Shown: one piece after another, positions 1 to 64,000 of the stretch
Position numbering within the stretch: position 1 is the first letter of the stretch
Layout of the letters: the number at the start of each line of letters is the position of its first letter
Assembly: GCF_004010155.1 (NCBI RefSeq)
Contig: NZ_RRYH01000018.1
Coordinates: 1-64,000, forward strand
DNA from: Solirhodobacter olei
Lineage (GTDB): Bacteria > Pseudomonadota > Alphaproteobacteria > Rhodobacterales > Rhodobacteraceae
Length of the DNA stretch: 64,000 bases
Direction of reading: 5' to 3'
Position numbers and translations under genes: made by a program
The notes under the pieces: generated by a model
The model's input: the letters and a program-made list of their open reading frames with translations, nothing else
Told to the model about the DNA's origin: nothing
Database searches by the model: none

Positions 1-156
1 GATACCGTTCAACCGCCTTTGACGCAGGCGCCCCGGGCCCGACCCGTTGGCTGCGCAGGCGCCTTTGCAGGTCCCAACGGCCGGCTTCTCTCCCCAAGGC
101 TGAATCGGCGGATCCGGGCGGTTCCAGGCTGCTGACCGCCTGCCCCGCCACCTGTC

Positions 157-1554
157 CTATTTCACGATCCGGCCTTCGCGGTGGATCTCGAAATCCGCCA
201 CGCGGCGGCCCTGGCTGGGGGCAGCGAGGGCCCTGATGTAGGGCACCGGGTCGACATGGCGGTTGCCGATGCGGATCTCGTAATGAAGATGCGTGCCGGT
301 GGAGCGGCCGGAGCTGCCCATGTCGCCGATGCGCTGGCCGCGGGTGACATGCTCGCCCACCTTCACGCGAACCTGCGACATATGGCCGTAGAGCGACTTC
401 ACCCCGAAGGCGTGCTGGATCAGCACCTCGCGCCCGTAGCCGCTTATCCAGCCGGCATGGATCACCACCCCCTCGCCCGTCGCATAGATCGGCGTGCCAT
501 AGGCGCTGGCCATGTCGATGCCCGGGTGGAAATTGCTCCTGCCGGTGAAGGGATCGGTGCGCGGCCCGAAGGGCGAGGTGTAGACAAACCTCGTCTTCAG
601 CGGCAGGCCGAGGGGCAGATGCTCTTCCGCAAGACGGTAGTCGTTGAGCGCGCGCAGGCTCTCCAGCAGGCGGTTTGCGGCGCTCACGTCATGGGCGCCC
701 TGCGCGTCATGGGGCTTGAGCGTAAGGGGCGAGAGCACGCCGCCCGACCCGGCGTCGTAGCTTGCCCGCATCTCGGCGACGACGCGCTTCGGATCGAGGC
801 CGATCGACTTGAACATCGTCCCCATCGGCGCGGCGGCGGCGGTGACGGCGCTGTCGAGCTGCGCGAAGAGCAGCGCGTTGCGCTGCTCGATCAACTTGGC
901 GCCGCGTTGGGCGTGCGCGGCCGCGGCCTCGGCTGCCGCATGGCGGGCGACGGCGTCATCGCGGGCGCTCGCGGTCTTCCACAGCTCCGCCGAAATCGCG
1001 TCCAGCGTGGCGGCGGCGTCCTCGTCGCGGCCGGCCGTGGTATAGTTCGCGCCGCTGACACGGGTCAGCTTGTGGCGCAGCCGCTCGGCCTCGTCGCGGG
1101 CGGCGTCGCGCTGGCGGATGGCGCGGCGCAGGATCTGCTGGACCACGTCGATATCGGTCTGCAGCTCCTTGCGGTGATCCTCCGAGGCGAGCAGCTCGGT
1201 CTGCATCTGCGACACCTGGCCAAGCGCGGTCTCGAACCGCTGGGAGGCCGAGGCGATCTCGGCCGTATGGGCCTCGCGGGCTTGGGTCAGCGCCTTCAGC
1301 CGACCCTGGAAGATGCCCTGCTCGAGGATCGACTGCTGATGCGCGTCGCCGGCCGAGAGTGTGCCCACGACCATGATCGAGGTGGCCAGGATCGCCCAGC
1401 CGATCAGCAGCGCCGAGCCGGCGAGCACCATCACCTGCGCCGAGGGGGTCAGCCGCAGGAAGCGCGTCTCGGTGTCGGACCGCAGGAACACGAGCCGCTC
1501 CGGGATCAGGCGCCCGAGGGCCTTGTTCAATCGATGCGAAATCCGTCCGCTCAT
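157..1554 (-). CDS. M23 family metallopeptidase with DUF5930-type N-terminus
   Basis: Inner-membrane-anchored peptidoglycan endopeptidase or divisome-type activator, 465 aa. A hydrophobic segment at about residues 40-63 is followed by a long Ala/Glu/Arg-rich coiled coil (about 80-250) and a C-terminal LytM/M23 domain. The zinc motifs are visible as NFHPGID and GTHLHYEI, so the domain looks catalytically intact. The frame is open upstream to 1752, but the extra 66 residues are Arg/Pro-rich and unlike a protein N-terminus; ATG at 1554 (MSGRISHR) fits better. The amidase gene lies upstream on the same strand, 103 bases away, so the two envelope hydrolase genes may be co-transcribed. Coiled-coil M23 proteins often regulate amidases; whether this one cuts or only activates cannot be told here. 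Confidence 0.88.
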   Translation of the reverse strand: MSGRISHRLNKALGRLIPERLVFLRSDTETRFLRLTPSAQVMVLAGSALLIGWAILATSIMVVGTLSAGDAHQQSILEQGIFQGRLKALTQAREAHTAEIASASQRFETALGQVSQMQTELLASEDHRKELQTDIDVVQQILRRAIRQRDAARDEAERLRHKLTRVSGANYTTAGRDEDAAATLDAISAELWKTASARDDAVARHAAAEAAAAHAQRGAKLIEQRNALLFAQLDSAVTAAAAPMGTMFKSIGLDPKRVVAEMRASYDAGSGGVLSPLTLKPHDAQGAHDVSAANRLLESLRALNDYRLAEEHLPLGLPLKTRFVYTSPFGPRTDPFTGRSNFHPGIDMASAYGTPIYATGEGVVIHAGWISGYGREVLIQHAFGVKSLYGHMSQVRVKVGEHVTRGQRIGDMGSSGRSTGTHLHYEIRIGNRHVDPVPYIRALAAPSQGRRVADFEIHREGRIVK

Positions 1555-1657
1555 CGTCCTGTCCGTGTTGCGCCCGCCCGCGGTGCCGGCCCCGGGGTCA
1601 TGGCGCGGTGCGCCAGTGGATACATATCCGCAGCCCTTGCCGCAACCCGCCGCCCGC

Positions 1658-2971
1658 TCAATGCCGCAGCAGGGTCGCCTGGGCCGCGTCCTGTCTGGCC
1701 CAGTGGTCCATCGCCACGGCGATCGCCTTTTCCATCTTTCCCCGCCAGGCAAGGTCCTGCAGGTTCCTCAGGTCGGCCGAGCTGGAAAGATAGCCGAGCT
1801 CAAGCAGCGCCGAGGGGATATCGGGAGATTTCAGCACCGAGAACGCGGCCTCCAGATGCGGGCGGTGGCGCATGCGTATGCCCGCGGCGGTGATCGACTT
1901 CACGAGGTCGGCCGCGAACATGTCCGACCGCGGCTGGTTCTCGGTCCGCGCCAGATCCATCAGCACCGTGGCGATGCGGTCGTCGGTATTCGCGAGGTTC
2001 ACCCCCGCCATGATGTCGTCGCGGTCATGGCGGGCGGCGAGTTCGGCAGAGGCGCGGTCGGTGGCCTTCTTGGCGAGCGTATAGACGGTGGCGCCGCGCG
2101 CCTCGCGCGAAGCCTCTGCATCGGCGTGGATCGACAGGAACAGGTCCGCCCCTGCCGCCCGCGCGATCGAGAGCCGCGTCTCCAGCGGCACGAAGACATC
2201 CTTGTCGCGGGTCATCACCACGTGAAGGCCGTCGCGGATCAGCACCTCGCGCAGCGCACGCGCGAAGCTGAGGGTGATGTCCTTCTCGTAGATCACACCG
2301 TTGATTGAGCCGGGGTCGATCCCGCCGTGGCCGGGGTCGAGCACCACTGTCAGCGGCCGATCGCCGGTCTGGCGGCGCTTGGGCGGGCCGACGGGCGCAG
2401 GTTTCGGCAGCGCCCAGCGACCGGAGGAAGGCGCACCGGCGGAGGCGAGAAAGGCCTTGTGGGAGGTTGGGGCAAGCTGCAGCTGCACCATCGCGCCGCC
2501 ATCGAGGTTGCGCGTCGCCATTTCCGCCTGGCGGACCGCGTAGGGTCCGTCGAGCGCGATCACCATGCGCGACCAGCCCTGCGCGATCGCCCCGGCGCGG
2601 ACCGCCTTGACATGCCGGGAGCGGGAGAAGGTGGCGGCATCGAAGGCCGACCATTTCACCTCGTGGAAATCGAGGACGAGGCGCGGCGGGTTGGCGAGCG
2701 TGAAGACCCGGTAGGGCACCGGGCGCGACAGCGACAGGACGAGGTTGATCGTCGGCTTCGATGTCGGGCCGAAGCCCGCCGCGTGATCGACGATGAAGGA
2801 GGTCTTGGGCTGGAACACCGCCAGTGCGGTCAGGGTCTGGTCCGCCCGCGCCTGCGTGGGCCAGAGCGCCAGCACCGGGCCGATCAGCGCGAGCGTCAGG
2901 GCCAGCGCCCGCCCGAGGCGCGCGCCCCGCGCCGCCGGCCGAAAGAAGAGATGCCTGCAAGTCCTGTTCAT
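1658..2971 (-). CDS. amiC: N-acetylmuramoyl-L-alanine amidase, AmiC type
   Basis: Periplasmic amidase that cleaves the bond between MurNAc and L-Ala of peptidoglycan, 437 aa. A basic N-terminus and hydrophobic stretch ending near ALWPTQARA look like a signal peptide. An AMIN-like domain covers about residues 46-170 and an Amidase_3 domain about 207-425. Zinc ligands are placed at H215 (LDPGHGGIDPG), E229 (YEKD) and H282 (SIHADA), with the catalytic Glu at E391 (LLELGYLSS). Two other starts are in frame at 2995 (ATG) and 3007 (TTG); 2971 was chosen because a purine-rich GGGACAGG lies upstream. It precedes the M23 gene on the same strand, and AMIN-amidases are usually activated by LytM proteins, so a functional pairing is plausible. 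Confidence 0.9.
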   Translation of the reverse strand: MNRTCRHLFFRPAARGARLGRALALTLALIGPVLALWPTQARADQTLTALAVFQPKTSFIVDHAAGFGPTSKPTINLVLSLSRPVPYRVFTLANPPRLVLDFHEVKWSAFDAATFSRSRHVKAVRAGAIAQGWSRMVIALDGPYAVRQAEMATRNLDGGAMVQLQLAPTSHKAFLASAGAPSSGRWALPKPAPVGPPKRRQTGDRPLTVVLDPGHGGIDPGSINGVIYEKDITLSFARALREVLIRDGLHVVMTRDKDVFVPLETRLSIARAAGADLFLSIHADAEASREARGATVYTLAKKATDRASAELAARHDRDDIMAGVNLANTDDRIATVLMDLARTENQPRSDMFAADLVKSITAAGIRMRHRPHLEAAFSVLKSPDIPSALLELGYLSSSADLRNLQDLAWRGKMEKAIAVAMDHWARQDAAQATLLRH

Positions 2972-3179
2972 GCGCCTGTCCCGATCCCGGCGCATCTTAA
3001 AGACCAAATCGGCGCGGGGTGAAACCGCCCGGGCGGCCCCGACGGGAATGTGACCGGGCCGCGACCGGCCCTCGGCATGATCGCGCCGCAGGCGAAGCCG
3101 GCATGGACGACCCGGCAGGCATGGCCTCGACCGGCCGATGCGGCCGATGTTCGAGCGCTGAAGGCGCGGGGCGCGGGCC

Positions 3180-4439
3180 CTACTCCAGCTCGGCGCCGCT
3201 GAAGCTTCGGTGGTACATGTAGATATAGGCGCCCTGGAAAACCGCGGCGATGACGAAGGGAAGCTCCAGAAACCCCGCCTCGAACAGCGCGCCGGTCACC
3301 ACCGGCCCGACGGAGCGCGGGATCTGCAGCGAGACGGAGGCCGCGCTGGCGGCAAGCCCGCGGCGGTGCTGGCGGACGATGCCGGCCATCACCGCGCTGC
3401 GGGCGCCAGTGGTGGAGCGGTTGAAGACACTGCGGAACATGTAGAGCCCGGCCGCGATCCAGAAGCTTGGCGCGAACGGCATCGCGATCAGCATGGCAAG
3501 GCCGACAAGCCGCATGATCACCACCATCCTCACCGCGCCGAAGCGGTCGGCGAGACGGCCCGTCACCAAGAGCCCGGCGCCTGACAGGAGAAATCCGAGC
3601 GCCATGAGCGAGCCGATCGATGCAGGCCCCTCGCCGAAGCGGATCGCGAACCAGTAAGAGATCAGCGGCCCGGTCATGCCGATCCCGCTGCCGTTCAGCA
3701 TGTTCGACAGGATGAGCCGCAGGATCATCCCGTTCTCGCGCTTGCGGATCGCGGCCTCAGCGGCATCGGGAAGCGGCGCCGCCTCTGGGGCCGCGTCGCG
3801 CAGGCGGGCGGGCCTGGCCTCGCGGTCCTCGGCGCGGGAGATCAGCACGAGACAGACGGCCGAAGAAAGCGTGCAGAGCAGGAACAGCGGCCGGAAGGCG
3901 AGCGCACCGGGCAGCACCCCTTGCAGCCACGAGGGCGAGGTCGCCAGAAGCCCGCCGACCGCCATGCCGGCCGCGCCCGCCGCGCCGTTGATGCTGAAGA
4001 TCCGGCCGCGCGACCCGGCCGGGGCGCTCTGTGCGATCCAGGCTTGCTCGACCGGCGAGAACGGGCCCGCCGCGCCGTTGCCGCCCCGCCCGAAGCCGCC
4101 GACGATCCCGGCCAGGCCGATGGCCAGCGGCGCGGCGCTCAGCGCCGCGACGAGGGCGGCAAGAAGCTGCACGCTCTCATATGCCAGAAGGAAGCGGCGG
4201 CGGCCGGCGCGGTCGCTCAACGGGCCGACGATCAGCGTCAGCACGGAACCGAACAGCAGCGCCCCGCCAAGGACCAGGCTGATCTCCACCGCGCTCCAGC
4301 CGAGACGGTGCAGATAAAGCGAAAAGTCGACGACCAGCGCGCCCTGGCCAATGCTGCGAACGGCCCGGATGCCGATCAGAAGGCGGATCGTCCGCAACCC
4401 CGAGTCGGTCTCGGGCGTGATCCCGGTTGTCCGGTTCAT
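3180..4439 (-). CDS. MFS transporter
   Basis: Major facilitator superfamily permease, 419 aa, of the inner membrane. About twelve hydrophobic segments can be read. The loop between helices 2 and 3 carries the MFS signature in the form GPLSDRAGRRR, and a second related loop (GRLADRFGAVRM) follows helix 8. A polar stretch of about 40 residues in the middle (DREARPARLRDAAPEAAP) is the usual cytoplasmic link between the two six-helix halves. The substrate cannot be inferred; the N-terminal half resembles drug or sugar efflux members. It stands alone, with about 200 bases before the next gene on the same strand and no partner gene pointing to a pathway. Confidence 0.85.
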   Translation of the reverse strand: MNRTTGITPETDSGLRTIRLLIGIRAVRSIGQGALVVDFSLYLHRLGWSAVEISLVLGGALLFGSVLTLIVGPLSDRAGRRRFLLAYESVQLLAALVAALSAAPLAIGLAGIVGGFGRGGNGAAGPFSPVEQAWIAQSAPAGSRGRIFSINGAAGAAGMAVGGLLATSPSWLQGVLPGALAFRPLFLLCTLSSAVCLVLISRAEDREARPARLRDAAPEAAPLPDAAEAAIRKRENGMILRLILSNMLNGSGIGMTGPLISYWFAIRFGEGPASIGSLMALGFLLSGAGLLVTGRLADRFGAVRMVVIMRLVGLAMLIAMPFAPSFWIAAGLYMFRSVFNRSTTGARSAVMAGIVRQHRRGLAASAASVSLQIPRSVGPVVTGALFEAGFLELPFVIAAVFQGAYIYMYHRSFSGAELE

Positions 4440-4641
4440 GCGCAGGCTACCAGTGTTAGAGACCGCGTGGCCTTACGCCTCTCTTCAGGGAGGCGCGAGG
4501 GCCCGGGCGCGCGGTGCCGGACTCGTGATCGCAAAGGCCGGAACGGGAGGCGGCCGCGCCACCCCCTTTCCCCGCCCTCAGCGCCCGTTGACGCGAGCGA
4601 GGACCGGGCGCAGCGGGCGGCCGGCGCATGGGCCTTCCCCG

Positions 4642-5565
4642 CTAGGTGCCACGCTCCGCACCCGGCCCGGCGATGTAATCGACGAAGGCGCGCAGCGGCG
4701 GCGGCATGAAGCGGCTGGAGAAATAGAGCCGCGGGCCCTCGAAATCGGACCACCAGTCCTTCAGCACAGGGACGAGCGCACCGCTTTCCAGATGCGGCGC
4801 CACCCAGTTGTGAAAGATGCCGACGATCCCCTGCCCGGCGACGGCAAGGTCGATCACCGCATGCGGCGCGGCGGCCCCTACGACAACCCGCGCCGGCGGA
4901 TCGACCACGAGTACCTCGCCGTCCTTAGACAGTTCCCATGCCGCCAACGCGCCGCTTGCAAAGCGGACGCGGAGGCAATCGTGTTCCAGAAGATCGCCGG
5001 GGTGGCGCGGCAACCCGCGACGGGCAAGGTAGGCGGGCGCCGCCACCAGCGCCGAGCGCTGCCGGCGCGGGCCGATCGGCACGGCGATCATGTCCTGCGC
5101 CAGATGCTCTCCGTAGCGGATGCCCGCGTCGCAATCCGCCGCCGTCACGTCGATCAGCCGGTCGTCGACCTGCACCTCCATCCGCACGCCGGGATGGGCG
5201 GTGAGAAAGCCATCGATCAGCGGCGGCAGAATGTCGACCATCACCGCGCCGGGCACGTTGAGCTTCAGCAGCCCCCGCACCGCCTCGCCCGAGCTTGCCG
5301 CCGCGTCAAGCGCCGCCTGCGCTCCGGTCAGAAGCGGCGCAAGGCGCCCCGCGAGCTCGCGCCCGGTCTCCGTCAGCCGGACGCTGCGGGTGGTGCGGCT
5401 GAGAAGCGGCACACCCACCTGCCGTTCCAGCCGCGAGACCGTCTCGCTCACCGTCGAGGCCGAAAGCCCGAGCCGCCGCGCGGCGGCACGGAAGCCGCCC
5501 GCCTCGGCCACGGCCAGGAAGACCGAGAGATCGTCGAGCGAGGGCTGACCTGCAGTGTTCGGCAT
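4642..5565 (-). CDS. LysR family transcriptional regulator
   Basis: DNA-binding regulator of 307 aa with an N-terminal winged helix-turn-helix (about residues 9-68; FLAVAEAGGFRAAARRLGLS) and a C-terminal LysR substrate-binding domain. It belongs to the common group that controls a divergent oxidoreductase gene. ATG at 5565 (MPNTAGQPSLDDL) gives the usual LysR spacing to the helix-turn-helix; an upstream in-frame start at 5601 would add 12 residues. The start codon lies inside an 18-base perfect palindrome (5556-5573), which suggests autoregulation. The gene is divergent from the aldo/keto reductase at 5644, its most likely target. The effector is unknown. Confidence 0.87.
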   Translation of the reverse strand: MPNTAGQPSLDDLSVFLAVAEAGGFRAAARRLGLSASTVSETVSRLERQVGVPLLSRTTRSVRLTETGRELAGRLAPLLTGAQAALDAAASSGEAVRGLLKLNVPGAVMVDILPPLIDGFLTAHPGVRMEVQVDDRLIDVTAADCDAGIRYGEHLAQDMIAVPIGPRRQRSALVAAPAYLARRGLPRHPGDLLEHDCLRVRFASGALAAWELSKDGEVLVVDPPARVVVGAAAPHAVIDLAVAGQGIVGIFHNWVAPHLESGALVPVLKDWWSDFEGPRLYFSSRFMPPPLRAFVDYIAGPGAERGT

Positions 5566-5573
5566 GCCGAACA
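5556..5573. promoter_or_regulatory. 18-bp perfect palindrome over the LysR start codon
   Basis: TGTTCGGCATGCCGAACA reads the same on both strands and contains the T-N11-A spacing typical of LysR sites. It covers the LysR start codon and lies 71 bases upstream of the reductase start. It is a candidate operator for both divergent genes. Part of it codes for Met-Pro-Asn, so chance and coding constraint cannot be excluded. Confidence 0.5.
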
Positions 5574-5643
5574 ACCTATTCGGAATTGCCCGGATTATCA
5601 ATCAGCGCTCCTTGCGCCATCTCTGTCGCGAAAGGAGATCTCC

Positions 5644-6540
5644 ATGACCGATCTTACCCCTGCCGCTTCCCCTCCGTCCTCCCCCGCCACCGCCGCCGGG
5701 CGCTTCACCTTCCCGGGCACCACAATCACGGTGAACCGGATGGGCTATGGCGCGATGCAGCTCGCCGGCCCGCATGTCTTCGGCCCGCCGAAGGACCCCG
5801 ACGAGGCGCTGGCCGTGCTGCGCGAGGCGCTCGCGCTCGGCATCGACCACATCGACACGTCGGATTTCTATGGTCCGCATGTCACCAACCAGCTGATCCG
5901 CGAGGCGCTGCATCCCTATCCGGAACAGCTGACCCTGGTCACCAAGATCGGCGCCTGGCGCGACGATTCCGGCGACTGGATCCTGGAACGCAGCCCGGCA
6001 TTCCTGCGCCGCTCGGTGGAGGAGAACCTCGAACGGCTCGGCCTCGACCGGATGGCGATCGTGAACCTGCGCATGGGTGGCCCGGAGGATGACATCATCG
6101 CACCGATGCGCGCCATGCGGCAGATGCAGGCGGAAGGCCTGATCGGACATATCGGCATCAGTACGGTGGACATGGCACAGCTAAGGGCCGCGCGGGACGT
6201 GGCCGAGGTGGTCTGTGTGCAGAACCACTACAACCTCGTCGAGCGCGGGGACGATGAGATGATCGACTTGCTGGCGGAGGACGGCATCGCCTACGTGCCC
6301 TATTTCCCGCTCGGCGGCTTCACGCCCCTGCAGACCGAGGGGCTGCACCGGATCGCGGCCGAACTCGGGCAATCCGCTCAGAGCGTGGCACTGGCCTGGC
6401 TGTTGAAGCGAAGCCCGAACATTCTGCTGATCCCCGGCACCTCGCGCCGCAGCCACCTGCGCGAGAACATCGCTGCCGCCGCGCTGGCGTTATCCGACGG
6501 GGTGATGGCACGCCTGAACGGCCTCGCCGAAGCGGCCTGA
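5644..6540 (+). CDS. ydbC: Aldo/keto reductase, YdbC/PdxI-like (pyridoxal reductase type)
   Basis: NADPH-dependent oxidoreductase with a TIM-barrel AKR fold, 298 aa. It is strikingly like E. coli YdbC/PdxI, which reduces pyridoxal to pyridoxine: NRMGYGAMQLAGPHVFGPP near the N-terminus, HIDTSDFYGPHVTNQLIREAL with catalytic Asp and Tyr, LVTKIGAWR with the Lys, and LLIPGTSRRSHLRENI for cofactor binding. The His of the standard AKR tetrad is replaced (VNLRMGG), also a feature of the YdbC group as recalled. The start is set by a strong AAGGAG eight bases before ATG 5644; the frame is open far upstream, but that part has no protein-like character. The substrate is inferred from family only. Confidence 0.85.
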   Translation: MTDLTPAASPPSSPATAAGRFTFPGTTITVNRMGYGAMQLAGPHVFGPPKDPDEALAVLREALALGIDHIDTSDFYGPHVTNQLIREALHPYPEQLTLVTKIGAWRDDSGDWILERSPAFLRRSVEENLERLGLDRMAIVNLRMGGPEDDIIAPMRAMRQMQAEGLIGHIGISTVDMAQLRAARDVAEVVCVQNHYNLVERGDDEMIDLLAEDGIAYVPYFPLGGFTPLQTEGLHRIAAELGQSAQSVALAWLLKRSPNILLIPGTSRRSHLRENIAAAALALSDGVMARLNGLAEAA

Positions 6541-6561
6541 GGGATTTCGCAAGACGTCAAA

Positions 6562-6588
6562 GCGCCCTCGGTGCCCCGAAAAGGGCGC
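6562..6588 (+). terminator. Hairpin after the aldo/keto reductase gene
   Basis: GCGCCCT (6562-6568) and AGGGCGC (6582-6588) form a 7-bp stem 22 bases after the stop codon. No T-run follows, so this is a weak or Rho-assisted terminator at best. Confidence 0.35.
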
Positions 6589-6665
6589 CGGGGCGCATGC
6601 GGTTGAGGTCGCTGGCTGCGGCGCACCAATCCCGGCAAGACCTAAGCATGGCAGATGGGGAGAAG

Positions 6666-6742
6666 TGGTACCGCCTCCCCGGCTCGAACGGGGGACCCCC
6701 AGATCCACAATCTGGTGCTCTAACCAACTGAGCTAAGGCGGC
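6666..6742 (-). tRNA. tRNA-His (GTG)
   Basis: A 77-nt cloverleaf with encoded CCA. The acceptor is GCCGCCT paired with AGGCGGT, the D-arm has AGCTCAGTTGGTTAGAGC, the anticodon stem CCAGA/TCTGG encloses loop TTGTGGA (anticodon GTG), and the T-arm loop is TTCGAGC. The discriminator base is A73, position 72 is U opposite G1, and the base at -1 is U instead of G. Loss of G-1 with A73 is a known peculiarity of alphaproteobacterial tRNA-His and agrees with the taxonomic reading. Confidence 0.97.
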
Positions 6743-6997
6743 ACTGGCGGGGATTTATCGCCACCTCCCCGCGATTGCAAGGGCTCATTGAAGGGCCTCG
6801 GCGCCTGCGCCGCGGCTGGTCAACGCGCCCCGGCGAGGACCGGCGAGAGCCCCGGCCAGAGCGCCGCCCCAGGCGTCCCTCCCGACGGGATCACGCCCGA
6901 AAGCGCCGACGTGACAGAGGCGAGCGCGACGAATTGGACGATCCGCGCGGGCCCAGAGCGCCGGTCGGCGCCGCCGCGACGAGGCCGCGCGCTGCCC

Positions 6998-7900
6998 TCA
7001 CAGCGCGAGCTCCCAGGTCTGGTCGACCACCGCCTGGCCGAAGGCCTGCGTCGGCACGGCCTCTACCATTCGCCAGCCGGTGGCGGCATAGAGCGCGCAG
7101 GCCGCGCGGTGGCTCTCATGCGTCCAAAGCACCATGCGGCGGTAGCCGCGCGCCCGCGCGTAATCGGTGCAGGCCGCGAGAAGCCGCTTGCCCAGGCCCG
7201 TGCCCCGCGCCGCGGGCTCGACAAGGAAGAGGCGGAGCCGCGCCACCTCCGCGCTTTCCCGCACGCAGAAGATGCAGCCGAGCCGCTCGCCCGCCCGTTC
7301 GGCGATCCAGCCGCGCTCGCAGTCCGGGTCATGGCGCTCGATGAAGCCTGCGAGAATGCCCGCCACCAGCCCCTCGAAGCGCATGTCATAGCCCTCGTCG
7401 GCGGCATAAAGCGCGCCGTGGCGGGAGATGATCCAGCCCGCGTCGCCGGGGGCGAGGTCGCGCAGCGTGATCTCGCCCGCCCCCTCCTCCAGCAGGCCCC
7501 GGGCACGGTCCATCGCGGCGCAGAGCGCCTCTTGCCCCGCCGGGTCGAGGGTGGAGACCATCTCGCCGATATCGCTGCGTGAGCGCTGCACGAGCGGGCG
7601 GAAGGCGGCGAGACCCGCGGGGGTCAGCGACAGCAGTGACTGGCGGGCGTCCTGCGGGTCCGGCCGCCGGACGACCCAGCCCCTTGCGCGGAAGCGCTTC
7701 AGGATCCGGCTCAGGTAGCCCTCGTCGAGGCCGAAGGCCTGGGCGAGACCGCGGGCGGTCCTGAGCTCCCCCTCCGCCAGCTCGTAGAGCACGCGCACCT
7801 CCGGCAGGGTCAGTCCGCTGGAGAGGTAGCTCTTCTCCAGAAGCCCGAGCCGCCCGGTATAGAAGCGGTTGAAGGCGCGGATACGGTCGATGCGGTCCAT
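6998..7900 (-). CDS. MarR-type regulator fused to GNAT acetyltransferase
   Basis: Two-domain protein of 300 aa. Residues about 1-140 form a MarR winged helix (LTLPEVRVLYELAEGELRTARGLAQAFGLDEG cut short here as a description: recognition helix near residues 50-75). Residues about 145-300 form a GNAT N-acetyltransferase domain, with the acetyl-CoA loop ARGTGLGKRLLAAC (R/Q-x-x-G-x-G/A). This bifunctional family is common in proteobacteria and is thought to couple sensing and acetylation of small molecules; the substrate is not known. ATG 7900 is preceded by a GGGGGAGG stretch. The upstream region contains Cys-free inverted half-sites (7945-7972) that may be its operator. It is divergent from the small DUF6324 gene. 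Confidence 0.85.
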   Translation of the reverse strand: MDRIDRIRAFNRFYTGRLGLLEKSYLSSGLTLPEVRVLYELAEGELRTARGLAQAFGLDEGYLSRILKRFRARGWVVRRPDPQDARQSLLSLTPAGLAAFRPLVQRSRSDIGEMVSTLDPAGQEALCAAMDRARGLLEEGAGEITLRDLAPGDAGWIISRHGALYAADEGYDMRFEGLVAGILAGFIERHDPDCERGWIAERAGERLGCIFCVRESAEVARLRLFLVEPAARGTGLGKRLLAACTDYARARGYRRMVLWTHESHRAACALYAATGWRMVEAVPTQAFGQAVVDQTWELAL

Positions 7901-7944
7901 CGGGCTCCTCCCCCGGCGTAATTGCGAGGAAGAATGACAATTTA

Positions 7945-7972
7945 CTTGCCTGAGTCAAGCAACCTTCGCTTG
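7945..7972. promoter_or_regulatory. Alternating CTTG/CAAG half-sites, candidate MarR operator
   Basis: CTTG (7945), CAAGC (7956-7960) and GCTTG (7968-7972) alternate at about one helical turn between the divergent MarR-GNAT and DUF6324 genes. The last two form a 5-7-5 inverted repeat. MarR proteins bind such inverted repeats and often repress their own gene. Confidence 0.35.
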
Positions 7973-8017
7973 CCTGCGTCCGCGCCCGGGGCTAGCGAGA
8001 GTCAAACGGAGGGCCTC

Positions 8018-8239
8018 ATGAGCATCGACAAGGAAAGCGAGATCGCGGCGAACCTGCAGATCGGGCCGACGACGCTGGGCATGGTGCGGATCTATGTCGA
8101 GGGCGAGGGCATGGAGCTGCCGCTCGACTTCGAGCCGGAAGAGGCCGAGGAGATCGCGGAAGAGCTGATGGCCGCGGCCAAGATGGCCCGCGAGATGGCC
8201 ACGCGCGCGCCGCAGGGCGGCGGCAAGAAGAAGCGCTGA
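8018..8239 (+). CDS. DUF6324 family small protein
   Basis: A 73-aa acidic protein with a basic tail (GGGKKKR). It resembles a small conserved family seen in Rhodobacteraceae (DUF6324) with the pattern SEIAANLQIGPTTLGMVRIY, an acidic centre (FEPEEAEEIAEEL) and a helical end. The function of the family is not known. ATG 8018 is preceded by GGAGGG; an upstream in-frame start at 7922 would add residues overlapping the promoter and is less likely. No signal peptide or membrane segment is visible. It sits alone between a divergent regulator and the convergent tctA gene. Confidence 0.75.
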   Translation: MSIDKESEIAANLQIGPTTLGMVRIYVEGEGMELPLDFEPEEAEEIAEELMAAAKMAREMATRAPQGGGKKKR

Positions 8240-8271
8240 AACAGAGCGGGGCGGCCTGCGGCGCCCCGGGC

Positions 8272-9810
8272 TTAGTCGGCGTCCATCGCCTCGGCCAGCT
8301 CGCCCTTGGCCCGCGCCATCCGCGCCTTCACGCGCTTGCCGACGACGATCGGCAGCAGGAAGCCCACCGCCGCCAGCACCCAGAGCGCGATCGCCAGCGG
8401 CGAATGCAGCAGCGCCCCCCAGTCGCCGTTGGAGATCGTCAGCGCCCGGCGCAGGTTGGCCTCCATCTGGTTGCCAAGCAGCACGCCCATGATCACCGGC
8501 ACCAGCGGCACGTCGAATTTCCTGAGCACCCAGCCGAGCATGCCGAAGACCACCATCTCGTAAAGATCGAAGGTGGAGCCGTTGATGCCGTAGATCCCAA
8601 CGAAGGAGATCATCGCGACGAGCGGCATCAGGAAGCGCGGCGGGATCAGCAGCACGCGGGCGAAGATGCCGACCAGTGGCAGGTTCATCGCGATCAGCAT
8701 CACGTTCGCCATAAAGAGCGCCGCGATCAGGCCCCAGACGACATCGGGGTGCTGCGCGAACAGCAGCGGCCCCGGCGTGATGTTGAGCGACAGGAGCACC
8801 GCCAGAAGAACCGCAGTCGTCCCCGAGCCCGGCACACCCAGCGCCAGCATCGGCACCAGCGCGCCCCCGGCCGCGGCATTGTTCCCCGCCTCGGGCGCCG
8901 CCACCCCCCGCGGATCGCCGGTCCCGAAGGTCTTGTCGCGGTTCGAGATGTTCTTCTCCGTCGCATAGGCCATGAAGGAGCCGAGCGAGGCCCCTGCCCC
9001 CGGCAGCACGCCCGCAACGAAGCCAATGACGGTCGAGCGCAGCATCGCCGGCGTGCAGTGTTTCAGCACCGCCCAGGAGGCGACCGGCCGGCCGATCGCG
9101 ACCTTGCCATGGACTTCGCCCTCTCCCCGGTGCTCGAGGAAGATCAGCACCTCGGAGAGCGCGAAAAGCCCGACGATGGCGACGAGGAAGTCGATCCCGT
9201 CATAAAGATGCACCGTCCCGAAGGAGAAGCGCGGCACCCCGGTCTGCCCGTCCACCCCGATCATCGCGATGCCGAGGCCGAGCGCGGCGGCGAAGGCTGC
9301 CTTGGCCTGGTTGGCAGAGGAGATCCCGCCCAGCGTCGCGAAGGCCAGCACATAAAGCGCGAAATACTCCGCCGGCCCGAAGAGCAGCGCGACCTTGACG
9401 AGCTGCGGCGCCAGGAACACCAGCCCCCAGGTCGCGATGAAAGAGCCCACGAAGGAGGCGATGCCCGAGATCGCCAACGCCTCGCCCGCCTTGCCCGCCC
9501 GGGCCATCGGATAGCCGTCGAGCGTGGTCATCACGGCAGGCTCGTCGCCGGGTATGTTTAGCAGGATCGAGCTGATCCGCCCGCCGTACATCGCCCCGTA
9601 ATAGACCGAGGTCAGCAGGATCAGCGCCGCCGTCGCGTCGAGCCCGAGCGAGAACGAGAGCGGGATCAGGATCGCCACCCCGTTCGAGGGGCCAAGCCCC
9701 GGCAGGGCGCCGATGACGGTGCCCAGAAGGCAGCCGATGAAGGCAAGGCCGAGGTTCTGGAAGGTCAGCGCGACCTCGAAGCCATGGCCGAGCGAGGAAA
9801 ACACGTCCAT
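8272..9810 (-). CDS. tctA: Tripartite tricarboxylate transporter permease TctA
   Basis: Large membrane subunit of a tripartite tricarboxylate transporter, 512 aa, with about twelve hydrophobic segments. The family signatures are visible: GALPGLGPSNGVAILIP near the N-terminus, YGAMYGGRISSILLNIPGD, and GVLPGAGASLGSFMAYATEK in the second half. It works with TctB and the periplasmic binding protein TctC to import citrate or other carboxylates by proton or sodium symport. It is the last gene of tctC-tctB-tctA; only three bases separate it from tctB, so translation is probably coupled. The exact substrate cannot be read from sequence. Confidence 0.95.
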   Translation of the reverse strand: MDVFSSLGHGFEVALTFQNLGLAFIGCLLGTVIGALPGLGPSNGVAILIPLSFSLGLDATAALILLTSVYYGAMYGGRISSILLNIPGDEPAVMTTLDGYPMARAGKAGEALAISGIASFVGSFIATWGLVFLAPQLVKVALLFGPAEYFALYVLAFATLGGISSANQAKAAFAAALGLGIAMIGVDGQTGVPRFSFGTVHLYDGIDFLVAIVGLFALSEVLIFLEHRGEGEVHGKVAIGRPVASWAVLKHCTPAMLRSTVIGFVAGVLPGAGASLGSFMAYATEKNISNRDKTFGTGDPRGVAAPEAGNNAAAGGALVPMLALGVPGSGTTAVLLAVLLSLNITPGPLLFAQHPDVVWGLIAALFMANVMLIAMNLPLVGIFARVLLIPPRFLMPLVAMISFVGIYGINGSTFDLYEMVVFGMLGWVLRKFDVPLVPVIMGVLLGNQMEANLRRALTISNGDWGALLHSPLAIALWVLAAVGFLLPIVVGKRVKARMARAKGELAEAMDAD

Positions 9811-9813
9811 GGC

Positions 9814-10245
9814 TCAGATCCCCAGGAATCCCTTGGCCAGCGTCAGGCCAAGCAGCAGGTGGAAGACGACGTAGATGCCAAGCGCGATGGCGATCCCCGC
9901 CAGCGCCGCCTGCAGCGCCGAGGCGCCGAGCCGCCAGGAGAAATAGGCAGAGGCCAGCGCAGTCGCGAAGACGAAGCCCAGATCCGGCAGCAGCATCGCA
10001 TAGGCCACCATGACGGCGACGGCGACGGCGATCTCAAGAAGCCGGCCGGCCGAGGGCCAGTGCGGCCGCGCATCGGGCCGCAGGATCACGGCAAGGCTCG
10101 CCAGCGCCAGAAGCCCGCCGATGATGAAGGGAAAGCCTTTCGGCCCGACCGGATCGGAGATGAAGCTCTCCTGGATCCGCGTGGCCTGCCAGATGTAGAA
10201 GGCGGCCAGCGCAAGGCCGACACCGCCGAGAGCGCGATCACCCAT
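9814..10245 (-). CDS. tctB: Tripartite tricarboxylate transporter small permease TctB
   Basis: Small integral membrane subunit of 143 aa with four hydrophobic segments, the size and topology expected for TctB. The motif DPVGPKGFPFIIGGLL just after the first helix is typical of the family. ATG 10245 follows GGGGGGAGGAAG, a strong ribosome site. It lies between tctC (70 bases upstream) and tctA (three bases downstream). TctB is required for transport but its exact role is unclear even in studied systems. Confidence 0.92.
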   Translation of the reverse strand: MGDRALGGVGLALAAFYIWQATRIQESFISDPVGPKGFPFIIGGLLALASLAVILRPDARPHWPSAGRLLEIAVAVAVMVAYAMLLPDLGFVFATALASAYFSWRLGASALQAALAGIAIALGIYVVFHLLLGLTLAKGFLGI

Positions 10246-10315
10246 AGTCTTCCTCCCCCCGGATGATGAGATGCGGGCGACAGGGCCGCCCGCATCCGAA
10301 GCCTGCGTGAACCGC

Positions 10316-11314
10316 TTACTTGATCAGGCCGATTTCCTTGGAAATCGTCTGGATGTCACTGATCGACTTCTTGACGAAGGCTTCGAACTGCGGCCCGTCG
10401 AGGTCGAGCGGCGCGAGCCCGTTCTGCTCCATGACCTTCTTCCACTCGGGCGAGGCATAGACCTTCTTCACCGAAGCGACCCAGAACTTGTAGGCGTCAT
10501 CCGACATCCCGCCCGGGGCGTAGAAGCCGCGCCAGTTGGCGCCGACAGCGTCGATCCCCTGCTCCTTGGCGGTCGGGAACGCGTGGAAGGCGCCCGGCAG
10601 GCGTTCCGGCGCCAGCACCGCGATCACCCGGATGTCGCCCGAGTCGACAAAACCCTTGGCTTCCGAGGCATCGCCCGTGAAGGCCTGCACCGAACCGGCG
10701 AGAAGCTGCGTGATCGCCTCGCCGCCGCCATCGAACGGAACGTACTTGATCGAGCGGAGGTTGTTGATCCCATCGGCTTTGGCCGCGATCAGCACCTTCA
10801 GGTGGTCCCAGCCGCCCACGGCCGAACCGCCCGCGATGGAGACCGAGGTCGGGTCCGCCTTGATCTTGGCGAAGAGCTCCGGCAGCGTCTTGATCGGCGA
10901 ATTCTTGGCGACGGCGATGACGCCGTAATCCGCGCCGATCGAGCCGACCCAGCGCATCTGCTCCATCGTGTTGCCCGGGAAGGCGCCGGTGGCAAGCCGG
11001 GTCGCCGTGGCAGAGGAGGCCGCGACGATCAGGTTGTTGTCCTTCGAACGCTTGGAGACGACCTCGGCATAGGCCACGCCGCCGCCGCCGCCGGCGAGGT
11101 TGGTCACCTGCATGGTGCCCGGGATGATCTTGAGGTCCTGCATCACCTTTCCGACCTGACGGCAGGTGAAGTCCCAGCCGCCGCCGGGCGCCGCAGGGGC
11201 GATGCATTCGGCGTTGCCGGGCTCGAACGCGGTCGAGGGGCCGGCGAGAAGCGCGCTGGCGGCAAACGCGAGCGCGAGGCCCCGGCCGAGGCCGGGAAGT
11301 CGGATATTGAGCAT
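10316..11314 (-). CDS. tctC: Periplasmic carboxylate-binding protein TctC
   Basis: Substrate-binding subunit of the tripartite tricarboxylate transporter, 332 aa. The N-terminus (MLNIRLPGLGRGLALAFAAS, then ALLAGPSTAF) is a clear signal peptide. The mature part begins ECIAPAAPGGGWDFTCRQVG, the TctC/BugT signature in which two loops hold the carboxylate through ordered water molecules. The frame stays open far upstream, but ATG 11314 is fixed by GGAGGAG nine bases away and by the signal peptide. In studied systems (TctC, BctC) the loaded binding protein also signals to the TctE/BctE kinase; the divergent TctD/TctE genes here fit that scheme. Confidence 0.94.
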   Translation of the reverse strand: MLNIRLPGLGRGLALAFAASALLAGPSTAFEPGNAECIAPAAPGGGWDFTCRQVGKVMQDLKIIPGTMQVTNLAGGGGGVAYAEVVSKRSKDNNLIVAASSATATRLATGAFPGNTMEQMRWVGSIGADYGVIAVAKNSPIKTLPELFAKIKADPTSVSIAGGSAVGGWDHLKVLIAAKADGINNLRSIKYVPFDGGGEAITQLLAGSVQAFTGDASEAKGFVDSGDIRVIAVLAPERLPGAFHAFPTAKEQGIDAVGANWRGFYAPGGMSDDAYKFWVASVKKVYASPEWKKVMEQNGLAPLDLDGPQFEAFVKKSISDIQTISKEIGLIK

Positions 11315-11384
11315 GTGTCTCCTCCAGGTCTTTCGGACCGGCCTTCTCCCTTGGGGGCCGGAATGGGGCCTTCTAGGCCGCGAG

Positions 11385-11402
11385 CCTGTCACGAACCTGT
11401 CA
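11385..11402 (+). promoter_or_regulatory. Head-to-tail CCTGTCA repeats at 11-bp spacing
   Basis: CCTGTCA occurs at 11385 and again at 11396, exactly 11 bases apart, between tctC and tctD. OmpR/PhoB-family regulators bind such direct repeats as tandem dimers. The repeat is about 70 bases upstream of tctC and 87 upstream of the response regulator start, so it is a natural candidate for the TctD site. Confidence 0.5.
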
Positions 11403-11488
11403 TCGCCGCCCTTCCGCAGCCCCCCTGCCCGCCCTATAGTCGCGGACCGGAAGAAGGCCGGCACAGCCGGCAGGGAGGAATTGGGCCG

Positions 11489-12160
11489 ATGCGGCTCCTG
11501 CTCGTCGAAGACACCGAGGACGTGGCCGAGGCCGTCGTCGCCGGCTTCGCCCGCCGCGGCGATGCGGTCGACCATGCCGGAACCGTGGCCGACGCGCGGG
11601 AGCTGATCGCGCTGCAGGACTATGACGCGGCGATCCTCGACATCGAGCTGCCCGACGGCACCGGGACAGAGATCCTGCGCGCGCTGCGCGCATCGGGCAA
11701 GCCGACGCCGGTGCTGATGCTGACCGCGCGGGCGAAGGTCGACGACCGGATCAGCGCGCTCGACAGCGGGGCGGATGACTATGTCGTCAAGCCCTTCGAT
11801 CTGCGCGAGATCGAGGCCCGCGTCCGCGCGCTGACCCGCCGCGCCGGGCCCGACCGCGCAGGGACGGTGGAAATCGGCAATGTCAGCTTCGACCCGGCCG
11901 CCTGCACGCTGTCCGTCGACGGCCGGGCGGTAGCGCTGACCCGGCGCGAATTCTCGCTGTTCGAGACGCTCTTGGCGAACCGCGGCCGGGTGATCCCGAA
12001 GGAGCGCATCCTCGAACGCATGTATGCCTTCAACGATGAGCCAGTCGGGACCAATGCGGTCGAGCTTTACATCGCCAGGCTCCGCCGCAAGCTCGAGGGA
12101 TCGAGCCTCGCCATCAGGACCCTCCGCGGCCTCGGCTACCAGCTTGTCACCGATCCCTGA
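11489..12160 (+). CDS. tctD: Response regulator of OmpR family, TctD-like
   Basis: A 223-aa OmpR/PhoB-type regulator. The receiver domain (about 1-115) has the acidic pocket (VEDTED), phosphoacceptor D51 (AILDIELPDG), the conserved Thr (LMLTARAK) and Lys (YVVKPFDL). The C-terminal winged helix (about 125-223) carries ALTRREFSLFETLLANRGRV and AVELYIARLRRKLE. ATG 11489 is preceded by GGGAGGAA. It is divergent from tctCBA and overlaps the kinase gene at its 3' end. By position it should control the transporter, and the 11-bp repeats upstream support that. TctD regulators usually activate tct genes when citrate or a related acid is present. Confidence 0.9.
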   Translation: MRLLLVEDTEDVAEAVVAGFARRGDAVDHAGTVADARELIALQDYDAAILDIELPDGTGTEILRALRASGKPTPVLMLTARAKVDDRISALDSGADDYVVKPFDLREIEARVRALTRRAGPDRAGTVEIGNVSFDPAACTLSVDGRAVALTRREFSLFETLLANRGRVIPKERILERMYAFNDEPVGTNAVELYIARLRRKLEGSSLAIRTLRGLGYQLVTDP

Positions 12161-13529
12161 TCCCGCGCCCCGCGCGCTCTCGCTGGCCGCCCGCCTCGCC
12201 GCCACGCTCGCGGCGGTGCTGGCGCTCGGCGGTCTGGCAGTGGCGCTCGCCGCCTTCGCCTATGGCCGCCATGCCGCGCAGGAAAGCTACGACCGGCTGC
12301 TGATCGGCGCGGCGAACCAGATCGCGGGTTCGATCACCATCCGCGACGGCGCGCCGCTGGTGGAACTGCCGGTGGCGGCGTTCCAGCTGCTCTCGCTCGC
12401 GCCACAGGACCGGATCACCTACGCAGTCTTCGGCCCGGACGGTGCGGTGATCACCGGCTATGACAGCGTAAGGTCGCCGCCGAAGGGCGAGACCTTCTAC
12501 AATGGCCGCTTCACCGGAGAGCCGATCCGCCTCGTCCAGGTCCACCGCCGCTTCGCGGAGCGGCATTTTTCCGGCACCGTCACCGTCGTCGTCGGCCAGA
12601 CGACCCGGTCGCGGGCCGAGCTTGCGTGGCAGATCACCCGCGGCGCGCTGACCGCGGCGGGGCTGGCCTGGCTGGTGATCTGCCTGCTCGCGGTCTTCGC
12701 CGTGCGCTCCTCGCTGCGCCCCCTGCGGCGGATCGAGCGCGCCCTCGGCGCCCGCGCGGCGCAGGACCTGACGCCGATTTCCGTCGCCGTCCCGGCGGAG
12801 ATCGGCAGCCTCGTTGCCACCCTCAACCGCTTCATCGCCCGGCTTGACCGGCAGGTGGCGACGATGCGCACGCTGATCGCCGACACCTCGCACCAGCTCC
12901 GCACGCCCATAGCCGCGCTACGGGTGCAGGCGGAACTGGCGGCGGAGGAACAGGACCCCGACCGGCTGCGCGGCATCCTGGCCCGGATCCACGACCGCGC
13001 CGCGGGCCTCGGCCGTCTGACCGACCAGCTTCTGAACCACGCGCTGATCATCCACCGCGCCGATGCCGCCGCACTCGACCGGATCGACCTGCGCACCGTC
13101 GCGATCCGCGCCGCGGAGGAGACCGACCACGACCTCTTCTCCACCGGCGCGGAGCTGGAACTGGACTTGCCGGAGGAGGCTGTGCCCTGCCTCGGCGACA
13201 CTCTCTCGCTTGTCGAGGCTACCAAGAACCTCGCCGGCAACGCCCTGCGCTACGGCCGCGCGCCGGTGCGGCTTTTCGTGCGGGCGACGCCCGCGGGACC
13301 GGAGATCGGCACGGCCGACCGCGGCCCCGGCATCCCCGAGGCGCATTGGCCCGACGCGGCAACCCGCTACGCCCGCAAGACCGGCGTCTCGCCGAAGAGC
13401 GCCGGCCTTGGCCTTGCCATCGCAGCCGCCGTGGCGCGCGCCCACGGCGGCACGCTTGCCTTCGCGCGCCCCGCAGCGGGCGGGTTCGAGGCGGCGATCC
13501 TCCTGCCCCCGCCGGGGGGCCGCCGATGA
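12144..13529 (+). CDS. tctE: Sensor histidine kinase, TctE-like
   Basis: Membrane kinase of 461 aa. Two hydrophobic segments (about 13-35 and 168-190) flank a periplasmic TctE_N-type domain (DRLLIGAANQIAGSITIRDG). A HAMP linker follows, then the dimerisation box with the phosphorylated His (DTSHQLRTPIAALR) and the ATPase with N box (EATKNLAGNALRYG) and G box (ADRGPGIPE). No ATG fits. TTG 12144, inside the last codons of the response regulator gene, gives a sensible N-terminus (SPIPDPAPRALSLAARLAAT); frames starting at 12024 would add residues lacking protein character. The 17-base overlap with tctD and 4-base overlap with the next gene suggest tight co-translation. Confidence 0.88.
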   Translation: MSPIPDPAPRALSLAARLAATLAAVLALGGLAVALAAFAYGRHAAQESYDRLLIGAANQIAGSITIRDGAPLVELPVAAFQLLSLAPQDRITYAVFGPDGAVITGYDSVRSPPKGETFYNGRFTGEPIRLVQVHRRFAERHFSGTVTVVVGQTTRSRAELAWQITRGALTAAGLAWLVICLLAVFAVRSSLRPLRRIERALGARAAQDLTPISVAVPAEIGSLVATLNRFIARLDRQVATMRTLIADTSHQLRTPIAALRVQAELAAEEQDPDRLRGILARIHDRAAGLGRLTDQLLNHALIIHRADAAALDRIDLRTVAIRAAEETDHDLFSTGAELELDLPEEAVPCLGDTLSLVEATKNLAGNALRYGRAPVRLFVRATPAGPEIGTADRGPGIPEAHWPDAATRYARKTGVSPKSAGLGLAIAAAVARAHGGTLAFARPAAGGFEAAILLPPPGGRR

Positions 13530-14620
13530 TCCGCGCACTTGTCCTGCTCCTCGCCCTCCTCGCCGCCCAGCCGGCCGCCGCCGCACCGCTGGCGCCGGAG
13601 GCCACGGCCCATTACGGCCCGACAACGGCACCGCTGCGCAGCCTGCTGGTGCGCGGCACCACCGATATCGCGCTTTTTGCCCCGGTCCTGCGCGCCTTCG
13701 CCGAGGCCAACCCCGGCATGGCCGTCGGCTATGAGCAATGGGGGTCGAACCCACTTTACGAGGCCGCCGCGAAAGCCTGCACCGGGCGTTTCCCGGTGGC
13801 CGACCTGATCATCTCCTCCGCCGTCGACCAGCAGGTGAAGCTGGTCAACGACGGCTGCAGCCAGCCCCACCACTCCGCCGCCGTCGCCGCCCTGCCGGAC
13901 GACCTGATCTGGCGCGACGAGGTCTTCGGGATCACCCGCGAACCGGCGGTGATGGTCTACAACCGCACGCTGGTGCCGCCCGGAGAGGCGCCGCACAGCC
14001 GCTTCGATCTGCTGGACCTCCTGCGCCCGGAGCACAGCCGCTATGCCGGGCGCGTGGCAACCTATGACATCGAGGCCTCGGGACTCGGTTATCTCTTCGC
14101 CTTCGCCGATTCCGAGCAGGCCACCACCTTCGGCCAGCTCATCGAGGCCTTCGGGCGGACCCGTGCGGTGGCCACCTGCTGCTCGGCCGAGATCATCGAC
14201 GGCGTGATCTCGGGCCGCTACCTGATCGCCTATAACGTGCTCGGCTCCTATGCGCTGGAACGCGCGGCGCACAATCCCGAGCTGGTGGTGGTGGCGCCCG
14301 AGGATTACACGCTGATGCTGTCACGCGCGGCGCTGATCCCGTCGCGGGCGAAGGATCCGGCCGGCGCGGGGCGGCTGGTGGATTTCCTGCTGTCGCCCGC
14401 CGGCCGCAGGGCGCTCTCCGCCACCCACCTGATCGTCAGCCCGTCCGAGATCTACGCCACCCAAGCCGGTGGCGACGGCGGCACCGGCACCTCGCTTCTC
14501 AGGCCGATCCCGCTTTCACCGGTCCTTCTGGTTGGTCTCGACCGCCAGCGCCGGGCACAGTTCATCGCTCTCTGGCGCAAGACCTTCGGAGAGGACAAGA
14601 CCACCTTCGTAGAGAAATAG
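13526..14620 (+). CDS. Orphan periplasmic solute-binding protein coupled to the TctDE pair
   Basis: Secreted 364-aa protein with signal peptide MIRALVLLLALLAAQPAAAA. The rest resembles family-1 extracellular solute-binding proteins of the iron/phosphoglycerate type (GTTDIALFAPVLRAFAEANP; GITREPAVMVYNRTLVPP; DIEASGLGYLFAFADSEQ). No ABC permease or ATPase lies near. Its ATG overlaps the kinase stop by four bases, so it is made with the kinase. In the Salmonella Pgt system a similar periplasmic protein (PgtC) helps the sensor; here the likely role is ligand presentation to TctE, which is inference. A pair of adjacent cysteines (ATCCSAE) is a local oddity. It ends nine bases from the convergent DUF2478 gene. 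Confidence 0.82.
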   Translation: MIRALVLLLALLAAQPAAAAPLAPEATAHYGPTTAPLRSLLVRGTTDIALFAPVLRAFAEANPGMAVGYEQWGSNPLYEAAAKACTGRFPVADLIISSAVDQQVKLVNDGCSQPHHSAAVAALPDDLIWRDEVFGITREPAVMVYNRTLVPPGEAPHSRFDLLDLLRPEHSRYAGRVATYDIEASGLGYLFAFADSEQATTFGQLIEAFGRTRAVATCCSAEIIDGVISGRYLIAYNVLGSYALERAAHNPELVVVAPEDYTLMLSRAALIPSRAKDPAGAGRLVDFLLSPAGRRALSATHLIVSPSEIYATQAGGDGGTGTSLLRPIPLSPVLLVGLDRQRRAQFIALWRKTFGEDKTTFVEK

Positions 14621-14629
14621 CCCCCGCCC

Positions 14630-15160
14630 TCAGGCGGCAGTCCGCGCGGCGCCGATCGCGCGCCGCGCCCAGGTGAGGATCGCCTCCGGCTCCGCCGCCA
14701 CCCGCTCGGTCCCACCGGTGAAATCGTCCCAGGCTGCCGCGTAGTCGTCCTTCAGCAGGGCGAGCACCGGAACGCCCCGGAGCGCCGCCTTCTCCAGCGC
14801 CGCGCGCAGGCCGCCGCCCTCCGCCTCGCCCCGCCCAAAGCGGTTGAGGATCAAAAGATCCACCGGCCCATCGAGCGCGGCGAGAAGCCCCGCCGCGACC
14901 TCCGCCAGGGCCGAGGGGTCGAGCGCGCAGGCCGTCGCCCCCGCGCCCAGATCCTGGGTGATCGCGCGCCGGGCGCCGGTCGTCACGTCCTCGACCAGCG
15001 TGACGTCACGCGCGCGCCCCGGCTCCGCCCGCTGAACATGACCGCATGGGCGAAAGCCTTCGGCCCTCAGCCGCGCCGCGGCCTCGGCCAGCGCGTCATC
15101 GGCCGCGCCGCCCCCAAGGCAGCGGATCGCGGCGATGAAGGGCGCGGCGTCCTGCGTCAT
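14630..15160 (-). CDS. DUF2478 family protein, possible nucleotide-binding
   Basis: A 176-aa soluble protein that resembles DUF2478, a family often found near molybdate transport and molybdoenzyme genes. Features in line with a P-loop-like fold are the strand LIAL at FIAAIRCL, the segment LLILNRFGRGEAEGGGLR and the terminal VPVLALLKDDYAAAW with a Trp-Asp-Asp-Phe. The classic Walker A Lys is not visible in the N-terminal loop (GGGAADDAL), so NTPase activity is doubtful. Its ATG overlaps the stop of the guanylyltransferase gene by four bases, so the two are co-translated although their roles seem unrelated. Confidence 0.7.
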   Translation of the reverse strand: MTQDAAPFIAAIRCLGGGAADDALAEAAARLRAEGFRPCGHVQRAEPGRARDVTLVEDVTTGARRAITQDLGAGATACALDPSALAEVAAGLLAALDGPVDLLILNRFGRGEAEGGGLRAALEKAALRGVPVLALLKDDYAAAWDDFTGGTERVAAEPEAILTWARRAIGAARTAA

Positions 15161-16572
15161 GTGCGGCTATAGGCGTCCTCGTAGCGCACGATGTCGTCCT
15201 CGCCGAGGTAGCTGCCGGTCTGCACCTCGATCAGCACCATCGGCACCTTTCCCGGGTTCTCCATCCGGTGGACGGCGCCGAGCGGGATGTAGACGGACTG
15301 GTTTTCGCCCACGAGCTGCTTCTTGTCGTCGATGGTGACCAGCGCGGTGCCCTCCACCACGATCCAGTGCTCGGAGCGATGCACGTGGCTCTGCAGCGAA
15401 AGCGAGGCGCCCGGCGTGACCACGATCCGCTTGACCTGGAATCGCGACCCGATGACGAGGCTTTCGAACCAGCCCCAGGGGCGGTGGTCGCGCGGCAGGG
15501 TTTCGGCCTGTTTCGCGCCCTTCTTCTTCAGTGCCGCCACCGCGCGCCGCACCTCCTGCGCGCGCGACATGTCGGCGACCAAGACCGCATCGGGCATGGC
15601 GATGGCGACGATATTGTCGAGCCCGATGCCGACGATCTCCTGCGCCGCGGATTCGGACCGCAGCAGCGTGTTCTGACAATCGAGCGCCACCGCGGCGCCA
15701 TTGGTGACAACGCCCTGCGCATCGGGTCCCGCCTCGCGCCAGACCGCGTCCCAGCCGCCGAGATCGGACCATGCGCCCTCGAAGGGCAGTACCGAGAGGT
15801 TTGCCGCCCGCTCCATCACCGCGTAGTCGATGGAGAGGTCGGGCAGCGTCGCCCAGGGATCCTTGGCGAGCCTGAGGAAGCCGAGGTCGGCCCTGGCCTC
15901 ATCTACCGCCGCCTCGACGGGAGCGAGGAATTCCGGCGCATGTTCGGCAAAGGCCGCCCGTATGGTCGAGGCCTTGAAAAGGAAGATCCCGGCATTCCAG
16001 AGGTAGCGGCCCTCGGCCAGCATCTCCACCGCCCTCGCCTCGCCGGGCTTCTCGACAAAACGGCTCAGCGGCACCGCCTCCCCGCCCGTCGGCGCCTCGG
16101 ACAGTTCCAGATAGCCATAGCCCGTCTCCGGCCGGTCGGGACGAATGCCGAATGTGACGATGCGCCCGGCCTCGGCCGCCGGCACGGCGGCGGCGACGGC
16201 GGCGCGGAAGGCCGCGGCATCGGGGATCACATGGTCGGAGGGGGCGACGAGGATCATCGCCTCGGGATCCTTCGCGCCGAGGTGGACCGCGGCGGCCAGA
16301 ACGGCGGGCGCGGTGTTCTTGGGCTCCGGTTCGATCAGCACCGCGCCCGGGTCGATCCCGGCCTCGGCCATCTGCTCGGTCACGATGAAGCGGAAATCGG
16401 CGCTGGTGATCACCGCCGGCGGCTCGAATTCCTCTCCCGACAGGCGGCGGGCGGAGGCCTGGAACAGGCTCTCCTCGCCGGTCAGTGCGGCGAATTGCTT
16501 GGGATAGCTCTTGCGCGACAGCGGCCAGAGCCGGGTACCGGAGCCGCCGCAGAGGAGGACGGGATAAATCAT
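15157..16572 (-). CDS. manC: Mannose-1-phosphate guanylyltransferase / mannose-6-phosphate isomerase
   Basis: Bifunctional enzyme of GDP-mannose synthesis, 471 aa. The N-terminal nucleotidyltransferase has LCGGSGTRLWPLSRKSYPKQF with the GGxGxRLWPLS signature and the FVEKP motif. The C-terminal cupin (about 340-470), the type II isomerase domain, has RPWGWFESL, GASLSLQSHVHRSEHWIVVEG and IPLGAVHRMENPG. It supplies GDP-mannose for capsule or exopolysaccharide. ATG 16572 (MIYPVLLCGG) was chosen because the nucleotide loop must be close to the N-terminus; a frame open to 16662 adds a non-conserved piece. No other polysaccharide genes are in the window. Confidence 0.95.
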   Translation of the reverse strand: MIYPVLLCGGSGTRLWPLSRKSYPKQFAALTGEESLFQASARRLSGEEFEPPAVITSADFRFIVTEQMAEAGIDPGAVLIEPEPKNTAPAVLAAAVHLGAKDPEAMILVAPSDHVIPDAAAFRAAVAAAVPAAEAGRIVTFGIRPDRPETGYGYLELSEAPTGGEAVPLSRFVEKPGEARAVEMLAEGRYLWNAGIFLFKASTIRAAFAEHAPEFLAPVEAAVDEARADLGFLRLAKDPWATLPDLSIDYAVMERAANLSVLPFEGAWSDLGGWDAVWREAGPDAQGVVTNGAAVALDCQNTLLRSESAAQEIVGIGLDNIVAIAMPDAVLVADMSRAQEVRRAVAALKKKGAKQAETLPRDHRPWGWFESLVIGSRFQVKRIVVTPGASLSLQSHVHRSEHWIVVEGTALVTIDDKKQLVGENQSVYIPLGAVHRMENPGKVPMVLIEVQTGSYLGEDDIVRYEDAYSRT

Positions 16573-16692
16573 CGAACGAACCTTTCCGTTTTGGAAATCG
16601 GAATTGGCAGAAGGTCTAACGCCTTGCGTCCTGCGAGAGAACCCCCGGCACGGGATCGTCACGCCCTTACACGCGGATCGCCGCCGGGCCGC

Positions 16693-17325
16693 TCAGTTCG
16701 CCAGCACCAGATCGGCCGGCCGGCTGCGGGCCCGCACCAGGCGGCCATTGGGCAGATCGTTCTCCTCCATCTTGGTGCGGACCACCCCGGGGGGAAGGCC
16801 GTAGCCCTGCCAGCGCGCCTCCAGCCGCTGGCGCAGCATCGCCTCGGGCACGTCGAGCCGCACGGTGAGATCGAAGAGCCCGTCGAGACGGTCCCAGGGG
16901 GGCATGTCCAGAAGCAGGTAGTTGCCCTCCGCCACGATCAGCTCCACCGAACGCGGGATCAGCCGTGCGCCTGCGCGGGCGATCTCGATCGCGCGGTCGA
17001 AGACCGGCACCGCGACCTCCTCCTCGGCGTTCCCGCGCAGGCGGACCAGCATGGCGGCGAAGCCGCCGACATCGAACGTGTCGGGGGCGCCCTTGCGCGC
17101 GCGGCTGCCGCGCGCCTCCAGCACGGCGTCGTCGAAATGATAGCCATCCATCGGCAGCACCGCCGCGCGGCCGGGCACGCGGGCGTTCACCGCCTCAACC
17201 AGCGCCTCGGCGACATGGCTCTTGCCCGAGCCCGGCGCGCCGGCGATGGCGACGATCCGCCGGCGCCCCGGCGGCAGGTCGGACAGCAGGCGCGACAAGG
17301 TCTCGATGTCGGTCCTTTCCTCCAT
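16693..17325 (-). CDS. Nucleoside/nucleotide kinase family protein (uridine-kinase-like P-loop)
   Basis: P-loop kinase of 210 aa. The Walker A motif is GAPGSGKSH (about residues 29-37). The PMDGYHFDDAVLEARG stretch and APDTFDVGGFAAMLVRLR match the phosphoribulokinase/uridine-kinase superfamily, in particular the YggC/FrcK-like branch. IVAEGNYLLLD is the Walker B region. The branch phosphorylates sugars, nucleosides or pantothenate; the substrate here is not clear. The start codon overlaps the last base of the dipeptidase stop (TGATG), so translation is probably coupled. A much longer open frame upstream is coding sequence of the neighbour read in another frame. Confidence 0.85.
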   Translation of the reverse strand: MEERTDIETLSRLLSDLPPGRRRIVAIAGAPGSGKSHVAEALVEAVNARVPGRAAVLPMDGYHFDDAVLEARGSRARKGAPDTFDVGGFAAMLVRLRGNAEEEVAVPVFDRAIEIARAGARLIPRSVELIVAEGNYLLLDMPPWDRLDGLFDLTVRLDVPEAMLRQRLEARWQGYGLPPGVVRTKMEENDLPNGRLVRARSRPADLVLAN

Positions 17326-18383
17326 CAGCCCCCCCAGGTCCGTTCCAGCACACCCAGCCAGTTCTCGTGGCAGAGCTTGCGGATCAGGGGCGCGCCGTAG
17401 CCATGCGCGGCCATGGCCTGCTGCAGTGCCGGAAGGCCGGTGACATCGCCGATCTCCTTCGGCACCAGCGCCCCGTCGAAGTCCGAGCCGAGCCCGACGT
17501 GATCCTCGCCAAGGTTGGCCAGAAGATGATCGAGATGGCGCATCACCGGCTCCCATCCCATGTCGGGGGATTTCTTTCCGTCGGGCCGCAGGAAGACTGT
17601 GGCGTAGTTCAGCCCCACCATCCCTTTCGACTCGCGGATCACGGCAAGCTGCCGGTCGGTCAGGTTGCGCGCCGAGGGGGTGACGGCATGGGCGTTGGAA
17701 TGGGTCGCGACCAGCGGCGCGTCGGAGATCCGCGCGACATCGTCGAAGCCCTTCTCGTTCAGGTGGCTGAGGTCGATCAGGATCTTCAGCTGGTTGCAGG
17801 CCCGAACCAGGGCCTTGCCCGCCTCGGTCAGCCCCGGCCCGGTGTCGGGGCTGGCGGGGAAGCCGAACGGCACACCATGACCGAAGATCGTCGGCCGGCT
17901 CCAGACCGGCCCGAGCGAGCGCAGCCCCATTGCGTGGAAGACATGGAGCGCGTCGAGCCCCCCATCAATCGCCTCGGCGCCCTCCATGTGCATGATTGCG
18001 GCAATCACCCCGCGCGACAGGCAGTCTCGGACCTCGGCCACGGTGCGGCAAATCCGGAACTTCCCGCCGCTCGCCCGCTCCATCCACATCAGATGGCCAG
18101 CCATAGCCAGGGCCACTGGCTGCGCCGTCTCCAGCGGGACCGGCGGCGGCAGCGGCACGGCATAGGGCGGGTTGTCCATCATCGCCTCGTAATCGGGCGC
18201 GTCCGTGGTGACCGGAGACGGGATGTAGATCGCGAAAAACCCGCCCGCGAAGCCCCCCGCCTGCATCCGCGGCAGATCCAGATGCCCGCGGCCCTCGCCG
18301 GTCAGCCAGATCTCGTCGCGGCGGTCGGGCGCCCGGAGCAGGCGCAAAAGAAAGTCGTTATGGCCGTCGAGGACCGGGATCAT
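17325..18383 (-). CDS. Membrane dipeptidase, peptidase family M19
   Basis: Zinc dipeptidase of the renal dipeptidase family, 352 aa, in a TIM-barrel amidohydrolase-like fold. The first metal site is DGHNDFLLRL at the N-terminus; others are IMHMEGAEAID, IDLSHLNEKGFDDV and THSNAHAV, and HVGLGSDFDG near the C-terminus. It hydrolyses dipeptides, possibly including D-amino-acid ones. No signal peptide is seen, so it is probably cytoplasmic in spite of the family name. ATG 18383 has AAGGAG eleven bases upstream. It is the first gene of a pair with the downstream kinase. Confidence 0.92.
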   Translation of the reverse strand: MIPVLDGHNDFLLRLLRAPDRRDEIWLTGEGRGHLDLPRMQAGGFAGGFFAIYIPSPVTTDAPDYEAMMDNPPYAVPLPPPVPLETAQPVALAMAGHLMWMERASGGKFRICRTVAEVRDCLSRGVIAAIMHMEGAEAIDGGLDALHVFHAMGLRSLGPVWSRPTIFGHGVPFGFPASPDTGPGLTEAGKALVRACNQLKILIDLSHLNEKGFDDVARISDAPLVATHSNAHAVTPSARNLTDRQLAVIRESKGMVGLNYATVFLRPDGKKSPDMGWEPVMRHLDHLLANLGEDHVGLGSDFDGALVPKEIGDVTGLPALQQAMAAHGYGAPLIRKLCHENWLGVLERTWGG

Positions 18384-18522
18384 GGCAGCGTCTCCTTTTC
18401 GGCCCGGGGACGGGATGGTCCGGGCGTCGTGCGGGATTGTTCTGGAGCGCGCGGAGAGGCGCAAGCCCCAAGCGACGCCACCGCGCTTCGCCCTGCTGCC
18501 TGCGGCCAATCCTCACGCGTGC

Positions 18523-18536
18523 GTGATCCAGATCAA
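18523..18536 (+). promoter_or_regulatory. FNR/FnrL-like box upstream of the Rrf2 gene
   Basis: GTGAT-CCAG-ATCAA differs by one base from the FNR/FnrL consensus TTGAT-N4-ATCAA. It lies 57 bases before the Rrf2-type regulator start, a suitable distance for activation. It could equally be read by another CRP/FNR family member. Confidence 0.4.
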
Positions 18537-18592
18537 GGAAATTCCCCACGAATCAATGCATCCAAGACACAGGTTTAGGGAGGGAAAGCGCG

Positions 18593-19060
18593 ATGCGTCT
18601 GACGATCAGAACCAACCTCGCCCTGCGTACGCTGATGGCCTGCGCGGTCAACGAGGGCAAAACGCTCCGAAAGCACGAGATCGCAAAAGCCTGCAACTGC
18701 TCGGAAAACCACCTCGCCCAGGTGATCAATACGCTGGGCCAGCTCGACTTCGTCCAGACCGTACGCGGCCGCAACGGCGGGCTGCGCCTCGGCCTGCCGA
18801 AAGACCAGATCACCGCCGGCGCCGTCTGCCGCGCCTTCGAGGCAGGCGTGCCCTTCGCCGAATGCTTCGAGCCGGCGGCCAACTCCTGCCCGCTGACCGA
18901 GGTCTGCGTTCTTCGAAAGGCGCTAAAGGCCGCGCTCGAGGCCTTCTACGCCTCGCTCGACCGCATCACCCTGGCCGATCTGGTCGAGGATAACGAAGGT
19001 TTGAACCGACTTCTGTCACTTCCGGCGGAGCCGCGCCGGATGGCCGCCAGCTGCCCTTGA
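18593..19060 (+). CDS. Rrf2 family Fe-S regulator, RirA/NsrR-like
   Basis: Transcription factor of 155 aa with an N-terminal winged helix (MRLTIRTNLALRTLMACAV; recognition helix about residues 28-52) followed by VRGRNGGLRLG. Three cysteines, C91, C99 and C105 (AECFEPAANSCPLTEVC), have the CX7CX5C spacing of RirA, and the C-terminus (LRKALKAALEAFYASLDRITLADLV) is also RirA-like. NsrR proteins are similar enough that nitric-oxide sensing cannot be excluded. An additional Cys pair (ACNCSEN) lies in the DNA-binding region. A GGGAGGG site precedes ATG 18593. No iron or nitrosative stress gene is adjacent, so the regulon must lie elsewhere. Confidence 0.85.
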   Translation: MRLTIRTNLALRTLMACAVNEGKTLRKHEIAKACNCSENHLAQVINTLGQLDFVQTVRGRNGGLRLGLPKDQITAGAVCRAFEAGVPFAECFEPAANSCPLTEVCVLRKALKAALEAFYASLDRITLADLVEDNEGLNRLLSLPAEPRRMAASCP

Positions 19061-19167
19061 CTTCCCCCTCCGCCTGCCGCATTGCCGCCGCATTTTGAAA
19101 CCAGGCTGTTCGAACCTGGGGAAAATGCAGCATGGCGGTCTGCCGACCGCCGGTATGGAGCAGTACC

Positions 19168-19344
19168 ATGGCACGGCGCGACGACAGCGCAACCCAGCAG
19201 CAGCAGGCCGAGATCCCACAGGACTCCGCCCAGCCCCCCAAATCCCGGCAACGCCCGCGCGAGACCGACGAGCGCCGCCGTTCCGACACCCCGACCCCGG
19301 CGCAGCGTCCGACGCCGATCATCACCGACTGGGCCTCGATCTAG
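19168..19344 (+). CDS. Hypothetical small Gln/Arg/Pro-rich protein
   Basis: Possible 58-aa protein beginning MARRDDSATQQQQ and ending ITDWASI. It is low in complexity and highly charged. About 88 percent of its codons end in G or C, which agrees with coding sequence in this genome, and ATGGAG lies a few bases upstream. No family is recognised and no membrane segment is present. The gap of 365 bases between the Rrf2 and TfoX genes holds nothing else clear. It may equally be non-coding. Confidence 0.4.
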   Translation: MARRDDSATQQQQAEIPQDSAQPPKSRQRPRETDERRRSDTPTPAQRPTPIITDWASI

Positions 19345-19425
19345 GCAGGCTTTTCGGCGGGCGCGCGGCGGTCTAGGCTCGGCGAACTCGAAACCTCCGA
19401 CCGACCGGCCTGCCCCGCACCCCCG

Positions 19426-19764
19426 ATGCCCTCCGCGATCTCGACCATCCGCAACCTCGGCCCCGCAAGTGAAGCCGCCTTCGCCCGCGCCGGCATCGGC
19501 TCGGCTGAAGCTCTGCGCGCGCTCGGCCCCGATGCCGCCTACGCGCGGCTTCTCGCCGCCGGCGAGCGGCCGCATTTCATCGGTTATTACGTCCTCGTCA
19601 TGGCGCTGCAGGGCCGGCCCTGGAACGATTGCAGGGGCGCAGAAAAAGACGCCCTGCGCGCCCGCTTCGACAAGCTGAAGGCAGAGGCCGCGCGGCCCGG
19701 CCCGGGCGCCAACGCCGCGATCGAGGCCGAACTCGACCGCATCGGCGTGATCCCCCGCCGGTAG
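19426..19764 (+). CDS. TfoX/Sxy C-terminal domain protein
   Basis: A 112-aa protein consisting only of the TfoX C-terminal helix-hairpin-helix-like domain: IRNLGPASEAAFARAGIGSAEALRALGPDAAYARLL is typical. The N-terminal half of Sxy/TfoX that acts in competence is missing, so a role in natural transformation should not be assumed. Such stand-alone domains are common in alphaproteobacteria and have no proven function. It is convergent with holC, 30 bases apart. Confidence 0.82.
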   Translation: MPSAISTIRNLGPASEAAFARAGIGSAEALRALGPDAAYARLLAAGERPHFIGYYVLVMALQGRPWNDCRGAEKDALRARFDKLKAEAARPGPGANAAIEAELDRIGVIPRR

Positions 19765-19794
19765 CCCCGCGGTTAGAACCCCGGCCCGGGGGCT

Positions 19795-20256
19795 TCAGCC
19801 GCGCTCAGCCTTCTTCTGCCAGCGCCCGTCTTCCTCCGACCAGTATTGCGCCGCCGTCCCGGCATCGGTCAGCGCCTTCCACTGGCCGCGCGCACGCTCC
19901 ACCGCGGCGTCGTCATTGCCGTCGAAGAGAACGCAGAGCCGCTCCAGCCCAGCCGCCTCCGCCTCCGTCACCTCCGCCCCGTCGATCGCCATCACGCAGG
20001 CGGCGTTGTTCGGGCAGTCAGGGGCGGTGGTCAGCAGCACCGGCTGGTCCGCGTCATGCGGTCCGCCGGCGAGGCCATGCGGTAAGAAACCCTCCTCCGG
20101 GCCGAGCCAGAGCTTCTGGTCCAGCCAGTCCATCCGCGCGGCCTCCCGCCCCCGGACGGCAACGCGCCAGCCCTGGGCCAGCGCGCGATCGATCAGCATC
20201 GCCAGCGCCTGTTCGACGGGCGAGCGGGTCAGGTGGTAGAAATAGGCCGCGCCCAC
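19795..20256 (-). CDS. holC: DNA polymerase III subunit chi
   Basis: Small replisome subunit of 153 aa that links the clamp loader to single-strand-binding protein. It shows the family features YFYHLTRSPVEQALAMLIDRALAQGWRV (split here: residues 5-32), LDQKLWLGPEEGFLPHG and the VLLTTAP segment. It lies five bases downstream of the leucyl aminopeptidase gene, the same order (pepA-holC) as in E. coli and many proteobacteria, which supports the assignment. Confidence 0.92.
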   Translation of the reverse strand: MGAAYFYHLTRSPVEQALAMLIDRALAQGWRVAVRGREAARMDWLDQKLWLGPEEGFLPHGLAGGPHDADQPVLLTTAPDCPNNAACVMAIDGAEVTEAEAAGLERLCVLFDGNDDAAVERARGQWKALTDAGTAAQYWSEEDGRWQKKAERG

Positions 20257-20261
20257 GCGCC

Positions 20262-21743
20262 CTAGCCCTCGAAGCGGTCGCGGATCAGCCGGTCCAGCGT
20301 GCGCACGCCCCAGCCGGTCGCGCCCTTCGGCGCAAACGTGCTGTCGGTCTTCAGAAGCGCCGTGCCCGCGATATCGAGATGGATCCAGGGCACGTCAGGC
20401 TTCACGAAGCGCTGCAGGAATTGCGCCGCAGTCACCGCGCCCGCGGGGCGCCCGCCGACGTTCTTCATGTCGGCGATGCGGGATTTCAGCATCTTGTCAT
20501 AGGCGTCGCCGAGCGGCATCCGCCAGGCACCCTCGCCCTCCGCCGCCGCAGCCTTCAGAAGCGCGTTGCAGAGCGCGTCGTCATTGGCGAAGACGCCGGT
20601 GTTCTCATGCCCGAGCGCCACGATGATCGCCCCGGTGAGGGTGGCAAGATCGACCATCCCCGAGGGCTTGAACCGCTCCTGCGCGTACCAGAGCACGTCG
20701 GCCAGGACGAGACGGCCCTCCGCATCGGTGTTGATCACCTCGATCGTGTCGCCCTTCATCGAGCGCACAACGTCGCCCGGCCGCTGCGCGGTCCCCGAAG
20801 GCATGTTTTCGACCAGCCCGACCAGGCCCACGACGTTGGCCTTCGCGCGGCGCAGCGCCAGCGCCCGCATCGTGCCGGCGACAACGCCCGCGCCGCCCAT
20901 GTCCATCGTCATGTCTTCCATCCCGCCCGGCGGCTTCAGCGAGATCCCCCCGGTGTCGAAACACACGCCCTTGCCAATCAGCGCGAAGGGTGCCGCGCCC
21001 TCGGCCCCGCCCTTCCACTGCATCACCACGACCTTGGAAGGGCTGGCCGACCCCTGCCCAACGCCCAGCAGCGCGCCCATGCCGAGCTTGGCCAGCTCCG
21101 CCTCCTCGAGGATCTCGACATCGAGACCGAGGTCCTGCATCGCCGCAAGCCGGGCCGCGAAATCCTCCGTCGTCAGCACGTTGGAGGGTTCGTTGACGAG
21201 GTCGCGGGTGAAGAACACTCCCTCGACGACAGCCGCCATCGGGGCGGCGGCCGCCGCCACGGCCTCGGGTTGGGCGCAGAGGAAAGTGACCGTCCCGCGC
21301 GGCTTCTGCTCGGCGGTCTTGTGCGGGGTGAAGTCGTAATCGCGCAGCGCCAGCCCCTCGGCGATTTCCGCCGCGCGCGGATGGCTTCCGGCGAGAACCA
21401 GCAGCGCCGCCGTGCCACGCGCCCTGGCGATCGCGGCCCCGGCCTTGCGCGCCTCGGCTGCCGGCGCGCGCGGGTCGAGGCGGACGATCTGCACCGCCTC
21501 GGCGGCCAGCCCCGCCGGCCAGGCGAGATCGGTGGCATCGCCCGGCTTCAGCGCGCGGAACGCCTCGGAGGCCAGGAACCGCTTCAGCGCCCCCCGCATT
21601 GGCCGGTCGAGCTTGCGCGCGATCGCGGGCAGCCGGCCCGTGCCATCGGCCTCCGCCCCCGCGAAGATCACGATGCGGCCGGCAAAGCCCGAGACCTCTA
21701 CGCCGTCCTGCGGCTGGAACTGGATTTCGGTGGGGCTGGTCAT
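20262..21743 (-). CDS. pepA: Leucyl aminopeptidase (cytosol aminopeptidase, M17)
   Basis: Hexameric metallo-aminopeptidase of 493 aa. The C-terminal M17 domain is complete: IGKGVCFDTGGISLKPPGG with metal-binding Lys and Asp, MGGAGVVAGTM, and INTDAEGRLVLADVLWY, the family signature. The N-terminal domain (about 1-170) is more variable, as usual. It removes N-terminal residues in peptide turnover; in E. coli PepA also binds DNA, which cannot be judged here. It is followed closely by holC. The start at 21743 (MTSPTEIQF) gives the normal family length. Confidence 0.95.
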   Translation of the reverse strand: MTSPTEIQFQPQDGVEVSGFAGRIVIFAGAEADGTGRLPAIARKLDRPMRGALKRFLASEAFRALKPGDATDLAWPAGLAAEAVQIVRLDPRAPAAEARKAGAAIARARGTAALLVLAGSHPRAAEIAEGLALRDYDFTPHKTAEQKPRGTVTFLCAQPEAVAAAAAPMAAVVEGVFFTRDLVNEPSNVLTTEDFAARLAAMQDLGLDVEILEEAELAKLGMGALLGVGQGSASPSKVVVMQWKGGAEGAAPFALIGKGVCFDTGGISLKPPGGMEDMTMDMGGAGVVAGTMRALALRRAKANVVGLVGLVENMPSGTAQRPGDVVRSMKGDTIEVINTDAEGRLVLADVLWYAQERFKPSGMVDLATLTGAIIVALGHENTGVFANDDALCNALLKAAAAEGEGAWRMPLGDAYDKMLKSRIADMKNVGGRPAGAVTAAQFLQRFVKPDVPWIHLDIAGTALLKTDSTFAPKGATGWGVRTLDRLIRDRFEG

Positions 21744-21826
21744 GAGGGACTCCGGGGCTCGTGGCTTGGAAACGCGCGGAGCCTAGCTGCTGCCCCGGAC
21801 CTTGGCCAGACACGACTTGGCCCGAT

Positions 21827-21862
21827 CGGGCCCCGCCCCGCGCATGGATGGGGCGGGCCCCG
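21827..21862 (-). terminator. GC-rich hairpin between the DUF1236 and pepA genes
   Basis: A 13-base arm at 21827-21839 pairs with 21850-21862 at all but one position (arms built from GGGCCCC and GCCCC). It sits between the stop of the DUF1236 gene and the start of pepA. There is no T-run, so it could slow transcription or act with Rho; pepA then needs its own promoter. Confidence 0.35.
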
Positions 21863-21903
21863 AAGGACCCGCCCCGCCTCGATGGACAAACAATCCCGGA
21901 CGA

Positions 21904-22566
21904 TCAGCCGAGGATCCGGACCACGGTGCGGCTCTGGTTGTCGACGACGACCGGGTGACCGTTCACGTAGATGTAGGAATACCGGCTGCTCGGCACCGGC
22001 GTCAGCGTGATCGTGCCGGGCACGACCATGCCCACATGCAGGTTGCCCTGGATCGTCACCGGGTTGACCGGGTTGGCGGTGACATAGGTCGTCACCTGCT
22101 TGTCGGGCGCGGTCGCAGCCGCCCCGCCCACGGCACCCACGGCGGCGCCGACGACGGCGCCCACAGGGCCGCCGACCGCCGCACCCACCGCGGCCCCGGC
22201 AACGGCGCCGCCGGCCGCATGGCGGTCGACCTTCTTCTTGTCGAAGGTGACGGTGGAGATCTGCGTTTCGCTGGTCGGCTGCGACAGCATGACCTGGCCG
22301 GTGCTGGTGGTCACGCCCAGGTCGCTCGACTGCATCCAGCCGGTCTGGCCGTTCGTCTCGACTTCGCACCAGTCGCCATTGGCCAGGCAGCCCTGGACGT
22401 TGATGGCGCTGTTGGCCGGCACCTGCTCCATCACGGTGTAATGCGCGCCCGGTCCGGCAAGGACGGCGCCATTTGTCACGACAGTCGCCTGCGTGACATC
22501 GGCGAAGGCCGCCGGCGCGATCATGAGCGCGGTGGCCGAAGCGGCGGCAAGCATCTTAAGAGGCAT
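21904..22566 (-). CDS. Secreted SH3-like / DUF1236 domain protein with glycine zipper
   Basis: Exported protein of 220 aa with signal peptide MPLKMLAAASATALMIAPAA. Residues about 24-85 look like a bacterial SH3 domain (AVLAGPGAHYTVMEQVPANS, then GDWCEVETNGQTGWMQ). A glycine/alanine zipper follows (GGAVAGAAVGAAVGGPVGAV, about residues 115-150). The C-terminus is DUF1236 (YSYIYVNGHPVVVDNQSRTV). This layout suggests an outer-membrane or periplasmic envelope protein; no activity is known. ATG 22566 is fixed by AAGGAG ten bases upstream and the signal peptide. Confidence 0.82.
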   Translation of the reverse strand: MPLKMLAAASATALMIAPAAFADVTQATVVTNGAVLAGPGAHYTVMEQVPANSAINVQGCLANGDWCEVETNGQTGWMQSSDLGVTTSTGQVMLSQPTSETQISTVTFDKKKVDRHAAGGAVAGAAVGAAVGGPVGAVVGAAVGAVGGAAATAPDKQVTTYVTANPVNPVTIQGNLHVGMVVPGTITLTPVPSSRYSYIYVNGHPVVVDNQSRTVVRILG

Positions 22567-22803
22567 GGTGGTCTCTCCTTCTTTCCGCTGTGAGACGGCA
22601 ACGGACATGGGAGAGGGCGCGCCCGGGTTCAAAGGGGGGCCGCCAGAGCGGCGGAAAAGGGCGAAACCGGCAATCTTCCGCCCGGGCGTCATCGGCGGAT
22701 CGGCACCGGACCGGCGGGATCTGACGTTCACGTTCGCGCGCTTGAGCCTTGTGGGGTCCTGGCGCCGCACTAGCCGCGCGCGCCCGTCCCCACCGCGCGG
22801 CCG

Positions 22804-23925
22804 CTATTCCGCGGCTTCGGCCTGCGCCTCGATCTCGGCCGCGCGCTTCTCGACCAGCTCGACGATATGGTCGATCATCTGATCGTTGGTCATCTTGTGG
22901 CTCTGCTTGCCGGCCAGATAGACCATGCCGGAGCCCGCGCCGCCGCCGGTGAAGCCGATATCCGTCATCAGCGCCTCGCCCGGCCCGTTTACCACGCAGC
23001 CGATGATCGACAGCGACATCGAGGTCGAGACATGGGCCAGCCGCTCTTCCAGTGCGCTGACGGTCTTGATCACGTCGAAGCCCTGCCGCGCACAGGAGGG
23101 GCAGGAGATGATGGTGACGCCGCGGTGCCGCAGCCCCAGCGACTTCAGGATCTCGTAGCCGACCTTCACCTCCTCGACCGGATCGGCCGAGAGACTGACG
23201 CGCAGCGTGTCCCCGATCCCCATCCACAGAAGGCTGCCCAGCCCGATCGCCGATTTCACCGTGCCGGAAACCAGGCCACCCGCCTCGGTGATTCCGAGGT
23301 GGATCGGCGCGTCGGTTGCCTCGGCGATGCCCTGGTAGGCTGCCGCCGCAAGGAAGACGTCAGAGGCCTTCACCGAGATCTTGTATTCGCGGAAGTCGTT
23401 GTCCTCGAGGATGCGGATGTGATCGAGCCCGCTTTCCACCATCGCATCCGGGCAGGGCTCGCCGTATTTCTCCAGCAGGTGCCGCTCCAGGCTGCCGGCG
23501 TTCACGCCGATGCGGATCGAGCAGCCATGGTCCTTCGCGGCGCGGATGACTTCCTTCACCCGCTTCGCATCGCCGATATTGCCCGGGTTGATCCGAAGGC
23601 AGGCCGCGCCCGCCTCGGCCGCCTCGATCGCGCGCTTGTAGTGAAAATGGATGTCGGCCACGATCGGCACCGGGCTTTCGGCGCAGATCTCGCGCAGCGC
23701 GCGGGTCGAGGCCTCGTCCGGCGTCGAGACGCGGACGATGTCGGCCCCCGCCTCGGCGCAGCGCTGGATCTGTTCCACAGTGGCGCGCACGTCGGACGTG
23801 TCGGTATTGGTCATCGTCTGGACCGAGATCGGGGCATCGCCGCCAACGGCGACATTGCCCACCATGATCTGGCGCGACTTGCGGCGTTCGATGTTACGCC
23901 AGGGACGGATCGGATTCAGGGACAT
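22804..23925 (-). CDS. ispG: 4-hydroxy-3-methylbut-2-enyl diphosphate synthase
   Basis: Fe-S enzyme of the non-mevalonate isoprenoid pathway, 373 aa, converting MEcPP to HMBPP. N-terminal TIM barrel: [43 protein letters not shown]-terminal Fe-S domain: [15 protein letters not shown] and [15 protein letters not shown], supplying the three cysteines that hold the 4Fe-4S cluster. Start at 23925 ([17 protein letters not shown]) matches the family; ATG 23955 is also in frame, and neither has a strong ribosome site. The neighbour upstream is a RodZ-like gene, a common order in this group. Confidence 0.96.
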
Positions 23926-24045
23926 TGGTTCAGCGCCTGCGGAAGCCTCGGGCATCTGGGCGACTATCTAGGCCATCCCCGCCCGCGCGGCAACGCCAAC
24001 CGTACCCCGGGCCCCCCGGAAAAGCGGCCCCGGAAGACCCCGCGC

Positions 24046-25323
24046 CTATTTCTTCGCGATCGCCGGCGACGCGTCGGCCAGCGCCACGGCCTTGGCCAGC
24101 GTCGGGTTATGGCTGAGGTCCGCGACGGTATAGGAGGACTCGAGGCTGTTCACCGAAAGCGCCAGCTTCTTCACCACGCTCGCGCCCGAGGCCGCCGGGC
24201 CATAGGCCTTCCCGTTGACGAGGAAATAGAGCGAGCCGGAATTGCCGGCGCGCAGCCGCGCGGGCTGGTCGCCCTGCGGCACGGTCCATTTCTCGCCCGC
24301 GTCGAGGATCTTCTCGAACAGGACGGTGCCATCGGCCCCGGTCACCCGCACCCAGCAGGGCCGAACGGCCATCAGCTGCACCTTGGGCGCGGCATCGGCG
24401 ACGACCTTGGGCGCGGCTGTCCCGGCCCCTGCGGCACCGGGCTGCACCGCCCCAGCGGCCGCGGCCAGCGCGGCGGCCACCGGATCGGTCGGCGCGGCGG
24501 CCTGGGCCGGCGCAGCGCTGTCGGTCGTCGCACTTGCGCTCGCCACCTGCTGGTCCAGCCCGTCGGGCGAATTGGGATTGATCGCGGCAATCGGCCCGTC
24601 GCGCGGCACCAGCACAGGCACGTCAAGCGGCTGCGGCCGGTAAAGCCGGTCGAGCGCATCCGCCGAGGGGACCGAGACCTTGGCCTCCTTGCCATTCGCC
24701 GGGGCACTGCCCGGCAGATCGGCGACATTCGCCAGCGGATCAAGCGAGGCGACGACGCCCGGCGACTGATCGACCGGCGCCACCTGCACGCGCTGAACCT
24801 GCTGCAGCACCTGCCAGCCGCCATAGCCGAGCCCGCCCAAGAGCAGAAGCAGCACGAAAACCGACCCGATTGCCCGCGGTTCCACGCCCGACATCAGGCT
24901 GGGGCCGCGCGGCACGAAGGTGGCATTGGGATTGGCCAGCGGATCGCGGTTCTCGACCTTCGGCTTGGCCTTGGCCGCCGCCAGCTTCGCCGGAACCGCC
25001 ATCGCCATCGAGTCGGTCGGGGTGAAATCAGCCTCGGCGCAGAAGCGCGTATAGGCCCATTCCGGATCCATCTGCAGGTAGCGGGCGTAGGAGCGGACAT
25101 AGCCCGCAACGAAGCCCTGCGTCTCGAAGGCCGAGACGTCGCAGTTCTCGATCGCCGCGATATAGGTCGCCTTGATCTTCAGTTCGCGCTGAACGTCGAG
25201 CAGGGATTTACCGAGCGTGGCACGCTCGCCGCGCATGAGATCCCCCAGGCGCAGTTCGTAGTCGTCGAAACCTTTCGGCTTCTGATCTTCTACAGCCGAA
25301 GGTCTGATCCTTCGCCCGATCAT
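24046..25323 (-). CDS. RodZ-like helix-turn-helix membrane protein (DUF4115)
   Basis: A 425-aa protein with a cytoplasmic HTH_25 domain (about residues 18-90: LRLGDLMRGERATLGKSLLD and YIAAIENCDVSAFETQGFV), one transmembrane helix (about 155-172: VFVLLLLLGGLGYGGWQ), a long Pro/Ala/Val-rich periplasmic linker, and a C-terminal DUF4115 beta domain (CWVRVTGADGTVLFEKILDA). This is the architecture of RodZ, which connects MreB to the wall machinery. In Rhodobacteraceae these proteins are annotated only as HTH or DUF4115 proteins. Start ATG 25323 (MIGRRIRP) was chosen by family resemblance; 25344 is another ATG in frame. Confidence 0.85.
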   Translation of the reverse strand: MIGRRIRPSAVEDQKPKGFDDYELRLGDLMRGERATLGKSLLDVQRELKIKATYIAAIENCDVSAFETQGFVAGYVRSYARYLQMDPEWAYTRFCAEADFTPTDSMAMAVPAKLAAAKAKPKVENRDPLANPNATFVPRGPSLMSGVEPRAIGSVFVLLLLLGGLGYGGWQVLQQVQRVQVAPVDQSPGVVASLDPLANVADLPGSAPANGKEAKVSVPSADALDRLYRPQPLDVPVLVPRDGPIAAINPNSPDGLDQQVASASATTDSAAPAQAAAPTDPVAAALAAAAGAVQPGAAGAGTAAPKVVADAAPKVQLMAVRPCWVRVTGADGTVLFEKILDAGEKWTVPQGDQPARLRAGNSGSLYFLVNGKAYGPAASGASVVKKLALSVNSLESSYTVADLSHNPTLAKAVALADASPAIAKK

Positions 25324-25459
25324 TGCCACTGCCCCATTTCCCATCCCGCCGAACCGGCCGCTGGCCCCCGTTTTTTGACCGCCTCTAACGCGACTCAAGG
25401 GGTGCCTGCGCGACTACAGGATTAACACAGGGTTGTGAGGGATGCACTTGCAGAAGCGC

Positions 25460-26686
25460 TCAAGCAGACAACTCGGCGCGATTCAGCGCACAATGGGACC
25501 AAAGCCTGTCCATTGCCTTAACAAGCCCATCAATCATGCCCGGGTCATGCACCGGCGAGGGCGTAAAGCGCAGCCGCTCGGTCCCCTTCGGCACCGTGGG
25601 ATAGTTGATCGGCTGGACGTAAATCCCGAAATTTTCCAGCAGCATATCGGACAGAAGCTTGCAATGAACCGGATCGCCGACATGGACCGGAACGATATGG
25701 CTGCCATGGTCGATGATCGGCAGGCCAAGCCCGCGCAGCCGCAGCTTCAGCGTCGCCGCCGCCGCCTGGTGGCGGTCGCGCAGATCCTGATCGGTCTTCA
25801 GGTGACGGACAGAGGCCGCCGCCCCCGCCGCGACAACCGGCGGCAGTGAGGTGGTGAAGATGAAGCCCGGCGCGTAGGAGCGGATCGCGTCCACCATCTT
25901 CGCGCTGGCCGCGATGTAGCCGCCGAAGACGCCGAAGGCCTTGCCGAGCGTCCCGTTGATGATGTCGAGCCGGTGCATCTGCCCGTCCCGCTCCGCCACG
26001 CCGCCGCCGCGCGGGCCGTACATGCCCACGGCATGGACCTCGTCGAGATAGGTCAGCGCGCCGAATTCCTCCGCCAGGTCGCAGATCTCCTCGATCGGGC
26101 CGAAGTCGCCATCCATCGAGTAGATCGACTCGAAGGCAATGAGCTTCGGCGCCGCCGGATCGTCCGCGGCCAGCAGCTCGCGCAGATGCGCCACGTCATT
26201 GTGCCGGAAGATCCGCTTCGCGCCGCTGCCGCCGCGCCGGATCCCCTCGATCATCGAAGCGTGGTTCAGCGCGTCGGAATAGATGATGAGGCCGGGAAAG
26301 ATCGTCCTGAGCGTCGAAAGCGTCGCGTCATTGGCGATATAGGCGGAGGAGAAGACCAGCGCCGCCTCCTTGCCATGCAGGTCCGACAGCTCGGCCTCGA
26401 GCCGCTTGTGATAGACCGTGGTGCCCGAGATGTTGCGCGTCCCGCCCGAACCGGCGCCGGTGGCCTCCAGCGCCTCGTGCATCGCGGCAAGCACAACCGG
26501 GTGCTGCCCCATCCCGAGGTAATCGTTTCCGCACCAGATCACGATGTCCTTTTCGCTGCCGTCGGGCCGCTTCCAGACCGCATGCGGAAAGTTCCCCCGG
26601 CGCCGCTCGATGTCGATGAACACGCGGTAGCGGCCCTCGTCATGAAGGCGCTGCAGGGCGGCGTCGATCTTCCCGTCGTAATCCAT
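25460..26686 (-). CDS. hemA: 5-aminolevulinate synthase
   Basis: PLP enzyme of 408 aa that condenses glycine and succinyl-CoA to ALA, the first step of tetrapyrrole synthesis by the Shemin route of alphaproteobacteria. Recognised by [61 protein letters not shown] and the PLP lysine in [12 protein letters not shown]. Size is normal. An FnrL-like site is found 61-74 bases upstream (26747-26760); control of hemA by FnrL is established in R. sphaeroides. The window holds no photosynthesis genes, so whether the product also feeds bacteriochlorophyll is open. Confidence 0.97.
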
Positions 26687-26746
26687 CTAGGTCCCTTTCG
26701 CGGCTCGGCCTGACCCCGCTTCTAGGGAGTCCCGTCGACGCGCACT

Positions 26747-26760
26747 TTGATATCGGTCAA
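26747..26760 (-). promoter_or_regulatory. FnrL-like box in the hemA promoter region
   Basis: TTGAT-ATCG-GTCAA matches TTGAT-N4-ATCAA at nine of ten informative positions. It lies 61 bases upstream of the hemA start and about 165 upstream of the divergent M20 gene. An oxygen-responsive FNR-type regulator is the likely binder. Confidence 0.5.
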
Positions 26761-26925
26761 AAGCGCATTTCGCAAACGCACAAAGTGTCGCCCCGCCATG
26801 ACCTTGGATCAACCCTCCGCGACAGGTTCGTGCGGCCTGACCCGCCTTCCCGCCCCTCCGGGGCCGCTCTGGACAGTCCCGGCCCGCCTGTTAGGGTCCG
26901 CCGCATCACCATGAAGGAGATTGCC

Positions 26926-28296
26926 ATGGCGCTCGATGGCGTACTGAAAAAGATCGACGAGACCCTGCCCGCGTCCGTCGACAGGCTGATGGACCTGCTC
27001 AGGATCCCCTCGATCTCGACCGACCCGGCCTTCAAGGGCGACTGCGACCGCGCCGCCGACTGGCTGGTGGCAGAGCTGACCGCTCTGGGTTTCGAGGCCG
27101 CCAAGCGCCCGACCCCGGGCCACCCGATGGTCGTCGCCCGCAAGAAGGGCCCCGGCAAGCACCTGCTCTTCTACGGCCATTACGACGTCCAGCCGGTCGA
27201 CCCGCTCTCGCTCTGGGATCGCGACCCGTTCGATCCGGAACTGCAGGACGGCCCCAAGGGCAAGCTCATCCGCGGCCGCGGCGCCGCCGACGACAAGGGC
27301 CAGCTGATGACCTTCATCGAGGCCTGCCGCGCCTGGAAGGAGGTGAACGGCGAGCTGCCCGGCAACCTCACGATCTTCTTCGAGGGCGAAGAGGAATCCG
27401 GCTCCCCCTCCCTCATCCCCTTCATGAAGGAGAACGCGGAGGAGCTGACCGCCGACATGGCGCTGATCTGCGACACCGGGCTGTTCGAGTCGAAGACCCC
27501 CGCCATCGTCACCATGCTGCGCGGGCTCCTGGGCGAGGAGCTGACGATCAGGGCCTCCAACAAGGACCTGCATTCCGGCATGTACGGCGGCGCCGCGATC
27601 AACCCGATCCGGGTTCTGGCGAAGATCATCGCGGGCCTGCATGACGAAACCGGCCGCATCACGGTGCCGGGCTTCTACGACGGCGTGCCCGAACTGCCCG
27701 ACGAGGTCCGCGCCCAGTGGCAGGCCCTGGCCTTCGACCACGCGGCGTTCCTCGGCGATGTCGGCCTTTCGGTGCCGGCGGGCGAGCAGGACCGCACGCC
27801 GCTCGAGATGATCTGGTCGCGCCCGACCTGCGAGGTCAACGGCATCTGGGGCGGCTATACCGGCGACGGCTTCAAGACCGTGCTGCCGTCCGAGGCCCAT
27901 GCCAAGATCTCCTTCCGCCTCGTCGGCACCCAGGATCCCCACAAGCTGCGCGAAAGCTTCCGTGCTTATGTCCGCTCGCAGCTTCCGGCGGATTGCGAGG
28001 TGGAATTTCACGGCCACGGAGCCTCGCCCGCGGGCCAGATGGCGATCGACGATCCGGCCTTCGAGAAGGCCCGCAAGGCGCTGGGAGAAGAATGGGGCGT
28101 GCCCGCCGCCTATGTCGGCTGCGGCGGCTCGATCCCGATCGCGGGCTATTTCAAGACCATCCTCGGGATGGACGCGATGCTGATCGGCTTCGGCAAGGAC
28201 AACGACCAGGTCCACTCGCCGAACGAGAAATACGACCTCGAGAGCTATCACAAGGGCATCCGCTCCTGGGCGCGCATCCTCGCCGCGCTCGACTGA
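26926..28296 (+). CDS. M20 family metallo-hydrolase (dipeptidase type)
   Basis: Dizinc peptidase of 456 aa. Metal site and catalytic motifs are intact: LFYGHYDVQPVDPLSLW, GRGAADDKGQLMT, FFEGEEESGSPSL, and the lid domain with LHSGMYGGAAINPI. It most resembles the M20 dipeptidase group (carnosinase-like), so it probably hydrolyses di- or tripeptides in the cytoplasm. ATG 26926 is preceded by AAGGAG at seven bases; upstream frames are open but lack this. A strong hairpin terminator follows 25 bases after the stop. Confidence 0.92.
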   Translation: MALDGVLKKIDETLPASVDRLMDLLRIPSISTDPAFKGDCDRAADWLVAELTALGFEAAKRPTPGHPMVVARKKGPGKHLLFYGHYDVQPVDPLSLWDRDPFDPELQDGPKGKLIRGRGAADDKGQLMTFIEACRAWKEVNGELPGNLTIFFEGEEESGSPSLIPFMKENAEELTADMALICDTGLFESKTPAIVTMLRGLLGEELTIRASNKDLHSGMYGGAAINPIRVLAKIIAGLHDETGRITVPGFYDGVPELPDEVRAQWQALAFDHAAFLGDVGLSVPAGEQDRTPLEMIWSRPTCEVNGIWGGYTGDGFKTVLPSEAHAKISFRLVGTQDPHKLRESFRAYVRSQLPADCEVEFHGHGASPAGQMAIDDPAFEKARKALGEEWGVPAAYVGCGGSIPIAGYFKTILGMDAMLIGFGKDNDQVHSPNEKYDLESYHKGIRSWARILAALD

Positions 28297-28321
28297 TCCG
28301 GACAGGGCCGTATCAAAATAG

Positions 28322-28347
28322 AACGGGGGCCTCGCGGCCCCCGTTTT
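28322..28347 (+). terminator. Bidirectional-looking terminator
   Basis: AACGGGGGCC (28322-28331), loop TCGC and GGCCCCCGTT (28336-28345) form a perfect 10-bp stem followed by a short T-run. It lies between the convergent M20 and DUF1344 genes and can serve both strands. Confidence 0.85.
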
Positions 28348-28379
28348 GCACCGTACCCGTGAAAGGTGACGGTGAGAGA

Positions 28380-28649
28380 TCAGCCGGCGCTGGTGACGTT
28401 GGTCACGGTCGAGGTGCCGTTGACGTCCTGCCAGTGCAGGCTCACATGCGCGCCCGGCTGCAGCTGGGCTTCGAGCCCGGCATAAGCCACACCGAAGGTG
28501 TTGCCATTGGCCAGCGTCACGGTCAGCGCCGAGGGGTTGACCGACTTGATCACCGCGTCGGAGTAGTTCCCCGAGGTCTTCGCCAGGGCCGCCATCGGGG
28601 CGAGCGCGAGAAGAGCCGCAGCGGCGGCCGGAACCAGAATCGTTTTCAT
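28380..28649 (-). CDS. Small secreted protein, DUF1344-like
   Basis: Exported protein of 89 aa with a signal peptide (MKTILVPAAAAALLALAPMA, cleavage likely after ALA). The mature part of about 65 residues is predicted as a small beta barrel: SDAVIKSVNPSALTVTLANG, then TFGVAYAGLEAQLQPGAHVS. This alternation resembles DUF1344 and similar periplasmic OB-like proteins. No function is known. AGGAGAAA lies eight bases before ATG 28649. Its upstream gap carries an inverted repeat at 28804-28820. Confidence 0.7.
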   Translation of the reverse strand: MKTILVPAAAAALLALAPMAALAKTSGNYSDAVIKSVNPSALTVTLANGNTFGVAYAGLEAQLQPGAHVSLHWQDVNGTSTVTNVTSAG

Positions 28650-29194
28650 GTCTTTTCTCCTAATAACACGGGCCGGTTTTCCGGCTCCGTCCAGTTCGAA
28701 CGGTCATCGCTTGTCGCGTCGGCCATCTCTGGCCCGGCAAGTCGCCGTTCGTGAGAGGTCAGATAGGTGCCCGTTTTCCGGGTAAAAGTGAACTAAACAG
28801 TTTTGTTATCTTTGGTAACACCCGCGTGATATGCCCTTGCGGAACCGCCACCCCGCCCTAACGGCGCTAAGGATGGAATGTGCTGTAATTAATAAGCTAT
28901 TTTCCGCCGAAGCAGAGCTCGAAAACCGGAAAGGGGATTGCCTTTGGCGGCGTCCGCCCCAGACGCGCCGATAATCCGGGAAAACTCGCAACTCTCCCTA
29001 AAGTAGAATTCCAGGCAGGCCCGCTCACCTCGCCCCGGCCCGGAACAGCGGGCGCAGCCCGCGGGGGCCCGCGCCAAGGGCACGCCCACAAGCGATCGCA
29101 CCGCAGCGGCGCGCATCGGGTCCAGATCTGTCAGGGAAAGCCCGTCCCGGGTGCATCGTCGAATGACGACGCCCGGGACGCGATCGAGGGGAAA
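28650..29194. other. 545-bp intergenic region with inverted repeat
   Basis: No convincing gene is seen. The part 28750-28900 is AT-richer than the surroundings. It contains TGTTATC-TTT-GGTAACA (28804-28820), a 7-3-7 inverted repeat with one mismatch, and an AT-rich segment near 28875-28895. Short open frames on the minus strand here have no protein-like composition. It is likely the promoter region of the DUF1344 gene plus spacer before tRNA-Asp. Confidence 0.5.
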
Positions 29195-29271
29195 TGGCGC
29201 GGTTGACGGGGCTCGAACCCGCGACCCCCGGCGTGACAGGCCGGTACTCTAACCAACTGAGCTACAACCGC
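29195..29271 (-). tRNA. tRNA-Asp (GTC)
   Basis: A 77-nt cloverleaf with encoded CCA. Acceptor GCGGTTG/CAACCGC, discriminator G73, D-arm AGCTCAGTTGGTTAGAGT, anticodon stem CCGGC/GCCGG with loop CTGTCAC (anticodon GTC), T-arm CGGGTTCGAGCCCCG. G34 is a queuosine position, so this tRNA is the expected substrate of the GluQRS enzyme encoded at 43404. Confidence 0.97.
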
Positions 29272-29414
29272 ACTTCCCCGCCCTTCGATCACGTCCCGGG
29301 CGTGGGCGGGTTCTTACGCACCTGTCCGACCGGCGTCAAGCGACGAAATCACCCGATCGGGCGGTTTTCTCGTTCCCCCCGGAACCGCCCCCGAAAGCAC
29401 CCTGAAAACCCAAA

Positions 29415-29447
29415 GAAAAACGGCGCCGGCCCCTCGCCCGGCGCCGT
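29415..29447 (-). terminator. Rho-independent terminator of the dsbB transcript
   Basis: Read on the minus strand, a perfect 10-bp stem (ACGGCGCCGG with CCGGCGCCGT; 29420-29429 and 29438-29447, 8-nt loop) is followed directly by five T residues. It lies 21 bases after the dsbB stop. Confidence 0.85.
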
Positions 29448-29467
29448 CCATCGTTCCTGTCCGGACC

Positions 29468-29932
29468 TCAGCGCGTCTTCAGCGCCGCGCCGATCCAGAC
29501 CAGCACCAGAACGGCGGAAAAGATTGCGTTCCAGCTCGCCATCGAAAGATGAAGGAAGGACCAGGCCGCCTCGTCGCAGCGCACCACCGGCGCGGCCAGG
29601 ATATGCGCCAGAAGGTCCTTGGCGGAGATCCCCTGCACCGTCATCGAGGAGGTGCAGCTCGCCGGCCCCGCCCACCAGTGGCGCTCCACCCCGGTGTGGT
29701 AGACCCCGAGTCCCGAGGTCGCCGCCGCGGCCAGCGCCCCGGCCCAGGGCAGCACCCGCCAGGGGATCACCAGCGCCACCACCCCGATCGCGATCGCCAC
29801 GGCATGCGGATAGCGCTGCAGCAGGCACAGGTGGCAGGGCAGCAGCCCGCCGATGTACTGGAAGGCCAGCGCGCCGCCGAGCAGCGCCACCGATCCGAGA
29901 GTGGCCAGGAAGACAAGACCCGCGCGCGTCAT
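29468..29932 (-). CDS. dsbB: Disulfide bond formation protein B family
   Basis: Inner membrane quinone oxidoreductase of 154 aa that reoxidises a DsbA-like protein. Four hydrophobic helices are visible. The first periplasmic loop has the redox pair C33/C36 (LLPCHLCLLQRYPH) and the second loop has C93 and C119 (ASCTSS and VVRCDE), the expected four cysteines. It follows the DedA-like gene without any gap (the ATG directly precedes that gene's stop in strand order), so both are one transcript, ending at the terminator at 29415-29447. No dsbA is in the window. Confidence 0.9.
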   Translation of the reverse strand: MTRAGLVFLATLGSVALLGGALAFQYIGGLLPCHLCLLQRYPHAVAIAIGVVALVIPWRVLPWAGALAAAATSGLGVYHTGVERHWWAGPASCTSSMTVQGISAKDLLAHILAAPVVRCDEAAWSFLHLSMASWNAIFSAVLVLVWIGAALKTR

Positions 29933-30517
29933 CTAGAAGCTCCTTGCGGCGAAATAGACCAGGCCGAGCACCACCAGAAGAACCAGGACGATCCAGGCCA
30001 GGCGGCGCTCGATGAAGGCGACGATGCGCTCGCCGTGGTGCCGCAGCAACCAGGCCAGCGCGAAAAACCGCAGCCCGCGCGCGACAATGGCCGACAGCAC
30101 GAAAAGCGGGAAGTTGAAGCTGATCACCCCGGCGAGGATCGTCACCACCTTCATCGGCGGCATATGGGCCAGCCCCGAGGTCACCAGCATTACCAGGATC
30201 GCGGCATCGCCCGCCTGCGACTTCAGCGCCTCGAAGGCGCCGAGCTTTCCATAGGCCTCCAGCACCGGGCGGGCGAGCAGGTCGAAGGCATAATGGCCAA
30301 GCGCCCAGCCGAACATCCCGCCCAGCACCGAGGTCACCGTCGCGATCACCGCGTAGCGCATCGCCTTGTTCGGCCGCGCCAGGCACATCGGGATGAAGAG
30401 GACGTCCGCCGGGATCGGGAAGACCGAACTCTCCACGAAGGAAATCAACGCAAGGGCCCAGGTCGCATGACGCGACCCGGCCCAGCTCAGGGTCCAGGCG
30501 TAGAGCTTGCGGAACAT
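29933..30517 (-). CDS. YqaA/DedA-like membrane protein (VTT domain)
   Basis: Integral membrane protein of 194 aa of the SNARE-associated/VTT (DedA) superfamily, YqaA type. Typical elements are FVESSVFPIPADVLFIPMCL at the first re-entrant region and the conserved Gly/Arg stretch in SVLGGMFGWALGHYAF. Members move lipids (undecaprenyl phosphate or phospholipids) across the membrane; the precise role of YqaA is not settled. ATG 30517 (MFRKLYAW) is preferred; an open frame to 30601 adds a basic, non-conserved piece. It is directly upstream of dsbB. Confidence 0.83.
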   Translation of the reverse strand: MFRKLYAWTLSWAGSRHATWALALISFVESSVFPIPADVLFIPMCLARPNKAMRYAVIATVTSVLGGMFGWALGHYAFDLLARPVLEAYGKLGAFEALKSQAGDAAILVMLVTSGLAHMPPMKVVTILAGVISFNFPLFVLSAIVARGLRFFALAWLLRHHGERIVAFIERRLAWIVLVLLVVLGLVYFAARSF

Positions 30518-30729
30518 CGGGCCTCGCGACTTGTCCCTGCGCTTCGAGCATGGCGCGCGCGCGAGGTCAAGCGAAGGCCACGCTGCCCGGCGCAGCTTCA
30601 CGCCTTGTTAACACCTCAAGCTGACACTTGCCCCACGGCCGACGCAGCAAGGGGCTTGCCGATGCGACTCCAGATGCGCCACGCGGTCCGGGTTGCGGAC
30701 CCGCGGGAAACCCGCCTGAAAGGGCGGAC

Positions 30730-32016
30730 ATGACCGTCCTCATCGCCGGCGGCGGCATCGGCGGGCTGGCGCTCGGCCTGATGCTCGACCGGGCCGGCAT
30801 CCGCTTCCGCGTGTTCGAGGCCGCGCCCGATCTGCGCATGCCCGGCCTCGGCCTGCTGCTGCGCCCCGACGCGGTCCGCGCCCTCTCCGATCTTGGCCTC
30901 GGCCCCGAGCTCGCCCTTATCGGCCTGCCGATGACCGAGGTCGCCGGCGTCACCCCCGAAGGCATCGTGACCGAAACCGCCCCCTGCGGCCAGGCCACGG
31001 GCAGCGAAATGCCGCAGCTCTCCGTTCATCGCGGCCGCCTCCATCGCCTGATGGCCGAGGAACTGCGACGCCGCGCGGGCGCCGACCGCATCGTCCTCGA
31101 TGCCGCGCTGCAGGACGTCGCCGACAGGGGCGAGAAGCTGACAATCGATCTTTTCGACCGCCGCCAGAACCGCCCCGGCGGCACCACCCGCGGCCGCGGC
31201 CTCGTCGGCGCCGACGGCATCCACTCCACCGTCCGCGCCCGTCTTTACCCGGGCGAGCCGCCGCCGCGCTGGGACGGGCTCATGGTCTGGCGCGGCATAG
31301 GCCCCGGCAGGCCGCCGCGCGGCGGCCATTGCACCGTCGTCCTGCGCCAGGGCGACCGCCGCCTCACCGTTTCGCCCATCCCGTCCATCGGCGACGACCG
31401 GACACTGCTGGCCTGGACCGCGAAACTCCGCCGCCCTCGGGATTACGAATGGTCCGATGCGCATTGGGTCCCGCCCCGCCGCATCTTCGACCTCGCCGAG
31501 GAGTTCGAGGACTGGCGCTCCGACTGGATCGACGTGCCCGAGATGATCCGCGGAAGCCAGGACGTGTTCGAGCACCCGCTGCTGCGCCGCGACGAGCTGC
31601 CCCGCATGTCCCGCGGCCGCATCGCCCTGATCGGCGACGCCGCCCATCCCTCCTTCAAGCTCGGCTCCGGCGGGGCCAGCGACGCGATCCTCGACGCGCT
31701 CGCCCTCACCCGCGCCCTGCAGGGCCACGACAGCCTCGCCGATGCCTTCCGCGCCTACGACCAGCAGCGGCGCGAACAGCTCAGCGACCGCGGCCGCGAA
31801 ACCCGCCTGGGAGCGGAGGCCCTGCCCAACGGCGCCCGCATCAGCTGGCGCGCCGTCCTGAAAGAGGCCGAGGCCCTTGCCGCCCTCCGCCCGCCGCCCC
31901 GGCCCAGCCTCCTCCCCCCCGCGCTCGAGGCCCAGGAGGGGATCGAACCCTCCCTCGCGCTGGCCAATATCGCCGCCTTCCGCGGCCGCGCCGGCCGCCC
32001 CTCCCGCCGCGATTGA
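30730..32016 (+). CDS. FAD-dependent monooxygenase
   Basis: Flavoprotein hydroxylase of 428 aa, PHBH fold. The dinucleotide motif is GGGIGGLALGLMLDRAG at the very N-terminus, the DG motif is LVGADGIHSTVRA, and the GD motif is IALIGDAAHPSFKLGSGGAS. It resembles aromatic or salicylate-type hydroxylases, but the substrate cannot be set. ATG 30730 places the Rossmann fold at residue 5. The last 60 codons are very rich in Arg and Pro and may be a variable tail. It stands alone, ending 35 bases before tRNA-Leu. Confidence 0.88.
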   Translation: MTVLIAGGGIGGLALGLMLDRAGIRFRVFEAAPDLRMPGLGLLLRPDAVRALSDLGLGPELALIGLPMTEVAGVTPEGIVTETAPCGQATGSEMPQLSVHRGRLHRLMAEELRRRAGADRIVLDAALQDVADRGEKLTIDLFDRRQNRPGGTTRGRGLVGADGIHSTVRARLYPGEPPPRWDGLMVWRGIGPGRPPRGGHCTVVLRQGDRRLTVSPIPSIGDDRTLLAWTAKLRRPRDYEWSDAHWVPPRRIFDLAEEFEDWRSDWIDVPEMIRGSQDVFEHPLLRRDELPRMSRGRIALIGDAAHPSFKLGSGGASDAILDALALTRALQGHDSLADAFRAYDQQRREQLSDRGRETRLGAEALPNGARISWRAVLKEAEALAALRPPPRPSLLPPALEAQEGIEPSLALANIAAFRGRAGRPSRRD

Positions 32017-32051
32017 CGCGCCGGAAGCCGGCCGCTAAACCCGCGTCCAGT

Positions 32052-32135
32052 GCCCGAGTGGCGGAATGGTAGACGCAAGCGACTCAAACTCGCTCGGAGC
32101 AATCCATGCCGGTTCGAGTCCGGCCTCGGGCACCA
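32052..32135 (+). tRNA. tRNA-Leu (CAA)
   Basis: An 84-nt class II tRNA with encoded CCA. Acceptor GCCCGAG/CTCGGGC, D-arm GGCGGAATGGTAGACGC, anticodon stem AGCGA/TCGCT with loop CTCAAAC (anticodon CAA), a long variable arm, and T-arm GCCGGTTCGAGTCCGGC. Discriminator A73. Confidence 0.97.
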
Positions 32136-32882
32136 GCTGTCTCACAGCTCTCTTCCTGCGGGCCACCCGCCCCGGATTGGCCTTATTCTGCCCTGGCGCT
32201 CCCTAAAACGTGACGCGATTCGGGGCGCCACCTCAGAAGATTTGAAACAATCAATGCGGATCGGCAGAATTGCCGCTCACCTGTGGGCAACTCTGTCCGC
32301 GGCCCCATCCGCGCGCCGCGCAACATATCTGGCAGACCGCGCGCCATGCGCCGCCCCAAGCGCCGCGCAAATTGGGCCACAATGGAAACAATATAAATCG
32401 ATCGCGTACACGATTAGGCATCAATTTTGACGTTCTGCCTCTATTGCCCCCAAATTGACGGCATACTGGCTCAGGCGAGCCACTCACACTCCCAAATATC
32501 GGAAACAATCTCAGAAAGGTCCCACCAGACCTCTTGCCCCACTACCGCCTTAATTGGCCACGTGACCACCTTGAATTGCCCGTATTGCGCCACTTTTCGC
32601 TTTGGCCGGCTCCCCGCCAAGTTTAAAAATAGCTTGTCCGGGCAGCCGGGCATTCTGGCCGTGTGTATGGCCAGGATCGGTTTCGCGCCAACGGCGCAGG
32701 GAAAGACGGAACTCGCAGTCAGGCTTCATGCGGCGCCCCCTGCCGCATCCGCCGCCAGACCCCTGGCCCGGCGCCTGGAAAGCATTGTTTCGCCCTGCCA
32801 CGCCATGCGGCGCCTGTAACGAGTGTGGCACGGCCGGCCGTTTCGCCGCCCGCGCCGCGTGGAGTTTTTGAAGGAGGCATCG
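32136..32882. other. GC-poor 747-bp leader between tRNA-Leu and the RTX-Hint gene
   Basis: No gene is supported. The middle part (about 32365-32640) has markedly lower GC than the rest of the window. The pentamer AATTG recurs at about 32268, 32369, 32415 (as CAATTTTGACG), 32449 (AAATTGACGG), 32553 and 32573. Open frames here (e.g. 32427-32819) have poor codon bias and no protein-like pattern. The stretch probably carries the regulatory region of the Hint gene, perhaps bound by a MucR/Ros or H-NS-like silencer, which is inference. Confidence 0.5.
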
Positions 32883-34250
32883 ATGACGACGTCGTATTAC
32901 TATCTCGACGCCAGCGGAACGAAATGCAGCGTGGACGCGGGATCCGTCCGCCAGGGGGCCAACGGCACCTGGCACGACAACCACGGCCATATCTGCCATC
33001 CCGACGGTATCGTCGCGGGCACCCCGGGCGACGACCTCATCGACACCAATTACACCGGCGACCCGGATGGCGACCGTATCGATCATGGCGACGCCATCAT
33101 TCCCGGCGCCGGCGTCAACGACGATGTCGTTCGCGCGGGCGACGGCGATGACGCAGTCTACGCCAATCTCGGCAACGACTTCGTCCACGGCGGCGCGGGC
33201 GACGACAAGCTCTACGGCGGCAGCGGCAACGACTCGCTCCTCGGCGATGCCGGCAACGACCGGCTGTTCGGGGGCGAGGGCACGGACACGCTCGCGGCCG
33301 GCAGCGGCAACGACGTGCTCTACGCGGGCGCCGGAGACGACCACCTGATGGGCGGCGCGGGCAACGACACGCTGGTCGGCGGCGATCCCACCGATTGCGA
33401 GACCTCCAACGACCGGATGGAGGGCGGCACCGGCTCGGACATCTTCGAAAACCTCCACGCCGGCGATTTCGTCGATGGCGGAGAGGACGCCTGCGGCGGC
33501 GAAGACAACGGCCCCGGCGACCGCGACATCCTCGACCTGCGCGGCACCGGCCCGTTCCACATCGTCCGCGACCCGGCCAACCCCGAGAACGGCACCGTCA
33601 ACTTCCTCGACCACGACGGCGGCATCACCGGTTCGATGGAATTCGAGAACATCGAATGCATCATCCCCTGCTTTACCCCCGGCATGCGCATCGCCACGCC
33701 CAAGGGCGAGCGGCGGGTGGAGGATCTCAAGGTCGGTGACCGCGTCATCACCCGCGACAACGGGATACAGGAGATCCGCTGGATCGGCAGCAAGACGCTC
33801 GACGGCAAGACCCTCGCCGCCAACCCGCATCTGAAGCCGATCCTGATCCAGAAGGGCGCGCTCGGCGGCGGCCTGCCGGAGTCCGACCTACTCGTCTCCC
33901 CCAACCACCGGATCCTCGTCGCCAACGACCGCACCGCACTCTATTTCGACGAGCACGAGGTGCTGGTGGCGGCCAAGCATCTCGTCAACAACCAGGGCAT
34001 CCAGGCGGTGTCCCGGATCGGCATCACCTACACCCATTTCCTCTTCGACCATCACGAGGTGGTCCTGTCGAACGGCGCCTGGACCGAAAGCTTCCAGCCC
34101 GGCGACTACAGCCTGAAGGGGATCGGAAATGCGCAGCGAAATGAGCTCTTCGAACTTTTCCCGGAACTGAAGACGCTCGAGGGCATCGGGGCTTATTCGG
34201 CGGCCCGCAAGACGCTGAAGAAGCACGAGGCCACGCTGCTGATCAAATAA
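32883..34250 (+). CDS. Secreted RTX protein with C-terminal Hint domain
   Basis: Acidic protein of 455 aa. About ten glycine/aspartate nonapeptides (residues 78-190, e.g. HGGAGDDKLYGGSGNDSLL) form a calcium-binding parallel beta roll of the RTX/hemolysin type. Residues about 261-413 form a Hint (hedgehog/intein, Hint_2) domain: C263 in IPCFTPGMRIATPKG is the candidate nucleophile, VEDLKVGDRVITRDNG follows, and H342 in SPNHRILV is the block B-type His. About 40 residues follow the domain. There is no signal peptide, as usual for type I secretion. GGAGG seven bases before ATG 32883 is strong. No T1SS genes are nearby. The role is unknown; Hint domains can cleave or ligate the chain. Confidence 0.88.
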   Translation: MTTSYYYLDASGTKCSVDAGSVRQGANGTWHDNHGHICHPDGIVAGTPGDDLIDTNYTGDPDGDRIDHGDAIIPGAGVNDDVVRAGDGDDAVYANLGNDFVHGGAGDDKLYGGSGNDSLLGDAGNDRLFGGEGTDTLAAGSGNDVLYAGAGDDHLMGGAGNDTLVGGDPTDCETSNDRMEGGTGSDIFENLHAGDFVDGGEDACGGEDNGPGDRDILDLRGTGPFHIVRDPANPENGTVNFLDHDGGITGSMEFENIECIIPCFTPGMRIATPKGERRVEDLKVGDRVITRDNGIQEIRWIGSKTLDGKTLAANPHLKPILIQKGALGGGLPESDLLVSPNHRILVANDRTALYFDEHEVLVAAKHLVNNQGIQAVSRIGITYTHFLFDHHEVVLSNGAWTESFQPGDYSLKGIGNAQRNELFELFPELKTLEGIGAYSAARKTLKKHEATLLIK

Positions 34251-34321
34251 CGAGTGCCAGGCCCGGCGGCACGACCGGGCGCCTATGGGTCTGTATACGA
34301 GGGCGAGTGACTGGAAGGCGC

Positions 34322-34349
34322 GAAACGGGGAGCCCCAAATCCCCGTTTC
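34322..34349 (+). terminator. Hairpin terminator after the RTX-Hint gene
   Basis: GAAACGGGG (34322-34330) and CCCCGTTTC (34341-34349) form a 9-bp stem with a ten-base loop, 71 bases after the stop. The T-run is inside the stem end only, so strength is moderate. Confidence 0.6.
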
Positions 34350-34410
34350 CGTCTTCCAGGGCCCTCCTCACCCGACGTCCTGTTCCCCGGGTTGTCCCCG
34401 GCCGTTTCCG

Positions 34411-35019
34411 CTAAAGCCCCGTCCGCGCCCGCCAGGCCGCCCAGTCCTCCGGCGTGTCGAGGTCGGTAACGGCACGCGCCCCCGGCAGGGCCACCTCCCG
34501 CAGCCTCTCCCCATGCGCCGCGATCACCGGCCTCGGCCCGGTGTCGCCCGAAAGCCGCGCAAGCTCTCCGAACAGATCCGCCGGAAAAATCACCGGATGC
34601 CCCGGCCGCCCCGCGTCAGAGCATGCCCGAAGGATCGGCCGCGCACCGTCCGCCCGCCAGGCCGCCATCAGCCGCTCCAGGTCCGCCGCCTCCAGCTCCG
34701 GCAGATCGGCCAGCAGGATCATCAGACCTGCGGCACCCTCCGCCGCCGCCACGCCGGCGCGGATCGAGGCCGCCATCCCCTCGCCCGCCTCCGGCACTTC
34801 GACCATGACCACGTCGAGCCCCGCCAGCGCCGAAGCCCGCGCTCCGCCGCCAGCGGGCAGCGTCACGATCACCCGCGCCGCGCCGGCCTCCGCGGCGATG
34901 CGCGCCTGGCGGTGCAGGATCGCCTCGCCCGCCACCGGCTCCAGCAGCTTGTCCGCCCCCCGCATCCGCCGGGCAAAGCCCGCCGCCGGGATCAGCACCG
35001 CGATCTCGCCTCCCGCCAT
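34411..35019 (-). CDS. MobA-like NTP transferase (MocA/molybdenum cofactor type)
   Basis: Nucleotidyltransferase of 202 aa. The signature VLIPAAGFARRMRGADKLLEPV has the LxAGxxxRMGxxK loop of MobA/MocA-like enzymes, and LLADLPELEA matches the metal-binding LxDxP region. HPVIFPADLFGEL is also typical. Such enzymes attach CMP or GMP to molybdopterin, but related ones act on sugars, so the substrate is open. It follows the Lrp gene with only two bases between and so may share its transcript, without an obvious functional link. Confidence 0.82.
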   Translation of the reverse strand: MAGGEIAVLIPAAGFARRMRGADKLLEPVAGEAILHRQARIAAEAGAARVIVTLPAGGGARASALAGLDVVMVEVPEAGEGMAASIRAGVAAAEGAAGLMILLADLPELEAADLERLMAAWRADGARPILRACSDAGRPGHPVIFPADLFGELARLSGDTGPRPVIAAHGERLREVALPGARAVTDLDTPEDWAAWRARTGL

Positions 35020-35021
35020 CG

Positions 35022-35474
35022 CTATCGGCTCCCTGGCCGACGGGTGGACAGAAGGAGGCTCGTCTCGCTCGTCGCCACCCCGTCAAGCCGCCGGATCTGG
35101 GTCAGCGCCGCGTCGAACTCCTCCAGCGTGCCGGTGCCGAGTTCGGCGATCAGATCCCATTTGCCATTGGTCGAATGCAGCGCCTGCACCGCCGGCATGC
35201 CCAGAAGCCGCGCCGCGATCCGCTCCGTCCCGCGCCCCTCGATCCCGATCATCATCAGCCCCCGCACCGGCGCCGCCGTAACGTCGCCCCGCGTCAGCAC
35301 CGTGAAGCCCACGATCTCGCCGCGCGCCGCAAGCCGGTCCATCCGCGCCCGCACCGTGGCTCGCGACAGCCCCAGCGCCGCCGCCAGCTCGCTCAAGCTC
35401 GCGCGCCCGTCTCGCCTGAGCGCAGCGATCAACCTTTCGTCCTGTTCGTCCAATACGGTCAAATGCGCCGCCAT
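35022..35474 (-). CDS. Lrp/AsnC family regulator of the arginase operon
   Basis: Transcription factor of 150 aa with an N-terminal helix-turn-helix (LDEQDERLIAALRRDGRASL, then ELAAALGLSRATVRARMDRL) and a C-terminal RAM ligand-binding domain (TNGKWDLIAELGTGTLEEFD). It is divergent from arginase/ornithine cyclodeaminase, so it is very likely the arginine- or ornithine-responsive activator of that operon, like PutR/ArgR-type Lrp proteins of alphaproteobacteria. ATG 35474 was preferred; ATG 35504 is in frame. A 9-bp inverted repeat (35473-35507) covers the start. Confidence 0.86.
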   Translation of the reverse strand: MAAHLTVLDEQDERLIAALRRDGRASLSELAAALGLSRATVRARMDRLAARGEIVGFTVLTRGDVTAAPVRGLMMIGIEGRGTERIAARLLGMPAVQALHSTNGKWDLIAELGTGTLEEFDAALTQIRRLDGVATSETSLLLSTRRPGSR

Positions 35475-35507
35475 TTTGCTCGATCCATCGTCCAATCTGA
35501 GCATAAT
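35473..35507. promoter_or_regulatory. Inverted repeat in the Lrp/arginase divergent promoter
   Basis: ATTTTGCTC (35473-35481) and GAGCATAAT (35499-35507) are inverted copies with one mismatch, 17 bases apart. The repeat touches the Lrp start codon and lies 59 bases before the arginase start, consistent with an Lrp operator that represses its own gene and activates arginase. Confidence 0.5.
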
Positions 35508-35565
35508 ACCGCTGGAAACCGCCGCAAGCTGGAAAGATCTTGCCGCCCACGGAAAGGGAGACCCG

Positions 35566-36498
35566 ATGACCGAACCCAAGCACTGCATCCTCGTCGGCGC
35601 GCCGATCGACAGCGGCCAGAAGCGCGCCGGCTGCCTGATGGGCCCCGCCGCCTATCGCACCGCCGGCCTCGCCCGCACGCTGAACGAGCTCGGCCACACG
35701 GTCGAGGATCGCGGCGACATCGCCCTTCCCGCCCTCGCGCCCGCCCAATGCGCCAACCCCGCCGTCCATTCCCTGGCCGAGACAGTGGGCTGGACCAGGG
35801 AACTCGCCACCGCCGTCGAGGCCGCCTGCCCCGAGGGGCTGCCTATCACGCTCGGCGGCGACCATTCGCTGGCGCTCGGCTCCGTCGCCGGCGCCGCCGC
35901 CCATGCCGCGCGCGCCGGCCGTCCGCTCTTTGTCCTCTGGCTCGACGCGCACACCGATTTCCACACGCCGACCACGACGCAATCCGGCAACCTCCACGGC
36001 ACGCCAGTCGCCTATATCGCCGGCCGCGACGGGTTCGAAGCATTCCCGCCCTTCCCGGCCCCCGTTCCGGGCGAACGGATCTGCATGTTCGGCATCCGCT
36101 CCGTCGACCCCGCCGAACATGCGGCACTTCTCGAAAACGACATCGAGATCAACGACATGCGGGTTCTGGACGAGCATGGCATCGTCAAGCCCCTGCGCGG
36201 TTTCCTCGACCGCGTCGCCGCGGCGAACGGCCTGCTGCATGTCTCGCTCGACGTCGACTTCCTCGACCCCGCCATCGCCCCCGCCGTCGGCACCACCGTC
36301 CCCGGCGGCGCGACCTTCCGCGAGGCGCATCTGGTGATGGAACACCTCCACGAATCCGGCCTGGTCACCTCGCTGGACCTCGTGGAACTCAACCCCTTCC
36401 TTGACGAGCGCGGCCGCACCGCCCGGCTGATGGTCGATCTCGTCGCCTCTCTCATGGGCCGCAAGGTCTTCGACCGCCCGACACGGAGTTACGCATGA
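35566..36498 (+). CDS. rocF: Arginase
   Basis: Dimanganese hydrolase of 310 aa that splits arginine to ornithine and urea. The metal motifs are complete: GGDHSLALGS, LDAHTDFHTP and SLDVDFLDP. SD AAAGGGAG lies seven bases before ATG 35566. It overlaps the ornithine cyclodeaminase gene by four bases (ATGA), so arginine goes through ornithine to proline. A divergent Lrp regulator with an operator-like repeat sits directly upstream. Length is normal for bacterial arginases. Confidence 0.95.
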   Translation: MTEPKHCILVGAPIDSGQKRAGCLMGPAAYRTAGLARTLNELGHTVEDRGDIALPALAPAQCANPAVHSLAETVGWTRELATAVEAACPEGLPITLGGDHSLALGSVAGAAAHAARAGRPLFVLWLDAHTDFHTPTTTQSGNLHGTPVAYIAGRDGFEAFPPFPAPVPGERICMFGIRSVDPAEHAALLENDIEINDMRVLDEHGIVKPLRGFLDRVAAANGLLHVSLDVDFLDPAIAPAVGTTVPGGATFREAHLVMEHLHESGLVTSLDLVELNPFLDERGRTARLMVDLVASLMGRKVFDRPTRSYA

Positions 36499-37553
36499 CG
36501 CCCCCGTCCAAGCTCGCCCTCGTTCCCTTCCTCAGCGTCGAGGGGATGATGAAGCTGGTCCTCTCGCGCGGCATCGAACGGGTGCTGCGCGAACTCGCCG
36601 AGGCGATCGAGGAAGATTTCCGCCGCTGGCCCGCCTTCGACAAGACCCCGCGCATCGCCTCGCATTCCCCGGTCGGGGTGATCGAGCTGATGCCGACCTC
36701 GGACGGTGCGCTCTACGGGTTCAAATACGTCAACGGCCACCCGAAGAACATGAAGGAAGGCCTGCAAACCGTTACCGCATTTGGACTTTTGGCCGAAGTC
36801 GCCACCGGCTACCCGGTCCTTCTGTCGGAAATGACCATCCTCACCGCGCTGCGCACCGCCGCCACCTCCGCCATGGCCGCCCGCGCGCTGGCGCCAAAGA
36901 ACCCGCGCGCGATGGCCATCATCGGCAACGGCGCCCAGGCAGAGTTCCAGGCGCTGGCCTTCAAGGCCATCTGCGGGATCGAGGAGGTTCGCCTTTACGA
37001 TATCGACCCCGCCGCCACCCGGAAATGCGCAAGAAATCTCGCCACTTCTGGCCTCACTCTCACCCAATGCACGAGCGCGGAGGAGGCGATCCTCGGCGCC
37101 CAGATCCTGACCACCGTCACCGCCGACAAGCAATATGCGACGATCCTGACGGACAACATGGTCGGCGCCGGGGTGCATATCAACGCGGTCGGCGGCGACT
37201 GCCCCGGCAAGACGGAACTGCACCGCGACATCCTCACCCGCTCCTCGATCTTCGTCGAATACCCGCCCCAGACGCGGGTGGAGGGCGAGATCCAGCAGCT
37301 CGACCCCGACCACCCCGTCACCGAGCTCTGGCAGGTTCTCAGCGGCGCCGCGCCGGGGCGCACCGATCCGCGCCAGATCACGCTCTTCGATTCCGTCGGC
37401 TTCGCGATCGAGGACTTCTCGGCCCTGCGCTACGTCCATGGCGCGATCCAGGGCACCGGCCTCGCCCAGATGCTCGACATGATCGCCGACCCCGACGACC
37501 CGCGCGACCTCTACGGCATGCTGTTGCGCGCCGGGGCCAAGGCGGCCGCCTGA
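36495..37553 (+). CDS. Ornithine cyclodeaminase
   Basis: NAD-dependent enzyme of 352 aa of the mu-crystallin/OCD family that converts ornithine to proline and ammonia. Features: GLQTVTAFGLLAEVATGYPV near the substrate site, AIIGNGAQAEFQALAFKAIC as the NAD loop, and VGGDCPGKTELHRDIL, which has the catalytic Asp region. It is translated from an ATG overlapping the arginase stop. Together they form the arginine to proline catabolic route. Its 3' end overlaps the convergent aminomutase gene by 43 bases. Confidence 0.93.
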   Translation: MTPPSKLALVPFLSVEGMMKLVLSRGIERVLRELAEAIEEDFRRWPAFDKTPRIASHSPVGVIELMPTSDGALYGFKYVNGHPKNMKEGLQTVTAFGLLAEVATGYPVLLSEMTILTALRTAATSAMAARALAPKNPRAMAIIGNGAQAEFQALAFKAICGIEEVRLYDIDPAATRKCARNLATSGLTLTQCTSAEEAILGAQILTTVTADKQYATILTDNMVGAGVHINAVGGDCPGKTELHRDILTRSSIFVEYPPQTRVEGEIQQLDPDHPVTELWQVLSGAAPGRTDPRQITLFDSVGFAIEDFSALRYVHGAIQGTGLAQMLDMIADPDDPRDLYGMLLRAGAKAAA

Positions 37554-38590
37554 TCCCGCTCCGGATCTCGGTACAGATGGCGGCCGCCCTGCCAGTCCGT
37601 CACCTCGTATAGCCCCGGCCCCGCCTCCACCACATGGGGCGGCGCGACCGGCACCTTGCCGAAGCCGCCCGGGATATCCAGCACGTAGGAGGGCAGGCAA
37701 AGGCCGGAGATCCGCCCCCGAAGCGCCTGCATCAGCGCCTGCCCCTCGCCGATCGTGGTGCGGAAATGCGAGGTCCCCGGCGCCAGGTCGCAATGGTGCA
37801 GGTAATAGGGCTTGACCCGCAGCGCCACGAGCCGGCGGAACAGCGCGGCCAGCGTTGCGGGATCATCGTTGACCCCGCGCAGCAGCACGCTCTGCGACAG
37901 AAGCGCCACGCCCGCATCGGCCAACCGCCCCAGCGCCGCCTCCGCCGCCGCGCCGATCTCTTCCGCATGGTTGGTATGGACGACAAGGTAGACCGGCCGC
38001 CCCACCTGCAGCGCCGCGATCATCTCCTGCGTCATCCGCTCCGGCGCCACCACCGGCACGCGGGAGTGGAGCCGCAGCACGCCCACATGCGGGATCGCCG
38101 CCAGCCGCCGCATCACCTCACCCAGCCGGCGGGCAGAAAGCGACAGCGGATCGCCTCCGGTCAGGATCACTTCGGTGACCGCCGGCGTTCGCGCGATGTA
38201 ATCGAGCGCCGCGGCCAGCTCCGCCTCCGGAAGCGCGGCCGACTGGCCCACCACCTCGCGGCGGAAGCAGAAGCGGCAATAGACCTCGCAGGCATGGGTC
38301 ACAGCCAGGATCACGCGGTCGGGGTAGCGATGCGTCAGCCCCGGCGCCGGGCTGTGCGCCCCGTCGCCGATCGGGTCCGTCAGCTCCTCCGGCCGTCGCT
38401 CCAGCTCCTCGGGCCGCGGCACGAACTGCCGCGCCACGCCCGCCGAGGCGCTGGCCTGCACCATCTCCGGCGTGATCCGCATCTTGTAGCTTGCAAGCAC
38501 CGGCGCCAGCGCCGCCAGATCCCCCGGCGCGGCCAGCCCCGCCGCCACCAGATCCTCCGCCCCGCTTATCGCCTTGCCCCAAACGCCCAT
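37511..38590 (-). CDS. Lysine 2,3-aminomutase-like radical SAM protein (EpmB type)
   Basis: Radical SAM/PLP protein of 359 aa. The cluster cysteines are C101, C105 and C108 (THACEVYCRFCFRRE), TGGDPLSLS follows, and the PLP lysine region is IPGGFGKVPV. The short length and lack of the C-terminal extension are like EpmB, which makes (R)-beta-lysine for modification of elongation factor P, and not like clostridial KamA. No efp or epmA is in the window, so the assignment rests on family. It overlaps the ornithine cyclodeaminase gene tail to tail by 43 bases. Confidence 0.85.
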   Translation of the reverse strand: MGVWGKAISGAEDLVAAGLAAPGDLAALAPVLASYKMRITPEMVQASASAGVARQFVPRPEELERRPEELTDPIGDGAHSPAPGLTHRYPDRVILAVTHACEVYCRFCFRREVVGQSAALPEAELAAALDYIARTPAVTEVILTGGDPLSLSARRLGEVMRRLAAIPHVGVLRLHSRVPVVAPERMTQEMIAALQVGRPVYLVVHTNHAEEIGAAAEAALGRLADAGVALLSQSVLLRGVNDDPATLAALFRRLVALRVKPYYLHHCDLAPGTSHFRTTIGEGQALMQALRGRISGLCLPSYVLDIPGGFGKVPVAPPHVVEAGPGLYEVTDWQGGRHLYRDPERDQAAALAPARNSMP

Positions 38591-38650
38591 GAAAGCCCCG
38601 CCGATCTCCGGCCGGGCTTATGCGCAGCCCCGCCCGACAGACGCAAGCCT

Positions 38651-38683
38651 GCGCTTTTTCTTGGCCCAAATACTCCGCCGCCG
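38651..38683 (-). repeat. Dispersed intergenic repeat, family B (copy 1)
   Basis: On the minus strand the core reads GGCGGAGTATTTGGGCCAAG followed by AAAAAGCGC. A copy with few changes is at 48285-48317 on the plus strand. Here it lies between the Usg and aminomutase genes, in the orientation of their transcription. Confidence 0.6.
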
Positions 38684-38715
38684 CCGCTCCACACCGCCGG
38701 GCGAAGCGGGCGCCG

Positions 38716-38985
38716 TCAGTGCACCCGGAACTCTCCCACCACGTTCCGCCATTCCCCCGGCGCGATCAGCTTGCGGTGGGTGAAGCGAACAGAATGCAGC
38801 GGCCCCTCGATCTTCTCTTGCCAGAACTCGATGAACTTGAAGAGCCGCGGATAGTCCGGCGCCAGGTCATACTCCTGCCAAAGGTAGCTGTTCAGCACGG
38901 ATCGGTAGTCCGGCATCCGGTAGAAGAACTCCGCCGTCGTCAGCCCATATCCCTTCAGCATCAGCTCGGTCTCGGTTTCGCGCAT
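38716..38985 (-). CDS. usg: Usg family protein
   Basis: A 89-aa protein matching the alphaproteobacterial Usg family: ELMLKGYGLTTAEFFYRMPD, then SVLNSYLWQEYDLAPDYPRL and FWQEKIEGPLHSVRFTHRKL. It has no known biochemical role. The family has no signal peptide and few charged clusters. ATG 38985 is preceded by AAGGGG seven bases away; a frame open to 39033 adds a Gly/Lys-rich stretch that is not conserved. Confidence 0.9.
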   Translation of the reverse strand: MRETETELMLKGYGLTTAEFFYRMPDYRSVLNSYLWQEYDLAPDYPRLFKFIEFWQEKIEGPLHSVRFTHRKLIAPGEWRNVVGEFRVH

Positions 38986-39179
38986 GCGCCACCCCTTTTT
39001 GCCCCCCCCTGAGGACATGCTCGCACAATCCAATTTATTTTCAATAAAAACAGTATGTTGTCACTCCATCGCGGCGGCTGCCAAAGGCTGCGGCTTCCCG
39101 CCATTGCACCCCAGAGCTAGGTTCGGATATAGTCCGGCCAACCAGATGTTGAGCATCGCAAGCCAAAGATCGGAACGAC

Positions 39180-41945
39180 GTGAGCGATACGCCGGAACCT
39201 CCTGAAAACGCGGACGAAATGACGCCGGAGCGTGCCCGTTACGAAGGGCCGCAAATCTCTGTCGAAGACGAGATGCGCCATTCGTTCATGGATTACGCCA
39301 TGAGCGTGATCGTCTCGCGCGCGATTCCGGACCTGCGCGACGGGCTGAAACCCGTCCACCGCCGCATCCTCTACACGCTCTGGGAAAACGGCCAGACCCA
39401 CAACAAGCCCTACCGCAAATGCGCCACCGCCGTGGGCGACGTCATGGGCCGCTACCACCCGCATGGCGACATGGCCGTCTATGACGCGCTCGTCCGCATG
39501 GCGCAGCCCTTCTCGATGTCGGTGCCGCTGATCGACGGCCAGGGCAACTTCGGCTCGATGGACGGCGACCCGCCCGCGGCCTACCGCTACACCGAAAGCC
39601 GGCTGGCGAAAGTCTCCGAACAGCTCCTTGTCGACATCGACAAGGACACCGTGAACTTCATGCCGAACTACGCCAACGAGCGGAACGAACCCACGGTCCT
39701 GCCCGCCCGTTTCCCGATCATGCTGGTGAACGGGGCCGAGGGCATCGCCGTCGGCATGGCGACTCGGATCCCGCCCCACAACCTTGGCGAGGTGATCGAC
39801 GGCACGCTGGCGCTGATGGCGAACCCGGACCTCACCTCGGAAGAGCTGATGAGCTACATCCCCGCCCCGGATTTCCCGACCGGCGGGCAGATCATGGGCC
39901 GCGGCGGCGCCCGCAAGGCCTATACCGAGGGCCGCGGCTCCGTCATCATCCGCGCCAAGACCCATATCGAAGAGCTCCGCAAGGACCGCTTCGCCATCGT
40001 GCTCGACGAGATCCCCTACCAGGTCAACAAGGCCTCGATGATCGAGAAGATCGCCGAGCTGGTGCGCGACAAGAAGCTCGAGGGCATCGCCCATGTCCAG
40101 GACGAATCCGACCGCGTCGGCGTCCGCGTGGTGATCGAGCTGAAGCGCGATGCCACGCCCGACGTGGTGCTGAACCAGCTCTGGCGCTTCACGCCGATGC
40201 AGACCTCCTTCGGCTGCAACATGCTGGCCCTGAACGGCGGCCGGCCGGAAACGCTGACCCTGCGCGAGTTCCTCAGCCATTTCGTGGCCTTCCGAGAAGA
40301 GGTCGTCGCCCGCCGCACCGCCTACGAGCTGAACAAGGCGCGCGAGCGCAGCCATATCCTCTGCGGCCTCGCCGTGGCCGTGTCGAACGTGGACGAGGTC
40401 GTGGCCACCATCCGCGCCTCCGCCGACCCGGCCGAGGCGCGCGAGAAACTGATGACCCGCCGCTGGCCGGCACATGACATCGCCGATTACATCCGCCTGA
40501 TCGACGACCCGACCCACAAGATCAACGACGACGGCACCTACAACCTGTCCGAGGCCCAGGCCCGCGCCATCCTCGACCTTCGCCTGCAGCGCCTCACCGC
40601 CATGGGCGTGAAGGAAGTCACCGACGAGCTGCAGGACCTCGCCGCCAAGATCCGCGACTACCTCGACATCCTGCGCTCGCGCGAGCGCATCATGGCGATC
40701 ATCGCGGACGAGCTGACCGAGGTTAAGACGAACTACGCCGTGCCGCGCCGCACCGAGATCATCGACTGGGCCGGCGATCTCGACGACGAGGACCTGATCG
40801 AGCGCGAGGACATGGTCGTCACCATCACCTCCGCCGGCTGGATCAAGCGCACGCCCCTCGCCGATTTCCGTGCGCAGCGCCGCGGCGGCAAGGGCCTTTC
40901 GGGCATGGCCACGAAGGAGGATGACGTCGTCACCACCCTCTTCGTCGCCAACACCCATACCCAGCTTCTGTTCTTCACCACCGACGGGATGGTCTACAAG
41001 CTGAAGTGCTGGCGCCTGCCGCTCGGCGGCCGGACGGCGAAGGGCAAGGCCATCGTCAACATCCTGCCGATCCCCACCGGCACCTCCATCGCCGCGATCA
41101 TGCCGGTCGATGCGGCCGAGGAGGAATGGGAGAACCTGCAGATAATCTTCGCCACCTCCGCCGGCGACGTGCGGCGCAACGCGCTGTCCGATTTCACCAA
41201 TGTCATGCGCAACGGCAAGATCGCGATGAAGCTGCCCGAGGGTGTCTCCCTCGTGAACGCCCGCATCTGCGACGAGAACGATGACGTGATGCTGGTCACC
41301 GTCGGCGGCCGCGCGATCCGCTTCCGCACCACCGACGTGCGGATCTTCAAGGGCCGCGATTCCACCGGCGTCCGCGGCGTGCGGCTGGCGGAGGGCGACA
41401 GCGTCGTCTCCATGGCCGTGATCCGCCATTTCGAGGCCACGCCGGAGGAGCGCGCCGCCTACCTCAAGATGCGCCGCGCCCAGGAAGGCGTGGTGGACGA
41501 AGCCGAGGCCGACGAGGACGAGGAGGCGGTCGAAGCCGGCCAGCTTCCCCTCGAACGCTTTGCCGAGATGTCGGCGGCCGAGGATCTGATCCTCACCGTC
41601 ACCATGGGCGGCTCCGGCAAGCTGACCTCCTCGCACGACTATCCGCTGCGCGGCCGCGGCGGTCAGGGCGTGAAGGCGATCTCCGCCGGCCCGCGCGGCG
41701 GCAAGGTGGTGGCCTTCTTCCCGGTCGAACGCAGCGACCAGATCATGCTGGCCACCTCCACCGGCCAGTCGATCCGCTGCCCGGTCGAGGGCATCTCCTT
41801 CCGCTCCCGCTCTGCCGGCGGCGTGAGGGTGTTCAACACCGGCCCGTCGGAAGACGTGGTCTCCGTCGCCCGCGTCGCCGACAATGGAGACGAGGAAGCG
41901 GAGGTGGCTGACACCCCGTCCGCGGATGAAGGCGGGGAGGCGTAA
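39180..41945 (+). CDS. gyrA: DNA gyrase subunit A
   Basis: Type II topoisomerase subunit of 921 aa that cleaves and rejoins DNA for negative supercoiling. The winged helix has the catalytic Tyr at Y137 ([12 protein letters not shown]). The C-terminal beta-pinwheel contains the GyrA box QRRGGKG, which separates it from ParC, and six blade-type repeats. Start is GTG 39180 ([20 protein letters not shown]). At the position of E. coli Ser83 there is a methionine (M98 in [14 protein letters not shown]), while the Asp87 equivalent (D102) is kept. An acidic insertion ([14 protein letters not shown]) lies in the C-terminal domain. Confidence 0.97.
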
Positions 41946-41958
41946 AGCACCGCCGGTC

Positions 41959-41986
41959 GTAGGGTGCGCATTCATTGCGCACCTTC
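41959..41986. repeat. Dispersed palindromic repeat, family A (copy 1)
   Basis: GGTGCGCA-TTCAT-TGCGCACC (41963-41983) is an 8-bp perfect inverted repeat with a five-base loop, flanked by CGTAG and T. It is located 17 bases after the gyrA stop. A second copy identical over 27 bases lies just after purL (63854-63880). Confidence 0.85.
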
Positions 41987-42063
41987 CGCCTCCCGCGGAC
42001 GACCCAGGCCCTCCTCACCGCGCCCCCTTCCCCTCGGCCCGATTTCCCCCTAAATCGCCCCTC

Positions 42064-43404
42064 ATGAGCGAGACCCTACACATCGTCGGCGGCGGCATGG
42101 CCGGATCCGAGGCCGCCTGGCAGGCCGCAGAGGCCGGCCTCAACGTCGTCATCCACGAAATGCGGCCCCATGTCGCCACCTTCGCCCACAAGACCGGCGA
42201 CTTGGCCGAGATGGTCTGCTCCAACTCCTTCCGCTCCGACGATGACGAGCGGAACGCCGTGGGCCTCCTCCATTGGGAGATGCGCGCCGCGGGCGGCCTG
42301 ATCATGGAAATGGCCGACAGGCATTCCCTCCCCGCCGGCGGTGCGCTTGCGGTGGACCGCGAGGCCTTCTCCGCCGCCGTCACCGAACGCCTCCGCGCCC
42401 ACCCCCTGATTTCCGTATCTGAAGAAGAGGTTACGGAGCTGCCCTCCAGCGGCAACTGGATCATCGCCACCGGCCCGCTGACCTCCGGCGCGCTGGCAGA
42501 GGCCATCCGGGCAGAGACCGGCGCCGAGCAGCTCGCCTTCTTCGACGCCATCGCCCCCATCGTCCATGCCGAGACCGTCGACATGTCCATCGCCTGGCGC
42601 CAGTCGCGCTACGACAAGGGCGAGACGGAGGAGCAACGCACCGCCTACCTCAACTGCCCGATGACCAAGCCGGAATACGAGGCCTTCATCGACGCGCTCC
42701 TCGCAGCCGAAAAGACCGAGTTCCACGAGGGCGAGACCGCGGGCTATTTCGACGGCTGCCTGCCGATCGAGGTCATGGCCGAACGCGGCCGCGAGACCCT
42801 GCGCCACGGCCCGATGAAGCCGGTGGGCCTGACCAACGCCCACAAGCCGGCCGAGAAGGCCTATGCCGTGGTCCAGCTTCGCCGCGACAACGCGCTGGGG
42901 ACGCTCTACAACATCGTCGGCTTCCAGACGAAGATGAAGTATGGCGCGCAAACCAATGTTTTTCGTATGATTCCCGGATTGCAGGACGCCAGCTTCGCGC
43001 GCCTTGGCGGCATCCACCGCAACACCTTCATCAACTCGCCCCGCCTGATCGACGCCCAGCTCCGCCTGCGCTCGAAGCCGAATATCCGCTTCGCCGGCCA
43101 GATCACCGGCGTCGAGGGCTATGTCGAAAGCGCCGCGATGGGCCTTCTGGCCGCCCGCCTCGCCGTGGCGGAGCTCGCAGGCCGCGAGCTTGCCGCCCCG
43201 CCGCCCGAAACGGCAATGGGCGCGCTGGTCCACCACATCACCGGCGGCGCCGATGCCAAGACCTTCCAGCCGATGAACGTGAACTTCGGCCTCTTTCCCC
43301 CGATCGACGCGAAGGGCGGGCGCAAGGGCCGCAAGGACCGTTACAAGGCCTACACGGATCGCAGCAAAATCGCCTTTAATGAATGGCTTGCGGGCCAAGA
43401 CTGA
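42064..43404 (+). CDS. trmFO: tRNA (uracil-54-C5) methyltransferase, folate/FAD dependent
   Basis: Enzyme of 446 aa that makes ribothymidine at position 54 of tRNA using methylene-tetrahydrofolate and FADH2. Recognised by [19 protein letters not shown], the EMRP motif (VVIHEMRPH), CSNSFRSDD and [18 protein letters not shown]. The length and the GidA-related dinucleotide fold are normal. ATG 42064 is the only start giving the Rossmann motif at residue 7. The stop overlaps the start of gluQRS (TGATG), so two tRNA modification enzymes are co-translated. Confidence 0.96.
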
Positions 43405-44231
43405 TGTATCGAACGAGGTTTGCACCCTCGCCGACCGGCCTGCTGCACCTCGGCCATGCCTTCTCCGCCCTCACCGCCCAGGCCCGCGCCGAGGCCGGCG
43501 GCGGCACGGCGCTCCTGCGGATCGAGGATACCGACCGCGCCCGCTGCCGCCCGGAGTACGAGGCCGCGATCTACGACGACCTCGCCTGGCTCGGCTTCCG
43601 TTGGGAGGGGTCCGTCCGCCGCCAGTCGGACCACCTGGCCGATTACCAGGCCGCGCTCGACCGGCTGATCGCAATGGGCCTCTGCTATCCCTGCGGCTGC
43701 ACCCGCGCCGATATCGCCGCCGCCGCGCCGCAGGAAGGCGCGGCCCCGGGCGTTTACCCCGGCACCTGCCGCCACCGCACCATGGATGGATACAGGCCCG
43801 GAGAGGCGATCCGCCTGAACCTCGCCAAGGCCCTCGCCAAAGCACCCGGCCCGCTTGCGTTCGACGAGACCGGCGCCGCCCATGCCGGCCGCCATAGCGT
43901 TGACCCAGACCGGCTGATCGCCGAGACCGGCGACATCGTGCTGTCGCGGAAGGACATCGGTCCCGGTGCCTATCACCTTGCCGTGGTGGTGGACGATGCG
44001 CTGCAGGGGATAACCGACGTTGTCCGCGGCGAGGACCTTTTTGACGCCAGCTACTTGCACGTCGTTCTTCAGGCGTTGCTGGACCTTTCTACGCCGCTTT
44101 ATCACCACCATCGGCTGATCCGCGACGAGGCCGGCAAACGCCTCGCCAAGCGCGACGACGCCCGCGCCATCGCGACCTACCGCGCCGAGGGGGCAACGCC
44201 CGGTGACATCCGCCGGATGATCGGTCTCTGA
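43404..44231 (+). CDS. gluQRS: Glutamyl-Q tRNA(Asp) synthetase
   Basis: Truncated GluRS paralogue of 275 aa that attaches glutamate to queuosine-34 of tRNA-Asp. The HIGH-like motif is SPTGLLHLGHA, and the zinc site CYPCGCTR with a later Cys in YPGTCRHR is typical of the family. The KMSKS-like region is KRLAKRDDA. It lacks the anticodon-binding domain, as expected. Start ATG 43404 overlaps the trmFO stop; three in-frame codons upstream are in trmFO. The tRNA-Asp gene with G34 is found in the same window at 29195. Confidence 0.93.
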   Translation: MYRTRFAPSPTGLLHLGHAFSALTAQARAEAGGGTALLRIEDTDRARCRPEYEAAIYDDLAWLGFRWEGSVRRQSDHLADYQAALDRLIAMGLCYPCGCTRADIAAAAPQEGAAPGVYPGTCRHRTMDGYRPGEAIRLNLAKALAKAPGPLAFDETGAAHAGRHSVDPDRLIAETGDIVLSRKDIGPGAYHLAVVVDDALQGITDVVRGEDLFDASYLHVVLQALLDLSTPLYHHHRLIRDEAGKRLAKRDDARAIATYRAEGATPGDIRRMIGL

Positions 44232-44241
44232 CGGTGCGCCT

Positions 44242-44772
44242 CTAACCCAGCGCCTTGCCCAGCCGCGGCAGCCCGGCGCGTTTCATCAGCGCCCTGATCG
44301 GCTGCACCTCGCCCGAAAGACGCTCCGCCTCCGCGCGCACGGCCTCTGCCACGCCCGCGACCGTGTCCCGGTCGAGGCCCAGCAGGAAACCGTCCGGGTC
44401 AAGCCGCGCCAGCCCCTCCTCGGCCAGCGCGCCGCGCGGAAAATCCTTGGCGTTGAAGGTCACGATCGCATCCGCACCGGCGGAGATCGCGGTGGCCAGC
44501 ACATGAACATCGGCCGGGTCGGGCAGCCAGAGCCGCGCCTCCAGCGCCGGGTTGGCCGCCCCCTCGGCGCCCGCGAACCCGGCCCGGGTCAAGGCGCTCT
44601 CCCCCCGCGCCAGCGCCTCCTGCGCGGGGCCGAGCTTGGCCGCCGCCCGCGCCCATTCCTCGAGGATCCGCGCCGACCAGAGGGGCTGGTAAAGCCCGGC
44701 CCGCGCCGCGCCCAGCAACACCTCGCGCAGAACCGTCGGGTAAAGCACGCAGGCGTCGAGGACGGCCTTCAC
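44242..44772 (-). CDS. PIN domain protein, RSP_2648 type
   Basis: A 176-aa protein with a PIN-fold nuclease domain: VLDACVLYPTVLREVLLGAA holds the first Asp, ARILEEWARA a Glu, and DPADVHVLATAISAGADAIV plus TFNAKDFPRGAL the remaining acidic residues. It belongs to a Rhodobacteraceae family (RSP_2648-like) that is not a standard VapC, being longer and lacking an adjacent antitoxin gene. Its ATG overlaps the stop of the RNA methyltransferase gene by four bases, so the two are co-translated, suggesting an RNA-related role. Confidence 0.82.
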   Translation of the reverse strand: MKAVLDACVLYPTVLREVLLGAARAGLYQPLWSARILEEWARAAAKLGPAQEALARGESALTRAGFAGAEGAANPALEARLWLPDPADVHVLATAISAGADAIVTFNAKDFPRGALAEEGLARLDPDGFLLGLDRDTVAGVAEAVRAEAERLSGEVQPIRALMKRAGLPRLGKALG

Positions 44773-45977
44773 GCCACCAGCCGGTAGAAAAGCGCCTTCA
44801 GATAGGCGGTCTCGGCCAGCTGCGGCAGCACCGGATGGTCCGGCCCGGCAAAGCCCGTGTGAATGATCTGCCCGCGCCGGCCGCCGCGCCCGATGCCCCG
44901 GGTGCAGGCTGTGCGGAACGCGCCAAGGTCCGCCGCGTGCGAGCAGGAGCAGAGGCCGAGATAGCCGCCCTCCGCCACCAGCGGCGCGGCCAGCCGCGCC
45001 ACGCGCTCATAAGCGCGCAGCCCCGCCTCCAGCGCCTTCCTGTTCGGCGCGAAGGCGGGCGGGTCGCAGATCACCACGTCAAAGCGTTCGCCTTCCTTGG
45101 CCAGCGCCTCCAGCACCGCGAAGGCATCGCCCTGGCGCGTCGCAAACCGCTGCGCCATGCCCATCCGCGCCGCGCCCTCGGCCGCCAGCCCCAGCGCCGC
45201 GGCGGAACTGTCGACGGCCAGCGCCGAGGCAGCGCCCCCCGCCAGCGCGGCAAGCGAGAACCCCCCGACATGGGCGAAGACATCAAGCACCCGCGCGCCC
45301 TTTGCCAGGCCCTGGGCGAAGGCGTGGTTCGGCCGCTGGTCGAAGAACAGCCCGGTCTTCTGGCCGCCGATCAGGTCGGCCATATAGGTCGCCCCGTTCA
45401 TCGCCACCGGCACCGGCGCGTCGACCGCGCCTTTCAGCACCACCGTCTCCTCCGCCAGCCCCTCCAGCCCCCGCGCGCGCCCGGTGCCGTTCTTCACGAT
45501 GGTGGAAACGCCGGTGACCTCGGCCAGCGCCTCGGCCAGCGGGGCGATCAGCGCCTCGGCCCAGGCGGCATTCGGCTGGATCACGGCGGTGTCGCCGAAA
45601 CGGTCGATGATGACGCCGGGCAGCCCATCCGCCTCGGCATGGATCAGCCGGTAGAACGGCGCCGGGAACAGCCGCTCGCGCATCGCCAGCGCCAGCGACA
45701 GGCGGCGGGCGAACCAGGCACGGGCGACCTCGGCCTCCGGATCGGCATCGATCATCCGCGCGATGATCCTGGAGGCCGGGTTCATCGCGACCAGCCCCAT
45801 TGCGCGCCTGTCGCTGTCTTCCAGCACGGCCAGCGTGCCGGGGGCCAGCGCCTTGGTGCGCCGGTCCATCACCAGTTCGTCGGAATAGACCCAGGGGAAG
45901 CCGAAGCGGATCGCGCGCGCCTCCGCCTTCGGCAGCAGCCGGACCACGGGGCGGGATTGGGAAGCCATGTCACTCAT
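44769..45977 (-). CDS. RNA methyltransferase, RSP_2647/RlmI-like
   Basis: SAM-dependent rRNA methyltransferase of 402 aa, Rossmann type. An N-terminal PUA-like domain (RLLPKAEARAIRFGFPWVYS) and an EEHUD/RRM-like middle are followed by the methyltransferase core: QKTGLFFDQRPNHAFAQGLA, VLDVFAHVGGFSLAALAGG and VICDPPAFAPNRKALEAGLR with the PPAF-type catalytic motif. It resembles RlmI, which methylates 23S rRNA C1962, but belongs to a branch named after R. sphaeroides RSP_2647. ATG 45977 has AGGGAAGG upstream; ATG 45968 is also possible. It precedes the PIN gene with a 4-base overlap. Confidence 0.88.
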   Translation of the reverse strand: MSDMASQSRPVVRLLPKAEARAIRFGFPWVYSDELVMDRRTKALAPGTLAVLEDSDRRAMGLVAMNPASRIIARMIDADPEAEVARAWFARRLSLALAMRERLFPAPFYRLIHAEADGLPGVIIDRFGDTAVIQPNAAWAEALIAPLAEALAEVTGVSTIVKNGTGRARGLEGLAEETVVLKGAVDAPVPVAMNGATYMADLIGGQKTGLFFDQRPNHAFAQGLAKGARVLDVFAHVGGFSLAALAGGAASALAVDSSAAALGLAAEGAARMGMAQRFATRQGDAFAVLEALAKEGERFDVVICDPPAFAPNRKALEAGLRAYERVARLAAPLVAEGGYLGLCSCSHAADLGAFRTACTRGIGRGGRRGQIIHTGFAGPDHPVLPQLAETAYLKALFYRLVA

Positions 45978-46064
45978 GCGCCTTCCCTAGCCGGAAGCCG
46001 CGGCGCGGGGAAGAGGCAGCAGCGGCGAAGGCCCTTTCGCCCCCGCCGCGCGAACGTTCGGGGC

Positions 46065-46214
46065 TCAGGCCCCGCGCAGCGCCGAGCGCCCGTGCGGCAG
46101 CCGCAGGTGGCGGACCAGCCGGGCGACGGCCCGGCGGATCATCTCCGCCCGCATTGCCTGCGCTTCGCGCTGGACCCGTTCCACGATCTCCGGGCTCACA
46201 TAACCGATGTTCAT
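46065..46214 (-). CDS. Micro-protein of 49 aa upstream of the methyltransferase
   Basis: A small gene encoding a basic helical peptide beginning MNIGYVSPEIVERVQREAQA and ending LPHGRSALRGA. AAGGAG lies ten bases before ATG 46214. It has good codon bias and is followed by the methyltransferase gene 87 bases on. It resembles a short-protein family (RSP_7527-like) seen with related genes in Rhodobacter as recalled; this is not certain. No membrane segment. Function unknown. Confidence 0.65.
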   Translation of the reverse strand: MNIGYVSPEIVERVQREAQAMRAEMIRRAVARLVRHLRLPHGRSALRGA

Positions 46215-46340
46215 CTCAGGCACTCCTTGATCAGGATCGCCTCCCTGCCCCGAAGGTTAGGTCAAACGCGCTGCCCTTTCCAACGCCTATCCCGCAACTC
46301 CGCCTTGCAGATTCAACAAGCCTGCGCCGAGAATTTGAAT

Positions 46341-46354
46341 TGTTAGCGCTAACG
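46341..46354. promoter_or_regulatory. LacI/GntR-type operator upstream of edd
   Basis: TGTTAGCGCTAACG contains the 12-bp perfect palindrome GTTAGCGCTAAC, the classic LacI/GalR-family operator form. A half-site TGTTAG follows at 46360, nineteen bases further. It lies 71 bases before the edd start, where a repressor of sugar catabolism would be expected. No regulator gene is next to it. Confidence 0.65.
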
Positions 46355-46424
46355 GTCTATGTTAGAGCGCAGCCGAACCTGACTGCCCGCCGCCGCCTCC
46401 GACCGGCCCAAGAAAGGAGCGCCC

Positions 46425-48230
46425 ATGCCCCTCGACAGCACCATCGCCCGCGTCACCGACAGGATCCGCGCCCGTTCCGAGGCGCCCCGCCGCCGCTATC
46501 TCGATCAGGTCGCCCGCGCGGCCGAGGCAGGTCCGGCCCGGGCGCATCTGAGCTGCTCGAACCAGTCGCACGCCTATGCCGCGTCGGGCGAGGACAAGCT
46601 TTCCCTCGCCCAGGGCCGGGCGCCGAACATCGGGATCGTGACCGCCTATAACGACATGCTCTCCGCCCATCAGCCTTACGAGCACTACCCGGATCTGATC
46701 CGCGCCGCTGCGCGCCGCGCCGGGGCCACGGCGCAGGTCGCGGGCGGGGTGCCCGCGATGTGCGACGGCGTCACCCAGGGCCAGCCAGGAATGGAGCTTT
46801 CGCTCTTCTCGCGCGACGTGATCGCCCTGGCCGCGGGCGTGGCCCTCTCGCACAACTGCTTCGACGCGGCGCTCTACCTCGGGGTCTGCGACAAGATCGT
46901 GCCGGGCCTGGTCATGGCCGCCGCCACCTTCGGCCATATCCCCGCGGTCTTCCTGCCTGCCGGCCCGATGACCTCCGGCATGCCGAACGACGAGAAATCC
47001 AAGGTCCGCAACCGCTTCGCCGCCGGCGAGGCGACGCGCGAAGAACTGATGGCGGCCGAGATGGCGGCCTATCACGGGCCGGGCACCTGCACCTTCTACG
47101 GCACCGCCAACACCAACCAAATGCTGATGGAGTTCATGGGCCTGCACCTGCCCGGCGCGAGCTTCGTGAACCCGAACACGCCGCTGCGCGAGGCGCTGAC
47201 AACGGCCGGCGCCGAACGCGCCGCCCAGATCACCGCGCTGGGGAACGACTACCGCCCCGTGGCCGACATCCTGGACGAACGCGCCTTCGTCAACGGCATC
47301 GTCGGGCTGATGGCGACGGGGGGCTCGACGAACCTCGTCCTGCACCTGCCCGCCATGGCCCGCGCCGCCGGCATCCTGCTGGATCTCGAGGATTTCGCCG
47401 AGATCTCGGCGGTGACGCCGCTGATGGCCAAGGTCTACCCGAACGGACTGGCCGACGTGAACCATTTCCACGCCGCGGGCGGGCTCGCCTTCCTGATCGG
47501 CGAACTGCTGGAGGCCGGCCTCCTCCACCCCGACGCCAAGACCGTCGTGGGCGACGGCCTTGCGCTCTACGCCAAGGAACCGAAGATGATCGACGGCGCG
47601 CTCAGCTGGGCCGATGGCCCGGCCACGACGCTGAACGACAGGATCCTGCGTCCGCATGAAGCGCCGTTCCAGCCGGAGGGCGGGCTCAAGCAGCTTTCCG
47701 GCAACCTCGGCCGCGGCGTCATCAAGGTCTCCGCCGTCGCCCCCGAGCGGCACGTGATCGAGGCCCCCGCCCGCATCTTCCACGACCAGGAAGAGGTGAA
47801 GGCGGCCTTCAAGGCGGGAGAGTTCACCTCCGACACCGTGGTCGTGGTCCGCTTCCAGGGCCCCCGCGCCAACGGCATGCCGGAACTGCACTCGCTCACC
47901 CCCACGCTTTCGGTCCTGCAGGACCGCGGGCTCAAGGTGGCACTGGTGACCGACGGCCGCATGTCCGGCGCCTCCGGCAAGGTGCCGGCTGCGATCCATG
48001 TCTCCCCCGAGGCGGCAGAGGGCGGCCCGATCGCCCGGCTGCGCGACGGCGACCGCGTCCGCCTCGACGCCAACGCCGGCACGCTTGAGGTCCTCGCCGA
48101 GGACTTCGACAGCCGCCCGGCGGTCCAGGCGGACCTGTCCGCCAACACCCACGGCATCGGCCGCGAGCTTTTCGAGGTCTTCCGCCAGAACGCCGGCCCC
48201 TCGACGAGCGGCGCCGCGACGGTGGTCTGA
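46425..48230 (+). CDS. edd: Phosphogluconate dehydratase
   Basis: Fe-S dehydratase of 601 aa in the Entner-Doudoroff pathway, converting 6-phosphogluconate to KDPG. It belongs to the IlvD/Edd family: [60 protein letters not shown] and [20 protein letters not shown] include the cluster cysteines. Late motifs are [20 protein letters not shown]. The ribosome site AAGGAG lies six bases before ATG 46425, and a LacI-type operator is upstream. The next gene is eda. Confidence 0.97.
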
Positions 48231-48240
48231 CACGGGCCGC

Positions 48241-48264
48241 CGCCCCGGGCACCAGGCCGGGGCG
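48241..48264 (+). terminator. Hairpin between edd and eda
   Basis: CGCCCCGG (48241-48248) pairs with CCGGGGCG (48257-48264). It is an 8-bp stem followed by an A-rich stretch (CAAAAAATC), with no T-run, so more likely an intercistronic stabiliser than a terminator. Confidence 0.4.
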
Positions 48265-48284
48265 GCAGGGCAAAAAATCTCTTG

Positions 48285-48317
48285 CCTCCGGCGGGAGTAT
48301 TTGAACCAAGAAGAAGC
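48285..48317 (+). repeat. Dispersed intergenic repeat, family B (copy 2)
   Basis: Core GGCGGGAGTATTTGAACCAA followed by GAAGAAGC, matching copy 1 at 38651-38683 (minus strand) except for a few bases. It sits in the edd-eda gap, in the direction of transcription. Confidence 0.6.
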
Positions 48318-48368
48318 AGCCGGCGCCCCGCGCCGGCGCGAAGACCCACGACGCCCGAAGGAGGCTCC

Positions 48369-49010
48369 ATGACCCCGCAAGACGCATCGACCAAGGCCGC
48401 GGAGATCTGCCGCCTCGCCCCCGTCGTCCCGGTTCTCGTCATCGACGATCTCGCCCATGCCCGCCCGCTGGCCGAGGCGCTGGTGGCCGGCGGCCTGCCC
48501 GCGCTCGAGGTGACGCTGCGCACCCCCGTGGCGCTGGAGGCGATCCGCATCATGGCCGAGGTCGAGGGCGGCGTCGTCGGCGCCGGCACGCTCTTGACCC
48601 CCGCCGATGTCACCGCAGCCAAGGCCGCGGGCGCGCGCTTCGGCGTCTCGCCCGGCGCGACGGACCGCATCCTCGACGCCTGCGAGGGCGCGGACCTGCC
48701 GCTCCTGCCCGGCGCGGCCACGGCCTCTGAAGTCATGGCGCTCTACGAACGCGGCTACACGGTGCAGAAGTTCTTCCCGGCAGAGGCCAACGGCGGCGCC
48801 CCGGCGCTGAAAGCCATCGGCGCGCCGATCCCGCAGGTGAAGTTCTGCCCCACTGGCGGTGTCAGCCCCAAGAACGTCGCCGACTACCTCGGCCTGTCCA
48901 ACGTGCTTTGCGTCGGCGGCAGCTGGGTCGCGCCGAAGGAGCTGATGGCCAAGGGCGACTGGGAGGGCATCACCGAGCTTGCCCGCGCCGCGAGCCTGCT
49001 TCCCCGCTGA
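48369..49010 (+). CDS. eda: KDPG aldolase (2-keto-3-deoxy-6-phosphogluconate aldolase)
   Basis: TIM-barrel class I aldolase of 213 aa that splits KDPG into pyruvate and glyceraldehyde-3-phosphate. APVVPVLVIDDLAHARPLAE, the EVTLRTP glutamate motif, GVSPGAT, and the Schiff-base lysine in YTVQKFFPAEANGG are intact, and CPTGGVSPKNVADYL binds phosphate. ATG 48369 (MTPQDAST) is preceded by GAAGGAGG. It completes the edd-eda pair and with the operator makes an inducible Entner-Doudoroff unit. Confidence 0.96.
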   Translation: MTPQDASTKAAEICRLAPVVPVLVIDDLAHARPLAEALVAGGLPALEVTLRTPVALEAIRIMAEVEGGVVGAGTLLTPADVTAAKAAGARFGVSPGATDRILDACEGADLPLLPGAATASEVMALYERGYTVQKFFPAEANGGAPALKAIGAPIPQVKFCPTGGVSPKNVADYLGLSNVLCVGGSWVAPKELMAKGDWEGITELARAASLLPR

Positions 49011-49055
49011 GAGAGCCGGGCCCGGGTCGGGCCCCCGGCGGCCCGGCGGGCGCGC

Positions 49056-49832
49056 TCAGCGCCCGCTGAACCGGGCCTTGCGCTTTTCAAGGAAGGCCGC
49101 AACCCCTTCGCGGAAATCCTCCGTCAGCCCGCAATGCGCCTGAAGACGCGCCTCGACGCCAAGCTGGCTCTCGAAATCATTCGCCATCGCCGCCCGGACG
49201 GCGGCCTTCAGCGCGCCATGCGCCAGCGTCGGCCCCTCCGCCAGCACCCGCGCCCGCGCCTGCCAATGGGCGGCGAAGACATCGTCCGGCACCGCCTCCC
49301 AGATCATGCCCCAGTCGACGGCCTGCCGCGCCGTCACCGGCTCGGCGAACAGCATCGCCCCCATGGCGCGGGCGAAGCCCACCTGCCGCGGCAGCAGCCA
49401 GGTGCCACCGGCATCCGGCATCAGCCCGATCTTGGTGAAGGCCTGCACGAAGACCGCGCTCTCCGCCGCGATCACCACGTCGCAGCAAATCGCGAGGTTC
49501 GCCCCTGCCCCTGCCGCCGCCCCGTTCACCGCCGCGATCACCGGCAGCGGCGCCGCCGCGATCGCCTTCAGCATCGGCTCGTATTCGTCGCGCAGCACCT
49601 GCTCCAGATCGCCGGTGCCGAGCGCTGCATCGCTGAGGTCCTGCCCCGAGCAGAAGGCCCGCCCCGCGCCGGTGATCACCAGCGCCCGCGCGCCATGGCC
49701 GGGGGCCTCCTCCACCGCCCGGGCGATCTCCGCCCGCATGGCCGAATTGAGCGCGTTCATCCGCTCCGGCCGATCGAGCGTGATCACGCCCACGCCCTCC
49801 GCCGTCTCGTACCGGATCGTGTCGAATGCCAT
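49056..49832 (-). CDS. paaG: Enoyl-CoA hydratase/isomerase, PaaG-like
   Basis: Crotonase-fold enzyme of 258 aa. The oxyanion-hole segments are ITGAGRAFCSGQDLSD and NGAAAGAGANLAICCDVVIA, and KIGLMPDAGGTWLLPRQVGF and TEDFREGVAAFLEKRKARFS are typical of PaaG (isomerase of the phenylacetate pathway, acting on epoxy-CoA). No other paa genes are in the window, so the symbol rests on sequence likeness and a general enoyl-CoA hydratase is possible. It lies 66 bases after ccmH on the same strand. Confidence 0.82.
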   Translation of the reverse strand: MAFDTIRYETAEGVGVITLDRPERMNALNSAMRAEIARAVEEAPGHGARALVITGAGRAFCSGQDLSDAALGTGDLEQVLRDEYEPMLKAIAAAPLPVIAAVNGAAAGAGANLAICCDVVIAAESAVFVQAFTKIGLMPDAGGTWLLPRQVGFARAMGAMLFAEPVTARQAVDWGMIWEAVPDDVFAAHWQARARVLAEGPTLAHGALKAAVRAAMANDFESQLGVEARLQAHCGLTEDFREGVAAFLEKRKARFSGR

Positions 49833-49897
49833 CGCCGCCTCCCTTGATCGGGTCGACTATGCCGCGCGCCGCGCGCTTCGACCAGCGGGACGGCGCG

Positions 49898-50353
49898 TCA
49901 TTCCTTCAGGATCTGCGCCAGCCGCGCCTCGTCCTCGGCCGAAAGCGCCGGGGTCTCCTCCCCCTGCCGCTTGCGGCGGCGCAGGTAGACCGCGACGAGG
50001 CCCAGCCCGAAGATCAGCATTCCCGGCGCCGAGCCCCAGAGGATCAGGTTCGCCCCGTTCGCCCGCGGCTTCAGCAGCACGTATTCGCCGTAGCGGTTGA
50101 CGATGTACTGCACGACCTGCTTGTCGGTATCCCCGGCCAGCAGCCTCTGCCGCACCAGCACCCGCAGATCATGCGCCAGCGCCGCGTCGCTGTCGTCGAT
50201 GTTCTCGTTGCGGCAGACGAGGCAGCGCAGCCCCTGCGAGATCTTCTCCGCCCGCGCCTCCAGCGCCGGGTCCTTCAGCATCTCGCTCGGCAGCACCGCC
50301 TGCGCCGCGAGCGGCGCGAGCACCAGCGCCAGGATCAGCGCCAGCCGCCTCAT
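49898..50353 (-). CDS. ccmH: Cytochrome c maturation protein CcmH
   Basis: Periplasm-facing thiol protein of 151 aa. Signal/anchor at residues 1-20, the redox pair C44/C47 in LRCLVCRNENIDDSDA, and a C-terminal transmembrane segment (about 105-126) match the Ccl2/CcmH family. It keeps the haem-binding cysteines of apocytochrome c reduced and works with the CcmF haem lyase. Its ATG overlaps the ccmF stop by four bases. There is no fused CcmI/TPR part. Confidence 0.95.
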   Translation of the reverse strand: MRRLALILALVLAPLAAQAVLPSEMLKDPALEARAEKISQGLRCLVCRNENIDDSDAALAHDLRVLVRQRLLAGDTDKQVVQYIVNRYGEYVLLKPRANGANLILWGSAPGMLIFGLGLVAVYLRRRKRQGEETPALSAEDEARLAQILKE

Positions 50354-52323
50354 TCCGCCGCCACCTGCGCGGCCTCCGGCTTGCGGGCGCCCGCCGCGAC
50401 GCGGTAGCGCCGGTCGGTCAGGCTCAGCAGCCCGCCCAGCCCCATGAGGATCGCGCCAAGCCAGATCCAGTCGGCGAAGGGCTTGATGTAGCTGCGGGTG
50501 TCGTAGCCGCCATCGGCCTGTTCGTCGCCCACAACGATGTAGAGATCGCGGAAGATCCCACGCGAGATCCCGGCATTGGTCGTCGGCATCCCCGCCACCG
50601 GGTAGAAGCGCTTCTCGGGATGCAGCTCCGTCACCAGCGCGCCGGCACGGCTGACCTTCACATCGGCCACCGTGGCGCGGTAGTTCGGCCCCTGGGCCTT
50701 GTGCACGTCATTCAGCGTCACCGTGTAGGGGCCAAGCGCGAAGCTCTCGCCGACCTTGGTCACGCGGATCACCTCGACCTGCCAGGCCAGCACCGCGCAG
50801 ACCCCGAAGATCGCGATGCCAAGCCCGCCATGCGCCACCGCCCGCCCCCAGTCGGCCCGCGGCAGCCGCGCCAGCCGCCCGAGCCGCGCCCCGACAGGGC
50901 CACGCCCCGACCGGCTCAGCAGATCGACGACCGAGCCCGCCACCAGCCAGGCGCCAAGCCCCAGACCCACCGGCCCCAAGGCCGAACGCCCGGTCTGCAT
51001 CGCCCAGGCCAGCGCGCCAAGCGCCACCGCCAGCGCCACCGCCGCCCAGAGCGGCCGCGCCACCCGCGCCAGCCGGGCCCGCTTCCACGGCATCAGCGTG
51101 CCGAAGGGGATCATCACTGCAAGCGCGATCATCAGCGGCGGGAAGACGAGGTTGAAATAGGGCGGGCCCACCGAAAGCTTCCGGTCGAAGGCCATCTGCG
51201 CGATCAGCGGCCAGACGGTGCCGACGAAGACCACCAGAGAGGCCACGGCCAGCAGCACGTTGTTCAGGATCAGCGCCGTCTCCCGGCTCACCACGCCGAA
51301 CAGGCCCTTGGCCTCCATCGCGCCCGCCCGCGCGGCATAAAGCGTCAGCGCGCCGCCCATGAAGACGCCAAGGATCGCGAGGATATAGATCCCGCGCTGC
51401 GGATCGTCGGCGAAGGCGTGAACCGAGGTGATGACGCCCGAGCGCACCAGGAACGTCCCGATCAGCGAGAACCCGAAGGCGAGGATGGCCAGCAGGATCG
51501 TCCAGCTCTTCAGCGCCTCGCGCTTCTCCACGACGATGGCGGAATGCAGCAGCGCCGCGGCGAAGAGCCACGGCATCAGCGAGGCGTTCTCCACCGGGTC
51601 CCAGAACCAGAACCCGCCCCAGCCCAGCACGTAATAGGACCACCAGGACCCCATCGCGATGCCGATCGTCAGGAACATCCAGGCCGCCAGCGTCCAGGGT
51701 CGCACCCAGCGCGCCCAGGCGGCGTCCACCCGCCCCTCGATCAGCGCGGCGATGGCGAAGGAGAACGCCATCGAAAGCCCGACATAGCCGAGGTAGAGGA
51801 ACGGCGGATGGAAGGCGAGGCCGGGATCCTGCAGAAGCGGGTTCATCCCCTGCCCGTTCATCGGCGGAAAAGCCAGCCGCACGAAGGGGTTGGAGGTGAA
51901 CAGGATGAAGATCAGGAACGCCACCCCGATCGAGGCCTGAACCGCCAGCACCCGCGCCTTCAGCCGCGGCGGAAGGTTCCCCCCGAAGACCGCCGCCGCC
52001 GCCCCGAAGCCCGACAGGATCAGCACCCAGAGCAGCATCGACCCCTCGTGGTTCCCCCAGGTGCCCGCGATCTTGTAAAGCAGCGGTTTCAGCGTGTGAG
52101 AATTCTCCACCACCACGCGAAGCGAGAAATCGTCGGTCACATAGGCCCACATCAGCGCGAAGAAGGCATAGGCGATCAGCAGGAACTGAGTCGTCGCCGC
52201 AGGCTCCGCAACCGCCATCCACCCGGTCCAGCCCTTCTGGGCGCCGATCAGGGGAATGACCATCTGCAGGACCGCGACGGCGAGCGCCAGCACGAGGGCG
52301 AAGTGACCGAGTTCCGTAACCAT
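50350..52323 (-). CDS. ccmF: Cytochrome c haem lyase CcmF
   Basis: Polytopic membrane subunit of 657 aa of the haem ligation complex. The haem-handling WWD domain is WWSYYVLGWGGFWFWDPVEN, with conserved flanking His residues (LYKIAGTWGNHEGSMLLW and the later segment). About 15 helices are visible, length as in other CcmF proteins. ATG 52323 (MVTELGHFALVLALAV) is chosen; the open frame beyond belongs to the antisense of neighbours. ccmH follows with a 4-base overlap; ccmE is upstream, separated by the holin and endolysin genes. Confidence 0.96.
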   Translation of the reverse strand: MVTELGHFALVLALAVAVLQMVIPLIGAQKGWTGWMAVAEPAATTQFLLIAYAFFALMWAYVTDDFSLRVVVENSHTLKPLLYKIAGTWGNHEGSMLLWVLILSGFGAAAAVFGGNLPPRLKARVLAVQASIGVAFLIFILFTSNPFVRLAFPPMNGQGMNPLLQDPGLAFHPPFLYLGYVGLSMAFSFAIAALIEGRVDAAWARWVRPWTLAAWMFLTIGIAMGSWWSYYVLGWGGFWFWDPVENASLMPWLFAAALLHSAIVVEKREALKSWTILLAILAFGFSLIGTFLVRSGVITSVHAFADDPQRGIYILAILGVFMGGALTLYAARAGAMEAKGLFGVVSRETALILNNVLLAVASLVVFVGTVWPLIAQMAFDRKLSVGPPYFNLVFPPLMIALAVMIPFGTLMPWKRARLARVARPLWAAVALAVALGALAWAMQTGRSALGPVGLGLGAWLVAGSVVDLLSRSGRGPVGARLGRLARLPRADWGRAVAHGGLGIAIFGVCAVLAWQVEVIRVTKVGESFALGPYTVTLNDVHKAQGPNYRATVADVKVSRAGALVTELHPEKRFYPVAGMPTTNAGISRGIFRDLYIVVGDEQADGGYDTRSYIKPFADWIWLGAILMGLGGLLSLTDRRYRVAAGARKPEAAQVAAE

Positions 52324-52431
52324 GGCGCGATCATATTCGGACCCGCACGGGCCGCCAATGGCCCTGTGCGCCGATGTCGCGGTCGTGCAGTCACTTTTTG
52401 GGCGACCGGCAGCGATCCGTGACGCAGCCCC

Positions 52432-52453
52432 GCCCGGCGCCCCAGCGCCGGGC
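52432..52453 (-). terminator. GC hairpin between holin and ccmF
   Basis: GCCCGGCGC (52432-52440) pairs with GCGCCGGGC (52445-52453), loop CCCA, with more pairing outside. It lies between the holin stop and ccmF start on the minus strand; no T-run follows. It could reduce read-through from the lysis genes into ccmF. Confidence 0.4.
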
Positions 52454-52469
52454 TGCGCCTGCCTGCCCC

Positions 52470-52979
52470 TCAGCGCATCCGCCCCTGCTCCCACTCCGCA
52501 AGGGCCGCATTGTCCCCGGCCAGCGCCGCGGCCTCCGGTCCGGGCACCGGCGCGGGCCGCGGCGCGGACGACGCCGCCCCCCGCCCGGCGCGGAAATAAT
52601 GCGCCTCCCGCGCCCCGAAGTAGAACGACACCACCGCGCCCAGCAGCCACCACAGCGGCTCCGGCACCTGGTCGAGCCCCTGCATCCGCAGCGAGAACCC
52701 CGCCGGATCCGCCATCGCGTAGATGAAAAGCCCCAGCGTGCCGAGCGCCAGCAGCGGCCGCGGCAGCCGGTTCAACCCGTTCACGAAGCGGTCGAACCGC
52801 CCCGTCCCCGTGCTTGAGAACTCCGCCCCCGCCTCTGCCAGCGCGGCCTCGTAGGCGACGGCCGAAAGCGCCATCTCCTGCGTCCGGTTGGGCGTGAACA
52901 CCTCCGCCAGCCGCGCCGCCGACTGGCCCACGGCCTGCGCCGCGTCGCCCAGCCCCAGCACCTTCCCGATCAGCCCCAT
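52470..52979 (-). CDS. Holin of the 3TM type, gene-transfer-agent lysis-like
   Basis: Membrane protein of 169 aa. Two clear hydrophobic segments (about 74-90, LLALGTLGLFIYAMAD, and 108-124, LWWLLGAVVSFYFGA) are seen, with a third amphipathic stretch near the N-terminus. The DRFVNGLNRLPRP linker and the REAHYFR end resemble the 3TM holins encoded beside GH108 endolysins in Rhodobacterales gene transfer agents (rcc00556 of R. capsulatus). ATG 52979 has GGAGG at eight bases; GTG 52988 is possible. It overlaps the endolysin end by 10 bases. Confidence 0.78.
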   Translation of the reverse strand: MGLIGKVLGLGDAAQAVGQSAARLAEVFTPNRTQEMALSAVAYEAALAEAGAEFSSTGTGRFDRFVNGLNRLPRPLLALGTLGLFIYAMADPAGFSLRMQGLDQVPEPLWWLLGAVVSFYFGAREAHYFRAGRGAASSAPRPAPVPGPEAAALAGDNAALAEWEQGRMR

Positions 52980-53581
52980 GCCGCGCACCTCCCCGCATGC
53001 TGTTCCGCCGTCAGCCGGTATCGCGGCGCGATGAAACTCTCAGCCCGCATGATCCAGCCGCCCTTGCCGCCATCCCGCGCCCGGGCGAATTTCCGCAGGG
53101 CCGGCCGGGCATCGGCCAGCGCGTAGTAAGTGTTCCGCCGCGCGATCCCGTAGGCATCGACGATATGCCCCGGCGCCTGCGCCGCCGCGTTCCGCGCCGC
53201 CCCCGCCGTCTGCGGCCCGACCACGCCATCCACCGCGCAGGCAAAGCCCATCCGCGTCACCAGACGCTGCAGCAGCCGCACCGCCTCGGCCCCGGCATTG
53301 ACGTACATGTCGAAGACCTCCGGCTGCAGCGGTTCCGGCAGCAGGTCCAGCCGGGGCGCGCGGAAATACTCCGCCACGAAGATCTCCGCCGCCCGCTGCG
53401 ACGTCAGCGCCTTGAGATCGGCCACCGTCACCGCCCCGTCGCCGTCGAGGTCCAGCTTCAGCCGCCGCAGGGTCGCCAGCGTCACCCCGTGGTTCGTCGG
53501 CCCGCCCGGATCGGCGGGATCGTCGACAAAGCCCCCCTCCCGGGCAACGATCTGGCGGGCAATCTCCTCGACACGGTCCAT
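52970..53581 (-). CDS. GH108 endolysin (N-acetylmuramidase) with EF-hand-like loop
   Basis: Peptidoglycan hydrolase of 203 aa. The catalytic segment IVAREGGFVDDPADPGGPTN holds E15, the EGG glutamate of the glycoside hydrolase 108 family. Residues 44-55 (DLDGDGAVTVAD) fit a calcium EF-hand/dockerin loop exactly: D44, D46, D48, G49, V51, D55. The C-terminal half is a PG_binding_3-type domain (DGVVGPQTAGAARNAAA). No signal peptide, so it needs the adjacent holin. It resembles rcc00555, the endolysin of the R. capsulatus gene transfer agent. SD GGGGGAG lies before ATG 53581. Confidence 0.85.
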   Translation of the reverse strand: MDRVEEIARQIVAREGGFVDDPADPGGPTNHGVTLATLRRLKLDLDGDGAVTVADLKALTSQRAAEIFVAEYFRAPRLDLLPEPLQPEVFDMYVNAGAEAVRLLQRLVTRMGFACAVDGVVGPQTAGAARNAAAQAPGHIVDAYGIARRNTYYALADARPALRKFARARDGGKGGWIMRAESFIAPRYRLTAEQHAGRCAAWG

Positions 53582-53696
53582 GGCGCTCCCCCGGCTCTGA
53601 TCGGGGAAGCCTCCTGCGGGAGGGTTAACACCGCCCTTGGGCACCGCACGCTGCCCCGCCCGGCGGCGGGCGGCCGGACATGTTCGGAACGCCGGA

Positions 53697-53729
53697 CCGG
53701 TGCGAAAGCGGTGCAAAAGCGGTGCTTTT
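53697..53729. promoter_or_regulatory. Three 11-bp iterons upstream of the lysis genes
   Basis: Units CCGGTGCGAAA (53697), GCGGTGCAAAA (53708) and GCGGTGCTTTT (53719) repeat GGTGC every 11 bases. They are 116-148 bases before the endolysin start. They look like a tandem binding site for a regulator dimer. Confidence 0.5.
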
Positions 53730-53783
53730 ACGGTATTCTCTTTTTTCCGCCACTTCAGTGGGTTGGAAGACGAGATGCAGAAA

Positions 53784-53867
53784 CGCCCCGGATCCCGGGG
53801 CGCTGCCTCAACACCGCTTTAACGATTGCCGCCCGCGTCCGGGCCTCGCCGCCCGCGTCCGGGCCGC
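53784..53867. repeat. Hairpin and 20-bp tandem repeat after ccmE
   Basis: CGCCCCGG (53784-53791) pairs with CCGGGGCG (53795-53802). Nearby, GCCGCCCGCGTCCGGGCC occurs at 53828 and again at 53848, a tandem of two 20-base units. Both lie just after ccmE. The hairpin could end the ccmE transcript before the lysis genes; the tandem has no evident function. Confidence 0.5.
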
Positions 53868-53874
53868 GCCGGCG

Positions 53875-54327
53875 TCAGCTCGAACCGGGCTTGACGTACA
53901 TGCCGTCCTTCTTCAGCGCGTCGAGCACCTCGCGCGGCATGTAATTGGCGTCGTGCTTGGCAAGGATCTGCGTCGCGCGGAACACCTTGCCGTTCCACGT
54001 CCCGGTCGCCACCGTCCCCTTGCCGCCCTCGAAAAGATCGGGCTTGGCCGAGGCGCCGACATAGTCCACCGGGATCTCCTTCTTGCCGTCGGTGACCACG
54101 AAGGTGAAATCCACCCCGTCCGTCGGCTTGATCGAACCGGCCTTCACAAGCCCGCCGACCCGGAACACCTCGCGGGGTGAAATATGCTCGCTAAGTATCT
54201 GGCTTGGCGTGCGAAAATAGTTGATCCCGCCGCGCAGCGCATAGCCGATCATGGCGGTGGAAACCGCCAGCGACACCGCCGCAACGACGATGATCTGCAC
54301 CCGCCGCTTCTTCTTGAGCCCTTTCAT
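53875..54327 (-). CDS. ccmE: Cytochrome c maturation protein CcmE (haem chaperone)
   Basis: Membrane-anchored periplasmic haem chaperone of 150 aa. One N-terminal helix (about 10-30) precedes the OB-fold. The covalent haem site is H125 with Y129 (LAKHDANYMP). ILSEHISPREVFRVGGLVKA and SIKPTDGVDFTFVVTDG are typical. It receives haem from CcmCD and passes it to CcmF. The lysis pair separates it from ccmF on the same strand; the rest of ccm (ABCD, G) is not in the window. Confidence 0.95.
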   Translation of the reverse strand: MKGLKKKRRVQIIVVAAVSLAVSTAMIGYALRGGINYFRTPSQILSEHISPREVFRVGGLVKAGSIKPTDGVDFTFVVTDGKKEIPVDYVGASAKPDLFEGGKGTVATGTWNGKVFRATQILAKHDANYMPREVLDALKKDGMYVKPGSS

Positions 54328-54408
54328 CGCGCCTCCGACTCGAGCCGGAAAAATGTGGACCCGCCTCGCGCCCCTGTCGAGGGGCCTGCGCCAATCGGTA
54401 GCATGGTC

Positions 54409-55221
54409 TCAGGCCGCCTCGAAGCGGATCGGCCGGCGCAGAAACTGCACCGCCTTGTCCGACACATAGGCCGGGTTGCCCGTCGTCAGGAAGCGGGAGG
54501 CCGTGCCCGGACCCAGGAACTCCGGATGCCGGGCAAGGTAATCGGCCAGGCTCTCCGCCACCAGCGCGGCCTGCGAATAAAGCCGCACCTCCGGACCCAG
54601 CGCGGCCTGGAACACCTGCTGCATCAGCGGGTAATGCGTACAGCCCAGGATCGCCGCCTCCGGATGCGGCATCCGCCGTTTCAGCGCCTCGACATGGCTG
54701 CGCACCAGCGCCTCGGCCAGGATCTCGTCGCCCTGCTCGATCGCGTCGACCACGCCCGCGCAGGGCTGCGCCTCCACGTCCACGCCGATGGCGCGGAACG
54801 CCAGTTCCCGCTGAAAGGCGCGCGAGGCCACCGTCGCCGGCGTCGCGAACAGCGCCACATGCTTCACCTCGACTTCGCGCGGGGGGGAGTTGTCGCCCCA
54901 CTGCCGCTCGGTCAGCGCCTCGATCAGCGGCACGAAGACACCCAGCACACGCTTGTCGCCCGGGACCCATTTCTCCTGCATCCGCCTCAGCGCGGCGGCA
55001 GAGGCCGTGTTGCAGGCCAGGATCACCAGGTCGCAGCCTTCCGCCCACATCCGTTCGACCGCGGCGCAGGTCAGCTCGAAGATGTCGTCCGGCGTGCGCA
55101 CCCCGTAGGGCGCATGGGCGCTGTCGGCATAATAGACGAAGGGCACATCCGGCAGCCGCCGCGTCACCGCGTCCAGCACCGTGAGCCCGCCGAGCCCCGA
55201 ATCGAAGATCCCAACCGCCAT
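54409..55221 (-). CDS. murI: Glutamate racemase
   Basis: Cofactor-free racemase of 270 aa giving D-glutamate for peptidoglycan. The two catalytic cysteines are in [12 protein letters not shown] and [11 protein letters not shown], and [13 protein letters not shown] and [17 protein letters not shown] complete the family pattern. ATG 55221 has AGGAG at nine bases. It lies 81 bases upstream of ccmE on the same strand and 36 bases after the acyltransferase gene. Confidence 0.95.
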
Positions 55222-55257
55222 CGCCCGTCTCCTGCCCCGCCGGCAGGTGCGCCGGCG

Positions 55258-56136
55258 TCAGCCCTTGTACTTCTCGTCGAACTCGTAGCCGAGATCGAAG
55301 GATTTGAGGGGCCTCGGGGACAGTTCGTAGGTCGAACGGCGCAGGAAATCCATCATCTTCTTCGGGTCGCACTTGAGCGGCGCCAGCCGTGCGGCGGGGA
55401 TCGGCTCACCCACCACCAGCCGCACTGGTCCGCCCACCCGGCGGCCGAATTCCTTGATGAGCAGCGCCAGCCGCAGCGTCGGGTGCAGGTGGCTCGCAAG
55501 CTGGAAAAGGCGGCTGTTGTGACCGTCGAAGAACACCGGCACCACCGTGGCGCCCGATCGCGCGATCATCTTCGCGGTGAAGTTCCGCCAGCCCGGGTCC
55601 ATCGGCTGCCCGAAGGGTTTCAGCGCGGTCGAGACGGTGCCGCCCGGGAACACTCCCACGGCGCCGCCGCGGCCGAGATAGTCGAGCGCCGTCGCCCGCG
55701 TTTCCAGGTTCAGCCGCGTGGCCTCCCGCGTCTCGTCGAAGGAGATCGGCAGCACCACCTCGTCAAGCTCGCGCGCGCGACGGAAGACGTTGTTGGCCAG
55801 GATGCGGAAATCGCCGCGCATGCGGTCCAGCAGCAGCCCCAGCATCAGCCCGTCGAGGATGCCGTAGGGATGGTTCGCGATCACCACCAGCGGCCCGTTC
55901 GCCGGGATATGCGACAGCGACCCGCCGGCAAGCTCCAGCGTCAGCCCGTAGCGCGCCGCGATGACCTCCCAGAAGCTCTGGCCGCGGGCGACCTCATGCT
56001 CGTAGCCGCCGGCGCGGCGGATCAGGCGGAGGCGGCCGGTGGAATTCTCGATCGCCCGGATCATCACCCGTCCGCTGCGCGAACGCGCGGAATGGGCGTA
56101 GCTGATCTCGCTGGTGACCCGGTTGGATTTCATCAC
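55258..56136 (-). CDS. Lysophospholipid acyltransferase family protein
   Basis: A 292-aa acyltransferase of the PlsC/OlsA superfamily. The catalytic motif HX4D is NHPYGILDGLM, and VGVFPGGTVSTALKPFG and AKMIARSGATVVPVFFDGHN carry the glycerol-phosphate and substrate motifs. Similar proteins acylate lyso-phosphatidate or lyso-ornithine lipids; the exact substrate is open. It lacks a clear transmembrane anchor, with a basic N-terminus. Two adjacent ATG codons at the start make 56133 or 56136 possible. It is upstream of murI. Confidence 0.85.
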   Translation of the reverse strand: MMKSNRVTSEISYAHSARSRSGRVMIRAIENSTGRLRLIRRAGGYEHEVARGQSFWEVIAARYGLTLELAGGSLSHIPANGPLVVIANHPYGILDGLMLGLLLDRMRGDFRILANNVFRRARELDEVVLPISFDETREATRLNLETRATALDYLGRGGAVGVFPGGTVSTALKPFGQPMDPGWRNFTAKMIARSGATVVPVFFDGHNSRLFQLASHLHPTLRLALLIKEFGRRVGGPVRLVVGEPIPAARLAPLKCDPKKMMDFLRRSTYELSPRPLKSFDLGYEFDEKYKG

Positions 56137-56227
56137 GCGACTCGATGACCGTTTGCGGCGCGCTGATAGCGCGCCGGGGGTATTTTCTCCAGCACGAATG
56201 AAGGTTTCGTGACGTCGCCCCCTGCGG

Positions 56228-59200
56228 CTATTGCGCCGCCTCCCGCACCGGCTCGCCGCCCGCCCGGAACCGCGCCATCAGCGCCGCGCGCCGCTTTGCG
56301 ATCTTCTCGGCATTGGCGGCCTTCACCGGCCCGAAGCCCCGCAGCTGCAGCGGCAGCTCGGCGATCTCGACCGCGATATCCAGCGTCTCCGGCTTCAGGC
56401 CCCCGAGAACCTCGGCCATCTCCGCCTCATAGGCCTTGATCGCCGCGCGCTCCGCGCGCCGCTCCTGCGAGCGGCCGAACGGGTCGAGCACCGTACCGCG
56501 CAGCCGCTTCATCGACGCGAGAACCCGGAAGAGCCGCAGCACCCAGGGCCCGAATTCGCGCTTCGCCGGCCGCCCGCCCGCGCCCTTGTGGCCGAAGATC
56601 GGCGGGGCCAGGTGGAAGGTCATGCGGAAATCGCCGCCGAACTCTTCCTGCGCTTTCTTCGCGGTCTGCAGATGCAGCCGGGCGACCTCGTATTCGTCCT
56701 TGTAGGAAAGGAGCTTGTGATAGGCCTTCGCCACCGCCTCCTTCAGCTTCGGCTCCTCGAACCGGTCGACGAACTTCCGGTAGCGCGCGGCATAGCGGCG
56801 CGACTGGTAGGCCTTAAGGTGATCGGCGCGGAACGCGATCTTCTCGGCCAGCGTCTTCGGCAGGGCGACCACCTTGGGCGCGGCTTTCGCGGCGGCCTCC
56901 TCCGGATGCACCACCGCCCAGCGGCCCAGTTCGAAGGCCCGCTTGTTGGCCTCCGCCGCCGCGCCGTTGAGCTCGATCGCCTTCAGGATCGCCTCCTCGG
57001 ATAGCGGGATCAGCCCGTTCTGCCAGGCCGCGCCGAAGATCATCATGTTGGAATAGATCGAGTCGCCCAGAAGCGCCCGCGCCAGTTCCGACGCGTCGAA
57101 AAGGCTCAGCCGCTCCTTCAGCCGCGCTTCAAGACCAAGCTCCAACCGCCCGAAAGGCAACTGGAATTCCGTGTTGCGGGTGAATTCCCCGGTGATGATC
57201 TGGTGGCTGTTGACCACCGCGCCTGTGCGCCCGGTCGTCATCAGCCCCAGCGTCTTTGCCCCGGCAGTGGTGACCAGATCGCCGCCGATCACCGCGTCGG
57301 CCTCGCCCACCGCGACGCGCACGGCGGATATATCCTCCGGCCGCTCGGCGATCCGGCAGTGGATATGCACCGCGCCGCCCTTCTGGGCGAGGCCGGCCAT
57401 CTCCATCATCCCCGCGCCCTTGCCGTCGAGATGCGCCGCCATGGCCAGGATCGCGCCCACGGTCACCACGCCGGTCCCGCCGACGCCGGTGATCACCACG
57501 TTATGCGTGCCCCGGATCGCGGGCAGCACGGGCGCCGGCAGGTCCGGCACCTCCACCACCCGGGTCGCCGCCTTCTTCACCTTCGCGCCCTGCAGCGTCA
57601 CGAAGGACGGGCAGAAGCCGTTCAGGCAGGAGAAATCCTTGTTGCAGGACGACTGGTCGATCGCCCGCTTCCGCCCCAGCTCCGTCTCCACCGGCACGAT
57701 GGAGACGCAGTTCGACTGCACCCCGCAGTCGCCGCAGCCCTCGCAGACATCGGTGTTGATGAACACCCGCTTGTCGGGGTCCGGGAACTGCCCGCGCTTG
57801 CGCCGCCGCCGCTTCTCGGCCGCGCAGGTCTGGATGTAGATGATGGCAGAGACGCCCTCGATCTCGCGGAAGCTCTCCTGCACCGCCATGAACGCCTCGC
57901 GCTCGTGGAATTCCACCCCCTTGGGGAATTGCGAAAGCTCCGGCTTCTCCTTCTCGTCATAGACAATGGCGATCCTCTTCACCCCCATCGCCTGGATCTC
58001 GCGGGCGATGCGGTCGGCCGAAAGCCCGCCCTCGTTCTTCTGTCCGCCGGTCATCGCCACGGCGTCGTTGAACAGGATCTTGAAGGTGATGTTGGTTCCG
58101 GCCGCCAGCGCCGCCCGGATCGCCTGCGCGCCGGAATGGTTGTAGGTGCCGTCGCCGAGGTTCTGGAAGACATGCGCGCGCGTCGAGAACGGCGCCTCGC
58201 CCACCCAGTTCGCGCCCTCGCCGCCCATCTGCGTGAACCCCATGGTGGAGCGGTCCATCCACTGCACCATGTAATGGCAGCCGATCCCGGCATAGGCGCG
58301 GCTGCCTTCCGGCACCTTGGTCGAGGTGTTGTGCGGGCAGCCCGAGCAATAGTACGGCAGCCGCGCCGCGATGTCCTGCGCGTTATCGGCTTTCCGTGCC
58401 TCTTCAAGGCGTTGCAGCCCGGCCCTCAGGCGGTCCGTGCCGCGCCCCTCCTCCACCAGGATCTCGCCCAGCTTCTCGGCGATCAGGATCGGGTCGAGCG
58501 CGTAACGCGTCGGGAACAGCTCCATCCGCCGGCCGTGTTCCCAGGTGTCGCCCTTGTGCCAGCCGTAGACGCGGCGGCCTTGGCGATCCTCGAAGATCGC
58601 CTCCTTCACCTGCACCTCGATCAGCTTGCGCTTCTCCTCGACCACCACGATCAGGTCGAGCCCCTCGGCCCATTCGTGGAACGAGGTCATGTCCAGGGGC
58701 CAGGTCTGCGCCACCTTGTAGGTGGTGATCCCCAGCCGTTCGGCCTCGTCGGCGTCGATCCCCAGAAGGCTCAGCGCATGGACGAGGTCCAGCCAGTTCT
58801 TGCCGGCGGCGACGAAACCGATCTTGGCGCCCGGCTTGCCCCAGACGCGCTTGTCCATCCGGTTCGCCCGGGCGAATTCCTCCGCCGCGAACCGCTTGAA
58901 GTCGATCATCCGCGCTTCCTGAAGTACCGGCGTGTCGACCAGGCGGATGTTGAGGCCGCCGGGCGGCATCTTGAACTCGGGCGTCACGAACTGCAGGCGG
59001 TTCGGGTCGCCATCGACCACCGCGGTCGCCTCGATCGTGTCCTTCATCGTCTTAAGCCCGACCCAGACGCCTGCGAAACGGCTCAGCGCCCAGCCGTAAA
59101 GGCCAAGGTCGAGGATCTCCTGCACCCCGGCGGGCGAGACGATCGGCATGTAGGCGTCCAGCATTGCCCAGTCGGACTGGTGCAGCGTGGTGGAGCTTTC

Positions 59201-59650
59201 GCCGGTATGGTCGTCCCCCATCGCCATCAGCACACCGCCCCTGGGCGAGGAGCCGGCCATGTTGGCATGCCGCATCACGTCGCCCGAGCGGTCGACCCCC
59301 GGCCCCTTCCCGTACCAGAGCGCGAAGACCCCGTCGAACTTGCCCTCGCCCCTGAGTTCCGCCTGCTGGCTGCCCCAGACGGCGGTGGCGGCGAGATCCT
59401 CGTTCAGGCCCGGCTGGAACAGCACGTCGGCCGCCGAAAGCTCCTTTTTCGCCCGCGCCATCTGCAGGTCCACCGCGCCAAGCGGCGAGCCGCGATAGCC
59501 CGTCACATAGCCCGCCGTGTTCAGCCCCGCCGCCCTGTCGCGCGCCTTCTGCATCAGCATCAGCCGCACCAGCGCCTGTGTCCCGTTCAACAGAACAGGT
59601 GATTTTTCCAGGTCGAACCGGTCGGAAAGCTGGACATTCTGAAGGCTCAT
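56228..59650 (-). CDS. Indolepyruvate ferredoxin oxidoreductase family protein (fused)
   Basis: Large TPP/Fe-S enzyme of 1140 aa joining the alpha and beta parts of archaeal IorAB in one chain. The N-terminal pyrimidine and TPP domains include MGDDHTGESSTTLHQSDWAM and a PP-type region with PYYCSGCPHNTS, then the ferredoxin site CEGCGDCGVQSNC with CNKDFSCLNGFCPSF. The C-terminal gamma part has GVGGTGVVTVGAILAMAAHL. It decarboxylates aryl pyruvates in aromatic amino acid breakdown. ATG 59650 follows GGGGAG. Divergent from a LysR with a strong box between. Confidence 0.92.
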   Translation of the reverse strand: MSLQNVQLSDRFDLEKSPVLLNGTQALVRLMLMQKARDRAAGLNTAGYVTGYRGSPLGAVDLQMARAKKELSAADVLFQPGLNEDLAATAVWGSQQAELRGEGKFDGVFALWYGKGPGVDRSGDVMRHANMAGSSPRGGVLMAMGDDHTGESSTTLHQSDWAMLDAYMPIVSPAGVQEILDLGLYGWALSRFAGVWVGLKTMKDTIEATAVVDGDPNRLQFVTPEFKMPPGGLNIRLVDTPVLQEARMIDFKRFAAEEFARANRMDKRVWGKPGAKIGFVAAGKNWLDLVHALSLLGIDADEAERLGITTYKVAQTWPLDMTSFHEWAEGLDLIVVVEEKRKLIEVQVKEAIFEDRQGRRVYGWHKGDTWEHGRRMELFPTRYALDPILIAEKLGEILVEEGRGTDRLRAGLQRLEEARKADNAQDIAARLPYYCSGCPHNTSTKVPEGSRAYAGIGCHYMVQWMDRSTMGFTQMGGEGANWVGEAPFSTRAHVFQNLGDGTYNHSGAQAIRAALAAGTNITFKILFNDAVAMTGGQKNEGGLSADRIAREIQAMGVKRIAIVYDEKEKPELSQFPKGVEFHEREAFMAVQESFREIEGVSAIIYIQTCAAEKRRRRKRGQFPDPDKRVFINTDVCEGCGDCGVQSNCVSIVPVETELGRKRAIDQSSCNKDFSCLNGFCPSFVTLQGAKVKKAATRVVEVPDLPAPVLPAIRGTHNVVITGVGGTGVVTVGAILAMAAHLDGKGAGMMEMAGLAQKGGAVHIHCRIAERPEDISAVRVAVGEADAVIGGDLVTTAGAKTLGLMTTGRTGAVVNSHQIITGEFTRNTEFQLPFGRLELGLEARLKERLSLFDASELARALLGDSIYSNMMIFGAAWQNGLIPLSEEAILKAIELNGAAAEANKRAFELGRWAVVHPEEAAAKAAPKVVALPKTLAEKIAFRADHLKAYQSRRYAARYRKFVDRFEEPKLKEAVAKAYHKLLSYKDEYEVARLHLQTAKKAQEEFGGDFRMTFHLAPPIFGHKGAGGRPAKREFGPWVLRLFRVLASMKRLRGTVLDPFGRSQERRAERAAIKAYEAEMAEVLGGLKPETLDIAVEIAELPLQLRGFGPVKAANAEKIAKRRAALMARFRAGGEPVREAAQ

Positions 59651-59686
59651 GGCGCATCTCCCCAAGGCGCTAGGAACCCCTCAATG

Positions 59687-59741
59687 GTAGGTCAAAAAAG
59701 CTGACCTACAAAGAACTTCTTGTTCAAAAAAGTCATTTACA
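59687..59741. promoter_or_regulatory. LysR box and degenerate copy between the oxidoreductase and LysR genes
   Basis: GTAGGTCA-N7-TGACCTAC (59687-59709) is an 8-bp perfect inverted repeat containing T-N11-A. A related sequence TTCAAAAAAGTCATTTAC starts about 31 bases later (59723). This is the usual pair of recognition and activation sites of LysR regulators. Confidence 0.65.
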
Positions 59742-59808
59742 AGCCAGATTTCCTCACTAGGTAAGCGGCGGCCATGTTAGCGTCCGACAAATAAAACAGA
59801 GTTGCGTG

Positions 59809-60705
59809 ATGGATTGGGACAAGCTCAGAATCTTCCATGCGGTGGCCGACGCCGGCAGCCTCACCCATGCAGGTGATGCGCTGCACCTGTCGCAATCGGC
59901 CGTCTCGCGCCAGATTCGTGCGCTCGAGGAAAGCCTGAAGACGACCCTCTTCCACCGCCATGCCCGCGGCCTGATTCTCACCGAACAGGGCGAGCTGCTG
60001 TTCGAGGCGACCTCGGCCATGGTCAAGCGCCTCGACGCCGCCGAGGCCCGCATCCGCGATACCGAGGACGAGGTCTTCGGCGAGCTGCGCGTCACCACCG
60101 CCACCGGCTTCGGCACGCTCTTCCTCGCCCCGCGGCTCTCCAAGCTCTACGCCCGCTACCCCGACCTGAAGATCGACCTGATGCTGGAGGAACGCGTCCT
60201 CGACCTGCCGATGCGCGAGGCGGACGTGGCGATCCGCATGAAGGAGCCGAGCCAGGCCGACCTCATCCGCAAGCGGCTGATGAACATCCGGATGCGGCTC
60301 TACGCCTCCAGCCAGTACCTCGACGAGCGCGGCACGCCCGTGGAGCTGGAGGATCTGTCGCATCACCGCCTGCTCTGCCAGGCGCCGCACACCCCCCAGG
60401 TCGCCGCCGGCGCCGCGCTGACGCAGACGTTGATGGCCTACAACATCGCCTCGACCCTGACGGTGAACAACTATTTTGGGGTGCTGCAGGCGGTGCTGTC
60501 GAACCTCGGCATCGGCGTCCTGCCGGATTACCTGACCAAGGATTTCCCGCATCTCGTTCGCGTCCTGCCGGATGTGGAGTCCACCGAGGTCCCGGTGTTC
60601 CTCGCCTATCCGGAGGAACTGCGCCATTCCAAGCGCGTCGCAGCCTTCCGCGACTTCGTGATCGAGGAGATCGTCGCCCACCGCCAGCGCCAGGACGCCG
60701 GCTGA
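59809..60705 (+). CDS. LysR family transcriptional regulator
   Basis: Regulator of 298 aa with a helix-turn-helix (MDWDKLRIFHAVADAGSLTH, then AGDALHLSQSAVSRQIRALE) and a LysR effector domain. It is divergent from the indolepyruvate oxidoreductase and separated by a clear LysR box, so it likely controls that gene and itself; the effector may be an aromatic amino acid or keto acid. ATG 59809 is adopted; GTG at 59806 directly before is equivalent. Note the run GDALHLSQSAVSRQIRALEE in place of commoner forms. Confidence 0.88.
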   Translation: MDWDKLRIFHAVADAGSLTHAGDALHLSQSAVSRQIRALEESLKTTLFHRHARGLILTEQGELLFEATSAMVKRLDAAEARIRDTEDEVFGELRVTTATGFGTLFLAPRLSKLYARYPDLKIDLMLEERVLDLPMREADVAIRMKEPSQADLIRKRLMNIRMRLYASSQYLDERGTPVELEDLSHHRLLCQAPHTPQVAAGAALTQTLMAYNIASTLTVNNYFGVLQAVLSNLGIGVLPDYLTKDFPHLVRVLPDVESTEVPVFLAYPEELRHSKRVAAFRDFVIEEIVAHRQRQDAG

Positions 60706-60758
60706 GACGACGGTCCCCGACGCGCCACGGCCACATATGCGACAAATGCATAGCGGCC

Positions 60759-60779
60759 ATGATGCTGCATCAGCATCAT
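60759..60779 (+). terminator. Inverted repeat after the LysR gene
   Basis: ATGATGCT-GCATC-AGCATCAT is an 8-bp perfect stem with a five-base loop, 54 bases after the stop and followed by TTCCC. A likely transcript end or stabiliser of the LysR mRNA. Confidence 0.5.
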
Positions 60780-60819
60780 TTCCCTTGAACCAAGCGCCGT
60801 GGAACCCTAACTGCACTGC

Positions 60820-60900
60820 AGAAGGATTTGATTGACACTGTCTCAAAGCCTTCTACCTCCCTGTTGGACTTGGGCCGAGCTTTTGCTCGGCCTTTTTTTT
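60820..60900 (+). ncRNA. Candidate small RNA with two hairpins and Rho-independent terminator
   Basis: A putative promoter TTGAAC (60785-60790), 17-base spacer and TAACTG (60808-60813) lies just upstream. The predicted transcript starts near 60820. Stem AGAAGG/CCTTCT (60820-60825 with 60849-60854) is continued by TTTGA/TCAAA and a small GAC/GTC. A single-stranded ACCTCCC (60855-60861) follows, then the terminator GGCCGAGC-TTTT-GCTCGGCC with eight T residues (60873-60900). About 81 nt, no coding potential. No known family recognised. Confidence 0.62.
60873..60900 (+). terminator. Strong Rho-independent terminator of the candidate sRNA
   Basis: Perfect 8-bp GC-rich stem (60873-60880 and 60885-60892), TTTT loop and a run of eight T. 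It is the most canonical terminator of the window and is not adjacent to the end of any protein gene on the plus strand (LysR ends 168 bases earlier). Confidence 0.9.
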
Positions 60901-61183
60901 GCTTTTGCGCCGGGCTGCCGGAATTTGCCGCAGCGCAGCGCCGGCCTGCCGCTTTGGCGGGCGGTCTGCGGATCGGGGCACGGCTTCGGATAAATCTCAA
61001 AACACCCAGGGGTTGCATTTTTCCAGACCTCCACAACAATGCCGCGATGAGTATCCGGTTTTCGCCGAATTCATCACGCAACCGTGAGGCATCACCGATC
61101 CGAACCGGGAAGGATCGCCCGAGGCCGCAGAAGCGCCTTCTGGCCCACCCCCGTCCTGGCGCCTGCGAACCAGAGGATGCTTC

Positions 61184-61570
61184 ATGACCAAGGCAGTGAA
61201 GAACATCACGCACATGGGTCCCCCCATCGCGCTTCCGCCGCGGGCGCCTTCGGTTTCCGACCACCCCGCCAGCTCCGGCGGCATCGGCAGCGCGACAGAC
61301 CAGGCCGACTTCCTGGCCTGGGCGCGGGCGAAGCACATCGGCGTCACGCTGGTCTCCGCCGACGGCCAGACGCTGGGAACGGTAGAGGACGTGCGCCTGG
61401 CCGAGGCCGGGCTTCTCCACCTCGCCATCCGCCCGCATCCGGGGCTGGGCCTCCGCCCCGCACAGGTCTGGCTGAAGCTGCGCCCCGCCGGCCGTCCGGG
61501 CCGGACGATCGAGATCGCGCTCACCGCGGCGCAGTTCTCCAGCACCGCGGCGCCCCGGCTCGAGGCGTGA
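61184..61570 (+). CDS. Hypothetical protein with PRC-barrel-like core
   Basis: A 128-aa protein. The N-terminal 45 residues are Pro/Ser/Gly-rich and probably disordered. Residues about 50-120 (VTLVSADGQTLGTVEDVRLA, then LLHLAIRPHPGLGLRPAQVW) alternate strands like a PRC-barrel, but the resemblance is weak. No signal peptide. ATG 61184 follows AGAGGATG. It is located between the sRNA candidate and purL; function unknown. Confidence 0.62.
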   Translation: MTKAVKNITHMGPPIALPPRAPSVSDHPASSGGIGSATDQADFLAWARAKHIGVTLVSADGQTLGTVEDVRLAEAGLLHLAIRPHPGLGLRPAQVWLKLRPAGRPGRTIEIALTAAQFSSTAAPRLEA

Positions 61571-61684
61571 TCCCGGTCGGCCCTTCCCCTGGCAAGGGCC
61601 GCCACATGTCGGTTTCGGGCACTTTCTCCCTTCCCTCCCAAACACCCGCCGCCTAAAAGGCGCCAAACGAGGTGGGAGCGCCGG

Positions 61685-63844
<2,160 letters not shown>

Positions 63845-63853
63845 TCCCCCGCC

Positions 63854-63881
63854 GTAGGGTGCGCATTCATTGCGCACCTCC
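63854..63881. repeat. Dispersed palindromic repeat, family A (copy 2)
   Basis: GGTGCGCA-TTCAT-TGCGCACC (63858-63878) with flanking CGTAG, nine bases after the purL stop. It is identical over 27 bases to the copy after gyrA. The remaining 120 bases to the window end show nothing supported. Confidence 0.85.
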
Positions 63882-64000
63882 TCCCCCCAATTTCGGCCCG
63901 AAACAGCGGGCGCTTCTGGTGAGTCATCGCCCCGGCAAACCGAAGGGGTTCATTACCCCATAAACGGACAGACCCTCCTCTCCGCCAGCGCCCCCCCTGC

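Follow-up and report, generated by a model that had tools for sequence, protein, structure and literature searches.

A free-standing small RNA (sRNA) gene, consisting of a promoter, a 5' hairpin, a CCUCCC linker, and a terminator, lies at 60819-60900 of the window, the 64,000-nucleotide stretch of Solirhodobacter olei DNA that was analysed. We are highly confident that it is a real, well-conserved sRNA gene and that its RNA is the orthologue of SorY. SorY, the known counterpart, has been studied in Rhodobacter sphaeroides as an RNA involved in oxidative stress. A previous reading of the window from the sequence alone (hereafter, the sequence-only reading) had proposed a free-standing sRNA of ~80 nt with a CCUCCC element, and this proposal was borne out, the elements being present in the sequence. 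The features of the locus are as follows.

59806-60705, + strand: LysR-family regulator, conserved upstream neighbour (Pfam PF03466 and PF00126; synteny)
60784-60812, + strand: RpoH-type promoter, CTTGAA-N17-CTAACT (likeness to R. sphaeroides, conservation, RpoHI/RpoHII determinants)
60819-60900, + strand: predicted transcript of the putative SorY orthologue, ~82 nt (RF02651 match; end in the T run)
60820-60854, + strand: 5' hairpin, AGAAGG.TTTGA ... TCAAA.CCTTCT (folding, conservation, covariation)
60856-60871, + strand: conserved core CCTCCCTGTTGGACTT, with CCTCCC complementary to the Shine-Dalgarno sequence (exact in 52/56 copies)
60872-60900, + strand: intrinsic terminator with a 9-pair stem and 8 T (hairpin 60872-60893, then T to 60900)
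61685-63844, + strand: purL, conserved downstream neighbour (Pfam AIRS, AIRS_C, and FGAR-AT_linker; synteny)

Identity of the sRNA

The Rfam SorY model RF02651 matches 60822-60900 over its full length (model positions 1-83 of 83) with a score of 70.5 bits (E = 3.2e-14). When the organism's own genome was searched with this model, the E value was 7.5e-14 at this site and 2.5e-4 for the next match. The score falls short of the RF02651 gathering score of 111 bits, and at the Rfam gathering thresholds three tRNA matches and no others were obtained in the window. The latter result favours a new family of anti-Shine-Dalgarno (anti-SD) sRNAs, which was the interpretation of the sequence-only reading. 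It is opposed by the full-length SorY match, by the presence of SorY at the corresponding R. sphaeroides locus, and by the SorY scores, which run from 115 bits downward across Rhodobacteraceae; we regard a new family as extremely improbable.

RF02651 was searched against 394 Rhodobacteraceae genomes (393 genera). Matches at E <= 1e-6 were found in 323/394 genomes, part of which may match through SorX instead, and the gathering score was passed by 1/394. Because just one of the 394 genomes is admitted, we read the gathering score as closeness to R. sphaeroides and not as the limit of the SorY family. The lone genome over the threshold carries its SorY match at 1,632,645 and a SorX-like match at 2,598,257. 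The 5' ends published for R. sphaeroides, as given in the excerpted part of PMC6238624, are 1,632,642 for the SorY transcription start site (TSS) and 2,598,224 for SorX. Because the coordinates of the two RNAs fit the published ones, this genome must be that of R. sphaeroides 2.4.1 or of something very close to it.

The gene order in R. sphaeroides is LysR-SorY-PurL, as in the window, and identity is 81% for the LysR protein and 88% for purL. R. sphaeroides SorY (RSs1543) and the window RNA are alike in the lysR-sorY-purL locus, the -35 hexamer and its spacing, the length, the 5' hairpin, the core, and the terminator; they differ in the hairpin sequence, the sub-threshold RF02651 score of the window RNA, and a 128-aa open reading frame (ORF) that precedes purL in the window. 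According to the excerpted parts of three reports, SorY in R. sphaeroides is transcribed from a promoter of its own, is controlled by RpoE, RpoHI, and RpoHII, and is bound by Hfq (PMC6238624, PMC8307010, PMC5036791). Given the full-length RF02651 match, the R. sphaeroides SorY locus, and the spread of matches in the family, the earlier description of the sRNA as undescribed does not hold.

Conservation of the locus

A neighbour was accepted as LysR at >= 60% identity, on the same strand, and within 500 nt, and as PurL at >= 60% identity downstream. Core copies had been filtered at one step for at most three core substitutions and a T run behind. Among the matches listed, LysR upstream and/or PurL downstream were found at 164/185 distinct core copies, and both were found at 112. 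By source, one or both neighbours were present at 28/29 loci of the similarity search, in 6/6 congeners, and at 26/29 of the top SorY matches. A search with the exact core pattern gave at least 119 stretches, and 112/119 of these loci had at least one neighbour among the matches listed. The other 21 core copies comprised 11 that were SorX-like by eye (GGACTG before a GCCC/GACC stem), 2 within ~160 nt of a stretch end, 1 weak match in the own genome, and 7 remaining copies.

Loci L005 and L189 are good SorY matches whose flanks, as far as fetched, contain neither LysR nor PurL. At L190 and L197, also good SorY matches, LysR lies 1.2-1.3 kb upstream, versus the usual 0.1-0.3 kb. In one family genome (L012), the lysR-purL gap contains two SorY-like copies, of which the second is diverged and lies 182 nt downstream of the first.

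The 128-aa ORF of the window, at 61184-61570 on the + strand, sits between the sRNA and purL. It had been termed a PRC-like gene, for which no support was obtained, as the Pfam search was blank at E <= 0.001. The ORF was not found by tblastn in the fetched flanks of six congeners. The purL start lies 229-270 nt past the core in the five congeners where purL was reached, versus 830 nt here.

A class-wide search was carried out with model R1, which was derived from a mixed alignment and represents the terminator and a 2-pair mini-stem only. This model matched 26/289 genomes at E <= 1e-4, and all matches below 1e-8 were in Rhodobacteraceae. Outside this family, the matches of R1 among the 289 genomes of the class were weaker (best E, 3e-7).

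Promoter and transcription start

The promoter hexamers can be read in two ways: TTGAAC (60785-60790), 17 nt, and TAACTG (60808-60813); or, as an RpoH-type promoter, CTTGAA (60784-60789), N17, and CTAACT (60807-60812). The former had been proposed as a sigma-70-like promoter. Its letters are indeed there, but the RpoH-type reading fits better, and a plain sigma-70 scan of 55000-64000 (>= 9/12) did not list the promoter at 60784-60813. The RpoH-type score was equalled in 5/1000 dinucleotide shuffles of the upstream stretch. The determinants of RpoHI/RpoHII promoters given in the excerpted part of PMC3441632 are TTG at -36 to -34, C-37, A-12, C-14/T-13, and T-9, and this full set was found in the window promoter. 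Upstream of R. sphaeroides SorY (L003), the corresponding sequence is CTTGAA-N17-CTAAAT, with the -35 hexamer and the spacing identical to those of the window. Judged by its letters, RpoH-type is a better description of the promoter than sigma-70.

Two of the 164 syntenic copies were dropped for short upstream sequence, leaving 162. Among the matches listed, a TTG-centred promoter match of at least 9/12 letters was found in 142/162 copies, and in 92/142 the promoter starts 71-74 nt 5' of the core. In the shuffle control (20 rounds of dinucleotide shuffles), the promoter score had a mean of 6.2 and a maximum of 10. The predicted start at 60819 was transferred via L003 from the R. sphaeroides TSS published in the excerpted part of PMC6238624; counting by the RpoH logo gives 60821.

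Structure of the 5' hairpin

The nested stem put forward by the sequence-only reading is present, with the outer arms AGAAGG (60820-60825) and CCTTCT (60849-60854) and the inner arms TTTGA (60827-60831) and TCAAA (60843-60847), and it folds far below shuffles. RNA 60815-60899 folds at -32.3 kcal/mol (z = -5.37), and 0/200 shuffles were as good. After removal of 5/162 copies with a promoter score below 8, the 5' part was folded alone in the remaining 157 copies; the median z was -3.8, and 97% were below -2.

The 5' stem was not recovered in an RNAalifold consensus of 50 mixed sequences, in which MAFFT had aligned two kinds of spacer, CTTCTACC and CTTCATACC, as if they shared a register. The two types were split for separate stem alignments, with 16 and 19 sequences hand-picked out of the 157. 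In the spacer type of the window (16 sequences), 84% of stem cells were paired and 9/14 pairs had changed on both sides. The covariation score was 0.316 versus 0.177 in shuffles, a value reached by 0/500 shuffles, although shuffling related sequences overstates significance; slid versions of the stem scored at most 0.155. In the other type (19 sequences), 68% of stem cells were paired and the score was 0.317 versus 0.240 (2/500 shuffles, with the same overstatement), slid versions reaching at most 0.237. Eight pairs of this type had changed on both sides versus 6.3 in shuffles, a count equalled by 86/500, and double-change cells numbered 21 in one slid version versus 18 in the real stem. A lack of compensatory changes in relatives had been named beforehand as a refutation of the sRNA; such changes are clear in the window's own spacer type and weaker in the other.

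Core, linker, and terminator

The core CCTCCCTGTTGGACTT was exact in 52/56 distinct syntenic copies that were not chosen by the exact pattern. Other counts of core invariance are partly due to selection, as the copies were gathered by core similarity or by the exact core pattern. ACCTCCC (60855-60861) forms the linker between the two hairpins. The earlier description of this element as unpaired is correct in that it is mostly open, with a mean unpaired probability of 0.70 for ACCUCCC in the window RNA; it is only mostly so because its final two C form weak pairs with the conserved GG on their 3' side. By a strict test, CCUCCC was fully unpaired in the minimum free energy structure of 2/157 copies. 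Its unpaired probability in the ensemble exceeded 0.8 in 2/157 copies and 0.6 in 132/157. As judged from sequence complementarity, an anti-SD mechanism appears well founded.

The terminator is the sole one with a T run of at least 6 among the 11 hairpins that precede T runs of at least 5 in the 64 kb. It had been called the best terminator in the window, which depends on the measure: its T run is the longest, but two minus-strand 5-T hairpins are lower in energy (-26.0 and -19.1 versus -18.4). A terminator pattern scan of 55000-64000 gave 7 sites, no excess over shuffles (mean, 5.2).

Comparison with related sRNAs

The core CCUCCCUGUUGGACU is common to SorX and the window RNA, and the SorX model RF02784 scores 43.6 bits here, slightly under its gathering score of 46.6. 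These two points would suit a copy of SorX, or a paralogue resembling it, in place of SorY. Against this, the SorY model scores 70.5 bits, SorX copies above the gathering score are found elsewhere in the genome (G000:C51:3822-3894 and 4070-4142; 72.3 and 67.0 bits), and the window RNA, unlike SorX, is preceded by a promoter of its own and flanked by the SorY neighbours. We therefore consider the SorX alternative very unlikely, and SorY is retained. Both SorX copies of the own genome (L031) are in tandem and follow a gene for an OmpR-type response regulator, which is also where SorX lies in R. sphaeroides. According to the excerpted part of PMC6238624, the 3' UTR from which SorX is cut belongs to an OmpR-type gene. 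SorX (RSs2461, RF02784) thus resembles the window RNA in the core, the hairpin before it, and the terminator after it, and differs in its origin from that 3' UTR, whereas the window RNA follows lysR and has its own promoter. Two core-like matches ~200 nt apart were observed in each of the congeners G064 and G066.

The mmgR/alpha-r8 model RF00519 scores 32.2 bits at this site, its sole match in the own genome at E <= 0.01. In MmgR and SisA-D of this group, as in the window RNA, GACUU and a terminator come after the CUCCCU motif. The score is under the gathering score of 41, and SorY fits far better. The locus also differs: the window RNA is flanked by LysR and PurL, not by the N-formylglutamate amidohydrolase that, in the excerpted part of PMC12559287, marks most alpha-r8 loci. 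There is hardly any chance that the window RNA belongs to the alpha-r8 group and not to SorY. The Caulobacter alpha-r8 RNAs (SisA) act by means of a 10-mer that bears an anti-SD signature, according to the same excerpt (PMC12559287). SorY, SorX, and the alpha-r8 RNAs may work alike.

The sequence-only reading had set the layout apart from that of the CcsR RNAs, rightly so. CcsR1-4, which we take to be the CuckooRNAs, resemble the window RNA as stress sRNAs with an anti-SD C-rich motif. StsR, which is RpoH-dependent, was considered through the literature only and was set aside. In the CcsR RNAs, CCUCCUCCC or aSD motifs are found in repeated hairpin loops (PMC3927594, excerpted part), whereas the window RNA has one hairpin before the terminator and a single CCUCCC in the linker between the two stems.

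takP as a candidate target

The takP gene was located in the R. sphaeroides genome via the solved structure 2hzk, which we take to be TakP, and the orthologue in the own genome is 64% identical to R. sphaeroides TakP. L212 was tried as takP and ruled out, being DctP. The takP leaders of both organisms have a strong GGGAGG Shine-Dalgarno (SD) sequence, complementary to CCUCCC. Pairing of the own takP leader TCCAACTTGGGAGG with CCUCCC-U-GUUGGA is predicted at -21.9 kcal/mol, stronger than for 63/66 background SD leaders; in the comparison with shuffled flanks, 7% of the shuffles of this leader paired equally well.

The takP set comprised 59 leaders, 55 of them distinct (L239, with 49% identity, was excluded), and the 66 background leaders were those of long ORFs chosen mechanically. 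Taken together, the takP-type leaders showed stronger pairing than the background (Mann-Whitney p = 0.008). With the SD fixed at GGGAGG, takP was no better than the background (p = 0.22); at GGAGG, p was 0.008. The pairing is striking in some of the leaders, but beyond the SD, pairing of the 55 distinct takP-type leaders was no better than that of shuffled flanks (median fraction, 0.50; Fisher p = 0.15), and 3/55 were below 0.05. On these predictions, takP is a plausible target in the window organism. Close takP relatives (E <= 1e-100) were found in 55/394 genomes, versus 323/394 for the sRNA, and distant TakP-like proteins (E <= 1e-20) were found in 60/61 genomes.

Discussion

The SorY orthologue is most likely a stress-induced anti-SD repressor, as judged from R. 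sphaeroides SorY. Under stress, it would be transcribed by RpoHI/RpoHII-type sigma factors, and Hfq would assist it, probably at the U-rich tail; both steps are suggested by SorY and by general knowledge. Pairing of CCUCCC would then repress mRNAs with a strong GGGAGG SD, and GUUGGA may extend the pairing in some targets. The mRNA of a takP-type TRAP transporter is one candidate target, whose repression would reduce the import of malate/keto acids and the flux through the TCA cycle in stress.

The false call of an undescribed sRNA had its source in the Rfam SorY threshold, which leaves the RNA unseen in almost all of the family. The misplaced threshold is one by-product of this analysis, and the spread of SorY beyond the close relatives of takP is another. 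A tentative reading of this spread, which we hold as possible but somewhat doubtful, is that SorY is an old and very widespread stress regulator of Rhodobacteraceae, kept under RpoH control in the gap from lysR to purL, with a strongly conserved 16-nt core shared with SorX and more loosely with the alpha-r8 RNAs; through this core, it would be an arm of a many-target anti-SD network and not a takP-tied oddity of Rhodobacter. This reading is weakened because distant TakP-like proteins are so common. Since the sRNA is commoner than the close relatives of takP, its one studied target, further targets of importance are probable in most Rhodobacteraceae.
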